A model generated the notes under the pieces. It was not told the DNA's origin and searched no databases. It saw only the letters and a list, made by a program, of their open reading frames with translations. From contig JAAAIG010000062.1 in the NCBI GenBank assembly GCA_015852425.1, forward strand, positions 16,374-80,373: 64,000 nt of DNA, in the 5' to 3' direction. Numbering within the stretch: position 1 is the first letter of the stretch; every line of letters starts with the position of its first letter. Shown piece by piece: positions 1 to 64,000 of this stretch. A program made the translations under genes and the position numbers. This DNA is from Gryganskiella cystojenkinii (lineage: Eukaryota; Mortierellomycota; Mortierellomycetes; Mortierellales; Mortierellaceae).

Positions 1-2871
1 CTTGTTGCTCCGGTTACTCGCAGTGCTGCTTCCAAATGACCTTTGTAGCGATGTCGCGCCCCTCAATCGAGACGTAAAAGAAAAGGGTCTCTTCTCCTCG
101 TCTTGTTCGCCTCCTTCTTCATCCTCTGATTTATTCTTGTTCAAGGAACTGGCCATGGAGAGAAGACCTGAGGCGCCGACCCATTCCCAGACACGATGCA
201 TCTCTCCACGAACTTCCTGTGTGCTCACTCGGACATTGGCGTTTTGATCCACAATCATCGAGACCTTGTCCCAGAGTTCCTGTCTTCTCAAGGCTGAATG
301 GATCCCGGATAAGAGGGCGTCTCGCAAGTGGATCTGGGGAATATAAAGCTCCTCGTACAGGACCGGGTCCAGATAGTAAAAACGAGCTTGTTCCGATAAC
401 TTTTCCAGAATATGTTTGACAAGTCCGTTGATGATCTTGCGTTCCTCCCGTCGTTGAATTATGTGGCGTCGAAGGAGTAAGCCTGCTGTAACTAAAATCG
501 AGGACACTAAAAAATCATTGACGGTAAAACGAGAGAGAAATGGTTTTTGTTAGTTTTAATATCATTGAAACGATGCGGAGCGAATTGTTTAAAAAATGAT
601 GTCTCGCTTACCGATAAGAGGCACTTGATACTGGATGAGCCAACCGAGCACTGCCTGTCGAACGCGACAAGCCAACGGGCGGGCTGGCCGTAGCGATCGA
701 AGGTAGGTCTCGCCAATCCCTTGCTCCTCTACAATCGTCGTCGTCCTCTTTCGCAACTCTTGCAATGCCAACTCCCAATATTGCTCAAAGTCTTTTTGGT
801 TGATACTCGACTGAACATTGGATGTATCAAATATAATGGGGGGTACATTAATATGTTAAAGCAAAAATACTTTTTTTTTGATGACCGAACTTGGCGGTAA
901 AAAAAAAAAAAAAAACTGTCCAAGCACCTACATCTTTCATAGATTCAATGATCTTCTTCAATTCCTCCATCGGTATCCGTTTCTGAGCCAACATCTCGGC
1001 CGATGAGGGTTGTTGGCTATATGTTGCACATTCGACTTTGCCTGCTTGCTCACGGAGAATCAACTCGGTTGCGTCCGCCACCTGCAGGGATTGATACTCG
1101 CGCGCCTTGTCTAGAACGCAGATCTGAGGGATTGGCAGCATGTTGTTGAAGCTGAAGGGATGTGGCCTTAGAAGGTATTCCTTTGGACAAATAGGATCTT
1201 CCTTGGGTGAACGGCAGGTTGCATGGTCAGGACAAGGCATGCATACTGGGTATAGTTTGTCCATAATTTGCTCCACTAGAAGCACAGCGCAGGAAATGGA
1301 GTAGATATTAAGAAAACTACCCTTCTGGAACACAATATTCCATATAATCCCTTTTTTTTTTTTACCTCTCGTGAGATTGGTCGGGAGCGGGAGTTCGTTC
1401 GGTTGACAATAACCTACATCGAATCGCGTCTGACAGTACCAGAGTCCATATGAGAGCATGCAGACGGACATCAGGAGCCATAGAGGACCCAACTGCGAGG
1501 GATGTTGCCGCTCATTCTTTCTTGTCGATCCAAATCCATGTCCATGTCCATGCCGGGATCGATAACTATCAACCCCCAGAGGTCTTGACGGGAGCAAAGA
1601 AAGATTCTCCATCGCCATCCTCTTGGTCTTTGCCAGCAGTGGAGACGATTGAAATTGTCGCCTCTCGAGTTCCTCCTGATTCACATGAGGTGTGGTATAC
1701 TTGGGTGTCCTCATGTAGTTGGAAAATGGCGTATTGTGATCTCGGGGTGTGTTGAAGAACCGATCCGTTTCTGAAATGTTCTCGTCTTCGTCCTCGCCAT
1801 GGGCACGCGATTTCCGTCGACTTGATCTCCTGGGATTTGCAATTGAGGAGGATGTTGTGGATGAAGATCGAGAGGATTGACGTGATTTGGAGCGTCTCCG
1901 TCGCTCAGATTCGCTTCCACTCTGAAACGGGTTCTCGTCTGAAAAGTTGTCGTTCTTTTTCTTTTTAGTTTTCTTTTCCTCGGATTTCTATAAAGGCCAA
2001 CAAGGAGGGTGGTGGTCGTTTTAGTCCATGTTTCAAAAAAAAAAAAAAACTGCAGTTCGCCGAGAATGTCAAAATTGACCTTTAACCGGCTCTCACTCTC
2101 TGATTGACTTGCCTTTCGTCGTGAGTCTTTGGAAGTGCTGCTGCTTTCAGATTTACCCTTTGACGCGAGTCTCTTGGACGATCTCCCTCGAGACATATCC
2201 GAATCGCTTCCTGTAGCTGCGTCAACATCAAACAGCTATGCATGAGTCGGTAATGAAAGAGATGCATATAGTATTAAAATGTGAACGGAAACAGAGTCGA
2301 TCGCATAGAATTGCGTGCATTGGTTGGAGTGTGGTAACGTGTTAACAAAAAACCTTTTTTTTTTTGTTTTCTTTCTTACCGAATTTTGGATCGCGTCTGG
2401 GATAGCAGGTCGCTGTTTCGTCTTGCCGGCAGCCACTGTCTTGTGCTCTGGATCGGATAACATCGACGATGCTGATGATTTGGAGGTGATCCTTTGAGTT
2501 ACAGCGGATTCCAGGGGTTCTTTCGCAGACCTCTCGACCGGAGACAGAGTGCGGGGTTTACGCGCCAATTTCGACGATGAAGCAGCGGCAGACGTCGAAC
2601 CGGCTTGGATTGGTAACGATGGGATCTTGAATTGTTTTTCAAGGATAGAGTCGTTTCCCTTGGTGTGCTCGGCTTCCCAATCTGCTCTTAATTGGCGTGT
2701 GAGAGGTCGGATGTGTTGTTCAAATAGGGCGACGAGTTGAGATTTTTTCACGTATCCTGTGGGGGCTTTGAAGTTGTGGGTGATGAGGAGGTTACGGAGA
2801 CCATCCATGTCCATGGACCTTGGCTCAAAGTTTCGCTGCAGGTAGCGAGGCATGTCTCCTCCTGATGCCAT
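1..2871 (-). CDS. HEH1: HeH/LEM and MAN1-C domain inner nuclear membrane protein (Src1/Heh1-like), 3' end cut by the window edge
   Basis: Inner nuclear membrane protein of the Src1/Heh/MAN1 family, expected to tether chromatin and nuclear pores to the envelope. Six exons on the minus strand: 2871-2380, 2235-2080, 1987-1366, 1275-932, 810-612 and 506 to beyond base 1; phases agree at every join. Residues about 9-55 form the helix-extension-helix DNA-binding domain (YLQRNFEP...GYVKKSQLVALFEQHI). A basic Ser/Arg/Lys-rich linker follows. The first membrane helix lies near residues 383-401 (GPLWLLMSVCMLSYGLW), a Cys-rich lumenal segment comes next (CMPCPDHATC), and a second helix lies near 600-618. 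After that begins the winged-helix MSC domain (LYEELYIPQIHLRD...). At least 773 residues are present; the C-terminus lies outside. The introns carry long A or T runs. Divergent from PFS2 with 408 bp between start codons. The family call is firm; the HEH1 versus HEH2 choice is inferred. Confidence 0.88.
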
Positions 2872-3279
2872 CGCGATTGTATGCTGGTTCCTGCTATTAT
2901 TGAATAGTGTTTGTCCCTGATCGGTGTGGATGAGCGATGGAGTGGATGACGGTAAAAGTGGACGACTAAAAAAAGGCGACCGTCCAACTCCCGCTCTGTT
3001 CGACAGAAGTGGGCAAAGCGCGAAATTTGGAATCGAAAAAAATCGAATGACGTCACTTATTTTTTTTTGATCGTCGTCCATTTGATTTCGAGGGGGGTCT
3101 CTTTCTTTCGCCCTTTTACACGCGCATTCATTCATCCATCCATCCATCATCCATCAACATCACTCGGACAACAAAGGGACCAAAGGGACAGGGTCTAATT
3201 GAAGACGAACAACCAAAAAGCAGAATCAGGATCGGAAGAAAAGCTCTATTCATAACCGCACCACATCCATAATAACATC
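2872..3279. promoter_or_regulatory. Shared divergent promoter region of HEH1-like and PFS2
   Basis: The 408 bp between two divergent start codons must hold both promoters and 5' leaders. It is rich in A/T runs and contains a short CCAT/CATC repeat near 3130-3160. No clear TATA box was found. Confidence 0.5.
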
Positions 3280-5852
3280 ATGTCCACATACCCACGGAGA
3301 GAGTACACCCCTAGAGAAGGTGGTGGTGGTGGAGGAGGAGGAGGCGGCGGTGGCGGTGGATACGGATCCAGGACAGTCTTCGGTATAGTCTCGTTAGGCA
3401 CCCCTTATTCTTGACCGGAGGTCGAGATTATATTCTTTATATCTCACAGACACTAATCAGATTAACCCACCACGCGAATCTTCACTTCATTAGACGGAAA
3501 GCGCATGCGGAAATCGATCCAGAGAAGAACAGTCGACTATAACCACAGCATATCGAAATGGCTCCAAGTAAGCAATAATAAAGTCGATCCAAATTGTTAT
3601 TCAATGGATATTTTACCCGAACCTATTGCTGACATCCTCTGATCACTTCTTTATTTGAAAAAAAAAAAAAGTTGGCGCCTTTCGTAAAAAACAAACGCGA
3701 CCTCCCCTTTCTCCGGCCGGATCCAAACTTCATCATCGATGTAAGCAAGACAGGCTTTGTGGACAGTAATCGGTCCTGAATTGAAGGTCACGACAGGATT
3801 GGCCAGTTGAGGCGACTGAACGCAACGTTTTTCCTTTTCTTTATATCTATCTCGTAGATGCTGCCACCGTCTGCCTACGCCAACAATCCCATGAACGCAG
3901 TGACGACCAAATTTGTACATACCTCCACCAACAAGAACCGATGCCCCGTCAACGTCATTCGTGTAAGAATAGCTGGATCCTGGATGGACAATTAATAAGA
4001 CGTACACTATGCGGAAGACGCAAGAACTGACGGTTATATCTGTTTTTGTGATAGTGGACTCCTGAAGGAAGACGTCTCGTGACAGGATCCTCCAGTGGCG
4101 AATTCACTCTCTGGAACGGACTCACGTTCAACTTTGAGACCATCTTGCAAGCTCACGATACCGCAGTGCGTGCCATGAAATGGAGTCATAACGATAACTG
4201 GATGGTAACCGCGGATCACAACGGATTCATCAAGTACTGGCAGTCGAATATGAACCCACTCAAAGTATTCCAGGGACACAAGGAAGCGATTCGCGATTTA
4301 AGGTACGGGAAATGTCGCATTAGGATTTGTATACGCGTTGCATAACAAGGAATTCAGCAAGAAACCAAGTCAGGACATTAACGTTTATATATGTTATCGT
4401 TCATCAATAGTTTCTCCCCGAGTGATGCGCGATTCGCTACCTGCTCAGACGACGGCACGATCAAGATTTGGAATTTCAACGAAGGAATTGAGGAGCGGAC
4501 ACTGACAGGTATGGCGAACTCGAATTTGGACCAACTTCTTTGTCAACAGGAGGCCTCATGCAGAAAATCTGGGTCACTCATCGAGCATTCTCTTGTTTTC
4601 ATGGACGTTAGGTCACGGTTGGGATGTGAAATGCGTTGACTGGCATCCACAAAAGTCACTATTGGCATCGGGTAGTAAGGACAATCTCGTAAAGCTTTGG
4701 GACCCAAAGACAGGACGGACACTCACAACTCTGTAAGTTGTTTTTTCTTATTTGACTATTCTGGATCGATATGTCTATATATATGAACGTGACAGAGTAA
4801 AAGATGAAAGTCGTATTAACAAGACCTTGTTTTTGAATTTTGCATTTCTTAGGCACGGCCATAAAAACACGATTCTGGGGCTTCAATGGAACAAGAACGG
4901 AAATTGGCTTGCAACTGCAGCACGCGATCAGCTGGTCAAGATTTATGACATCCGTATGATGAAAGATCTGCAGACGTTCCGAGGACACAAGAAGGAAGTT
5001 TGTTCAGTCGCCTGGCACCCACAACACGAATCGCTTCTTGCTACTGGAGGCTCCGAGGGTTCGATCATGTTCTGGACCATGGGTCAGAATGAACCGGCTG
5101 GTGGCATGGAGAATGCACACGATTCTAATGTCTGGTCTCTGGATTGGCATCCTGTCGGTCATATCTTGGTCTCGGGATCGAACGATCATACGACGCGATT
5201 CTGGACCCGAAACCGTCCTGGCGAGTCGATGCAGGACAAGTTCAACGTGGGTATCCAAAAGGCGGCCGAGATGGGTCTGACGGACAGTGGCGCTGCACAG
5301 GATGATGATAACGATTATGTCCCCGGTCTGGGTCAGCACGGATCACATGGATTCAACCCTTCTGGAGGGTTCGATATGTCTCCTATGGGTGGCGGTGGTG
5401 GCGGTATCCCCGGTCTTGGTGGTGGACCAGGACCCGGAGGTCCGTCGATGGGATCGATCCCTAAGATGGACGGCGGAGCATTGCCCGGTCTAGGAATGGG
5501 CGGCCCCCCACCGCCTCATATGAACGGTATGGGTCAAGGACTGGCCAACGGTTTTGGAGGTGGAGGGATGCAGAGACCTCCTGGACAATTTGGCAACGGT
5601 GGTCCAGGTGCATATCAAGGAGGCGGTGGAGGAGGAAGACAGGGAGATTGGGGCGGTGGCGGTGGTGGTGGAGGAGATCGTCAAGGAGGACAGTTTGATG
5701 GCGGGCGTGGACGAGGTCGAGGCGGATTTCAAGACCGCCGCGGCGGTGGTCGTGGAGGATACCGAGGTGGTGGTGGCGGAGGCGGTGGTGGTTACAACAA
5801 CCGCGGAGGTGATAATAATGACGGTGGACGTGAGAGTCGCTGGAACAAGTAG
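3280..5852 (+). CDS. PFS2: Polyadenylation factor subunit Pfs2/WDR33
   Basis: WD40 scaffold subunit of the cleavage and polyadenylation factor, which recognises the AAUAAA signal of pre-mRNA in the nucleus. Eight exons: 3280-3382, 3494-3567, 3672-3740, 3858-3962, 4055-4302, 4411-4508, 4612-4732 and 4853-5852, giving 605 residues with every phase consistent. The hallmark N-terminal stretch [17 protein letters not shown] precedes seven WD repeats (about residues 85-395), with family-typical strings such as [25 protein letters not shown] and [13 protein letters not shown]. The last third is Gly/Pro-rich and ends in RGG-type repeats (from about residue 555), probably an RNA-binding tail. A short Gly tract also sits at the N-terminus (residues 14-27). 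Confidence 0.95.
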
Positions 5853-6409
5853 AAAAGATGTGCGTGTTTTACTTTTTGACGATACCTCTTTGTTGCAAGT
5901 GCAAATCACAACAAAAAAAACATTAAAGACCAAAAACGACCAATGTACCAACAGAGAAGAATCGGGTTGGTCAGTTTGAAGGGAAAGAATGAGTTTGAAA
6001 GAGAAGAATCAGGAGTGCAGTGCAGTGCAGTACAAAGAAGAAGGTATGAACACAACATGACAAAGCATAGGCGATAATGGTCAATGACAACGTAGTTGCC
6101 CGAAAATAAAAATAAAGATAGGAGGGGTAAAGAAGCAAAAAAGAAAAAGAAAAAAGTGAAAAGGAAGGGGTGCATTCGCACGCAGTCGGGTATGAGAAAA
6201 AAGAGTCGATCTGATCACATTTTTGATTTTTTTTTCTTTCGTCGACCATTCGCTTTCCCTCCGTGTTCGTTCTTCCTCTCCCTCTTTTTTTTTCTTCTCC
6301 CATATTCACGTCCTCTCTCTCTCTCTCTTTACCCACCGCTACTACTATTACTACTACGCATAATACCTAATCATAACAATAGTCCTTCTCCCTCTCTTTA
6401 ACCCGGTCC
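5853..6409. other. Intergenic: PFS2 3' region and leader of the ArfGAP gene
   Basis: 557 bp without a convincing gene. It contains a short TGCAG triplication near 6017-6030 and two abutting AATAAA motifs at 6105-6116, likely poly(A) signals. A T/C-rich leader with CT repeats (about 6270-6400) leads up to the next start codon. Confidence 0.5.
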
Positions 6410-9400
6410 ATGGCCACAACCACGTTCCCGTCTGCCATACCCATGGCTGACCCGGAAGGATGCAAGTTTAAAGACATGCTTTCAAAGAGAACTCAGGAAC
6501 AATGGGATACAATGCTGACCTTTTTTTTTTTTGTAACCTCTCTTACTTTGTTCATAATGCATGCATTCATTCATTCACTGAATCGACAGTCGCCATCACA
6601 AAGATCGCCATTCAGGACTCGGATACTTGTCCGGTGATCACCTCGAAGGGCTCACAAGACTTTGTCGTCATGACAACACAACGCTCACAAACACAGACAC
6701 TTCCTCAACAAACAACCTTGACTGCTGCTGCAGCAGAGTTCATGACAGACCCTGAGGATACGCCACCCCCACTCCACCAACCAGAGCCCGCTCTCGTCTC
6801 CAAAGCTTTGCCACTTCTTTTACTCCGGGTCAACGCGACAAAGGACGACGAGATACAATTTGAATTTACACTCCAGGGCAAAAGACTGGACTCGCTTTGG
6901 GCTCATGATCGACAGACTCAAAGAAGAAGCAGGAATGAAAGTAGTACCAGCACTACGAGTAGCACTGGCACTAGCACCAGCACCAGCACCAGCAGCAACG
7001 GTAATGAAATCGATCAGGAGCAACAGAACAAGAATGACGAAGACGAGGACGACCTTGTTTTTGTGGACAAGATGAATAAGAATCCGCGCAATGGTCACGA
7101 TGATCCACCAAAACAAGCAGCAAGAACAGGCATTGATGCGGCCGTGCAGAACGTGACCCCTCTTCAGCATGGTTCGAGCGTCTGTACAACAACAGCCCCT
7201 GAGGACGCTAACTCGAGCAACAACGCACCACCGTCAACAATCTACTTTGTCACGACACGATCAGAACAGGCCTTGAGGTCCTTGTTGCAAGGGGAATCGG
7301 AACGAAGGGGTGAATTCTTTGAAAAGCAGGTAAGGGACTTATATCTCTTGACTTGTACCTGTCTACATTTTTTTTTGTTTTGCGATCGAAGAAAGGAGGG
7401 AGATTGTGGGGTAAACAATCCGAGCGAGATCGTGTTTCGGACGGCAGTAAGAGAGGGATATCCGCTTAGAAAAAAAGCGGTTGGCGCCACTTATTTGCTT
7501 GCTTACTCACTCACTCACTCTCGTAACCAATGTTTGGGAACCGTTCTTTGAACAACTGAACCAAAATAGATCCAGGACAAATCAATATCGCCCATCAAAA
7601 TCCAGTTGTTAGTTCCCCCTCCTTTCCCTCTCCAACATGACCCTCAATTAGTCAACGAACGACTCCCCAGCTACACGTTCACCTGGAACTGGAATCAACA
7701 AGAGCGAGGCCGCACCGAGGGATACAAGGCTGTCTTTGCGGTGAGTTACTCCTTTGTTCCCTCATTCATTCTTTTTCTGAACTCTTTATCGACTTGCCTA
7801 GCACTCTTCGAGACCCAATCTCTGACCTGCATTTTATTTTTTCTTCGTTCTCTGTTATCTCATCCTTCGCATTCTACTCAGTTTTTAAGCAAAGACTTGT
7901 CAACTGGAAGGCCTGTTGTACTTGCTCAATTTTCTCTCTGGATCGACAGTAGGTGTCTTCCCTGTGTTTCACATCAGGTGGGTTGGACAATGACATTTTA
8001 TCGAGATGGCTCACGTAAGCTCTTGTGATCTATAGAATCCACGCCATCCAGTTTTCTTCAACGTCCTGCACGACCTCCTAGACCAGCCCACCCTCCTTCA
8101 ACCTCGCTAATGCCAGCCTCATCCAAGAATCCAAGGCACTGGAGACGGAGTTCAACACCAGAGAAGAACGTTGCCCGTCTACCGTCCTTTTGGAGCAAAC
8201 TTCCTTCTCTGACCAACAACAGCAGCAACAACTCACTACCTAGTTTGCAAGACGTAGTCCTGAAACAAGCACCAGACACGAGTATTTCCATGGGAACAGT
8301 AGAGAGACTTGATACAGCCTCGATGTCAACATCTATACAACTCGCCAATGACACCGAGGACGGTCCACTCTTTAGAGCCACTGTGGTCGAGTGCGAGAAT
8401 CACATTCGGAATATGAAGGTTGTGGTGAAACAAGTTCAAAAAGCGACTCAGACTCTCTTGGAATCTCGACGCGCCTGGGTATTGGCTGAACAAGCTTTTG
8501 CCAAGGAGATGGCTGGACTCAAAGTCGCGGAACCCTTGCTCGACAACTACCTTCGACCAATGACTCAGAACATTGGCGAACTCTCCGAGTTGCTCTCTCA
8601 ACAGACCCGTGACCTGTTTGTTCAGCCGTTTTCCACTTACTGGCTCGATATCAAGGCGGCCGAGATCCAACGGAAACAGTTCGAGGACGAAAGCAAAGAT
8701 TACTACAACTTTCTTTCGAAATACATGGCGATGAAACAGGAAAACGTACAAAAAAAAATCGATGCAGATCAGAAATACGAACAAAAACGACGGCACTTTG
8801 AGATCAAGCGGATGGAATATTGGATGTTTTTAACAGAAATGAGAGCGGGTGCTAGTAAGGATGAGTGGCTCGCATCTCATTTAGCCAACTACCTCGATAA
8901 GCATTGCCAGTACTTGACAGATCTCGGCACGGTCTCGCGCGAGATGCGGCCGGCTTTGACCTCCGCCACTTCACTCCAGGATGAGCGTCGGGAAAAAAAG
9001 GTTCGAAAGCGTCACTCAAATTCGAGTTTATTGAACGGTGGTGAAGGAAGTCCGCTAACGGAAACGTTGGTTGGGTCATCGGAAGAGTTTTCAGGCATAA
9101 CTTCGATCTTGAACACCTTTGGAGACCAGAATGGGCAACAGCGGCGATACCGTAGTCCGAGCCAGGAAGCACGAGTACCGCGGGCCAGAGTTCTTACAGG
9201 TCCGAGCGAGATGCCTGGACGATATCCACCGCCTATGCTAAACAGTAACACAAGCGCACCCAGTGTCACGGGGTTCCGCGATCTAGAGCATCAGGATATC
9301 GAAGCCGGCATCGCTCTCGGTCGCCGTAAGGAAGGTTTCCTTTTCGCCACAAGTAGACCCAACTCTCATAACGCCACCGTTCTCGATAAACCCAACATCA

Positions 9401-12400
9401 ATTGGCACAAGTACTGGTGCGTGCTCTCAGAGGGTCAACTCCACGAGTATTCGCATTGGAAGAAAGGTGTGACTCAACCTCACAACGAGCCCATTAACCT
9501 TCGCATTGCAACCGTACGACCCTGCCGGAATCAGGACCGTCGATTCTGTTTCGAGGTGATCACCCCCAGATTCCGCCGAGTGTACCAGGCCACTTCTGTC
9601 GAGGACATGAACTCTTGGATCAGTGTCATCTCCAATGCAATCCACGGCATGCTCAATGGTACAAGCAGCTGCAGGAATCTCAATCTTCAATATACCACTC
9701 ATCAAGGGATGACCCGGTCTTCTGGAGAGAATACTCCTCCTGAGGGTAAAGGCATGTTGGCCGGACTCGGTGGTATGGCTCGAACTAGTATGGAACAGGT
9801 TCTCAATGCGACCTCGTTGCCGACCTCACTTCAGACGCGTGTCCAGCCTGGCCAGGCCGTGGGCAAGAAACGTGGTGGAAGTGCAGCCGATGGACTCAAT
9901 GAGCTTGGGCAAATTATGCTCCCCAAGGCCTGGCAGTCTTTGACACCCGACGAAATGCCAAGTATGGATCAACTTGGAGTTCAGCTCTTGCAGCTTATGC
10001 GCGAATCTCATGAGGCCAACACCGTCTGCGCAGACTGTGGGGCTAGAAACCCAGACTGGTGTGTTATAAATCTTGGAATTCTCGTCTGCATTGGTAAGTT
10101 TTTAAGACACTATTATTCCACTACACTATTACTGTATTATACTGATACTGGCGCTATTATTCGGCGAACTTTGACGCTCACACACCGCAATTGTTCGTCC
10201 GCTCGCGTACATAGAGTGCTCTGGTATCCACAGAAGTCTCGGTACCCACATATCCAAGGTCCGATCCTTCAACCTGGATACAACTTCCTATACCCGGGAT
10301 CTCTTTGACTTCATCCGCTCTGTCGGTAACGACATCTCGAACAAAATTTGGGAAGCACGGCTTTTCACAGAACAATCATCAGCATCGCTCAAGGATCTTA
10401 TTTACTTCCAGAAACCGATCATGAACGATTCTCGGGAACACAAGGTTGCCTTTATTCGCAAGAAATACGTTGATCGCGCCTTTGTCGCTACTTGGGATGG
10501 CCCTGCCATCGCAACAAGTGCGCTTTTCAGAGCCGTCGAGGAGAATGATGTGGCGGCCGCTATCAAAGCTTATGCCGCTGGTGCGAATCTTAATGCAGCT
10601 CAAAAGGCCAATAAGGATGCGGATTCTGGACCGTTCTTTGAGGAACAGCTGGTAGAATCTGCTGCAGCAAGCTCGGACGCGCCACCACCACTTCCGCCAA
10701 GACAAGTAGATGATACTTTTGGACTGGGTATGATTCCAAAGGTCACAGAGTCCCCGATCTTGAGCGATGGCGTCCTTTGGAAAACGGCCATCAGTGGTGC
10801 TAGTGTGGAGGACACCAACGAGTCCGATACAGGGTCGTCACGGTTCTCAAGATCAACATCAGAGTCGATGTCTGCAGATCAGAAAATGGAGCATGTAATT
10901 GAGCCACGACCAAGGGATCGACCGCAAGGAAGCACCTGGGAGGTTGTCCCTAGACCCACTCTGACGGGTCGACCTATCTCCTCTGTCATGGTCATGCAAA
11001 CGTCTCCACTACTGATGGCTCTTCGTCAAGGAACCCCTTTCAGTCAAGACGAGACTTTCGAGGTCTATCCGATGGCCGAGTTTTTGATCCAGAATGGTGC
11101 CGCTAGTAATATGAGCGTACAAGTCAAAGTGTTGGAAAATATTGGATCGTCTAGCAACAGAGGCACAGCCACGTCTTCGTCCTCGCTTCCAACTCGATCA
11201 CCGCCCGGACGAGGAGGAAATCTGGTCGTGCCGGAGGGGATCATTGAACAAGACGTGCCTCTCGCGGCATCCACTTCGACTTCGATTGTGTCACGCCTCT
11301 CAGAAAGCACCGCGCCGACAAGTTTCGCCTCAGGCTACTCGATGAGCACATCCACGAGCTTTGATATAAACGACGGCGGCGATGAGGATGTGGTCAGAAA
11401 CCGAAGGAGTGTTGGGCAAGTCCTTGAGATGCGTGGCGAATCAGGTGCAAGCGCAATGGAGTATTTGCGATTCAAGGCTATGGCAAGAGGAGAAGTCGTC
11501 CGTGCCCCTTCGCCCTCGCCCTCCCCAACGCCTCCGACCGCCGCCGAAGCCATTGGACCTCTGGGATCAGGAGCTGCTATGACAGAGTATAGTCTCTCCA
11601 ACCATGGTAAAAGCAACGCTGCAGTGTCGAGTTTCAACAGCTCTTATTTGACTCTAACGCCCCGATTTCAGCCGGGGCGTGCTTCTGTTCTACCCTCGGC
11701 TTCAGCGCCAGTCTCTTTGGCCCCATCACCGACTCTGTCAGGAATGGCGACTGGTGCGTTTTCGAGTCCCACGCAGAGTCTCTTTGGTGCTACTTCGACC
11801 GCACCGAGGTATCCGACCACCGTTCAAGAACAGGATTACTCGACCTTGTTTCAAAAACGGCGCGAGAGTGATAGTGGACTAGGGTCGGTCTTATTCTCGG
11901 CAAGGAGGCGTGAGACGGACAAGGACAGAATTGCAGCCAAGGCCAAGGCAAGAATGTCCGGTGATTTTTCATTGTTGCAACCAGTCTCAATCTTCTCTTC
12001 ATTTTCGTCTCCACGAGTGGACCGGGATCGAGATCATGACCAGCATTCACATCATCCGCATCAGCAGGATGCACAGGGTATCGACCGAGCCATCTCACCC
12101 CCACTGCCTCTGTCCCAATCCTCCACACTCTCTGGTGACGCCATATCGAGTCCAGATATTCCATCATCATCGGACCAACAAGGCACAACGACTACACCAA
12201 GTCGAGCTCAAAAAGTCCGTAACAGTTTCACTAAAAGTTTGCGATTATCGGCCGCGTACCTCAAGAACAACATGTCGCTGAGAGATGATCACCACAAGGA
12301 CTATCCTCATTCTAGTGCTGCAACCGCATCATCGAATGTTCTGGCGACGGGATCCACAACGATGCCAACAAAACATGGACGGATTTCGGCGACCTCGTCT

Positions 12401-12658
12401 CAGTTGGATTTTGAACCGGTCGAGGTCGAGACCGAGGATGGAGGTGGAGAGGAACTGACCATGGAAGAGTTGTTGAGACAACAGGATCAGCAACTTCAGC
12501 AACAACGTGTGGCATGGGACCGAGCCTACTCTCCTACCTCGGGCGGTGGTCGAGGTGGTGGTGCTGGAGGAGGGGTCTCTGGCGCTTCAAGGACTTCACT
12601 GTCATCAATATCGCTTTCACTCTCGGCGCCCACCTTGGTGACGGCCACACGTCCTTAA
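6410..12658 (+). CDS. BAR-PH-ArfGAP-ankyrin protein (ACAP/Csx2-like Arf GTPase-activating protein)
   Basis: Predicted GAP for Arf GTPases that senses membrane curvature in vesicle traffic. Exons: 6410-6532 (uncertain), about 6604-7329, 7570-7740, 7882-8014, 8036-10093 and 10215-12658, about 1,880 residues; the last four joins are phase-consistent. The N-terminal 380 residues are unrecognised and polar. A BAR domain follows (about 490-710, e.g. TLLESRRAWVLAEQAFAK), then a PH domain (about 813-923, WHKYWCVLSEGQLHEY). The ArfGAP zinc finger CADC-x16-CIEC carries the arginine finger in GIHRSLGTHISKVRS. The start of ankyrin repeats follows (ALFRAVEENDVAAAIKAY), then a Ser-rich tail of about 600 residues. 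The intron at 10094-10214 splits the finger just before CSGIH. The first exon ends in a run of 12 T; donors and acceptors there (6590, 6604 or 6616) cannot be settled, and a homopolymer error is possible. Confidence 0.85.
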
Positions 12659-13559
12659 AAGAATTAAAAACATAATATTCGTCCTTTTCAGACAAAACTG
12701 AACTGAATATAACCACATTCTGGTAGCCCTATCGCATCAATTGTTGTTCAGATTAGCACAAGGTTGTACACGTACCTCAATCGTTGTCAAATGTTCACCG
12801 GCACTTTCTCTTTTTTTTTTTTTTTTGGCTTGTTTGCTCACAAAAAATATAAGAAATACCACGGACCAAGTACATACACATAAACCGTGCAAGCGTGGGC
12901 CATCGTATCAATGTCCGAGGCATGTGGGATGGTTGGACTAGTCTACAGAAGATTGCAACACGCGAAAAGTACTGGCAGGTCGTGGTTACTGGGCAGGATG
13001 GCAATCAGTTGTTAGCCGTTATCAAACGACAAAAACACCCCTCTCTGATCTTTTTTTAATTTCTTTCTATTATGGTGATTGATTGTCCAGCTTGTTCCCC
13101 GAAGAAGAGGAGAATGTTGCACATGCCAAATACACTTTCCTTTTTTTTTCGTTGCGAGAGCCGTTATCTGTCATTGGGGTGCACAAAAGAATACGATAAA
13201 TTGCATATGCTCGTTGAGAAAGCAGGAGCAGTGGTTGTTGTGTCCGTTGTTTGTGGGCGGATTGTGTGCTTTGCGGGAAGCAAAGTCTGTTGAGAAGAAG
13301 AGAAGGAGGGAACGAAGCAAAAGAAAAAAAATATGGTGTGTAACAAGCGAGAAACAGAGAGAGAGCTCCTTCCATGTGAGTGTCCGTGGGGTCCAGAGCA
13401 TAATTCGGGTGCCGAAGAAGAACACACGGACTCTCCTCTCGTTCGAGAACGATAAATTTTTCCCTGCTCTCTTTCATCCTCAATCATCCTTTGTTCTCCA
13501 CATTCATTCCTATTCCATCTTCATTGCCGCCCCACGCGCACCCATATACACTCGACACA
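12659..13559. other. Intergenic between ArfGAP gene and monoacylglycerol lipase
   Basis: About 900 bp without a supported gene. It holds the ArfGAP 3' UTR, several T runs (for example near 12812-12826 and 13138-13148) and a pyrimidine-rich leader upstream of the lipase ATG. No TATA box is obvious. Confidence 0.5.
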
Positions 13560-14827
13560 ATGACTGCAACCCAGACCCAACTCCCTTCCAAGGAAGAGTG
13601 GATTAAAGCCGAAGACGGCCACGAAATCTTTACAAAGACCTGGTATGCAGTCGGTGAACCCAAAGCCGCTGTTGTCTTTGTCCATGGTTTCGGAGAACAC
13701 ATCGTTCGTAAGTTTCGCTTTGACTGACTGCACTTGATCGTAGTCCATTCCTTCCCTTTCTTTTTCTTTTTTTGTCAGCTCAGCTTGCTGATCATCTTGC
13801 TATTGTTTTGCAATATGTAGGTTACGACCACGTCTTTGACGAGTTCAACAAGGCTGGAATCCAAGTCTCGGGCTTTGACCAGCGCGGATTCGGCCAAACA
13901 GGTAAGAAATATATCTTTGCCTCCGGGCCACTCCCGGCTGTGGCTGCGTAGCTTCGATCATATTAAAACCTTACATGTTTTTTTCTTTCTTTTTATTTGA
14001 ATACGATAGGCAAGAAGACCAAGACTCTTGGACGTACTGGAGGTTATGAAAAGGCCATCCCCGACATCACTGCTGCGCTCAAGCGCGGAGAGATCCAAGG
14101 TTTGCCCCTGTTCCTTATGGGCCACTCTTACGTACGAATACCCTGTTTCGCGTCCTTTTGTCTACTTCTCGTTCGGTCGTCCCTGACACACCGTTGTGTA
14201 TTTTTTGACTTGTAAAGCTAACTATCTCTCTTTCTTTCCCCTTTAAACTTACTATTTATAACACAGGGTGGTGGACTGGTTCTCAACTACGACTGCATTG
14301 GACCCTTGAAAAACAAGCTCTCAGGATTGATCGCCTCGGCTCCATTGGTCTTGACCGCACCAGAGACCCGTCCCAACAACGCAACCATTTCCCTCGCCGG
14401 TGCAGTCTCGAAGGTCTTGCCCTCGGTCAAGATCCCTGTCAACCTCTCATCCAAATTGATCTCGCGTGATCCCGAAGAGGTTCGCAAGTACGACAAAGAC
14501 CCCCTTGTCCACGGCACCGGAACCTCCAAGGGTCTCTTTGACATGTTGACGAACGGAAAGGCGCTTTTGCAGAGCCGTTACAAAGAGATTGCGGTTGATG
14601 TCCCCCTGTTGATCACCCACGGAACCAAGGACGGCTTGACGGATCACAAAGCTAGTAAAGAATTCTTTGACAAGGTCGCGGTCAAGGATAAGGAGTACAA
14701 GGTCTACGAGGGATTCTACCACGAGTTGCATAACGAACCTGAGGCAGATCGCAAGAAGGTCATTGAACACTATGTTCAGTGGATCCAAAAGCACTTGCCT
14801 TCTCAAACCGAGGCTGTGGTTGCTTAA
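13560..14827 (+). CDS. YJU3: Monoacylglycerol lipase (Yju3/MGL-like, alpha/beta hydrolase)
   Basis: Serine hydrolase that releases fatty acid from monoacylglycerols, the last step of triacylglycerol breakdown, probably on lipid droplets or ER. Four exons: 13560-13707, 13821-13901, 14010-14131 and 14267-14827, giving 303 residues, the usual length for the family. The oxyanion strand reads VFVHGFGEH. The nucleophile elbow GHSYGGG gives Ser116 and is split by the third intron. Asp239 (HGTKDG) and His269 (GFYHELHNE) complete the catalytic triad. No signal peptide is visible. Codon use is fairly C-ending, suggesting good expression. The gene lies close to a Tgl4/5-type lipase, although no shared regulation can be seen. 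Confidence 0.93.
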
Positions 14828-15519
14828 ATTGGAGGTGGAAGAAGAAAAGGGACATCCTTCATCCCTTATTTCTGCAACTCTTTATTCGAATATTTTATCT
14901 TTATACCACATTTTCTTCCTCTATCATTCTCTTGGAATGATAATTTTAATAAGAAGTCTAATAATAATCAACGGTTTAGTGAAACGCAGGGAAAGGAACT
15001 TTTGAAAGGACCACGTTGACTGTTGGACAAGGGAAGGGGCAACAATGCGTGTCATATGAAAAAGTGAAAATGAAAATAGTCGCAGTGGAGAGGCCGATTC
15101 CATTTTCCAAGCTTTCATTGCAAGTCGAGGTTTGCTCGCCTGTTTTGGGCGAAGGTCTTAATTTGCATTTTCACGAGTCTCCGTCAATGGCAATGGCAAC
15201 AGGACATTGAGCAATAGCTCCTGTCTAAAAAGTGGGATAGGAGGCTATACTCGCGCGTGCCAGTTCACGCATGTACAATGAATGACGGCGACAAAGTTCG
15301 CTAACCTAGCAACCGTCATCCGCCTGTTTCCATGGTCTGTCACGACCGAGTTCAGTTCAAGACAGATATTGTCAAGACGTTATTTTTTCTCGAAGGTGCT
15401 CCTGTCGCTTGCATGAGGAGCCTCGTTGCCAAGAGCTTTTGGTTTACCAGAAGCTCTCTATAGTTTCTATTCAACTAAGTTTACAAAGAAAAAAATAAAC
15501 TGGCACTTCTTCGCGCTGC

Positions 15520-15783
15520 CTAGGAACTTTGATCTACAGGGTGTGGCGTAGGAATGACAGAGATTTCAGCGACCTGGAGATGCTCCACAATCAGTCGGAA
15601 TGTCTGCCACCTTCGCAGGATCTGCTCTTCCGCCTGAGGAATATACAGCGGGTTTTCATACAACCGGGGCCAAAACAAATGCCTGTTGACCTGTTGATTA
15701 AGTAACATTTGAACTTCTTCGCCTCCAACGGTATCACCGTTTCGACACGGATACGCACCTGATCCAGAACCAAACCATATCAA
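15520..15783 (-). pseudogene. Unrecognised short open frame, possible gene relic
   Basis: Open frame of up to 87 codons on the minus strand with an ordinary, non-repetitive amino acid mix (for example YENPLYIPQAEEQILRRW), unlike the low-complexity shadow frames around it. No ATG opens the frame (it begins at ATATGG read out of phase), so an upstream acceptor near 15752 (GATCAG/GTGCG) or a lost 5' part would be needed. No family is recognised. It may be the last exon of a decayed gene or chance. Confidence 0.25.
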
Positions 15784-15944
15784 ATATTTGTGTCTCCATT
15801 TTGTTACATGTCCAACCTAGTCGTTTCTCTCTTTTTTTGTTTTACAGTATATATTGTGCCTTTTAAAAATTTTGATCACCCAAAAAACTAAATTAATGGC
15901 AATGCGCATTGCCTAAACTCAAAAATCGAAGACACTTGTCCACT

Positions 15945-16002
15945 AAAATGATGAAAATGATCACTTTTTGAGCTCTACAAAAGTGATCATTTTCATCATT
16001 TT
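15945..16002. repeat. Perfect 24-bp inverted repeat with 10-base loop
   Basis: The left arm 15945-15968 (begins AAAATGATGAAAATGATCAC) and the right arm 15979-16002 are exact reverse complements, separated by the loop TGAGCTCTAC. The structure lies in an AT-rich intergenic region between two genes that converge here. It could be a transcript-end hairpin, a small foldback element or a chance palindrome. Confidence 0.9.
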
Positions 16003-16279
16003 TGACATAAAGGCATTTCCTCCTTTGATATTCTTCATTTCCCGCCTCTCTTTATCCAGAAAAACAAAAGAAAGCGCTTGAAAGAAAAATATGATTTGAA
16101 TCTCTCTATTCGAGATTTCCAACACCGTTTTGATCAAAAATTTTGAAATGCACAATATCACATCTTCCTTTTTCCTCTCATTTCTTTTTCCAGTGAACGA
16201 GGAGAGGATTGTCATGAGTCCTATTTTTTTTATTTGTTTACTTTATTCCTTTAGATTGGATAGAAAGAGAGGGGGAAAA

Positions 16280-16678
16280 CTAACCAGGACCTCCAGGAGT
16301 TGGGGACCCACTTCCACCTCCAGACCCACTTCCACCACCTTCAAACCCGCCGCCGTCTGAATGAGCACGCTCCGTATTTGCTCTGTTACCGCTTCCACCT
16401 ACTAGGGCAAGATTCGTCCTCGGGACTGCATCTTCTGCGGCGGCATCAGGGCTGTCACTGCTTCCTCCTCCTCCAAAAGTCAACAACGCGCGTCGCCGTC
16501 GCTGAAGCGGGTAGCCATGGTCAGGGACACTTTGTTGTCGTTGTAAAGGCACAGCCGGGACCGGGGCCGCGTTTGTTTCCAGAACAGGAAAGAAAATCGA
16601 GCTCGAGAGGAGCAAGCAGGCTACAACCAGTATGGTAACTGTCAGAGGTATACTGAACGTCCTCAAAAGAACCGTCAT
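16280..16678 (-). CDS. Small secreted or membrane-anchored Gly/Ser-rich protein
   Basis: Single-exon frame of 132 residues. The N-terminus is hydrophobic (VTILVVACLLLSSSIFFPVL, about residues 13-32) and is followed by NAAPVPAVP, a plausible signal-peptidase region. The mature part has a dibasic-rich stretch (LQRRRRALL) and a Gly/Ser-rich tail (GGGFEGGGSGSGGGSGS). No domain is recognised. A GTTAGT string at the stop codon (16282-16277) could be a 5' splice site, so a further 3' exon is possible. It may be a cell-wall or secreted peptide precursor; the function is unknown. Confidence 0.55.
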   Translation of the reverse strand: MTVLLRTFSIPLTVTILVVACLLLSSSIFFPVLETNAAPVPAVPLQRQQSVPDHGYPLQRRRRALLTFGGGGSSDSPDAAAEDAVPRTNLALVGGSGNRANTERAHSDGGGFEGGGSGSGGGSGSPTPGGPG

Positions 16679-17397
16679 AGCATGAAGAGTGAGAGGGGAT
16701 CTTTGAAACCTGTCTTTGGAGAAGAGGTAGGTTGGGTGCAAGTACTGTGTGAACTCGAGTTGAGTGAAATGATGGAGGTAAAAGGGTGAACAACAGGGTC
16801 GTTGATATTTATATATTTTTGGGGGGAGTGGAAAGGGACGAACGAAAGAAGGAAGGAAGAACGACGAGATGAAAACGTAGCATGAAAAAGAGGGCGTCTC
16901 TCTTTTTTTTTGGCTTGATGGAGCGATCACGGCTCAAAAGCAAACTGAAAAAAGGAGAGAGGGGAATCGAGTCGAAGGACCAGAGGAAAAATAGGAAATG
17001 GACCCTTTTGGAGTTCAAGGGGAGCATTAAAAAATTGATCTTGTTTTTGCTACTGCTGTTGGAAGGGGCATGGATCAAAACAGCCTTTTTGCCTCACAAT
17101 CAAATGGATGGACAACCCCATATTGCTTCTTGGGTAAGCTTCTTCATATTTTAAATCGGTGGAGGGTGTGAGAAGAACCCTGACTCCCCGAGTCAACGAA
17201 TTTAAACACTCCTGTCTCGCAAGGACTACTCGAAGTGCACGCACCGCTAATCACGCGCTGGTGCATCCACTAAACCAGCAACATACAAGACCCATGGTGG
17301 GGTTTGTCAGGGTAGCAAATTTATTTTTGGTATAGGGATTTCTTTTCTTTTCTCGGAGAGCAAGCTTAGCAAAGAGAAAGCAAGGGACATGGGTCGT
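16679..17397. other. Intergenic with hairpin-rich segment
   Basis: Leader of the small secreted gene plus the 3' region of the patatin lipase. Within 17165-17280 several short stems are visible on the minus strand (GCTGG...CCAGC and GACTC-GGG-GAGTC), together with a box-A-like string TGGTTTAGTGG. No tRNA fold could be completed. Confidence 0.4.
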
Positions 17398-20300
17398 TTA
17401 GCTTGCAAACATGCCGGTATCCTCGTGGTCATCCCGACCCATACCCATACCCATGCCATCGTCGTCATCTTCATCCCTGTACCCTTCATCGTATTCGTCA
17501 ACGTTGCTGCTATAATCGCCATCATCCGCATCATCACCGTCGTTGTCGTCCTCGTGGGCCATGTGAATGTTATCGTTCTTGCGTTTCGACGCCGCCGTAT
17601 ACTCGTCGACGGATCCTCGACCAAGCGCGTGTCTTAGACCTGGCCATGATGCCACACGTCGGCTTCGCTTCGTGGGCGAAGACTCGGCTCCCATGACGCC
17701 ACCAGCCTCGTCTCGGTTACGGTACGCATCCCCAAAGGCCTTGAATCTCGCGTTCATCGTGCTCTCACTATCCTCGGAGAGCAAGCTGAAGGAGCCTTGT
17801 CGTTGAAGAATTTTCCGACCATGAGCCTTTTGGTCCAGACGTCCCTTAATCTCGCTTCGACACCGTGTAATCATCTGTTCAATCTTCATGCGGTTCGCGA
17901 TCATGTGGAGTTTCGGAAACGTCTGTCGCTCCCCCACAGTGAGACAGTGGCTAAGCCGATTCTCGTCCGGATCCGTCAAAAGATGAAACCAGTCAGAAAA
18001 TCCGGACTTTGGCTGTTATAATTTCAAAAGAAACGTGAATAATAGATAAAACAAAGATGAGTTAGTACAAGCGCGACTACGCGCGAATGCGCCAGCACGC
18101 GCAAGAACAAGAGCTACAGCAATGCTTTCCAGTGCTTACCAAGATCGTGACATGACCATCAAACTTTTGCAACCAAATCCAGGACCAATCCTGGTTCATA
18201 AACTTTGGCAACAACTCCAGGTCTCTGAGCACCTTGAGCCATTTGGACAGATCTAGTTTCAGGAATTGTTCGATCGATGCGGCCAAGAATCCTCCTCTCC
18301 AGCCCTCGCCATACAGATGGCTCACTGGACGTCCAATACTGCCACGAGCCGCGTAAAAGAACAGATGAACGTGTGGGTTCACTTGGGATACGATCGTGTA
18401 GTTGACGTTGAAGTGGGTATGCAATGCCTAGAAGAAAAGTGTCAAGTTGATTAGTCAGCTTACATTAGATAAATAAATAGGCTACCCACGCAAGCTCTAA
18501 CTCTCGATGAGTATTCACACCTGAAGAGGGATGTCTGCACGGAGGGAGCCGTCCTTGAAGCCTCTGCCGCCGTAACTGAAAGGCACTAGCGTTCCATCGA
18601 GTCGTTTGCGCATCAACACGACAGGATTCAAAATACCTGGAATCGCAGCACTGGCAATAACTAAAGCAGTGAGGCGGATAACAAGGTTAGTAACGATATC
18701 TTTACACACTGCGGATCCCAAGTAGCCGTCGTAGTAAGCTTACCTGCAGACCAAACAACACAGTCGGGGGTTGTCAGGTAATTCAACAGCTTTGGCGGCG
18801 AATGTGGGTCGTATGGGATTACTGAAATATTGAGAATCCTGCCCGTGCGCTCATACGCCTCTAGGAATGTCAAGCTTCCCTTGGTAATCCACTGCGTCTT
18901 TCGAGCCCAGTCCTCGGCGTCGAACCTCGAACCCTGTTTGATTACACGTGGAAGCCAGGTCTAAAAAAGTGATTGGAAAATTTGAGATGACTTAGTACAT
19001 GCAATTTCAGTCCTTTGCTTTCCTCATAGAGTAGAACGGTCAAAGTATTTACAAAGATATTGTCAGCGCATGCTGTAAACTTGTGTGCCAACTCGGGGAC
19101 CAGGACCTCGTGGAGTTCATCGTCTGTGCGACAACAAGTCAGTGCGGCTGTTGTTTAAAGGCAACAAAATTGTGGGGTAACCAGCCGGGCAGTAGGAAAT
19201 GAGAGCAAGAGCACATGCCAAAAAAAATTAGTAATTAGAAATACCATGTCTCGAAGAGCAATACAAAAAAAGAATTCGGAGACAAATATACACTCTTCGT
19301 TTCTTTACCCAACAAAGCACCAGCGCTCGTTCCAGTGATCACAGTCGGCAAAACCCCTGCCTCGAGAAGTGCTCGCACAACTCCAAGATGATAGTATCCA
19401 AATCCTGCTCCTCCTGAAAGACAGAGCGCTGACCGACCATAATTTTTGTAGATGCTCTTGAGGAGTGAACGCTTTTCTTCGTCTGTCAGTATTGGTGATT
19501 CCGTGACGGCCTCCAAAGATGAGGTGACTAAATTACGAGAATTGACAAAAAAAACAGTAATGAGAATCATGCTTCGAGACCAAATATCGACTAGATCGGG
19601 GATACCTTGAGGGTAAACGTTATACCTTCGTTCACGTATTCTTCGATAGGCTTCTTGGTTCCGTGATAGGTTTGTGAGTAAAGACGAGCATTTTCGACAC
19701 CACCAAAGTTGGATTTGACGACGCCCTGAAGATGATCCTTGAGTTCCTCGATCCGGTTCGCCTCCCGAGCGAGGCGCAAGTTTCTGTTGACCTTGGCGAG
19801 AAGATAGTAGTCGTAGTAACCAAAATCGGGGTCGTTCTTCCATTCGTCTTTCTTCATGTAGGTATCCAGTGTTTGTGCTGCAGCCTTCCATTCTCCATAC
19901 GTGGCAGCGTTCCTGAGGTCCTTTCGCAACCGGTTTCGACGACCGCGCCTAGATAGCACGGAAAGCAAAAATAAGTTTTGTCAGTGACAAGGGCAGTTTG
20001 ATCCGTGGGCTCTTGGGTGTCCGCATTCTTGTTTGCATAATCATAATTAGGGAACACGAAGCTTAATTTTGTGTGCATCTTTCTCGAGAAGGATTTGTTC
20101 TCACCAAGTTACAAAGTACTCCCAAACGTTGACAATCTGACGGACACAGATATAGATCCACATCTCGACGGCGATGATGCTGAAAATCAGCGCCTAAACA
20201 AAAGATATGCAGGTCGACCGTTTTTTTTTTTTGTGTGTTCGTTAGAAAAAAGGTTGTTTAAGGAGGTCAAAAAAACGATGGGGTCGTCGCGTGTCATTTG

Positions 20301-20731
20301 AAGAGGTCATGATGTTTTACCATAAGGGGCACACGCAGCAAGGTGTAGCTGTATCCATTGTATTTCCTGGGGGACTTGTGTTGAGGACGTCTCATAGGTG
20401 TCTGTTGGATCGGGACAAAGTCAGTCACGGCCGAGATGAGTTCTGCAGAGTCACTCAAAACACTGTCGGCAAGGGCCTGACGGAATGCTCGCATGTGATC
20501 GTCATTGACAAAAGTCTGGTCAAGCTCATGAATGTGTGGCTGTTGACGATGTGGTTGTTGTTCGTCGATGGGATGACTTGGACTCGCAGCTCGCGAGGAT
20601 GCACTGCTAAAGTCGGAATGGGATGCTTCTTGATGTTGTTGATGTCGGTTATTCTTGTTGGGGGAGAGTCCTTCTGTGGACCGTTTCTTGGCGTGGCCCG
20701 CGGGTTTCTTGGGCTTTGAATCGGAAGGCAT
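17398..20731 (-). CDS. Patatin-domain triacylglycerol lipase (Tgl4/Tgl5-like)
   Basis: Lipid-droplet triacylglycerol lipase or lysophospholipid acyltransferase of the DUF3336-patatin family. Nine exons: 20731-20321, 20193-20105, 19948-19626, 19527-19309, 19147-19053, 18960-18744, 18660-18521, 18427-18140 and 18012-17398, giving 798 residues with every phase consistent. A polar N-terminus is followed by a membrane segment encoded by exon 2 (about residues 138-158, ALIFSIIAVEMWIYICV). Next come DUF3336 (WKAAAQTLDTYMKKDEW...YYDYYLL) and the patatin core, with oxyanion motif SGGAGFGYYHLGVV, nucleophile GTSAG (Ser342) and catalytic Asp488 in KDGSLRAD. The C-terminal tail is acidic with Gly-Met repeats. 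In yeast the homologues mobilise stored fat and are regulated by phosphorylation; nothing here shows the regulation directly. Confidence 0.93.
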
Positions 20732-21608
20732 TTTTTTCCTTTTTTCTTAAATAGTTCTGAGTTCAGCACTATAGACGGGGGGGAGGGGGAGACGGATACA
20801 ATATTTTCTGTGGTTGTAATGATGCAGGATTGAATGTAGAGAGAGTGATGAGAACAATGAGCAGTGAATGATGAATGCACACAATGAGTTTAATGAGAGA
20901 GAAGGGAAAAAAAAAANNNNNNNNNNAATGACGATTGTTGAAAAAGAGGGGCGGAAAAAAAAATGTTTCACACGACTCGCAAACATGACGCGCACTGATT
21001 TGCCTGATCACACAGACACCCGTTAATGTGCTTTTACTCTCGTGATCGAGGATCGAGATCGACACTTGCCCATAAAGAGGCTAATATCCTTCTTGCGCTG
21101 CCCTTGCTTGCTCTCTCTCTCTTTCTTTTCTCTCTCCTGTCCAATGTTGATATATGTATTTATTTGGGGGATCGACCATGGTATTAGAACTACAAGGAAC
21201 GGAAGTAGGGAGAATATAGATAAAGAAAAATCGAGAAGGGAACTTTGCTTTCATTGTTGGGTTTGCCATCTGTGGCGTAGAGTGAAAAGATATTTTTGAA
21301 ACGCTTGCGTTACAGCAAACATGGTTCTCGTGAGGTGACAGATTTTTTTTGTTTTTACTGCTCCTCGGTTGTTCCATGATGCTTTCCACTGTCGCTTAAA
21401 CTTGCCCACATTTTTCACACTCAAGACCAGACCTAGAGTTTTTTTTTCATGAGTGGTCGTCGGTTTTGTCGGTTTGGGTTGGTTTCCGTTTTATTGCGGG
21501 TGGCGAGGTTGTAACGAGGTTCCGAGTTGATGATGTCGCCGTTTAGTTGGTAGGTTTGTTGATTAATTGGTGGCAAAGAATAATTGACAAAGAGTCGAGA
21601 TCAATCAG
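20732..21608. other. Intergenic: lipase promoter, sequence gap and G-beta 3' region
   Basis: 877 bp. It includes the leader of the patatin lipase gene, an A run ending in an unresolved gap (20917-20926) and the G-beta 3' flank. No gene is supported. Confidence 0.5.
20917..20926. other. Assembly gap of 10 N
   Basis: Ten undetermined bases directly follow a run of at least 10 A. The gap probably reflects an unresolved homopolymer, so its real length is unknown. Confidence 0.95.
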
Positions 21609-23505
21609 TTAGAAAAACATGCTCTTGGTAACCCAAATCTCGATTTTTTTTTCTATTGTTCCATTCATTTACCTTCAGAGTGGCGTCCCAACTGCCGGTG
21701 ACCATGGCCATACCATCGCTGGCTACACCCAAACAACTAACTCTGTTATCGTGGCCCATCAAGACACCGACACGCTCAGCTCGGAGCACATCCCAGACGT
21801 TACAGTTGTAATCGTCATGACCGGAGAACAACAGACGGCCCGAGATTGAGAACGCGACTGAGGTAATGCCACAGAGAATGTTGTCGTGTGTGTAAATGTT
21901 CATTTCCCGATCTGCACGAAGATCAAAGAGTCGGCACGATGCATCATCTGAACCTGTAGCAAAGGCATCGCCGCTAGGGAAGAATCTATTTTATGAGGTC
22001 ATACCAGTTACAAAAAGGTTAGTGACTCTCATTCTCTCGCCACACCACTGTCTATGCAACAGAGACAAGAACCAACGACGTGAACATTCACTTACTGCAC
22101 CGCATTGATATCAGACTCGTGTCCTGTGAATGTCTGGACACAACGACCTGACCGGATATCCCAGACCTTGGTCGTAGCATCGCAAGCACCGGAAACAAAA
22201 AGTCGTTGGTCAGGGGATAAGGAGAGTCTAAAGATGTTTCAACAGGAAATTGCAAGAAATAATTTGGACCAAAAATCATGTTAAACAAAAGTAGATCATG
22301 ACGACCCGCCAGTCAAAAGAGTACAGGAAAGGGCGTTGTTTGTCGTTTGTAGGGTTTTCGTGAGACAGGAACCCCTGTTCTCAGTCTTTTGTGTTAGGTA
22401 AGCTCATTCTATCTCTCTTCATTTGTCTTTGTGCCGTGTGCTCATTCCCGAGGCGTATTCCTGTCCTGACACGAGGTTTGTTATTTTCGCCCTTGCACCC
22501 AATCATGGTCCAAGATAGCCAGACCCTCTTCCCTTCCTTTTCTTTCGTCCTTCCCAGTCTCATATTTTTCTGTACACAAACGGACAGGGTTGAAAGCGCA
22601 AGAGTAAACGGCAAAAAAACACAGAATAACGTACCCCATCACATCGCCGGTATGGTCGTTGAACTCCATGACCTTGGTGCCCATATCGATATCCCAGAGC
22701 ATACAGCTCATATCACCACTCGACGTCAAGATCTGACGATCGTTCAAGAACCGACAGCAAGAAAGGTATCCAGAATGTGCGCTCAACTCTCTTGAGACCT
22801 TGATCGATCCTTCTCTTGACCGCAAGTTGTAGATTGAACACATGTTATCGAGACCACCACAGGCGACCAAGTTGCCCGAGGGTGCATAAGCGCAGGTCAT
22901 GACCCAGGAAGACCTCAAAGGAATAGCATAAACCTTGTTGGTCGTGTAGGCGTCCCAAACAATCAATTTGCCGTCCTGAGAGGCCGAGACGAGGTGACGC
23001 TTGTCCATGGACCAGTGCATGGAGTAGATCTTTGCCAGATGACCCTTGAGTACCCGACGGACGCGCATCCCAATACGCGTCACCGGCTCGAGTTCCGCAG
23101 ACATGTTCTTTACTGTTTAATGGTCATTCAGGTCATCGAATCGATCCCAGTTGGAAAATGGTTGAGTAGGTGTGCCAGAGCATTGAACATGCATCAGCCG
23201 AAAAGGGAAAAGAAAACAGTTTTTTTTTGAGAGCGTCGGTCGGTCAGTGAGTGATATCCATTTTCTTTCAGCGCCGTTGGTCCTTTTTTTTTTTTTTTTG
23301 CGAGTTTTCAGTGTGCGCATATGACGGGGGACTGAATAGGGGATATCGAAGAATAGCTATGAGTAAGATGAAAATAAGGGGGGGAAAAGGGATGGCACTT
23401 ACGAGAGGCATCATTGAGGGCCAACTTTGTCTCACGGATCTTGTCCTTTAGAAATTCGGCCTCCTTTCGTGCATTGGCGACGCGCTCACTCAGTTCAGCA
23501 TTCAT
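21609..23505 (-). CDS. Heterotrimeric G-protein beta subunit
   Basis: Seven-bladed WD40 G-beta subunit of pheromone/nutrient signalling at the plasma membrane, partner of a G-gamma. Five exons: 23505-23403, 23112-22635, 22227-22096, 21985-21673 and 21638-21609, giving 351 residues, the standard size. The N-terminal coiled coil (about 1-40, [20 protein letters not shown]) binds G-gamma. Diagnostic strings are [31 protein letters not shown] and [10 protein letters not shown]. The last exon encodes only nine residues plus stop (IWVTKSMFF), joined through a weak GAG acceptor after an A-rich tract. All phases agree. The leader is long, because the next upstream gene lies about 1.9 kb away. Confidence 0.95.
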
Positions 23506-25396
23506 GATGATTTTGGCGCGGAAGAGAGGAAAGCGAATGAATTATAAAAGTGTCAAAGTGTAGAGCTGACTTGAGATAAAAAGTAGTGTAGAAATGAGTC
23601 GACGCGGGTCCACAAAATAAAAAAGAAAGACCGGGCGATGAAGGATGGCGCGTGCGTTAGTGCAGTGGTGGGCGGTCCTGCTTGTCGTTTTTTTTTCGCT
23701 TTTTTGTGAGAATCGATTTGTGGGAATGGACAGGAGAGGCGAAAAGAGAAAGGCGGGAAAAGCGAAAGGCGGGAGAGCGACAGGGATGGATGAGATTGAT
23801 TAAAATGACGGATGAGGAAAAGGGGGATGGTCGTAATTTGATTGAATACAAAAAAGAAATAATGGACAAAGGAAAGGATGATGAGCGAGGGCGAAGGGAG
23901 CAAAATAACAGGAACGGAAAAGAAAAGAAAAAAAGAGAGAGAAAGGAGGAGAAAAACGAGAGAAAGACAAAGACGAAACGGAGGCAAAGAGAAACGGAGG
24001 AGAAGTCCTTCTCTGGTGGTGGTGATGGTCGGGGGGCGAAGAAGACTAGAAAATGAGCACTTGCTCCCAGACAACTTTCTCTGACATCCCGCTCAATTTT
24101 TGCATTGACACACGGACATGACTGTCCAACACCGATGCACGCACAAACACAAACACAAACACAACACAACAAAACACAACGCAACACACCCAGTCTGGGA
24201 GGTCACCACCAAATGAAATGCAAACAAGAAAATAGGCATCAACGGACAGCCGGTAGAGTCGACTCCAAACAAAGATCCTCTTGCAAACGACAAGGGACAA
24301 AAAACGATTATTTTTCATCACTGCGATCAACTGCTTTTTCCTTTGCTCACCCCATTTGCCGTCCGGCTGAGTTTTGGTTCAAAGTAAGGAGATCCCCGCG
24401 GATGGCCGAAGAACAATCAAAAGCACGACCCATGTCGAGAGAAGGGTTGAAAAAGAGAACAAGAATTGGAGAGCTAGCTAAAACAGTGAGCACTTTCAGA
24501 CCCACAACTCAATTGCAACTCTTTGCTTCCTAGGAACATATGATTTTGAAGTCGGATACCCTATTGGCAACATTTTTTATCGAGATTTCCAGCGTCCTTT
24601 CAGTCATTTTGAGCAATAATCCGTTGTTTGAAAACACCCTTCCCTGCTCCATTCCCTTGGAAACCTCAACTCAGGCAGGGGGAGGTACGCATCAAAAAAA
24701 GAAGAGTTGGGCACCGACTCTCCCCCACCCCCTTTTTCCCCCTTTGCTCATCTCCTTTGTCGCTCGTACCCCAATCCACCTCCTCCTCAAAACGTCTCGT
24801 AAAAATTGCCGACCCTCTTTTTTTTTTCTGATCTGTGCGTCAAAAGACAAAAACAGTGCCGTTGCATGAATATATTGATGGCGTTGATCAACACCACGCT
24901 TTCTCAACAGAGAAGAACAACAGGAAGCACACGAAAACAACTTAAAAAAAACTTTCAAACAAGTCCTCTTCTCCTCACTTTTTCTTTCTTTTGATTGTTG
25001 AGCCCGGTGAAGGAAACGAGGGGGTGCAATATATTTTACAAGGACTCTTCCTGATTTGTTTTATTTCGTTTGTTTGTTGTTTACTTTTGTAGAAAGAGCT
25101 GAACGACTGGTTGGCCGACTTGGTTCTAGCATGGCTGTCGGCTTTGGATCCGGAGCCTTCTACGCACTAAAAAAAATGCTCATGTTTTGCTTTTCTCAAC
25201 AACAGAAGAAAACGTGGCTCGTTGCCCAGAGAGCCATCAATTTGTCCACCCTGTGGTGTAATAGTCTCGCCCTCTCCTCGGCTGTCCTATTCGTTTCGCT
25301 TTCACGCGTCGTTCGTTGACAGGGGTCAAGACTTCAAGAAAACAAAAGTCTTTAATGCACGATATGATCACGATCGAGAGCGTATTGCAGTGACAC
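23506..25396. other. Long gene-poor region upstream of G-beta
   Basis: About 1.9 kb with no supported gene. It contains purine-rich stretches (about 23730-24060), a CACAAAC/ACACA microsatellite near 24135-24185 and T runs. An 88-codon frame at 25056-25319 is discussed under findings. This region must hold the G-beta promoter and the 3' end of the Kre9-like gene. Confidence 0.45.
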
Positions 25397-26100
25397 TCAT
25401 AGAACAAAGTATACTGTAACCGCGGCCACAACAGAAAGAAACATCGACCTCTGCTTACTGCAGTTAAGGAAGACCATCGAGAGGCTATCATCTCCATTGA
25501 TCCTCGTTCCAGCTGTGGAGGAAGAAGTTGAAGGAGTGGTCGCTGCGGAAGGAACAGGGGTCATGATCGGATTCACGATCTGAAACGTGAAAGTGTACGA
25601 GAGACGAGGCAATGTCAGGACTCGAATTGCATATGTCGAGCCCGTGTTGATTGCTTTAGGGATCGAGATCAAAACCGAGGTCGTGTTCCCCGAACAATCT
25701 AGATTACCGATCGAGGCGACAAAACCGGAAGTCGACTCAGTGAGTTGAACCAAGACCGAGTGAGAGAACGAGCCCATGATCGAGCAATCGCCGGTCCAGG
25801 CCAACGTCTCCTGTTGGCCTGCCAGCCAAACCGTGCCTGAGGAGGGTGTACTGAAATCACGAAAGGCGGGAGGGGGGGACAACGGAGTAAAAAATGAACA
25901 CAAATTGTGTGAAATGAAAAGAAAGAACCGGTTAAAGACGGTCTCACTGATTTATGCACTTCGTTTGGCAAAGATGCTCGGACCCGATCCGATTTGGTGA
26001 GTGGTTTACGTTCATTTGCGTACCTAAACTCAAGGGTCTGTGCTTTGGTGACCACTAGAAGAGTGGAGGCTGCGGATGCGAAGAAAGAGAAGAACCTCAT
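25397..26100 (-). CDS. Kre9/Knh1-like Ser/Thr-rich GPI-anchored cell-wall protein
   Basis: Small secreted protein of the fungal Kre9/Knh1 N-terminal family, linked to beta-glucan assembly and cell-surface architecture. Two exons: 26100-26024 and 25850-25397, giving 176 residues. A signal peptide covers about residues 1-20 (FFSFFASAASTLLVVTKAQ). The single Ig-like domain shows the family pattern TVWLAGQQETLAWTGDC and a later YAIRVLTLP. A Ser/Thr-rich stalk follows (AATTPSTSSSTAGTR). The C-terminus ends in a hydrophobic tail (MFLSVVAAVTVYFVL) with preceding small residues, as in GPI signals. A strong-looking GTAAGC string near the 3' end would make only a 45-base intron and destroy the tail, so it was not used. 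Confidence 0.8.
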
Positions 26101-26697
26101 GCTATTTTTTTTTAGAAATAAAAGGAAGATAGATCTGAAGAGGGAGGCGGCATTGGATGTCAGGGTTCTTTCTTTTTAAAGCTTTTGTATGGCCAATCCT
26201 CGGCACAGTTTGAAGAAGGGACACATTGCTACGATCTTGGAGAAGGGTCCTTTGTCGGTGGACAACAATCACAAGACATCACACATTGAAGGAGATGCAA
26301 GGACACATTAAAGGGGATCTAGGGCACACTGTCCTTTTGAAGACAGCGGGGGCGGTTGCAGGATCAACAAGGTGCTGTCTCCAGTATGATGTTGGCAGAA
26401 TATCCAGTCACAGAATAAAATTACCCCTTAACTAAAATTTTGAATTCACTCCAAAAACTATTATTGTACGGCCATGTGTGTCCACATCGGCATTAGACAT
26501 TCCTTCCACCGACCTCATCAGCCCGCATTCTCCCAGGAACTACCTCGATCAAGAGCTAGAGCCTTACCTTACGACTCTCTCTCTTCTACCCCGGATACTC
26601 CCACCATACCCGAGGAGTTCGATACTTGCTACTGGACTGTATGTCGCTTTCCCCGCCACGAGTGTGCCTTTCGACTTGAACAACAATAACATCAACA
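26101..26697. other. Intergenic and leader of the SET gene
   Basis: 597 bp between divergent genes. Two overlapping ATG-initiated or near-ATG frames (from 26474 and about 26478) run into the SET coding region in other frames and could act as upstream ORFs. No other signal is evident. Confidence 0.4.
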
Positions 26698-27246
26698 ATG
26701 GATCCCATCCTGCTATTCGACCAAACCTCGTTGGCCATCCAAGATTGTGGCCCCAAGGGTCGAGGCATCGTGACCCGGAAACCTATCCCGTCCAGAACCG
26801 TCATTGATATCTCGCCGATCCTGTTGTTCCCGGCCGGGGAATACACTGCGCACGGGCAATACACTCAGCTGGATCATTACACATACCGGTGGCAAGGCGG
26901 CATGGCTCTAGCGCTGGGACTTGGGAGCATGTTCAACCATTCCAACAAACCCAATGTTGGGTTCCAGAGAGATTTTGCGAACAAAGTAATCCGGTATACG
27001 ACGCTGAGAGAAATCAAGGAGAACGAGGAACTCTGCATCTCTTATGGGCCTAACCTTTGGTTTCCGGACATGGAGGAGGAAGAGAACGAGGGAGATAAGG
27101 GAGACGCAGATTCGGGTTACAATGGATCGTCTGTGCACCGTCCGAGCAGCCCTTTTTCCGACAGTGAGGACGAGACTATGACATTCCTGGGTCGGATGAA
27201 CTTGTCGCACTCGGATAGTGAAGAGGAGGCGGACAAAACAAGCTGA
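26698..27246 (+). CDS. Small SET-domain protein
   Basis: Intronless frame of 182 residues, essentially a free-standing SET domain, a lysine methyltransferase fold. Visible motifs are the N-terminal GRGIV, the central SMFNHSNKPNVGF (the pseudoknot NHS motif that binds S-adenosylmethionine) and the C-terminal ENEELCISYGPNLWF. An acidic Ser-rich tail follows (about 128-182). There is no pre-SET or post-SET Cys cluster. It resembles Set7-type fungal SET proteins; the substrate cannot be inferred. Start chosen at the ATG just before DPILLFDQTS; earlier ATGs are in other frames. Confidence 0.8.
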   Translation: MDPILLFDQTSLAIQDCGPKGRGIVTRKPIPSRTVIDISPILLFPAGEYTAHGQYTQLDHYTYRWQGGMALALGLGSMFNHSNKPNVGFQRDFANKVIRYTTLREIKENEELCISYGPNLWFPDMEEEENEGDKGDADSGYNGSSVHRPSSPFSDSEDETMTFLGRMNLSHSDSEEEADKTS

Positions 27247-27514
27247 GGTGGACCGTGAGTCCTTAGGTTGTAATTCAATAGACATTAGTATACCGTAGAC
27301 CATAGACCATAGACCATAGACCATAGACCTTAGAGCAACCATTAGAAGAACTTTTTTCGGTTTTGCGCCACCAACATGTGACTGCGTCGAATTTTTTTGA
27401 GTTGTGGAGAGAATGAACCAGCTGATGCATTTGATGCATTGCGTGCGTTCTCACTTGGCAGCCTCTCTTTTCATCACCTCTTACATTTCTTTACGGTTCA
27501 TTCATCATAAAATC
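27247..27514. other. Short spacer with heptamer repeat
   Basis: The 268 bp between two genes on the same strand hold the tandem heptamer repeat at 27296-27329 and the WBP2-like leader. Confidence 0.5.
27296..27329. repeat. Tandem heptamer (TAGACCA)4.9
   Basis: Four exact TAGACCA units plus TAGACC, in the short spacer 50 bp after the SET gene stop. Likely a slippage minisatellite. Confidence 0.95.
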
Positions 27515-28615
27515 ATGTCTGTCAACTGGGTCATGCTTACAGCCGACGGCAAGGACATTGTCCCACTGGAACACGAGACAACATTCTTTCGCCAAGACGG
27601 TGTCAAATTCGAACTCGATTCTTCGAATGGAGGATACCCTGGTGCAGGGTAAAAAGATAAAAAAAACAGCTATGTCTGTCTCTCTTCAGGTCTCCTTTGA
27701 CTTGCTAGGAGTATATTCTTTGCTAACTCTCTCGTTCTTGGAAACCCTTCTCACTCACAGATCATCCTACAACTCCAAGTCCGGCACTCTTCTGTTGACG
27801 AATCAACGTATCGTTTATCTGCCCGCGACCCCCACGACCTATTTCGCGTCAGCGTCGCTTCCCATCAACAACATACAGGATGGCAAACTGGTTCAGCCTT
27901 GGTTCTCTACTCCCGTTTTCAAGTCTGTTGTCTTGCCCGTGACCGGTGGTGGGCTGACCCAGCCTGCAAGACTCTCAATTACATTCACAGCAGGAAGTAA
28001 GTGGAAAGCTTATTTCACTTTGAGGAGGATTCGACATTGACATCATTTCTTTTCGTCTTCATGATCTTACTTCTAACAAAGTCGTTTCGCCTTTTTTGAA
28101 CTTCTTGATGTATTGATGTTTTAGGCCTTCACGAATTTGACTCTCAATACCGATCCCTCCGCGAACGAAGACAAGGTAAAACTGATTATAAAAGCAACGC
28201 TGATTTGGAGGTATTGCGTAAATTTACAGTTCTCTCCCTTCAAGCCACGGTGTTTCTAACTTCTTCTCTTTCTTCTTCTTCTTCCTCTCTCTCTCTCTCT
28301 CTTTCTTTTCTCTCTTGCTATATGACAATGACAGAACTGGATGGTGCGGCTCCTCAGCATTTGGAACAACTGCCAGTGTACAATCCACCGGCGGAGCCTA
28401 TCCCCGCATCTTCACTCTCAACCGACCCAGCCCAACCTTCAACGGCAACGACCTCTTCTTCGACTCCTCGGCCGTCCGAGCCTCGACTTGTTGCAACGGC
28501 TCCTCTTACGACAGCAATTACACCGACGGCGGCACCTGCGGCTCCTGCACAACCACAACCTCTGCCACAGGGTATCCCCTCGGATCTTCCCCCGAGCTAT
28601 GACGAGATCCGATAA
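27515..28615 (+). CDS. WBP2-like GRAM-domain protein with C-terminal PPSY motif
   Basis: Homologue of WW-domain-binding protein 2, a GRAM/PH-like adaptor that binds WW proteins such as Nedd4/Rsp5 or Yap-type factors. Four exons: 27515-27648, 27761-27996, 28125-28175 and 28335-28615, giving 233 residues with consistent phases. The GRAM domain spans about residues 20-140 (SGTLLLTNQRIVYLPATP, then SLPINNIQDGKLVQPWF). The short third exon encodes the HEFDSQYRSLRERRQ helix. The tail is Pro/Thr/Ala-rich and ends PPSYDEIR, a PPxY ligand for WW domains. In fungi this suggests ubiquitin-ligase adaptor work, but that is inferred. Confidence 0.88.
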
Positions 28616-28755
28616 AATATTCGTTCGGATCAACTTAGGGACTTCCATTTTTCATGGCGCAAGTTGCTGTTTAATAAGAATCAAGGAAATAAAGAATTGC
28701 AGTGAAGTTTAAATATGGACTGTTGGCAGAATTGCATCTTTTTGGAGGAAGACGT

Positions 28756-30259
28756 TTACGATCGAAGACCAAGGTTTTGACGCGATGACGACGTGGACGC
28801 GACCCGACTGGCTGACTTGGGCTCTGTGAAATAAGCAGCACCACAGACCAACGCCAAGAGGACGCAAGACCACTTAATCAAAGACAGGATCGCAATTTCA
28901 AAGAACCCCTTTGTGGTCGAAAAGACGCTTCCGTCTGGACCGTGCTTAAGATTCTGGCTGTTCCTCATGTACCTCTTCGCCCTTGCAGCTTCCTCCTGTT
29001 GAGCCTTCTTGAGTCTCTTCATCGCATCAGGACCTGGCCAGGGTTTGTTGCCCTCTTTTGAATCCTGGCATGAGAACTCGACCGAATCCACGGTCATGAT
29101 GTACTCGTTCATGTTGTCCTCTCCATAATCGGTTTCACCTCCAGCCCAGGACTTCGTCTCAGCCGCATACCCAGCATCCCAAATCGTCAACTGCAATTGC
29201 ATCGCATTAATGGGGAGACCTTCACCGTGAGTGTCCTTTGCATGGATAGTTCGGATCACTTTCCCATCAACGGACCAACGGATTTGAGCCTCGGTCCAAT
29301 CAATCTTGTAGACGAGTTCATGAGCGGTGGTATCCTTTTTGATCTCGGTCGACTGTTCGTGTGAGACCAAGTGGGAGCGCTGGAGGTGGGGGTTGTGATG
29401 GTAATCTTGATGGTGGTGGTGGTTATCTTCTTGGTGGTGATTGTCTCCATGCTCGGAATCCCCAAGAGGCACACGACGGTAATAATTGGTAATGATCTTT
29501 TTAGGATCCTGGCCCGTGATCTCGAACGAGATCTCTTCGCCCATTGCAGGGTTGGAAAGTAGAAAAGCCGTGACAATACCCTTTCCGGAGGAACCGGCTT
29601 TGAATTTAGCAGAAAAGGTCCCAAATTTACTCCATCGCGTCGAAGAGACCGTGGCACCGAACCCGCCTCCGGATTGGGTCTTGACCAAATCACGACGGGT
29701 CCGGAGCAAGAGTTTGTTGTGGCGAGTGTCAATTTTGGCATAGGGTGCGATATGATGAAAATCCGAGGTCCAGTGAGCCTGGTTAGGGTCACCCTTGAAG
29801 GAATGTTTTGGGATAAGAAGGGCCGAGAGTTTGAATGTGTCTTTGAGATTCTTGCAGACTGGTAAAGGGAAGCAACCCTCGAGATGCGAATGCTTTGGAT
29901 CACAGCCAAGAGAGATAGGACAGGCTTCCATAGAGGTTGCATGGCAAGTTCCATCTACGATCATATTTCAAGATAAAAAATTACTTGGAAGTCAACGATT
30001 AAAAAAGACTAAAGGAAAGGACGGAGCGGGAGGAGAAAGTAAGGAGAGTAGGAGAGAGAGAGAGTTGCGCATCCTTACTGTTGCAACACGGTTCGGCAGC
30101 AGCACATGGCATATGATGTAATCCACAGGATGAGAGTTCGCGCGTAGTTAACGAAGATGTTGGCGTGGAGGGAACATGATGACCAAAGAAGTTTGCTTCG
30201 GTGATCTCGTTGAAGAACAACAGGAGCGAAAGCGATAGTGAGAGTGAAGGTATCTTCAT
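28756..30259 (-). CDS. GH16 glycoside hydrolase/transglycosylase (Crh-like wall enzyme) with altered catalytic motif
   Basis: Secreted GH16-fold enzyme probably acting on wall glucan or chitin-glucan links. Two exons: 30259-30079 and 29954-28756, giving 459 residues; the short tail-to-tail gap to WBP2-like is 140 bp. A signal peptide covers about 1-22, followed by a Cys-rich module (CGLHHMPC, EPCCN, GTCHATSMEACP). The GH16 core includes RWSKFGTFSAKFKAG and, at residues 201-205, E-I-S-F-E, where the family has E-x-D-x-E: both Glu are kept but the middle Asp is Ser203. Downstream IITNYYRR and WSVDGKVIRTI are family-like. A His-rich insertion (about 218-237) is unusual. A C-terminal membrane helix (IKWSCVLLALVCGAAYF) suggests surface anchoring. 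Confidence 0.87.
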
Positions 30260-30470
30260 GATGAAGAATGGGTTTTGGGGAGAGTGGGAAAGATGGTCGA
30301 TAAAGAAAGGTAAGGAGGGTCAGAGCGATCTTTTTTCCGTGTGGAAGTCTCTGCATTGCATCGACTGAGACCTCCAAAAAAAAAAAAAAAAAAAAAAAAT
30401 GACCACTATTTTGGTGGCAAAAAAACCAAGTCCTCGAGAGAGTCAGGACGCTTTCTGAAAGTGGTAGGGG

Positions 30471-30499
30471 CATGGACATGGACATGGACATGGACATGG
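30471..30499. repeat. Hexamer microsatellite (CATGGA)4.8
   Basis: Four exact CATGGA units plus CATGG in non-coding DNA upstream of the GH16 gene. Confidence 0.95.
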
Positions 30500-30822
30500 T
30501 CGTCTTGCAGGTTGATATCTTCACAGTGCAAGATCGCGTCAGCAGCGACGAGACACAATCCAACTTTGTGTCCAAGATAGCGGTTTTTTTCCCTTGTTGC
30601 ACTCTCGCTACTTGAAGATAATAAGCCACCACGAAAAGACCAAAGCCACTAGGGTTTCAGATGTTCTCGAAAACCAACTTTCTTGTTTAAGGAGCTGAGA
30701 TTCGCAATGCTGAGTAAACGAGTAAACGCTCTAATAGAGTCTAATTCTAATTCTCAGCAAGACAGTTTGTGTCCAACTCTGTGGTTGTTTTCTTATTTTG
30801 CGATGCTGGATAATCCTTTTTT

Positions 30823-30836
30823 CCCCCCCCCCCCCC
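30823..30836. repeat. Homopolymer C14
   Basis: Fourteen consecutive C after a T run. Such tracts are rare in this AT-tract-rich window and prone to sequencing error. Confidence 0.9.
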
Positions 30837-30947
30837 TTCTACCCCTGTTGTCACCTGGGTTCCATTATTAAGTTGCTTTTTCCGACCCTTCCTTTTGCGC
30901 AAACACTCCTCCCATCCCAGAGATCAGCTCCCGTCTCCCCTGACTGG

Positions 30948-30955
30948 TATAAATA
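30948..30955 (+). promoter_or_regulatory. TATA box of the LUD-domain gene
   Basis: TATAAATA lies 108 bp before the LUD ATG, followed by a CT-rich initiator and leader region. This is the clearest TATA element in the window and fits the gene's high-expression codon use. Confidence 0.65.
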
Positions 30956-31062
30956 CCCTCGAAGACTTTCTATCTCTTTCACTTCATTCTTCATCCTTCT
31001 ATCCGCTTCACCCCAGATACTCTCTTCTTCCCTTCACTACCGAACAATCACACCTATCAACC

Positions 31063-31954
31063 ATGTCCCGTCCCGAGAACACCTTCGCCCACACCAACTT
31101 TGACGCCCTCGTCAAGATCGATGAGCAGATCGCCCACTTCAAGGATGGCGAGTACTCCAAGGCTGTCTCCGCCGAGCGTTTCGAGATCGCCAAGGCTGGT
31201 CTTGAGTCCAAGGGTTTCAAGGTCACCGTTGCTCAGAACAAGGACGAGGCCTTTGAGGCTTTGAAGACCCTCATCCCCGCTGTAAGTTACTTCTTTTCTT
31301 TCTGGCTCACGCACTTTTAATTCGTGTTGTTTGTCGAGATCGTTGATCAACCCTTTTTTTTTTTGTGCTAAGCCCGTCGATCCCTCCCCGATCTTTTTGC
31401 CCGATCTCGTTACTGATTTCTTACCTCATTCTTTTATTTTTAAATGATTTCTCTATATCGCATAACAGGGCAACTCTGTCAACGTTGCTCACAGCACCAC
31501 ACTCGAGGAGATTGGATTTATCAACTACCTCATGGGTGAGCACCCTTATGACAACATCCGCTCCAAGATCTTGGCCGAGAAGGATCTTGCCAAGCAGGCC
31601 GAGCTCCGCCGTACTATCGGCACCACCCCCGACTACTTTTTGACCTCGATGTGCGCAGTTACTGAGGATGGCTTGATGGCTCATGGTGATTTTTCCGGTT
31701 CCAAGGTCGGAGGTGTCGCCTTTGGTGCCAAGAACGTGATTGTCGTTGTCGGATCCAACAAGATTGTCAAGGATGAGCAGGAAGCCTACAAGCGTACTGT
31801 CGAGTGGTGCGTGCCCGTTGCTGGCGCCTTTGCCCGTGAGGCCTTCAAGGCTCCCGGTACGAGCTTGACCCACTACGAGGTCATCCGTCAGGCCAACCCC
31901 TTCAACCCTGGACGTATCCAAGTCTTGTTGATCAATGAGGCCCTTGGATTCTAA
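31063..31954 (+). CDS. LUD (LutB/LutC, YkgG-type) domain protein
   Basis: Member of the LUD family, best known from bacterial lactate-utilisation proteins LutB/LutC; the biochemical role in fungi is unknown. Two exons: 31063-31281 and 31469-31954, giving 234 residues, a stand-alone LUD domain. Family strings visible are NSVNVAHSTTLEEIGF (glycine/serine loop), DYFLTSMCAVTEDGLMAHGDFSG, VAFGAKNVIVVVGSNKIV and the conserved final NPFNPGRIQVLLINEALGF. There is no signal peptide and no Fe-S Cys motif as in LutB. Codons are strongly biased to GCC, AAG, ATC and ACC, like eIF5A in this window, which implies high expression. A TATA box lies upstream and an (AAC)16 tract just after the stop. Confidence 0.85.
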
Positions 31955-31988
31955 ACATGTGCCTGGACTTGGAAAAACAAATCAAAAC

Positions 31989-32036
<48 letters not shown>

Positions 32037-32475
32037 CGACAGAAAGCATTCCAATTTTACATTGTATCATACCATCAGAATAAAAAAAAAAATTGGCATT
32101 AGATTCATTTTTGCAGGTCAACAGGAACATGACAAGGTGTTTGTTGTTTGTCTAGACCACAAAGCTAGGTACCTTTTGGGGATCTGGAGATCGTAACTCC
32201 ACCTCGGGGGAACTAAAAAGAGGCGAGGTTTCAACTAGAAGTTCTGTTTACTGCACGGAACCTTCTCAAGAAGGAATATTCATTGTTACGAGAACATACA
32301 GGAGCAAACGTGTCGGCACAAACGTATGTTTCTTTCATGGATATCTTTCTGTTTGTTGGTTGTTGTTAATGGCTGTTCAAAAATCTATGGAGTGGGTTCT
32401 ACGCATCCATGTTATCGATACATGTGGTATGGTGTTTGTTTTTTGCAAAATTGTTCCTCCTTTCGGTCTGGCTTT
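31955..32475. other. Convergent intergenic region after the LUD gene
   Basis: 521 bp between two genes that converge. It contains the (AAC)16 tract and an AATAAA-like A-rich region near 32080-32095. No gene is supported. Confidence 0.5.
31990..32037. repeat. Trinucleotide microsatellite (AAC)16
   Basis: Sixteen uninterrupted AAC units starting 36 bases after the LUD stop codon, so most likely inside the mRNA 3' UTR. Confidence 0.95.
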
Positions 32476-34467
32476 TTACTCATCCTCGCCGTCGTTCTTG
32501 AACATATCAACGGCGTGTTGCACAGCAGCGACGCCACCATCGTTACTGAACCGATTTTCTCGAACAACAATAGAAGCGTGCGCGTTCATGGCCTCGATAT
32601 GGATAATGTTCTTCTTCCAGTCCAATTGATTCAGGTTTCTTGAGATCTCGACCTGAACTGGCAACAAACCCAAGGGGCGAAGTTGCTTCAGGTGTGGGTA
32701 GGAGTACGATGAAGGCTCCGAGGAATCACCGTCGAGCGTCTCGATGGTTGATTCCGTGACCGCCGTTGACTGAGGCGTCAAGGATGAAGAGTTTTGTTTT
32801 GAGTGAAGAGGGGTGGTCTCATTGATCGTCAGAGTGACCGAGGAATCGGCCTGGGTATTTTTTTGAAGGGTCGTGATGTGTGTCGTTGAGTTGTTGCTCT
32901 TGGTATCGTTTGTTTTGTTGTTGCTGGAAATATTCGCATTGAGTCTGGCGACCAGGGCTTCATCCCGCACGCGATTCAGCTCTGGGTTCTCCTCCACCAT
33001 AGGTCTCGTCCTCCTCCTGGAATTATATCCCTGAACAGAGATGGTTGAGCAGGCAAAGACGATCCAGACAGGGATCAAAAATGGTCCCAGGATACCGAAA
33101 AACGCATATCGTTTCCAAGGGATGGCCTTGAGTCGGATTGAGGTCCGTTCTGAGAAAGAGAGTGCTTCCAGCTTCTTCATTTGCTCCCGTTTCTTTCTCG
33201 AGAGCTCATCCAGCCCCTGCGGCTCGAAGGATTCGATCAAGGACGAGTATCCCGTGCTGTATTGACTAATAGATCCAATAAGAAAGGCGCATAAGAGGTG
33301 TGAATACAGGCATTATATATAGAAGGCAATTACAATACGACCAGGGCAAAGAGCCAGGCTTACATCTCAAGCGACTCCAGCTCAGTAAAAGGGTCTGCAT
33401 CCGAGAAACTGGCGGTCCAGAAGGGAACAGATCGGTCGTTGGCCACATTGCAGTAGATCGATCTGCGTTTGAATCTTGAGAGTGCGTGGACGAAGATTCC
33501 TTGAGGGTCGGACATGACTAGCAGGACAGGCTTGCCTCCAATGTAGTTGTCTATTAATTGCATTTGTTCGCCTAAACGTATTGCCACCAAAAAAAAAAAG
33601 GGTTCAAATCAGAAAATTTGGTCAGTGTCAGGTTTGTGCGTCTTTTTTTTTTGTCTGCTTTCTCTCAAGTGACCATAGTCATTCCACACAAGCTGTAAGT
33701 TTCGCTTTTTGACATGTACCTGATCGACTGAGCATCCTTGAGGAAAAAAAGTTGAAGAACCTGGACCAGGTCGTCTTGGCAGGTTTACGGATACCAAGAT
33801 GAGGGGTCGCCATCGTGACAAAGTACATGGGCTCGACCTTGTCAAAGAACCCTTCGAGTTCCAAGATACCCATCGCGAAGCGACCGATCAAACCTCCAAG
33901 AGAGTATCCCAAGAACGAGAACTGGGTGACCTTCTTGCTGGATTTTGTTGTCTGTGCAGTTGATGTGCCGGTGGTCGAGGCTGCTCCGGAAGATGGAAGG
34001 TTTTCGACAGAGGTGGACGGGGAGGGCGTTGCAGAAGAAGACTTTTTTGATTTTTTGGTCTTTACCTTTTGCCCCTTCATTTCCTCGATGTTGCCACCAG
34101 ACTCGATAACCTTGATCACACTGTGGATCTCCCGGACAAGTCGTTGGCCACAAATATCGACACCGTCGTATGTGAGCGCAGACTCGTTTGCCTGGGCACG
34201 GTACTATTTGAAATCAGGGTACGAGATTATGTTCTGTGAGTTCTTGTATGACCAAGAATATGCAACTGAAAGAAACAAGGTGCAGCAGCAGCAGGACGGG
34301 TGGGGCTGTTGCTGTTGTTATTATTGAGAGTGTCTTACGACGAGGATGCGGTCACCGAGTCTTTGTTTGAATTGCTCGGCAATGAACCGGACATGGTTCA
34401 CATTGCCCCAGAGTCCATGGTGGAGGATGACGAGATGCACGCCTTCGTGAAGTGAGTCTGAGGTCAT
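32476..34467 (-). CDS. Rog1-like lipase (DUF676, alpha/beta hydrolase) with membrane segment
   Basis: Putative serine lipase of the Rog1/DUF676 family, acting on acylglycerols at lipid droplets or ER. Four exons: 34467-34339, 34203-33720, 33571-33364 and 33265-32476, giving 536 residues with consistent phases. The N-terminal strand VILHHGLWGN is the oxyanion region, followed by NESALTYDGVDICGQRL. The nucleophile motif GYSLGG gives Ser144, and TMATPHLGI follows. A low-complexity Ser/Thr/Lys insertion sits just before the nucleophile strand (about residues 85-130), longer than usual. A membrane segment (YAFFGILGPFLIPVWIVFACS) lies in the C-terminal half, followed by an Asn/Ser/Thr-rich region. 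The role is inferred from yeast Rog1. Confidence 0.85.
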
Positions 34468-36932
34468 AGTTGTTGATGTGTTAAAATGAGTTTGGTGCTT
34501 GTTGCTGATGGCGATGAGTTATTGATGGAGCTGAGAAGAGAGAAAAGAAAGAGAGACAGTGAGAGCGAAAAAAGGGTTGTGAACGTGGAGAGAACACAGA
34601 AGAGGAAGTGGCGGATAAACACACTCTTTTAATCTTTCAGATCGTACAAAAGAAAAAAAGCCGATCGGTGACGAAGCAATTGAGCACGCAGCACGCAGCA
34701 CGCAACCCTGTCGTGTCTTTGATCTCTTGTTGATTTTTGCGCCCACTCTTTGGCACGCGCCGTAACGTCTCTCTGCTTTCGGCAGATATGACAACATCGA
34801 TCTTTGGCAGAACAGCGCTTCCGAGCCAAGGAGAGAGACCAAGGACTACTTTGTGGCAACACATCGGCGTTCGCTGAAACGTGATCTTTCTCAGCACAAA
34901 GTCAAACGGCAAGAAGCGCCTTCACAGAAAAAAAAAAAAAAAAACCAAGCCCAGACCATTCTTAACTGTGCTCCATACCAAACAAGTGTTTGGACACTGG
35001 TTTGGACTGCAATGACGACGTTGATGTTGGCTCAATTGTCTAAATACAGATTTCATTTTTTTCCTTTTCAAGAGCATGCTCGCTCAGGCAAAAGAGGTTT
35101 CGCCTCTATCCTTTTGACAAACAACTCTTTCCACCCCACGCTCAACAGCACTGACCGCTAAAATTTTTATCCATGAACTTCTTGGGTGATTGCGCAGATC
35201 AAGTGATTGACGGTCTCATTCCTTCGACATCGCTACAAAACAAAAAGAAGCTCTTTGTCCGGGAATTGAACCCGGGTCTTCCGCGTGACAGGCGGAGATA
35301 CTCACCACTATACTAACAAAGAATGTTCAGATATCGGGTTCTATTCTTGGTCCTTTTTCTACGCATTTTTGAGTCCGTTGTTTCCGTGCAAAGATACCAT
35401 TATTTCCTAGCAAAGTATGGATATTGGTGGCGTTTTTTTTTTTTTTTTTTTCACCTTCATCAGCAAAATTGAACGAGCAATAGTCGGTTGCATACGATCG
35501 GAGCACTATTGAATTTTGAGTGTGTGAAAAAAAGGACAAATAGCAGACGCCGTCTAAAGGAGCACAACGTATAGTCACAGTCGTTTTTGGCTTGACAAGC
35601 CTGTGATTGTCGCTATCCATTGACGTGGTAAAAAGGATGGTGATTTGGTGGAGGAAAAGACCTTCGTGAGGATAAGAAGTAATCAGCAGAGTGAGGAAGA
35701 GCAACGAAGTCAAGATGAGCATCCTCGGATGCAAAAGCATCAATTTTCTCATTAGAGCCCGAGGGGACGCAGAAGTGGATCATTTGTCGACGGCTGCCGA
35801 GTTATTTGAAAACCTCTCACACGTTCCTTTTCATGATCTCCTTTGGTTTTGGTCCAAAAAAAGGTGTTTTCCATGGAAAATGTTTAAAAGGAGATGAGGA
35901 GGAAGAATATGATGAGGTTATAAAGAAGAGGCAGCTCTCTCATGTTTTCTGTACACGTTTATCGCCGTTTCGACGTTGTCTTCTCATCTTCCGAAATCCT
36001 GAAGAGAATGGGCTTTCGTCGCCCAACTCCTTCCATTTCTTCTTCCCCCTATGTCAAACTTTCGGTCATCATGTGCGTCCCTCGACGACTATTCGAAAGA
36101 TCGTGTCCGTTGATGCATATCTCGTAGCAAGGGCTAAAAAAAAAGAACCTCTGAGCGGCACCCCGAACTCTTTGTTTTCTTTCCTTGGTCATTTTTCCGC
36201 TTTTTCTCGTCTTGTCCGTGCATAAATTACGCGTGAAAAAAAAAATGAAAAAAAAAATGTTTCGAAAAACAGGGGGCCGTACGGCTTTGCCCATTTTATT
36301 CTTTTTTAGAAAAATGAAAGAAAAAGGAGTGTTGAGCTCTTCGCTATTTGACAAAAGAAAATAACCTTGGTCAATCTTCACCACCTAGCATCGTTCGACT
36401 ACATATACTATGAAAGCAGACAAAAAGATGTCTTGGCATGTTTGAAAAGTATAACGGGTAAGATGAGAGATGATTCGAAAAGTATGATCGATCAAACTCA
36501 CAACACAAGTCGCACTGGGCTGCCGCATGACAGACGAGTAGGACATCAGAACTAGAAAGTGAGAAGGGAATACTACCGGAAAAAACCAGAGGGGGGGAGT
36601 GAGAGGTAACAGCTTGAGCGGACGGTCGGCGGACGAAAAAAATTTGGGCAGTAGGCACAGAAGTGCCGAAAAGGATTCTTGTGCAGCATCAGACAAGAGG
36701 AAGGACAACATGAGAACGGATGACGGGGCAGAGTGATAGGATAAGAAAATAGGCCGGTCAGACATACAGAGAGGCAGATATCGAGGCAGACGGAGAGGTA
36801 GGGAGGCACAAAGGACGCGGAGTCCAGCAAGAGTCAAGACGGCGGGGAAGAGGCAGGCAGACAAGACGGCACGGGAAAGCAGACAAGGGTAAGGGTAATA
36901 CAAAACGGGCAGTGCGGTGGCATCGGAAACGA
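34468..36932. other. Gene-poor region between Rog1-like lipase and the RdRp ORF
   Basis: About 2.5 kb whose only recognised gene is the tRNA-Asp (35251-35322). The rest has A/T runs (for example 34928-34945 and 35434-35450) and a pyrimidine-rich stretch on the minus strand just after the RdRp stop (about 36600-36930). No protein gene could be supported. Confidence 0.45.
35251..35322 (-). tRNA. tRNA-Asp (anticodon GTC)
   Basis: 72-nt cloverleaf without intron. The acceptor stem TCTTTGT pairs with ACAAAGA and the discriminator base is G. The D arm carries TTAGTATAGTGGTGAGTATC (box A), the anticodon loop CTGTCAC gives GTC on the stem CCGCC/GCGG, and the T arm CCGGGTTCAATTCCCGG is box B. The body is typical of eukaryotic tRNA-Asp. 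Confidence 0.97.
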
Positions 36933-38963
36933 CTACTCCTCATACTGCCATCGATCCTCGACTTTACGAGCCTGACAGACCAATCGAATCCACTGTTCAT
37001 ATCCCAGTCGTCTCGGTTTCTTGGCCTTCTTTCCACGTCCGAGTCTCAGGTAATACCGGGTATGATGTTGATCCATGCAGGTAGGCCATTCCGCAGGTCG
37101 CTCGAATGACGGACCCAATTCCAAGAAATCAAGGTATTTGTCCAACCACTCACGTGTGGTTTTGTTCCCAGCAGCGTTCAAATAGACCCCCAACGCACGT
37201 AACCAGGCATGCTCTCTCGTGAGGTTGCCATGTTTCGGGAACAGGAGCGACAGATAACTCTCCTGAAAGGGTCGGTACGGGATCACGATTTTAGGCGCGT
37301 AGTTACCTCGCCCCCATCGCTGGTGTCGAAAATACATTCCCAGGAAGTGGATCCCCTTGAATTGTTCCGTTCCTGGTTCACTCGAATCCATGAGTCGATC
37401 CGTTGTAAACGACTTCATGCCGGACCAATCTACGTTGAACGCTTCCTTGACCACGTGCGAGAGTGCAGATCGACCCAGGAATGACCAAGACGATGGAAGG
37501 GCCATGACCATGTCGTCCCCAAGAACCTCGATCTCACATTTCTTCAGGACATCCTCGACACCGGACGCACCATTATAGATCTGGGCTTGATCGATCAGGG
37601 CCGTGTAGCCGAGTAAGAGCGTAATTATGCTCTGAACCAAGGTGTTGAAGCTGTTGCCACTGGTGGTGCCGCATCGTTTCTGCATCCGGATCCCGTCATC
37701 CCTGCAGATGACCACGTCCACCAGAGACTCATAAACGAAGGCCCAAAGAGAATCGTACTTGGGGTTCATGCCATCGCGGTACTGTCGTCTCAGGATCCGA
37801 ATCGCGGCTGAGACAAGCCATCCATCGATCGCGGCATCAAACTTCTTGGCATCAAAACAGTGGTAGATTTGATGGCGGGTCATCTTGTTGATAAAATCCT
37901 CACAACCACCATGGTACCATCCCTGACCGATATGGATCGGCCATTTCTTGTCCAGGTACGCACGCGTCAAAGGTTTCTCCAGGGCGGCCAGCATGAGATA
38001 ATCACGATGACTAAGCATCAGAATCAATCGACCCATCGAGATCGAGGACCCATCTGTATTCGCAAGTCCATATTCGTTTCTCTTGCGCTCGATTAGCTTG
38101 CCTTTGCCACCGAGTCGAGCGTCATGCGGTTGAACCCTCTGACCGGTCATCAACTTGTTCCAAGCTTCCCGAGCATCCTTCAACGCAACCGGATGAGCAT
38201 CCCTTCGTTTGCCGAGGTTCTGACGCGCATATTCCATGCCCGAAAATTTAGTACCATCGAATCGCACGTTTCCTAGGTCCTTGATCTTGGGCATCGGTAA
38301 TTTTTCGGGCAAATCCAACAGGCCTGCGACATGGTCACATGCCTTCTCGAACGAAGACTGGTATGGGATGGGCAATTCGCGGGAGCGTCGATTGAACAAT
38401 CTGAGATGATTCATCTGTACGGGCGTACAGGTGTCCACGTATTCGAAACAATCCAGGTCCAGGCTAGCGGGTAAAGGTGGGGGGAGCATATAAGAAAATT
38501 TCATGATGTAAGGGTCCCGAGAGAGATAGTCGATCGTCGAGGCCAAAGGTTTAAAGGCGGGTTTGCGGGGAAGGAACGAAAAATGAATAAACTCCTGTCG
38601 GAGCATTTTTTCCGTCGCCAGAACCTCCCGAGGAGCTAACTGTCGAGCCAAGGCAATCGGGAGAGAACGAGCCGGTCGCGCATCTTGCTTTTGTCGTCCT
38701 TGGGGTGGTCCTCCACCTTGGATTGGGACCTGAACCCGTCGGCCTTGGACTCCTTGAGTGTTTGATGAAAGAGGAAAACGTGGAGCTGGGACCGCATAAG
38801 AGCGTCTCGCACGTTGAAGGGCCTCAGCCTCACGAGCCCTCATCTTGAGTACATGAAGGCTGAGATTGGGGGCCCTGTTGTTTGGGAAAGAGCGATCGCC
38901 ATCGTAGTTGATGGCGTCATTGTTACCGCTGAGAGAGTTGCTAAAGTGCGTAGTGGATAACAT
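36933..38963 (-). CDS. Endogenous viral RNA-dependent RNA polymerase ORF (partitivirus/amalgavirus-like)
   Basis: Intact intronless frame of 676 codons that reads as a dsRNA or positive-strand RNA fungal-virus replicase core. Motif A is FDAKKFDAAID (Asp371, Asp376). Motif B is CGTTSGNSFNTLVQS (Ser435-Gly436, Asn440). Motif C is EVLGDDMVMAL (GDD 482-484). A downstream HFLGMYFRHQ (about 538-547) fits the motif D/E region. The spacing and the TSGN...T form fit the partiti-/picobirna-like (Durnavirales) group rather than mitoviruses or reverse transcriptases. The N-terminal 110 residues are Gln/Arg/Pro-rich. No capsid gene is seen next to it. Flanking DNA is ordinary fungal sequence on both sides. 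An A12 tract lies directly upstream of the ATG (38967-38978), and the frame stays open for about 27 codons further upstream. Expression and function are unknown; it could be a recent insertion or a retained host gene. Confidence 0.85.
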   Translation of the reverse strand: MLSTTHFSNSLSGNNDAINYDGDRSFPNNRAPNLSLHVLKMRAREAEALQRARRSYAVPAPRFPLSSNTQGVQGRRVQVPIQGGGPPQGRQKQDARPARSLPIALARQLAPREVLATEKMLRQEFIHFSFLPRKPAFKPLASTIDYLSRDPYIMKFSYMLPPPLPASLDLDCFEYVDTCTPVQMNHLRLFNRRSRELPIPYQSSFEKACDHVAGLLDLPEKLPMPKIKDLGNVRFDGTKFSGMEYARQNLGKRRDAHPVALKDAREAWNKLMTGQRVQPHDARLGGKGKLIERKRNEYGLANTDGSSISMGRLILMLSHRDYLMLAALEKPLTRAYLDKKWPIHIGQGWYHGGCEDFINKMTRHQIYHCFDAKKFDAAIDGWLVSAAIRILRRQYRDGMNPKYDSLWAFVYESLVDVVICRDDGIRMQKRCGTTSGNSFNTLVQSIITLLLGYTALIDQAQIYNGASGVEDVLKKCEIEVLGDDMVMALPSSWSFLGRSALSHVVKEAFNVDWSGMKSFTTDRLMDSSEPGTEQFKGIHFLGMYFRHQRWGRGNYAPKIVIPYRPFQESYLSLLFPKHGNLTREHAWLRALGVYLNAAGNKTTREWLDKYLDFLELGPSFERPAEWPTCMDQHHTRYYLRLGRGKKAKKPRRLGYEQWIRLVCQARKVEDRWQYEE

Positions 38964-40090
38964 GACTTTTTTTTTTTTCCTTTTTTCGTTGGGTCCAAGA
39001 TGTTTTTCAGTGGTTTCTTGTTTGGTTGAAGTCGATGGGGATCAGGGGTGTTGTAACTTGTCTGCTAAGGCAGTCGATTGCTTAGTGGTGATAGTGATAG
39101 TGGTGGTGGTGGTGGTGGTGGTGGTGGTTGGTAGTTATTGATGGCTGCTGCTTGTTTTACTTGCTTGAAAACTCTGGAAATAGTTGCCGTGGTCGCTTAT
39201 TTTCGTTTGTCGAGGAAGGCTGGTTTCGTGTGGTTGTGGTCTTGCAGAACTTGAAGTCGAAGAACGATTGTCCACTTTCAGGGATAACAGACAACTGGAA
39301 CCTATCAATGGCAGAGAATTACAAAAAAAAAAAAGAAAGCACAGCGTCAGTCTGCTTCGTGAACGAGTCGTAGAAGAGGTCGACGAGTGTGCGAGAAGAA
39401 AAAAAGAACAAAAAAAAAAAGATATGACTGAGAGAAAAAGTAAGAATAATGGAAGGAAGGAAGGATATTAAAGACAGTAAGGATGGTAAAGGGGGGTCGA
39501 AGTGAAAAGAAGAACGAAGAAGAAAGAAGGAAAAAATGGAGAGAACAATGAGGAAAAAAAAGGAACTGATCAATTGAGACACCAAGCGTCCTTTTTTTGA
39601 GAGCAACAACGGACGCCTTTCCGTCCTAAAGCTCGCTATCTCCCTTGTTTTTGCTGTTTGCACAGGACGATTTGAGCTGCCTGCCGCAGCTTTGTTTTCC
39701 ACCCAAACAGTAATCATGGAGTTAAAAAAACGCGAGCCGAGACTTTGGAAAGCAACCATTTTTTCCATTTCATATTTCTTTGCACGCGTTCGATTGCGAA
39801 GAGGTTCACTTCTGGTCTCGCGTTTATTAAGACCTTTTTCCGTTCCCTGTAGTTAAACATTCCCCCATATTTTATTACTATTGTTGGTCCAGTTGTTCCG
39901 CTTTGGAAGGTTCACAATCGCAATCCAAAAGAACAAGAGTCAACACGAGTTTTGATTCGAGTTCGGAGTTCGGCGTACATCTCATTTGCAGTTACAGAGG
40001 ACATTCAAAGGCGAGACGCAGATGAGGGGAGGGATATTGTACAGATCATGTAGCAACAAAATCGACGCATTTGTCGTAAACACTCTTTTT
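38964..40090. other. Gene-poor region upstream of the RdRp ORF
   Basis: About 1.1 kb without a supported gene. It contains the A/T tract next to the RdRp ATG, the (TGG)9 microsatellite and purine-rich stretches (39390-39560). It also holds the 3' flank of the RING gene. Confidence 0.45.
39101..39128. repeat. Trinucleotide microsatellite (TGG)9
   Basis: Nine TGG units plus T, about 140 bp upstream of the RdRp start codon. Non-coding on both strands as far as can be seen. Confidence 0.95.
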
Positions 40091-42106
40091 TCAGTACAGG
40101 TCCTCATCTCTAGAGCCTCTGGTGGACCGACTACCGTAGATGTCTGTCGAGGGGAATGATCCCGGCAAGCTGGGTGATCCGGATGCGGACGATCCTGTAC
40201 TATCTTGCGGCGGTTGGCGAAGAGTCTCTTCCGACTCGGGCAGCAGCGATGACCGGCTACAAAAACGGACCCGGCGTGTAAAATTGCATATCCATCAATT
40301 AGTTTCAGGGGTCTTACGGTCTGCGGAACTTATGCCTCTTGCCATATCCTGCAACAGAGTCCTTACCATGTCGGACAAGTGGCACTCGTTTTCAGCCAGG
40401 GTTTGATACAATCCTCATGAAAGATGTGTTTGCACTTCAACTGGAGACAAGCATCCTGCTCCACAAATTCGTCCTTACAGACACTGCACTCGGTCTTCGC
40501 ATCTGTTAAATTTCAAAGGGAAGTTTAACCACGTTGCTGTTAGATAATCGCCTAAGAAAAATGCCGACGAAAGCCAACATGTATAGAAGCAGTATTTTAC
40601 CAAGCTCTTCCCGCGTCATCTTGTGTTGAGGTATACTGTCGATGATTTCCTCCGAGGCACCCACAGGCCCACTGCGACTGTAGAACATAAAACGAGTAAA
40701 GAGATAAGATCAGATGAGTTATCACGATACGCATAAAGTCCAAATTATAAAGGAATTCCCATCATATGTAGAGAATGCGATACGAACCTCTGCATCTCCA
40801 TCATCCGCGTGATCACATCGTCCAGTCCTCCTTGACTGAAGACATAGTCGCCCGGATTTCCTGGAAGGTTGAACAATCCTCCTCCGAAACCGGCACCCGA
40901 TCCGCCAGCCGACAGTCGCAAATCCATGCCCAGTTGAGCTAGTAGACTAAAGACATACCGTGAAAACAAAAAAAAAAGGTATTTAGAATCGCTAGCGGCG
41001 ATTTTTTTCCCTTGGCCTTTAGCATTCCGACAGGTGACTGAAGTCAGGCGCTAATTATTAGTTTTACATCCCCTGTTAACTATACTTACGTTGCTAGGGA
41101 CATGGGTGCACTCTGCATCTGTTCGTGTTCATGTTGGTGGTGATGTTGGTGGTCATCATCCGGGTCTTCCATATCAACGTCTTGGTCCTCATTCACGTTC
41201 GAATTTTGAGCCGATCGTGATCCAGACCTGGTTGTGCTTGGGCGAGGGCCGAGCTGAAAGGTGCTGATACCGAAGGGGTTGCCACCCGAGGGGAACTCTC
41301 CAGGCTGTTGTTGCAACTGTTGTTGAGTGGATCGTTGTTCTTGAGTCTGTTGTTGATCCGTTCGAGTCCGAAGGCGAGCCGGATTGGATATGGCTTGAAA
41401 GAGTTGAAACAGGTCCTCGAGGCTCACGGGTTCATGGGCCTCGTGTTCGTGTCCGTCCTCATCCTCGGGTTCGGGCTCAACAAACGTTCTCGGGTCGTTG
41501 TCCTCTTCAATCTGAGAAGAGTGAGGGATTACCAAGAACAAGATGTACCAGTGCAAATTGAGAGGGTCATCATCGATGATTAATCATCGCGTTAGAGAGG
41601 ATCATATTGACGTCTTTTTTAATATTCACACAAACACACACCCACACACACACATCCATGCATATCTGCGCCGCCTCTTTGCTATAAAACACATACACAC
41701 CGAAACACAACTTAAAACGAACAGCAAGGTGATTACCTTTTCGACAAACTCGCTGTGACAGTGTGGACACATGGGATCAGGCACCAACATTGGGGTCATC
41801 TCTGCAGCGCACTACATAATGAAAACAATAAAAAGCAAAGTCAGTTTAATGCCCAGCCATGCAAAAAATGACACGTTCATGATGCGGAGTTGGGTGTGTC
41901 TCGAAACGTAATGACAAAGAAAGAATGGCGGTGGGGTGGTGGCATCCTGTGTGGCAGTATATCCCCCCCTCCCCCTGAACAGTGAGAATGTCAATCATCT
42001 CGATGTAGTCCTTTTCGCAATGAAGCCTTGCCTGATGACACCAGTACTGATGGCGTGAAGGGGTTGTGGTAGTGTTGGCCGTAGTAGCCGGGGCAGGTGT
42101 GGCCAT
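40091..42106 (-). CDS. Zinc-ribbon/RING-H2 E3 ubiquitin ligase (RNF115/RNF126-like)
   Basis: Cytosolic E3 ubiquitin ligase. Seven exons: 42106-42032, 41811-41737, 41511-41090, 40946-40788, 40677-40601, 40502-40367 and 40256-40091, giving 369 residues. The N-terminal zinc ribbon has C23-x2-C26 and C40-x2-C43 (WCHQC, MCPHC). The middle is Gln/His/acidic and disordered, then comes the conserved ASEEIIDSIPQHKMTREEL segment. The RING-H2 has C275, C278, C293, H295, H298, C301, C312 and C315 (CSVC, CKHIFHEDC, CPTCR). The first intron starts with GC, not GT (CAG/GCAAGG), and ends in TAG. Only this join produces the second zinc-ribbon Cys, so the GC-AG intron is well supported. The tail is Ser-rich and ends RDEDLY. 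Family members use the ribbon to bind ubiquitin or BAG6. Confidence 0.92.
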
Positions 42107-42490
42107 AGTTCTTGCGCTGATGGGGACGGGAGGGCTGATTCTTTTGTTGAGTGGTGAGTATCCTTGAGGGTCCTGTTTATTATTGTATTTTAGTTTTGTT
42201 CCTGAGCACGGGGTGAATGGGAGCTGCGCTGCTGGTTCGGAAGGGAAATGTAAAGGGATTGGAGTAACGAATTCAAAGAAGAGAGACAGAGAGGGAGGAG
42301 GAAGAGAGAAAGAGAAAGAGAGCGAAGGGGAGGCAACAGAAAAGGATATGTGTGGAGGAGAAGAAGGAAAAGGAAAGGAGAAATGAAAAGACAAGGATGA
42401 TGAACGTGACTGCCTTTAAACCTTCGCAAATCAGCCAGAGGCACGCAGCGAGGGAGCTTCCTTTTCTTCATTGTCTCTTGTCTAATTCTC
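42107..42490. promoter_or_regulatory. Divergent promoter of RING E3 and ferroportin genes
   Basis: 384 bp between divergent start codons, with a GA-rich tract (about 42275-42380) on the plus strand. No TATA box is evident. Confidence 0.45.
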
Positions 42491-44990
42491 ATGTCTCTTT
42501 CATTCCCTCCCATGACATTGTCTTCTTCACACTCACAACCCTACTCACCCTCAATACCATCCCACTCATGGTCAGAACAACCCCTTCTTATCAGAGACAC
42601 TTCTTCGTCTGCTCCACCCACGCGTCTTTATTCCTCCGCAACAAGTCCGACCTCCGATCCAACTCCTCCTCCTCCATCACTCGATAGCACCCCTGTATCG
42701 GTGATCTCACCTGATGACGATCCACCAGCCACGTTGCCTTCACTTGAACTCTATGCTGTGCATGCGCTCTGGTCAGTCTCCCCCTTTTTTGGTTTTTTTT
42801 TCTGTTTCCTCTGATCCATCTCTATCATATCTCACATGGATTTCTTCGATCGTTCTCTTCTTTGAAAAAAGTACGTTCGACGAACGTCTTTACGAGTTTG
42901 CTTCCTACTTCTTCCTCATGGAGATCTTCAAAACAACGCTGCTACCCATGTCTCTTTACGGATTCTCAACCACCGTGGCTGGGATCCTCTTCAGTACCAC
43001 GATCGGATCATTGGTTGACAGCACCCCACGGCTCTCTGGTACGTTGACAATTGTCCCGATCGAGAAAACTGATTTTTTTTTTCACTCTCCGAATCATCCA
43101 CGCCTAGGATCTTATCTAACCGCGCGTGATGTGTAAACAAATCTCCTCTGCTGTAGCTGTTCAATGGTTCCTGTTCACTCAAAAATTCATGACCGTACTC
43201 GGCTGTGTAGCCTTCTGGATCCTCCTTACTTGGTTCGATCCTTCATCGTCAACACTACAGCCGAGTTCATCAGTGTCACAACAGGACGACCTTGCTGCAG
43301 GACCGCCCCTCATCGGCATTTATCAAGGGTACTCCCTATTTGCTTTCTTGGTCCTCGTTAGTGGACTCTTGAAACTCTCGGCCTTGGGATGGTCCATCTC
43401 GATCGAGCGAGATTGGATTGTTGCCCTCTGTCAGTCGGATTCGGAAAAGTTGACAAGTAAACACAAAGATCAAGATACCACTGACGATAAATGAGTACTA
43501 TCAAGACTCTCTAAGCCAAAGAAAAAAAATCAAACAAAACTGATTGTCTCCTCTTGTGTCATTTAGAACTGAACGTGAACTTGAAGAGGATCGATCTGGG
43601 CTGCAAGCTGGTCTCGCCCTTGGTCTTTGCTGCTCTATTGACTCGGATAGACGTAGGAGGGTGCAGTTTGGTCATGGCAGGATGGTGCATGATCTCGTTT
43701 CTGAGTGAATTGATTCTTGTCCGTCGGATCTGGTTTCAATCCCCAGTTCTCTGGACACCGCGGTCAGTTCATCATGGGAAAGATCGACATATTCAAGGAG
43801 ACGGCGACTTGGATGATGAGGGTGAGGAGAATGTCGTTCGATGGTGCGAGAACCGGACTAGGAAGAGGACTCAGTCCTCTGCAGGGTCTATACTCTCAGG
43901 TCATGGCGAGCAAGACGAACAAGGGCAACCGCTGTTAGGATCGACGACGACTCGGATAACAGGAAGAAATACAAATCGATGCCAATCCAACCCCTTGAAG
44001 AGAATCTTCAAGTCCTTTAGGGAGTACTCTTTACATGTTGTCTTCTTGGGTAGGAATCCGAGGAAGCCTTTAGTAATTGGAAATTAATATTTTACTATTG
44101 ATGCCTTTCTAACAAACCGATGCTCGCAATTTCAACTGTGCATAGCCTCAATGTCCTACGCGATCATTTATATCAACATGATGAGGTAGGGGGATCCTTT
44201 ACCTTGATAGAAACGCGATGTTTGGTACTGTCAAAGCATATAACAATCATGTTTTCTCAATTTCTTCTTCATCATCTCTTTCAGTGTCTCGGGAACAATG
44301 ATAGGCTATCTTCAATGGAGAGGATTCTCAGCAGGATCGATCGCACTCTTGAAGGGTATTTGTACAGTAGCAGAGTTGCTCGGGACAATCATCATGCCAG
44401 TCCTCACTCGTTACTTGGGTCTAATTCGAGCAGGTGCCTGGTGTATCTGGCTTGAGGTTCTGACCTTGACCCCAGTCCTGTTCTCAATATATTCGAATCG
44501 CCTTCCCATCCAAGCTCTGATCTTTGGTAAGAGAAAGAGAGAAAGATCTCAAGTCGCCGTGCGTGTGCGTTCTTTTGCTATGATGCTCTTCTCACCCTCC
44601 GAACTCTGACCTTTATAAAAAATATTCTCTATCGCAGTGGGAATGGCTCTCTCTCGCATCGGTGTCTGGTCCTTTGACTTGGTAATAACTCAGACGATGC
44701 AAGAGTATATCGAAACGGATCAGAACAATGCCGGGTTATTGAACGGTTGGCATTATTCAATGATGAACGTGTTTGAGCTCGGACAGTTCTTCTTGACCAT
44801 GATCTGGACCGATCCAGAGAGCTATTTTATCCCGTGCACACTCTCGTTTGGCTGCGTCGTGGCTGGAGCCGTTGTTTATTCCGCTCAGGTGATCAAGATG
44901 CGTGGGCATCTGTTTCATTATCAAAGACTCGTCGCCTCTTCCTCCTCCAGTGCAAGCCCTGTTGTCGCGGATGAAAACGACGAAGACTAG
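42491..44990 (+). CDS. Ferroportin-like iron exporter (SLC40 family)
   Basis: Multi-spanning membrane transporter of the SLC40/ferroportin family, the only known type of cellular iron exporter. Seven exons: 42491-42771, 42872-43038, 43157-43456, 43567-44049, 44146-44185, 44285-44526 and 44638-44990, giving 621 residues with phases consistent. The N-terminal 75 residues are Ser/Pro-rich. Conserved helices include FFLMEIFKTTLLPMSLYGF, RIDLGCKLVSPLV and SRIGVWSFDLVITQTMQEY; the last is the family hallmark. The fourth exon encodes a long hydrophilic loop (about 305-400) rich in charged residues, where ferroportins have their large central loop. Plasma membrane or vacuole location cannot be told. 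The first two exons join through a weak AAAAAAG acceptor. Confidence 0.9.
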
Positions 44991-45648
44991 GCAGAAGAAA
45001 GCGCGTCGGTCGACAATAAAAGGTGCACAAAGGACAGTTCTTTTTCAACTTTGTGTTTAACGTTCAGTCCTCACTTTAATATCGTTTGTTGCACAAAACC
45101 ACATAAAATATCGCCGTGGTCCCAAGCTCATTTCCACAACCATGGAGCTCTTTTTCACTTACATGCTCTCTTTTCGATCTCCATCATTCATCATTCCCAC
45201 AGACCTCCCTTTCTATCCGTCATTGAAAAAAACAAGAGGTTTTTCTCCGTAAACGATAAAAAAAAAAAAAAAAACGTTTGAATCGATTTGGCTCACGAGA
45301 GCTTCGGTATGGAAAACTAATGGCTTCATCTCTTATGCTCATCCGAGGAAACTTCCCTTTCATGTGCAATGCTCGAGCGCATCATTTGTACATCACCGCG
45401 GACCAATGGAAAGACTGACAACGCTCTCTTCTCTTCCTGGGTTGGTCTAGACACTAGATACAGAACATACAGCACACGAGGTCGAAGACTGGTCCCTGAT
45501 CTAAAACTAGTAAGCGCTCTGGCACCTCACACGCCATCTACGCGCCACCAATTTTTCTGTTCCTGAATCAACAACTCAAAGCTGGAGGAATTCGTTCTTT
45601 ACCCTTTTCTTTTTATTCAATCGGAGGCAAGGAGCCAACAAAGGATCA
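44991..45648. other. Intergenic between ferroportin and the NACHT-WD40 gene
   Basis: 658 bp with no supported gene: the ferroportin 3' flank with AATAAAA near 45016-45022, an A17 tract (45258-45274) and the promoter of the STAND gene. Confidence 0.5.
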
Positions 45649-48600
45649 ATGTTCGACCTCAGTCCAAAGAATGTCCTCTCTGGCCCCGACACCATGGACC
45701 TTGTCGAGACTCTCCTCAAAAACGCCCACGAGAGTGAAAAGCCTACCACCAAACATGCCTTCTGTAACCATGCCGAGACATACCTTCGGAGCATGAAAAA
45801 GTTTGTCCGACGACCATCGCCCTCAACAAATAGCAGCAGCGGTATCGCCAAGACGGACAGTAACGATGACGATAAAGTGCTTCAACAAAGGATTGCCAGA
45901 GCCTACCGTGACCATGCAAATCTGGTTGCAGATCAGAATCCGAAGTTAGCCCTGGACAGTCAACGACGAGCAGACCTATGGGGGTACGTGAACATCCATA
46001 GAACTGGACACGTATTACGGTTCGTAGTATTATACTATGTTATTTAACCTTTTTTTCTTGTGTGTAATACAATAGACCTGGCGCCACCAAGAATATTGCA
46101 CTTCAAGTCAAAAAGGCAGCCCCTGTTACGATCGTCGCCACAGTCTCGGCCAATATCTTCCCAGTCGATTATCGCCCATTTTCAACAGCGTGGTTATTCC
46201 CAGGGCCAGATGAACGCGTGGAAGACACACCCCAACTGGTATCTTGTCTCGGTCTCTTGAAGCAGGCATCGGTGGACCTACCCGAGGACGCTCTGGATAC
46301 CGTGGCCCGCAAGTGGCTCAGGGCCACAGCCCAGAATTCAGATGAAAAGACACGACTCGAGACCCTTGCAACGGATGTGGTCCGCGCTTTCACTAAAGAC
46401 GAGATCAAGGATGACAAGGCGATCGCCGAGGTTCTCTGCCTAGCCCCCGTTCTAAACAGCTCTGACTTTCGGTTCTTGCTTGATCTCCTTGTTAATAGCC
46501 TGAAAGAGAACACGCACACGCTGCTGGACTTTGGAGCTCTTAGAGGCGTGGCTCAAATGTTGCGGAGCGCCACCCCAGATCATCAACTCTCTTCACAGGA
46601 TCTGATCGACATTTTGGTACCCATCAGCAAGAAATTACAGGATACCCACGAGGGATCTCCGAAGCAAATCTTCGAGCTTACAGTCGCAGTCTCAAGCGTG
46701 CTCGATGCCATGGCCGATGCCAGGGTGACAGGACTGAAACGGGTCGTCTTGCACGAGCCACTCCTGGCTTTCCTGGGTAGTCTTAGGAAAAATGACGATC
46801 CCCACCTCGAATTTTATGCCTCTTATGCATTCCAAGCCCTGTTATGCATCCCAAACGATGAGTCTAGTTGGCAAGCGACCGTAAGGAGAACCACGGCGAT
46901 CGTCAAGGGAGTATCGGGACTGGTCAGTGCAGTCAAGAGTCTGGACTTGACTGCCTTCATGACAGGATTACAAACTATTCAACAGGGGTTCGAAGGTGCC
47001 CAGCAAGTCTGGGAGCTTGGCAAAAGCGCGATCGAGGGTATCAAGGACGTCTTTGAAAGTGAACAAGATGTCGTTGACAGTCTCAAGGAAACTTTTACCC
47101 TCAACCGACGACGTGCCTGGTACTCCGCTCTTCGTGGCGCGGACACCCTGCTCAACGGAGGTGAGCTAACCCAGTTCAAGATCTTGGTCTGTGGAGCGAC
47201 TTGTAGACTTGACGTCGAGTTCCAGTGGGGTATTTGTCAAAGACTCGGAGCCGTTGCCGCAAACCCTCGTTGGGGGATCGAGGTTCGTCAGGGGGCTGTG
47301 AGGTTTTTGGAGGAGATTTACCGCAATGATTCTGTCTGGGAGCTACACAAACCAATCAAGGCCCTCATCCTGGATATTCTGAAGCGCTTGTCTGTTGGAT
47401 CCACTAAGCTACCAGGTACGTATTGGACAAATGTCTATATTCTATTGAGATACATACTTTAGTCCGCGTCAGCTAATCGGTTGTTACGGATGTTTCACTT
47501 TGTCTTTAGATGCGGTGTTATTACTAGATAACCTGGCCGCAGATGAAGAACCCGTCAAGCAGAGCATCTACAGAAGCTGTGTGGCAACAGCACCAAGTCA
47601 GCATTCCCTCTTGCCTGGCCCGCTGGAATTAGCATCCCCATCCTTAATCAGTCGAGTTCAGAAGCGGATGAACGTCGAGAGAGAACTTCGTCAGCTTCAC
47701 AGAAATCGAGTCAAGGAGCGAGACGGTTCTGTTTATATCACGCCAATGGCCAAGTCGAGCTTGCAGCCATCAGACAAAAATCTATTCAGTCTTTCCCTTG
47801 CGGTCGACAAGTTCCTGAAAAGCGAAGACCAAAAAGTTCTTTTGCTTCTTGGCGACTCTGGCGTGGGGAAAACGACCTTCAATCGCGAACTCGATCTCAA
47901 GCTCTGGGAGGCCTACATGAAAGAGCCCAAGACGAACCGGATTCCTCTGTTGATCAGTTTGCCAGCGATTGATCGGCCCGAGAAGGATCTCATCGTCAAA
48001 CACTTGCGCCTTTGTGAGTTCACCGACTCCCAGATCGCGGAGCTGAAAGTGCGCGAGTTTGTCATTATCTGCGATGGGTACGACGAGAGTCAGCAGACTC
48101 ATAATCTTTACAAATCCAACGGGTTCAACGAAGGCTCTGGCTGGAAAGCCCAGATGGTCATCAGTTGCCGTAGTGACCATCTTGGGCAAGACTATCGCGA
48201 CACGTTCCAGCCTGCTCGCCGGAATCCCACGGACCCCGACCCCTTTCTGCAGGCAGTCTTGGTCCCCTTCTCGACGGATCAAGTCGAGAAATACATCACT
48301 GAATATGTGACGATCAAGAAACCTCTTTGGGAGGCTTTAGACTACATTGGGATCTTAAAACAGATTCCAAGTCTACAAGAACTTGTCAAGAACCCTTTCC
48401 TGTTGACCCTGACTTTGGAGGTTTTGCCCCGACTAGCCGATCCGGGCCAAAAGCTGACCACCAGCAAGATCACTCGCGTTCAACTGTACGACGAGTTCGT
48501 GACCCAATGGCTGGAACGCAACAAGAAGAGACTGGGCACCCAAGAGCTAAGCGACCAAGAGAAAGAGGCGTTCGAAAGTTTGTCAGAGGATGGATTTGCT

Positions 48601-51600
48601 CTGCAGGGTCTTACCTTTCTTCGAGACTTGGCGGCGGCAATCTATAACGAACAAGGTGGCAGCCCTGTGGTCGACTACTCCAAGACACAAGATATCGAGA
48701 CCTGGAAAGAGAGGTTCTTTGGCCGCAAGGACCACGAAGTTCGACTCTTGCGCAAGGCCCTTCCCCTAACCCGCAATGGAAGCCGATTTGGCTTTATTCA
48801 TAGGTCTATCCTCGAGTACGGAGTCAGCCGTGCTATCTATGCGCCCTCAAAACAATCTAGTATCAAAATCGAAACGGTCGAGGCTGACACGGGACGCAAG
48901 AGCATGGACTCGATCCTCAGTTTCGAAAGGGAGGGAGAGTTGCGCGCAAAAGTCCCCGAGCAAAGGATCCAAGGTCCAAACCCAGACTCGCCTTTGGTCA
49001 AGAAAAGTTTCGTCAAAATTACCTCTGTCATACAATTCCTGGCAGAACGAGCAGAACAAGAGCAGCCATTCAAAGATGAACTTTTTGCCTATGTCGAGGC
49101 TTCCAAGAGTGAGAGCAAGTGGCGTCTAGCTGCTGCCAATGCCATTACGATCTTGGTCCGAGCCGGTATTCCATTTAATGGCAAAGATCTGACGAGTGTC
49201 CAAATCGCAGGCGCAGATCTGAGCTATGGTCTGTTCGATTCGGCTCAGCTGCAGGGGGCGGATCTGAGAAAAGTCATTCTTCGCAACTCATGGCTGCGTC
49301 AGGCGAATTTGAGCGGCGCCCGGATGCTCGGCGTAGAGTTTGGCGAATGGCCGTATCTGCAACAAGACTGCATGATTTCCAGCAGCGCGTATTCTCCAGA
49401 CTATAAAACTTATGCAGTCGGCCTCGAAAATGGAACAATCAACGTGTATGACACATCGACCTGGGAGAAACCCCTGGTCTTGCAAGGACATACCGACTGG
49501 GTAACAAGTGTGATGTTTTCACCCAGCGGCGATCGGATTGTATCGGGCAGTAAGGACAAGACCATACGGCTGTGGGAGAAACAAACCGGTGCAGCTGGCC
49601 CTATCTTGTGCGACCATACTGACTGTATTACAGGTGTAGCTTATTCCCCGGATGGCCTTCAGATTGCTTCCGCCAGTTATGACAAAACGGTTCGATTGTG
49701 GGATGCAGCAACCGGCGCGGCTGGTCCTATCTTGAGTGACCATACTGACTGGGTGACAAGTGTCGTCTATTCCCCCGACGGCTGTCAAATTGCATCAGGC
49801 AGCAAAGACAAGACCATACGGCTGTGGGAGGCAAAAACTGGCGCAGCCGGCCCTGTCTTGAGCGGCCATACCAGTGAAATTTCAAGCGTGGTTTATTCAC
49901 CCAGCGGGAACCAAATCGCGTCCGGCAGTTTTGACAACTCTGTGCGTTTATGGGACACTCAAAATAGTACTGAGAGTCATGTCTTGAGCCTCCATACCAA
50001 GTCTGTCACCTGTGTAGTCTATTCGCCAAGTGGTCATCAAGTTGCATCAGGCAGTCGTGACAAGACCGTCCGGCTGTGGGATGCAAAAACAGGCGCCGCT
50101 GGACCCGTTTTAAATGGTCATACCAACTGGGTTATCAGTCTGGCGTATTCTCCCAGCGGTCACCAGATCGTGTCCGCCAGTTATGACAAAACCCTGCGAT
50201 TGTGGGAAGTACAGACGGGTTCGGATGGCCCTGTCTTAAGCGGTCATACCGAGCGCGTCAAGAGCGTGGTTTATTCACCCAGTGGCCATCAGATCGTATC
50301 AATTGGCTGGGACAAAACCTTACGGATGTGGGAGACAAAAGCTGGCGCGACTGGCGTTGGTCCGGGTCCTGTCTTGGTCGGTCACACCAAACGAGTTAAA
50401 GACGTGGCGTTTTCACCAAGTGGCCATCAGGTTGTGTCAGGCAGCGACGATAACACTGTCCGATTATGGGAGGCACAAACTGGGTCAGTTGGCCATATTC
50501 TGAGTGGCCATACTTCCCGCATTACATGTTTGGCATATTCATCCAGTGGTCATCAGATCGCGTCAGGCAGCAATGACGTTACTGTGCGACTGTGGGACGC
50601 CGAAACAGGTGCAGCTGGACCTGTCCTGAGCGACCATTCTGATTGGGTTACTTGTTTGGCATATTCGCCCAGCGGTCATCAGATCGCATCAGGAAGCTAT
50701 GACAAGACCGTGCGCCTCTGGGACACACGAACTGGCGCAGCCGGCCCTGTCCTATTGGGGCATACCGCACGGGTTAGAAGTGTTGCTTATTCTCCTACTG
50801 ACCGTCAGGTCGCATCCGGCAGCTGGGACACAACTGTGCGCCTGTGGGATCCAGACACCGGCGTAGCAGGTATAGTCTTAAATGGCCATACTGATGCTGT
50901 TTGGAGAGTGGTTTACTCCCCCGGTGGCGATCAGATTGCATCGGCAAGTTATGACAAGACTGTGCGACTGTGGGAAGCGAAGACTGGCAAAGAGATTCAC
51001 GTCTTGAAAGGCCATACAGGCTGGGTTACCAGTGTGGTGTACTCACCTTGTGGAAGCCAGATCGCGACAGGCTGTGACAACAACACTGTGCGACTCTGGG
51101 AAGTCAGTTCAGGTCATTGTTCTGTGGTTATCAATGAACATATCAATGGACGTACCCATGGGGTTACAAGCGTCGTATATTCACCCAGTGGTGCTCAGAT
51201 CGCGTTTGGCAGTGACGACGGTACCGTGCGAATATGCGAAGTGAGATCCGGTCGAAACTTGTCGGTGGTCAGTGGCTTTCAGGGACCAATCTCAAGCATT
51301 GCCTGGAGCGAGACTCTTGATGGCGTCTTTTTTATCACTGGCTGCCATGATGGCTCTGTACGAATGTGGCGATTCATCGAAGAGGCCGACGACTTTCAGG
51401 TGCGCCTTCATTGGAGCACAAAACAAGACAGCCTTGTACTATCAAATGCCACTATCCAAAAAGTGAAGGGTCTGAGTAGAATCAGTACGCAGTTATTGAA
51501 GCAGCGCGGAGCCATGGGCGATCCTGAACCGCTGATGACAATCCAAGATGCAGGTTCGACAGTGAAAACAATGCAGTCTGCAGTGTCAAAATTCAAGCAG

Positions 51601-51651
51601 CAGCGAACCAACAAGACAAATACCACATTCTTTGCTGCTGTTGCTATTTAA
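45649..51651 (+). CDS. Giant STAND protein: helical N-terminus, NACHT NTPase, pentapeptide repeats and WD40 repeats
   Basis: NOD-like receptor-type signalling protein of 1,938 residues. Three exons: 45649-45983, 46076-47415 and 47510-51651. Residues about 1-112 form a short unrecognised N-terminal region and about 115-620 a helical, ARM-like region. The NACHT P-loop GDSGVGKTTF covers residues 673-682, with a Walker-B-like EFVIICDGYDE and a sensor region FVISCRSDHLG. The downstream FGFIHRSILEYGVSRAI helix is typical of fungal NACHT proteins. Pentapeptide-like repeats (GADLSYG, GADLRKV, QANLSGA) lie near 1120-1160. About 16 WD40 units from about 1185 follow, 13 of them nearly identical 42-residue blocks (GHTDWVTSVVYSPSGxQIASGSxDKTVRLWxAxTGAAGPVL type). 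Such proteins act in fungal non-self recognition and cell death, or as unknown NLRs; the effector domain here is not one I recognise. Confidence 0.92.
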
Positions 51652-51874
51652 CAATGGATCCCAAATAAAAATGTCATATATCAGTTAATATTTCGACATC
51701 ATAGACTGCCTCGTTCCCTTTCGCATGACTAGTTGCGGACGAAATCATAAGAGTGTGGAGAGTAGAGAGGGAGAGACAAATATACATACCATAGTGATTT
51801 CGATAGTGTACAAGGTGTATTTTTAGAGCTTATGTTGTATAAAGGGAAGGTGAAAGGTCTATGGATTTTGAAGA

Positions 51875-51880
<6 letters not shown>

Positions 51881-51904
<24 letters not shown>
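51881..51904. repeat. Dinucleotide microsatellite (AG)12
   Basis: Twelve AG units in the 284-bp space between the convergent STAND and mitochondrial carrier genes. Confidence 0.95.
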
Positions 51905-51905
<1 letters not shown>

Positions 51906-51935
51906 AGGAATAGCGATGCAAGAACTATAAAAAAT

Positions 51936-54057
51936 CTATGAGCGAGACCTTGCTGGAGATATCGAGGTTCCATCTACACGATTGGAAGGCAAAGCCGTCG
52001 AGACCGGGGACGTTGTTGATGATGTTGTGCTATCCGTTGTCGATGTCAAGGGTAGAGGGTCGTCGCCATGACCGGACCAAGTTTTGACCTTATCCATGAC
52101 AGCCTCATAGACCAAGAAATTCAGGGAATGAATCGGCATCGCTCGATAGCAGGTCACGCTCAATCCTCTGTAAAGCCCCCGGACACCCTCTCGACCGACG
52201 ATATCCCTTGCGCAATCCAGCGCGCTCGCGTACCGGGGGCTTGAGGACAGAACCTCCTTCTGGATCACGGACTTGACCAGATCAATCGGAAATACGACCA
52301 ACCATGAAAACACGCCACAGAGTCCTCCTGCAAAGAAATGGACCATAGGCCCTGGTCCCTTGAGTTGTGGTGGTTGACTGACAGAAGAGGGTACCGACAC
52401 AGGATTCCGATGATCGTGGATATGCTCAATAGTCTCAGACATGAGTCGCTTTATCGTTTCATAACTTGAGAAATAAATACCGGTGCCCAACATATCTCTC
52501 GCGACATGCAGGTTCACGCCGCTGTAGAGACCTGTCCAGCCCTTCTTTTGAACAATCGCTTTGGCCGTTTTCCAACTTGACGCTCCGGCTTCCTCCTTGG
52601 GTCCCACACTGATCGATCCATGTGTGAACCTCTCGGCACCGGCTCTGGTTCCTGGTCCTGCGGCCTTCTTTTCCGTAGCTAAACCCTCTCGCAGTAACGC
52701 ATCACCGGTCAAGGATGTGATCTGGGTCTCCTTTCGCGCGTGCATCGCCATCAGTTTTTCGAGTTGTCGTTGAAGTTTGACGAGTTCCAGAGGACTGCTC
52801 ATGATGGCGACCACAGTTCCGGCGACACTTCCAGAGATAAAGGTCAGGCCGATCAGGGATGGGATGGTATGACCCTGCAACGCCTCAGACACGCTCCGGA
52901 TTTTGACTTTTGAACCCTCATAGACTGAGAACGAGATTGACTTTATAATGGACACGGTGATCAGTGGTGGGATCATACCTAAAGTAGCGAGAAAAAAAGA
53001 GTATGTTTTAGTGCATTTGCGTCATAATGTTAACAGGAGTTGTGTTGTTTTTTTCCCTGGAAAATCCATCCAGTCTTTTTTATTTTTTATTTTCCACCTT
53101 TCGTTTTAGAAGGATGATCCTTCTCCAAAGATTCTTCTTACCTCGAAAAAACCCGCCGAGCCGTTCTTCAGCATACGTTTTCCTCACACAGTCCATGATC
53201 GATTTGTACGAATGTGTCTGCATTCTCGTCTTCACAGAATCGAACTACAATATAACAGTGCCAAAAGGGAAAGATGACAAAAAACATAAACGAGTCGTTA
53301 GTGTTTGGTCGTTCTTCTTTGATCGTTTTGAAGCAAAAAAGCTGTGCACTCTGCTGTTGGACAGGATGTTTCCTGGAGAGCAGGTTCAATTCGTCAAAAA
53401 AAAAGAGTCGACAGATCGGATCCCATGTTGAACAGTAATAGCTTCATCTGGATCCACTATCCTAGCAAACCTCCCCCCACAATCTGACTTTCTTCTCTTT
53501 GCCTTGATGGGTGTTCCTTGGAATCAATCTTCCCTCCGATTCTGCTCTTCGCAAAGTACATTTTTTTTCTTCACCGTGTTCCGTGCTTCCCTGTCCATTT
53601 TTATGTCCTTTGTGTCCTGATCAGATCAGAGTTTTCAAAAGTATTACCGGAAAGCCAGAGAGCACACTACAGACGGCTGCACTCGAAGCCGCCAGCACGG
53701 TCCTGTTCTCTATGAGGGCGGGTTTACCAGTTGAAGTCAACCTGTGTCAGCTTTCCTATCCTTTTTGGATACTGATCCAAGAAGTGATAATAGCCCAGCG
53801 CGAAAGCAACACAGCGTCTTGCGTCCAAGAAAACCCTTACTCCATGCCCAATCCTGCACTAATGCATAGTTGTGTGGTGTGATCGCGAAAAGATGTGAGA
53901 CTGATGAGGATCCGGTTGTTGTCGTCGTCGTCGCTGTAGGTCTGGATGCATCCGGGAAACTTGTTGAAGTTGTCTGCGGAGATGACAACGACAGAGGAGA
54001 CTTTGAATCGTGGAAAGGGTTTGTGGATGTCGTTGTTGTTGTCGGTGATGAGGGCAT
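51936..54057 (-). CDS. Mitochondrial carrier family protein
   Basis: Six-helix solute carrier of the inner mitochondrial membrane. Four exons: 54057-53841, 53709-53648, 53244-53142 and 52978-51936, giving 474 residues with consistent phases. Three tandem carrier modules show the signature P-x-[DE]-x-x-[KR]: PFDSVK, PLELVK and PIDLVK, each followed by the matrix-helix G-x-x-G-L/F-Y-x-G type motif (RLGGFFRGMIPP, GWTGLYSGVN, GVRGLYRGLS). There is a Thr/Ser-rich N-terminal extension of about 70 residues and a long matrix loop in module 2 (about residues 190-245), which make it larger than the usual 300. The first intron falls just before NRTVLAASSAAV. Resemblance to ornithine/acylcarnitine-type carriers is suspected only; the substrate is unknown. 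Confidence 0.87.
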
Positions 54058-54694
54058 GGTGGATTCAAGAGGGAGAAAAAAAAAAAGAATGGACGCAAAG
54101 CAATGGTATTTTTGTGCCTCGCTCCTTGCAGGACTTTGTTTGAGACGAAGGGTATGTGGTTTTTTGGGCCGCGTCGACAGGTCTAGTCTTGTCCTGGCTC
54201 GCGTTGTATTCAAGTTCGTGTCTGATCGTCAAAGTGCCGGGATCTGTTCAAATGGGTTCGAGGAGGAATGTCGAATGCAGTGGAGAAAGAAAGGAAGAAG
54301 GAGAGAGGGAGAGGGAACAAAATAGAGCACCCGTGTCTACGAGAGATAAAGAATGATGTCTCAGAAAAAAAAAGAGTCTACAATCAGAAGACCGTTGCAC
54401 GGGGTGTTCACTCTGTCGGAGTCCCTTCCATGAGCCCTTTTCGACAAAAAGATTAGATCGAAATCTGACGCACTGGGGTCCGCCATTGCCACTGCAGCCC
54501 CATTTTTCATCAGCCTTTTAATATCGTTCCTCTTCGTTTTGCGTGACACAGACCCTTGACACAGTCAAAAAAATTCATGATTCGTGGCGTTCACAGTCGG
54601 TGAAAAAAAAAAAAAAGAAACGGACAAAGCACAGCATTCAACTTTTCAGTTTGGTCGAAGAAACTCGAGACCAGCAAATTTTATTTTGTTTTCA
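54058..54694. other. Intergenic upstream of the carrier, 3' flank of AP-3 beta
   Basis: 637 bp with A runs (54076-54086 and 54604-54614) and no supported gene. It serves as promoter of the carrier gene. Confidence 0.45.
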
Positions 54695-57600
54695 TCAGCG
54701 TCTTCCATTAGAAGGGGTCGATCTTGAGGGTAAGATAGCCTCTTCTTCTGACGACGACGCTTCCTCACTCTCTTCCTCCTCATCATCGTCATCAGCCTCT
54801 GACTCCTCCTCATCCGAGCCTTCCTCTCCTTCCTCGCTATCTTCTTCTTCATCAGAGTCCTCTTCTTCATCACTGTCATCCTCCTCAGATGAGTCTGTCT
54901 CTTCCTCAGACGACTCCAGGAACTTGTCGAGTGATTGAGCACCCTTGTAGGCGCCAGCTTGGCCATCGTACGTACGTGATCCTGACGTGTTACTGCTGTT
55001 GCTGTTGTGGTTTTGCTGCCGGCTCTGAGCGTATGCAGAGTCACTTCCGAAACCGGTGCGATCATTCATGTAACCCGGTGCCTCCATGGTCGCAGCCATT
55101 CGACGCACAGATGGATCAGGTTGCGTCGTGGGCCAATCTGGCAATGGTTCATATCCAGCAACCGCCCTGTTCAAGACCAAAGACATGGATCCGACCTTGT
55201 ATTGTTCGCGGCCTATCGTTGACACAAATAGAAAGAGATGTTATGCATTGGTTACGATGGAAGGGGGAAAAAAAGGAAGGGACTAAAAAGAAAAGTCGAT
55301 CAATGCCAGCAAATCATCTTTACCATGCGACGGATTTTCTTGAATGGGAGCCTCCTTCTCGCTCAGCAAGATCTTGCGCACATGCTCCGAGAGGTTTAAT
55401 TCCTTATCACTGTATTCGAAACCATCATGCAGACTCGCGTTGGCTTCCTGAGACTCCGCTTCATGGCTGTGATCAATGCCATTTTCCTGCTCAGAGCTAT
55501 CAAGCTCAACATTCTCCTGGCCGGCTTTCTGTTGCCCATAGACGAGACCCTTGAGGAATCGAGCTCGGTCACGGACATTGTAGCTGAGATCGTAGCGGGC
55601 CATGTTGAGGACATATTGGAACAAGAGGTTGATTGTCTTGGAGGAGGCACCCTCTTGCGCCACCAATTTGCCGCCAAGAGTCAAAATCTGAAGCTTGCTG
55701 CTTTCGCTCTAAAATCAGTCAATTTACAAGGAGCGGTGATAATTAGAAGGGATTTCAAGACGGGAATACAAAAAAAAAAAAAAAAAAATATTAATCAACA
55801 CTTAACATACCTCTGAGCAAAAAGACTTTGCTGCCTTACGAAGCACATCAGGCGCAACCAAAGGCAACTGACTGCAGAACTGTCCCACAAGCCAAAAGAC
55901 GTTTGCTCTGGCTAACGGTTCCGTGATCTCGTCCAGAGCCTTGGTCAACTGTGCGATCATGACCACAGCATCCTGAGGACGTTGCTGCAACAGTCGACGG
56001 ATTGCCACCACGGATTCAGCGACCACTGGTTCTGATTTGCTGTAAGACAGCTGAAGAAGGCCTCCAAGGCAGCTCTCTGCCATCTCAGGTATATTGGATG
56101 CACATCGACCGATCGCCTGGATCGCCTGGGTCACAAATTCCTTGTTCGAGGACTTGACATACTCCTGCAACTCTCGCAAGACAAAAGTGATGTTGCCCTC
56201 GGTTGCGATCAAGGTCAAGATCTCCAGCTTCAGGTTCCGGATAAAGACAGGGTCGGTCGAGCGAACAAAGAAGTGCTGGTAAAATGGATCAAAGATGTAA
56301 GGCCTTTGACTTGCGATCGCGACAATGTTACTCAAGACCACGTATTGGACCTCCCTGTGTGTCCTCAAAAGACGAACAAGGGGTCGTCCAATCTTGTATG
56401 CATCCTCTGGTGGTGCCAAATGATTATACAACTTGGCAACTGAGAGTACCACCTATTTTATATCGATAAAAACAAATAGAATGTCAATATATACAGAGAG
56501 TACAGATTATACTTTCAAAAATCAATAATAATCCAATACAAACCTGACTGTTACGGCTCTGAAGCAAAGGGAGGGCACATTTGAGAAGGAAAGCCAGATC
56601 AGGGTCCACAGAGTGGTTGTCGTCATCCGAAGAGTCTTCACTGTCAGACGAGTGATGCGAGATGTCCGAGTCGTCATCCGAATAGAAAGATTTCGCCACA
56701 GGCTTTGTCTTTTTCACCAGGCGAACAGTGGTTGGTGCAGCAGATCTTCCAGTTGGGTTGAGGAATTGAGTTCTATGGTATGCAATCCTTATTAGTGCCT
56801 GAACGCAAAAGTTTTTGGCGTCATCCAGTGGCCTTCCTTTCAAAGAGGCTTACCTTGAGTACCGCAACAAAAGATCCAGAGCGGTAATTTGACCCCACTC
56901 GTCCATATCAACGAGCATCCTGCAAAGTTTCCGGAACTGCGGGTGGATCATGTCCAAACGATCTGGGCATACCTGATTGAACGCCATAAGGACACTGCCA
57001 ATCGTAAAAGTTGAGTTGTCGCCCAGCATAGTGGTGATGATATCGAGCAACGCGTCCTTCTGAGCGGAATCCAATCTACAGCGAGATGAAAGATGAGGTG
57101 ATGATTGTCAGAGTCTATAATTTCATAGCGTTTCGACACCGTAGACCAGCTACTACTTAACTTACTGATAGCATTTTGGAATTGCGTGGGCGGCAATCTT
57201 CCTGACATAGGGCGACAAATCCGTGACGCACTTCTTGATGCCGAGAATGACAATGGGACTGATCACAGGCACACGGATGCCCGACATAACGCGCAAGGCC
57301 ATGGCGCGAATAAGCTGGTTCTTATCACTGAGATCCTTCTGAAAAGTGTTGATTGACAAAAGCGCTAAATCCTGTTCCTGCTCTGCGTATCGAAGGATGT
57401 AGATGTAGACGAGTTTGCGGACTTCAAGACTGGTGGAAGCGACATTCTTGACGACATCGGGAAAGAACTCGGACACATCCCTGCCCTTGGAGATCATCTA
57501 TTTTGTGCGTCCAACGGAAAAAAAAAAGTCAGGAAAAAGGCGTCATCATTTGTGTCCTTGGTAGGAGCAATCGGAGGAACAGTGATTTTCTGTCGACTAC

Positions 57601-58017
57601 GAGAGCGCCACGTTCCAACGGTTTTCTCGATGTTTTGTTATCCTTCACAATAGACAGTTATTTGGCATACCGCAATAAGGCGCTTCAGTCCGTCAAGCTT
57701 CTCCTTTTCGTATTTTGAATCCAGGTTCTGGCGGATTTCCCTATGTAAGAGAGGTCAAAGGAAGATGCCAAGGATGAGCTGTCAAGTCCAGAGGAGTGAA
57801 ATGAGGCTTTAGCCTCGGAGCCCAGTCCCGCGTAGAAGCATGATGAAGATTCCAAGTACCTCATCTTGTCTTCGTTCGTGTCAAGAAAGTGGGCCTGGTT
57901 CTCGAAACGGAACTCGCGAGTGTTCTCTGCGATGCCATCCTGGACCTTTTTCGACAGCTTGACAGCGTTGGAAGTCAGAGATGTCAAGGACTTGAGGTAC
58001 GCGTCCATGTTGTACAT
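54695..58017 (-). CDS. APL6: AP-3 complex subunit beta (Apl6-like)
   Basis: Large beta adaptin of AP-3, which sorts cargo from Golgi/endosomes to the vacuole. Eight exons: 58017-57860, 57740-57671, 57497-57166, 57075-56854, 56772-56544, 56452-55811, 55708-55324 and 55212-54695, giving 851 residues with all phases consistent. HEAT-repeat trunk strings shared across the family include [72 protein letters not shown] and [13 protein letters not shown]. An acidic Ser/Asp linker interrupts the trunk (about 290-330). The protein ends in a Glu/Asp/Ser-rich hinge with no ear domain. The start ATG at 58017 ([10 protein letters not shown]) is chosen by homology; an extra 5' exon is possible because a good AAAG acceptor lies just upstream. 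Confidence 0.92.
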
Positions 58018-59157
58018 TGTGTCCAATTGTTCCTTTGGAAGATAAAAAAAAAAGAATCTGTTCCTGTTCTCCTGGAGCGACGACTGATGGGAAAAGGAGG
58101 AAAGAGTGAAGGGAAGAGAAGGATGGCTCCGAGGAAAAAACTAAAAAGGAGTTGAAGAGGACGAGTGGGATGGACAGGCAGGCTGAGGCAATCAGGTCCA
58201 GCGGGAGTGAGAGCCACAAGAAGTTGAGCAGATGAGACACAAAGAGTTGGTTCAACTTTGCTCTTGCGGAGTGAGATTCGCAAATGGAGGAAGAAAGAAC
58301 ACGATGAGAGAGGATTCACGTACGAATAATGTACGTAGAAAAGAGACAAAACGTCGCTTGCGCACGTGATTCAATAGAAAGAGAGAGAGCGGAGATGCAC
58401 CCCTTAACTGTCGGATTTGTTTTTGTTTGCATTTTTTTTTTTTTTCATTTCATAACCGATGGTGCGGTGGTTTCTCTTTTGCTTCTTTCCCTTTCCCCTC
58501 CACCACTTTTTACAGGTATGTACTTTGCTGCCAATTTTTTGAATATTTGTGCGACTTTGCCTTCCAAAGCAGCACTCCTTTGCGTGCGAGTATGTGTCTG
58601 TGTGTGCGTGTGCGTGTGAGTGTACCCTCTCGCCTCTTTTTTCCTACCTATCTCTCTGCCTTCATCTCTTCGATTACGCACCCTTTTTTGCCCTCAGAAA
58701 TCGACCAGTGACTCATCCTGTAATCCAAGCTAAACTCGACACGAAGCAATACGGACGCAACACCGGCAAGAGCAGCAACATACTTTGTCCAGCAACTATC
58801 GACAGTGGACCCCTTCGTTATAATGACGACGACCTTCCCGACTTGCTCTCTGTTCTCGGACATCAGAAAGAATTTTTTTTTAAATCCATCAAGCCCTTTT
58901 TTCAGAAGGGATCTCAGCCCATCTGGGAAAACGGTGTAGTGGATCAGAGCATAGCTTTTTGGATCTTCCTTTTACAAACCACCCTTACCTTTTACCCCGT
59001 GTCACGTTTCCGTTTGTACCTTCCTTCCTGCATACTCACTCAAACACGCATACTCACAAGCATACGGAACCCGGGAGTTTCTTTCTATCAGTCGCAAAGA
59101 TCTGTATATGACCTAGAAAATTAACCTCTTTTCTCTTTTTTGGCTTCCATAGACACA
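58018..59157. other. Divergent region between AP-3 beta and eIF5A
   Basis: 1,140 bp holding both promoters. It has a GTGT-rich stretch (58590-58622) and T runs. A pyrimidine tract ending CCATAG just before the eIF5A ATG (59143-59151) looks like the 3' end of a 5'-UTR intron. Long open frames here lack any family signature. Confidence 0.5.
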
Positions 59158-59646
59158 ATGGCCGATAACCACGACGACGAGCAGCACAACGTCCAGTTCG
59201 AGGGTACCTCCTCGGGTGCTTCCTTGACCTTCCCCATGCAGTGCTCTGCTCTCCGCAAGAACGGACACGTTGTCATCAAGGGCCGCCCCTGCAAGATCGT
59301 TGACATGTCGACCTCCAAGACCGGCAAGCACGGTCACGCCAAGGTCCACTTGGTCGCCATTGATATCTTCACCGGCAAGAAGCTCGAGGATCTCTCCCCC
59401 TCCACCCACAACATGGATGTCCCCAACATCTCCCGTATTGAGTACACCTTGCTCGATATCGATGATGGTTTCCTCAACTTGTTGACCGCCGATGGTACCC
59501 CCAAGGATGATGTCAAGGTTCCCGAGGGTGAGCTCGGTGACAAGATCCAGGCCGATTTCGATGAGGGCAAGGAGATTCTCGTCACCGTCATCACCGCCAT
59601 GGGTGAGGAGGCTGCCATCTCCCACAAGGAGGCCCCCAAGAACTAA
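59158..59646 (+). CDS. HYP2: Translation factor eIF5A
   Basis: Hypusinated translation elongation/termination factor that relieves ribosome stalling. The coding exon is intronless, 162 residues. The hypusine loop [12 protein letters not shown] places the modified lysine at residue 57 (human Lys50). The SH3-like N-domain and the OB-fold C-domain ([19 protein letters not shown]) are complete. Codon use is extreme (GCC, AAG, ACC, CTC, ATC), as expected for an abundant protein. An acceptor-like CTTCCATAG eight bases before the ATG implies an intron in the 5' UTR, common for highly expressed fungal genes. Confidence 0.97.
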
Positions 59647-60200
59647 ATATTTTCTTTATTTTAGTTTCTTTGGAGTAAAAGTCTGTTCATTTTTACAGCA
59701 CAGAAGTTTCGTTTTCAACAGCATTTTTTTATCCATAAAGCACGATTTTTTTCTGATTAAAAAACTATCTGGCGTTCTCGTCTCTTCTCTTTTATTCTCG
59801 TCATGATGCTTATGTGGATTATGCTTCTTTTTTTAGTTTTTGTTGAGACTCGAGCGAAAGAACAACAAGGATGAATCATGATCGAGTTTGTTAGCAGCGC
59901 CTCCAGAGAATGTGCAGTATGGCGACGAGGGGGTTTTTTTTGACTGTAGTTTGCTTATTACGCTTTTCAATTGTCAATAGAGTCCTTTGTTCACCTTGTT
60001 TAAAGACCAAATGAGGACATGATCTCGTTTCGTCGTTCAAAATTCTCACACGATCTGGGTCCAAGCGCACTTTGTCTTCACGGGTATAGATTTTTTTTTC
60101 ATTTGGTGAAGTTGCCGTTGATCTATCTAAAACGTATTATACTATAGTAATGAACAATACAAACAATGAATGAAGTAAAAGGACAGGATAATGCTTATTT
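59647..60200. other. Convergent intergenic region
   Basis: 554 bp between the ends of eIF5A and the LRR gene. AT-rich with T runs (59931-59940 and 60090-60098). No gene is supported. Confidence 0.5.
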
Positions 60201-63200
60201 TTAGATGGCAGAGGACGGATTTGAGGCAGACGCGTCCGTTGCACCGGCTCTAGGTAGAGAAGATGCAGAAGACGACGGAGGAGGTCTGTAGGCAGATGTT
60301 GTCATGATCGCGGGAGAGGACTCCATCATCGCAGATCCCAACGAGAGTGGACGATTGCTCGATCGCGTCCGAAGACCTGTCCGTTCCAACAAGACACTAG
60401 TCGCGTTTCGAATGGATCCCTTGGGTCTTAACGAGGTCGACATTGAGGTTGCGGCTGCAGTCGAAGCGCGGCTGCCGTCATTGGCACCTGAGCTGTCGAC
60501 ACCAGGGGGAGCGGGGGTGGCTGTCGTTGAGACCAGGATCGATTGAGGTCTCTCCCGTCGTTCACTCTTGGGTCGAAGCAACATCGACAACCGGGTCCCG
60601 ATAACAGAGAGAGGTCGTTCCCGTTCACCGCCCTCTAAAGTGTTCTTCCGACCTCTTCGGGTTCGAGGAATCGCACTTGGGTATCCGTCTTGCTGAGGGT
60701 TTGAGGAATTGCTGTTGTTGGATGGCGATGACGATGCAGAAGTTCCGGATTGGTAGGAGCCTTTGATAAGCGTCTTGCTGTTGTTGCCGCCACTGACTCC
60801 GCTACCACCGCTACTACTGCCACTGACACCGGAGTCTCTCTGCTGTTGTTGTTGCGATCGAGGTATCCAGGGAGAGGGCGAGGTAATTGGACGCTTACAA
60901 AACAACAACTTGACTCGTTCCAGCTCTGTGTTCCAATGCGGTTGACAAAGTGTATATTCCAACGGGATAAATATGTCGTTCTTTTCAATCATCTTGCCCC
61001 GTTTCACCCAACTGTCGAAATAGGGACCGTCACAGAACGTACACCGACGGGCACTCTTGATATAAGACTTGAGATGTGGGGGAACAATCTCGGGAACAGG
61101 GATATCATGACGAACCAGAACTCGAGCCGCCAGTTCCAAAAGCGTGGGCGGCGAATGCAAAGGTGAATGCACAAACTCTTCCACGAGTGGGCATCGTTCC
61201 AGAAACAATCGACGGAGGTATTGGAGCTTGCCAACTTCGGCTGGAAGGACGGTGAGCGGGTTATGACTCAAATCCAGATGGACCAGCCCTTTGAGGTTTC
61301 CGATCTGTGAAGGTATGGACTCGAGCTTGTTTGAGTCTAGAGCCAGCACGGCGAGTTTTGTCAACCCTCCAATGCCTTCGGGTAGAGAGACGAGTTGATT
61401 ACTCGAGAGCTTCAAATCGACTAGTTTTGTAAGGTGCATGATCGATTCCGGAAGGGATTGGAGGTTGTTCTTTGAGAGGTCCAACAGCGTCAGGTTGCGA
61501 AGGAAGCCAATCTCGATTGGGATCTGGGTCAAATGGTTGCAACAGCTAAATTTTCAGATCCGAGGAAGATGGTTGGTGTGAATTAGTGCCGATGGACAAA
61601 AATAAAAAATGAAATTCGGATATTAGACTTGTCATGAGTGGTGGGTGCCTGATCCAATTCAGGGGATCAATAAAAAAAAAAAAACTCACATTTGAACGCA
61701 GGTCGCTGAAGTCAGCAGCCTGATATTCGACGAAAGCTTGACAATCCCGCGGGAGCATAGACCAATGTTGGTCAGGCTCGGCAGATCGGAGAACGGGAAC
61801 GGACTTAACATCTCCATTTCTTCATCCAGGATCGAGGGGGGTGAAGGTTTCTTCCGCCTTGGGGTCAGAGTGCCTGGTTGATCTTCCTCTTCCTCTTCTT
61901 CTTCATCATCCTCCTCGCCCTCGTCCAGACTGTAATCGTGCTCTAGCCTGGTCTCGCCACCAGTTCTATTATTGGATCCCATACCATAGGGCAAGGCTCG
62001 TTTCGGCGCAAGAGCAGCAACTGATGCAGCCGTTGATGATCCCTGGCGTGTTTCAGAGTCCTCCTGTTGAACCACTAGACGAGACGAGACTGCATCCGGT
62101 TTCAGGGAGGTATAATGGGGCGATGGTTGATACAGATGGGTATGGTGGTTGTAGTTATGGTGGTGATGATGAGGTTGTGTAGAGTGGGGGTATGGCGAAG
62201 CAACAGGAGGCAACGATGCTGACGATGCTGCTGATGGCATCCTTGATGCCGACGTTGGCGTGGAAGGGGTATAATTGCCATGGCTGCTAGTGCTGTTGCT
62301 GAAACTAAAGTAATCGTTTTGCTGCATCATTATCCGTTCATAGGGCTGATCCGCGATCCCGAGCGCAGAGATAATATCCATATCACTGTCCATCTCCTCA
62401 TGTGTCCGTTGAGAATGGAATGGCCTCGTTATCCGGGTCGACTTTTGATGAGTCGAACCGAACGGCTCCTGGTCATAGAGACGATTGCCGGCACTAGACG
62501 AGGTCGGATAACAGGAGGATGGGGACGAGGCTGTCGAGAGGGACGCAAAAGAAAACGTTGTGGCCATGGTTGCGGTCGTAGCACTGCTGCTTCCTCGACT
62601 GGCATTGACACTGCTGCCGCTGCTGCTTACGGCACTGCTGTAACTTGAAGTGTGAGCGTGGTTCAAGGCATTCACGTTGCCGTTATTGACGTTGTTCCCT
62701 TGTTGTTGATGTTCGATATGGGCTGTGACATGGGCCTGAGGAAAGAGATTGATCGACCCAGGGGCAATCGAACTGGCCAAAGCAGCGTCGGTACAAGAGC
62801 CCGAGTCAATAATAATATCGGTATCTAGGGGTTCCGAGGACGATGAAGATGAGGATGGAGAGCCTGCTCCTGATCCTGTCGTCTCGTGTTCAATCTTTGC
62901 TGCGATGCTATTGTTGACAATATCGTGATGACAAAGAGTAGCCTCAGGAGCAGCAATAGGCGTATAATCGAGAGCCTCTGAAAACGTAGAAGCGCAAGAG
63001 CAAGGCGTCGTTGCTGTGTTTGCCGGAGAGGGAGTGGTTGATGTTGTGGTTGTGCAGGAGCAAAAAGATCCCTGGGAAAGAGCCAAGGTCGCCAGAGAGC
63101 GGGGATTGGCCTCTTCTCTGGTTGGTTCAGAGTGTATTGGCAATAATGCTGAACTTGAACTTTTTGAACCTGTTGAAGTTGACCCTGAACTTGAACTTGA

Positions 63201-63929
63201 ACTTGAACTTGAACTTGACCCTGAAGCAGAACCACCATTATTGTCGTTGTCGTTGTGGAGGAGAGGAACGAGGAGAAGGGAGGCAGGGGTACGAATAGGG
63301 TGGTGGCTCGATGGTGTTGTCGTTGCCCCTGGATCGGTTCTCCTATTTGTCATGTCCATCGTGGTGATTGTATTTTCTCCTGTTCCAGAATCTGGAACCG
63401 ATTCGCTATTCTGGGCGATAACCGCGGGGGGCTGCGCGTGTCTAAGTTGTAGCTGACTCTGACTCTGTTCACTCCCCTGTTGTTGTATGTGTGTCTGCGT
63501 GGATTGAACTCCTGACCCTGTGGCTGTTGCTGACGAAGAGGATTGATGATAGTATTGTTGTGGTTGGGTACTAAAGTGAGGAGGAGGAGGCGAAGGATGA
63601 TGATGATGCTGACCACTAAGGCTGAGGGTTATCGGATACAACGGAGAGGAAGAGGAAGAAGGCGTGGAACTTGAGGAAGTTGGCATGGCAACTGTTGGAG
63701 GAGGGATGTCCAGGACCATTTCCGGAATCGATGCCACAGAAGACGATCCGTCGAGTTGGACAGCCGGAAACGGTGTTACCGAGGTCGTGTCCGAGGTTCT
63801 CAAGAGTCGAGAGGCGAGTCGACGACGGGAGACCGAGGCTGTAGTGCTGGTACTGCAGGCATGGTCCTTTCTTGCATGAGTATAGCCGAATGGCAGTTTT
63901 GCATGGTCGCGCGAGACTGTGGCACCCAT
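60201..63929 (-). CDS. Leucine-rich-repeat protein with predicted N-myristoylation and C-terminal Cys/His module
   Basis: Two exons: 63929-61690 and 61545-60201, giving 1,194 residues. The N-terminus MGATVSRD fits the myristoylation consensus (Gly2, Ser6), suggesting membrane attachment. Residues about 20-690 are low-complexity (Ser, Gln, His, Thr). From about 715 there are roughly seven LRRs of the L-x-x-L-x-L-x-x-N-x-L-x-x-[IL]-P type; the single intron interrupts the second. Next comes a conserved-looking module with RRCTFCDGPYFDSW and later YTLCQPHW (about 910-960), a possible zinc site seen in fungal LRR proteins. The tail is Ser/Arg-rich. This may be a scaffold in polarity or RAM/Ras-type signalling, by analogy with fungal LRR proteins such as Sog2; not proven. 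Confidence 0.82.
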
Positions 63930-64000
63930 GCTTTTGCTCAGTCGTTTATTTTTTTTCTAGTTGTTCCTTGGAGAGGTATAAAAGAGAGAGAGGGGGGGGG
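63930..64000. promoter_or_regulatory. Right-edge promoter region of the LRR gene
   Basis: 71 bp upstream of the LRR start codon. A plus-strand TATAAAAG at 63977-63984 points out of the window and may belong to a divergent neighbour. Confidence 0.35.

Follow-up and report, generated by a model that had tools for sequence, protein, structure and literature searches.

A putatively domesticated curvulavirid-like RNA-dependent RNA polymerase gene in Gryganskiella cystojenkinii and other Mortierellaceae

Introduction

Gryganskiella cystojenkinii (Mortierellaceae) carries an intact RNA-dependent RNA polymerase (RdRp) gene which most probably (at roughly 0.7) is a domesticated curvulavirid-like polymerase, inserted once and long ago, and retained by the host on account of its polymerase fold and catalysis. 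The gene lies in a stretch of 64,000 nucleotides (hereafter the window), part of contig C683 in an assembly of 35.0 Mb. Its lineage is already published, and is not a young partiti-like insertion but an old domesticated lineage of viral RdRp.

Virus-like RdRps that make up one clade were reported from Phycomyces, Dissophora, Lobosporangium and Mortierella genomes (Myers et al., 2020, mBio, PMC7482067). According to the passages of that paper considered here, the RdRp domain was kept, transcripts were seen and a novel fungal gene was proposed, its function being untested there; transcription was reported for relatives, not for G. cystojenkinii. More recently, 64 mortierellacean Durnavirales-like EVE sequences were reported, with a tree near the host tree and with Curvularia thermal tolerance virus as nearest classified virus (Virus Evol., 2025, PMC12548735). 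In the parts considered, that study leaves two readings, an integration that predates the last common ancestor or a strong specificity for the host. G. cystojenkinii is not named in its main text, and figures or supplements may include it. The main texts of both papers, supplements aside, bring in neither synteny nor ubiquitin-ligase neighbours nor the GDD motif for the mortierellacean clade. No paper joining Mortierellaceae, viral RdRp and synteny was found in the literature searched, nor, in the portions of it considered, any shown host function for the lineage. Added here are a common RING neighbour, constraint on the enzyme at the level of single sites and a test of the Phycomyces origin.

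An intact RdRp frame surrounded by fungal genes

The features of the window used below, all on the minus strand, are the following.

33679..34119, minus strand: DUF676 serine esterase exon, downstream flank of the RdRp (Pfam, E 2.1e-16)
35250..35322, minus strand: tRNA-Asp (gtc), downstream flank of the RdRp (tRNA call)
36933..38963, minus strand: putative endogenous curvulavirid-like RdRp gene, single open frame of 676 codons (ORF, Pfam, homologs, motifs, AlphaFold2)
37512..37520, minus strand: motif C, GDD at 482-484 (alignment)
37644..37661, minus strand: motif B, S435-G436...N440 (alignment)
37836..37853, minus strand: motif A, D371...D376 (alignment)
38634..38963, minus strand: N-terminal extension, residues 1-110, mainly of low confidence (AlphaFold2 and alignment)
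40091..42106, minus strand: RING E3 ligase gene, intron-containing, homologs named RNF115/126 (homolog and domain matches)

In the ORF listing of the window, the frame of 676 codons starts with ATG and has no internal stop, in agreement with what had been read from the sequence alone. Pfam analysis gave a match to RdRP_1 (PF00680) with E 2.4e-14 and 53.4 bits (cut-off 23.9), and a sub-threshold match to gpW; nothing else was detected, and PF05183 was absent. For a frame of such length with a PF00680 domain, chance is excluded. The alignment puts Asp371 and Asp376 of motif A, Ser435-Gly436 of motif B and the GDD of motif C (482-484) at exactly the residues that the earlier reading had listed, and the domain carries the three motifs in order. 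The AlphaFold2 model reached a mean pLDDT of 84 and a pTM of 0.82. Its N-terminal extension shows one predicted helix (36-56), and pLDDT is below 50 at residues 1-34 and 57-102. A phmmer search of the window RdRp against PDB sequences gave no hit. The frame is the sole match in its assembly, both to itself and to PF00680.

The RING gene shares the strand of the RdRp and lies some 1.1 kb upstream of it. All the flanking genes named in the sequence-only reading were recovered, namely the RING gene, the tRNA-Asp and the esterase; the label Rog1-type for the latter comes from that reading. Pfam covered nine of the 11 other frames of at least 300 codons in the window plus the esterase exon, and six of these ten belong to cellular families above the cut-off (DUF676 esterase, BAR/PH/ArfGAP, GH16, WD40, mitochondrial carrier and LRR). 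A frame of 1383 codons at 47500-51651 (plus strand) contains many WD40 repeats, some of them as 126-base tandem repeats matching at 71-81%. Such tandem WD40 repeats resemble fungal NLR-like or HET-type repeat proteins.

The deposited NCBI model of the locus, P0001, splices the RdRp to the RING gene and swaps out the first RdRp residues. The two are joined via an extra exon at 39163-39306 (minus strand), and a further intron deletes the first ATG of the RdRp; a 5' intron in the RdRp gene is possible. Since the RING frame of the window stops on its own codon at 40093-40091, the join was read as a fusion of gene models. In a second fused model, P0022, no RING domain was matched, yet residues 1-230 cluster among the RING orthologs. 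A RING-RdRp fusion as a real protein was set aside in view of the RING stop and of the missing domain match in P0022. Both models were treated as annotation errors that reveal the adjacency of the two genes; a transcript spanning both, by read-through or splicing, is conceivable.

Closest relatives among curvulavirid-like mycoviruses

A protein search with the window RdRp listed 51 proteins (7999 candidates scored), and all 50 proteins of an alignment search were already among them. Six named viruses are present in this list: Cryphonectria parasitica bipartite mycovirus 1, Trichoderma harzianum bipartite mycovirus 1, Botrytis cinerea mycovirus 3, Metarhizium brunneum bipartite mycovirus 1, Podosphaera virus A and Curvularia thermal tolerance virus. 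Their polymerases display 41-42% identity to the window RdRp and the same motifs. Among the 51 matches listed of the 7999 scored, none of the six named viruses is a partitivirus or an amalgavirus, most other rows of the virus set bearing no virus name. In a structure search, Curvularia virus matches were obtained at 31-44% identity and partiti- or amalga-like models at 14-19%. Curvularia thermal tolerance virus is classified in Durnavirales, Curvulaviridae. The partiti- or amalga-like assignment did not hold, as the nearest named relatives in the list are curvulavirids or bipartite mycoviruses of curvula-like type, with Podosphaera virus A and Curvularia thermal tolerance virus among them. Curvulaviridae have an autonomous bipartite dsRNA genome; the gene studied here is DNA inside a fungal contig, neither an autonomous viral genome nor a member of that family as a virus.

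The PF00680 profile also exceeded its cut-off in one of 14 control prokaryote genomes, that of Methanosarcina acetivorans. Because of this, the Pfam match alone is no proof of viral origin, and the proposed origin is based on the close relatives, which bear it out. Pattern scans for relatives gave 41 fitting stretches in viral contigs and 70 in prokaryote genomes, none of which was confirmed.

Trees were built from an alignment (A1) of 48 of the 51 proteins, in which P0001 was represented by the window ORF and from which P0048, P0049 and P0051 were left out. The window RdRp and 30 relatives form one clade with 100/100 support. Twenty-seven of these relatives bear the names of genera that belong to Mortierellaceae, and the other three are on contigs of 6.0-10.9 kb. 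Pairwise core identity across the 31 rows is 52-92% (mean of 69%). The sister group consists of four rows, with support of 99/99 in the first tree and 100/99 in a second one calculated without P0045 and P0050. Two of them, P0044 and P0046, are located on contigs of 13.4 and 7.5 kb, the RdRp records of the named viruses being about 2 kb long, and could represent additional endogenous copies, in other organisms. P0044 ends with an acidic repeated C-terminal tail. In site comparisons, the virus set comprised 14 rows, namely five named viruses and nine other contig rows including P0042 and P0043 of the sister group; P0044, P0046 and P0047 were kept outside both the clade and the virus set. The median number of residues ahead of core column 111 is 108 in the 31 clade rows versus 44 in the 14 virus-set rows, counted on protein models as deposited, fused P0022 included.

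The trees are unrooted and have no outgroup, and therefore the direction from virus to fungus rests on knowledge of the families. This leaves some room for the reverse direction, in which viruses would have captured a fungal polymerase and the Mortierellaceae gene would be the older state. It is very improbable, given that RdRP_1 is described as a family of viral RdRps, that the cellular RNAi family PF05183 is present separately, and that the clade is placed next to virus-set rows, at the tip of a single long branch.

The passages of Myers et al. (2020) propose a single origin with Phycomyces, which our trees neither support nor reject. The Phycomyces row, P0047, stands apart from the mortierellacean clade in both trees, on a very long branch with weak support (65/31 and 35/63). 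Constraining the clade together with Phycomyces was not rejected (AU p 0.124), nor was, in the first tree, a grouping that also took in the four sister rows (AU p 0.266).

A common RING neighbour across genera

A search with the RING neighbour listed 59 proteins, whose locus tags and contig sizes were compared with those of the RdRp rows. In 15 of the 16 genomes listing both, the RdRp and the RING ortholog are adjacent, on the same scaffold or run together, and the RdRp occupies an orthologous locus in several species. Consecutive tags on contigs of equal size were found in 12 genomes (RING/RdRp: P0053/P0009, P0055/P0008, P0059/P0019, P0061/P0004, P0064/P0026, P0066/P0011, P0070/P0003, P0071/P0012, P0074/P0006, P0081/P0030, P0089/P0025 and P0105/P0018). 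The Lobosporangium pair, P0085/P0028, is on scaffolds of equal size, and both genes are within one gene model in P0001 (the window locus) and P0022. The exception is M. hygrophila EC957, where RING P0102 and RdRp P0014 are on different contigs, perhaps following a relocation in that subclade. For 15 of the 31 clade rows no RING of the ortholog group was listed, and these are uninformative either way.

A RING tree of 61 rows, computed by a fast procedure with no bootstrapping, has one group of 33 rows (SH-aLRT 99) in which every one of the 15 adjacent RINGs is found. The 28 rows outside it include no adjacent RING, and 25 of them make up a second group of paralogs. Distances of RING and RdRp correlate (Mantel r 0.63, 0 of 9999 permutations) over 14 of the 15 pairs, P0022 being dropped as partial. 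E. parvispora, Modicella, NVP85 and GBAus27b have a listed RING ortholog and no RdRp among the 51 matches; the RdRp may have been lost there or its annotation may be missing. Losses, if real, suggest that the gene is not essential everywhere.

The common neighbour argues against misassembly and for one ancestral insertion. That the frame could be a misassembled or contaminating viral sequence had been raised by the earlier reading itself; with the same gene adjoining the same neighbour in other assemblies and a host-like GC3, the probability of this is negligible. The chromosomal location is supported both by the fungal genes around the frame and by these assemblies. A young insertion, the other option considered at first, is contradicted by orthologs that adjoin the same RING gene in other genera and by the core identity given above.

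Separate and repeated endogenisations of host-specific viruses would agree with the strong host specificity named as an alternative in the consulted parts of the Virus Evol. 2025 study (PMC12548735), and with the split of RING and RdRp in M. hygrophila. Such a history is nevertheless highly unlikely, because the RdRps lie beside the same RING in 15 of 16 genomes, those RINGs being one ortholog group, and because the 31 rows group together as a single clade (100/100). As far as the sections of PMC12548735 considered here go, host specificity is left as an option, against which the common neighbour argues in favor of one old insertion.

Constraint on the catalytic sites

Of the core sites that are invariant in the virus set, 79/86 are still conserved in the clade, versus 129/466 of the other sites. 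Asp is found at both sites of motif A in all 31 mortierellacean and all 14 virus-set rows, and the GDD of motif C in 30/31 mortierellacean rows. The exception is the Lobosporangium transversale model P0028, which lacks seven residues covering the GDD and in which the other motifs shown are intact. The gap may be a true deletion or a model error, and catalysis may be dispensable in Lobosporangium. Residue 437 is Asn in 31/31 mortierellacean rows and His in 14/14 virus-set rows; this difference and another at 485, both beside catalytic motifs, could reflect an altered activity.

At the protein level, the conserved sites point to purifying selection and lend support to the earlier proposal that selection keeps the frame. 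Conservation of the catalytic sites argues for an enzyme that copies RNA, and the protein is probably an active RNA-dependent RNA polymerase, judging from its sequence. The common neighbour and the site-by-site constraint together strengthen the case for a working host enzyme.

Domestication for a non-catalytic role, either RNA binding, dominant-negative blocking of related viruses or service as a template of antiviral small RNAs, is an unlikely but not negligible explanation. The passages of Myers et al. (2020, PMC7482067) leave function open, one species model (P0028) has no GDD, and some residues flanking the motifs are unlike those of the virus set. On the other hand, a small-RNA template has no need of an intact protein, and the conserved catalytic sites weaken the antiviral-template option that the first reading had offered. 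Similarly, a dominant-negative protein needs neither both Asp of motif A (31/31), nor the GDD (30/31), nor the 79/86 virus-invariant sites. Both roles fit less well than an active enzyme.

Proposed history and function

The RdRp gene of a curvulavirid-like dsRNA mycovirus would have been reverse-transcribed, a step which we infer. As the neighbour and the tree support, it would have been inserted once beside the RING-ligase gene, in an ancestor shared by the Mortierellaceae examined, and inherited since as a host gene under what appears, at the protein level, to be selection on the polymerase fold and the catalytic sites.

A silencing role is proposed because the catalytic sites are conserved and the genome has machinery that may use dsRNA. 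The host genome encodes a cellular RdRP (PF05183) on other contigs; Piwi domains were matched on six contigs, and paired RNase III domains occur in two frames. An active RdRp could turn single-stranded RNAs into dsRNA usable by Dicer- and Argonaute-type proteins, and would then work as a second RdRp next to the cellular QDE-1-type enzyme, with viruses or transposons as its targets. Use in dsRNA production for RNAi against such targets is suggested tentatively, the pathway being a guess. It is still more doubtful, if conceivable, that this second, virus-derived active RdRp is a standing part of silencing or antiviral defence in Mortierellaceae, acquired once before the examined genera diverged.

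Comparison with known systems

The gene is a strong example of the retention of an RNA-virus replicase as a host gene, with constraint on its catalytic sites. The evidence from the RING neighbour bears on the choice between one old insertion and many, which PMC12548735 leaves open in the parts considered. As the fungi are culturable, it becomes testable whether a eukaryote synthesizes RNA on RNA templates with a polymerase captured from a virus.

The general idea of novel fungal genes derived from non-retroviral RNA viruses is the same as in the considered portions of an earlier study (BMC Biol., 2009, PMC2805616). With respect to Myers et al. (2020), whose passages treat nine sequences and hold no neighbour or catalytic-site analysis, both are added here. 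Curvulaviridae and unclassified bipartite mycoviruses have free bipartite dsRNA genomes, whereas here one chromosomal gene is found, often with a longer N-terminus. Cellular QDE-1-type RdRPs are defined by PF05183, which the window RdRp lacks. A parallel in kind is eEBLL-1 of Eptesicus bats (Horie et al., 2016, PMC4865735), which, in the parts of that report considered, is likewise the RdRp gene of an RNA virus, preserved intact in the genome of a host with its motifs kept. It is transcribed and under purifying selection; it derives from a negative-strand virus and is reported from one bat genus, whereas the RdRp described here is dsRNA-virus-like and spread over many genera of a fungal family.
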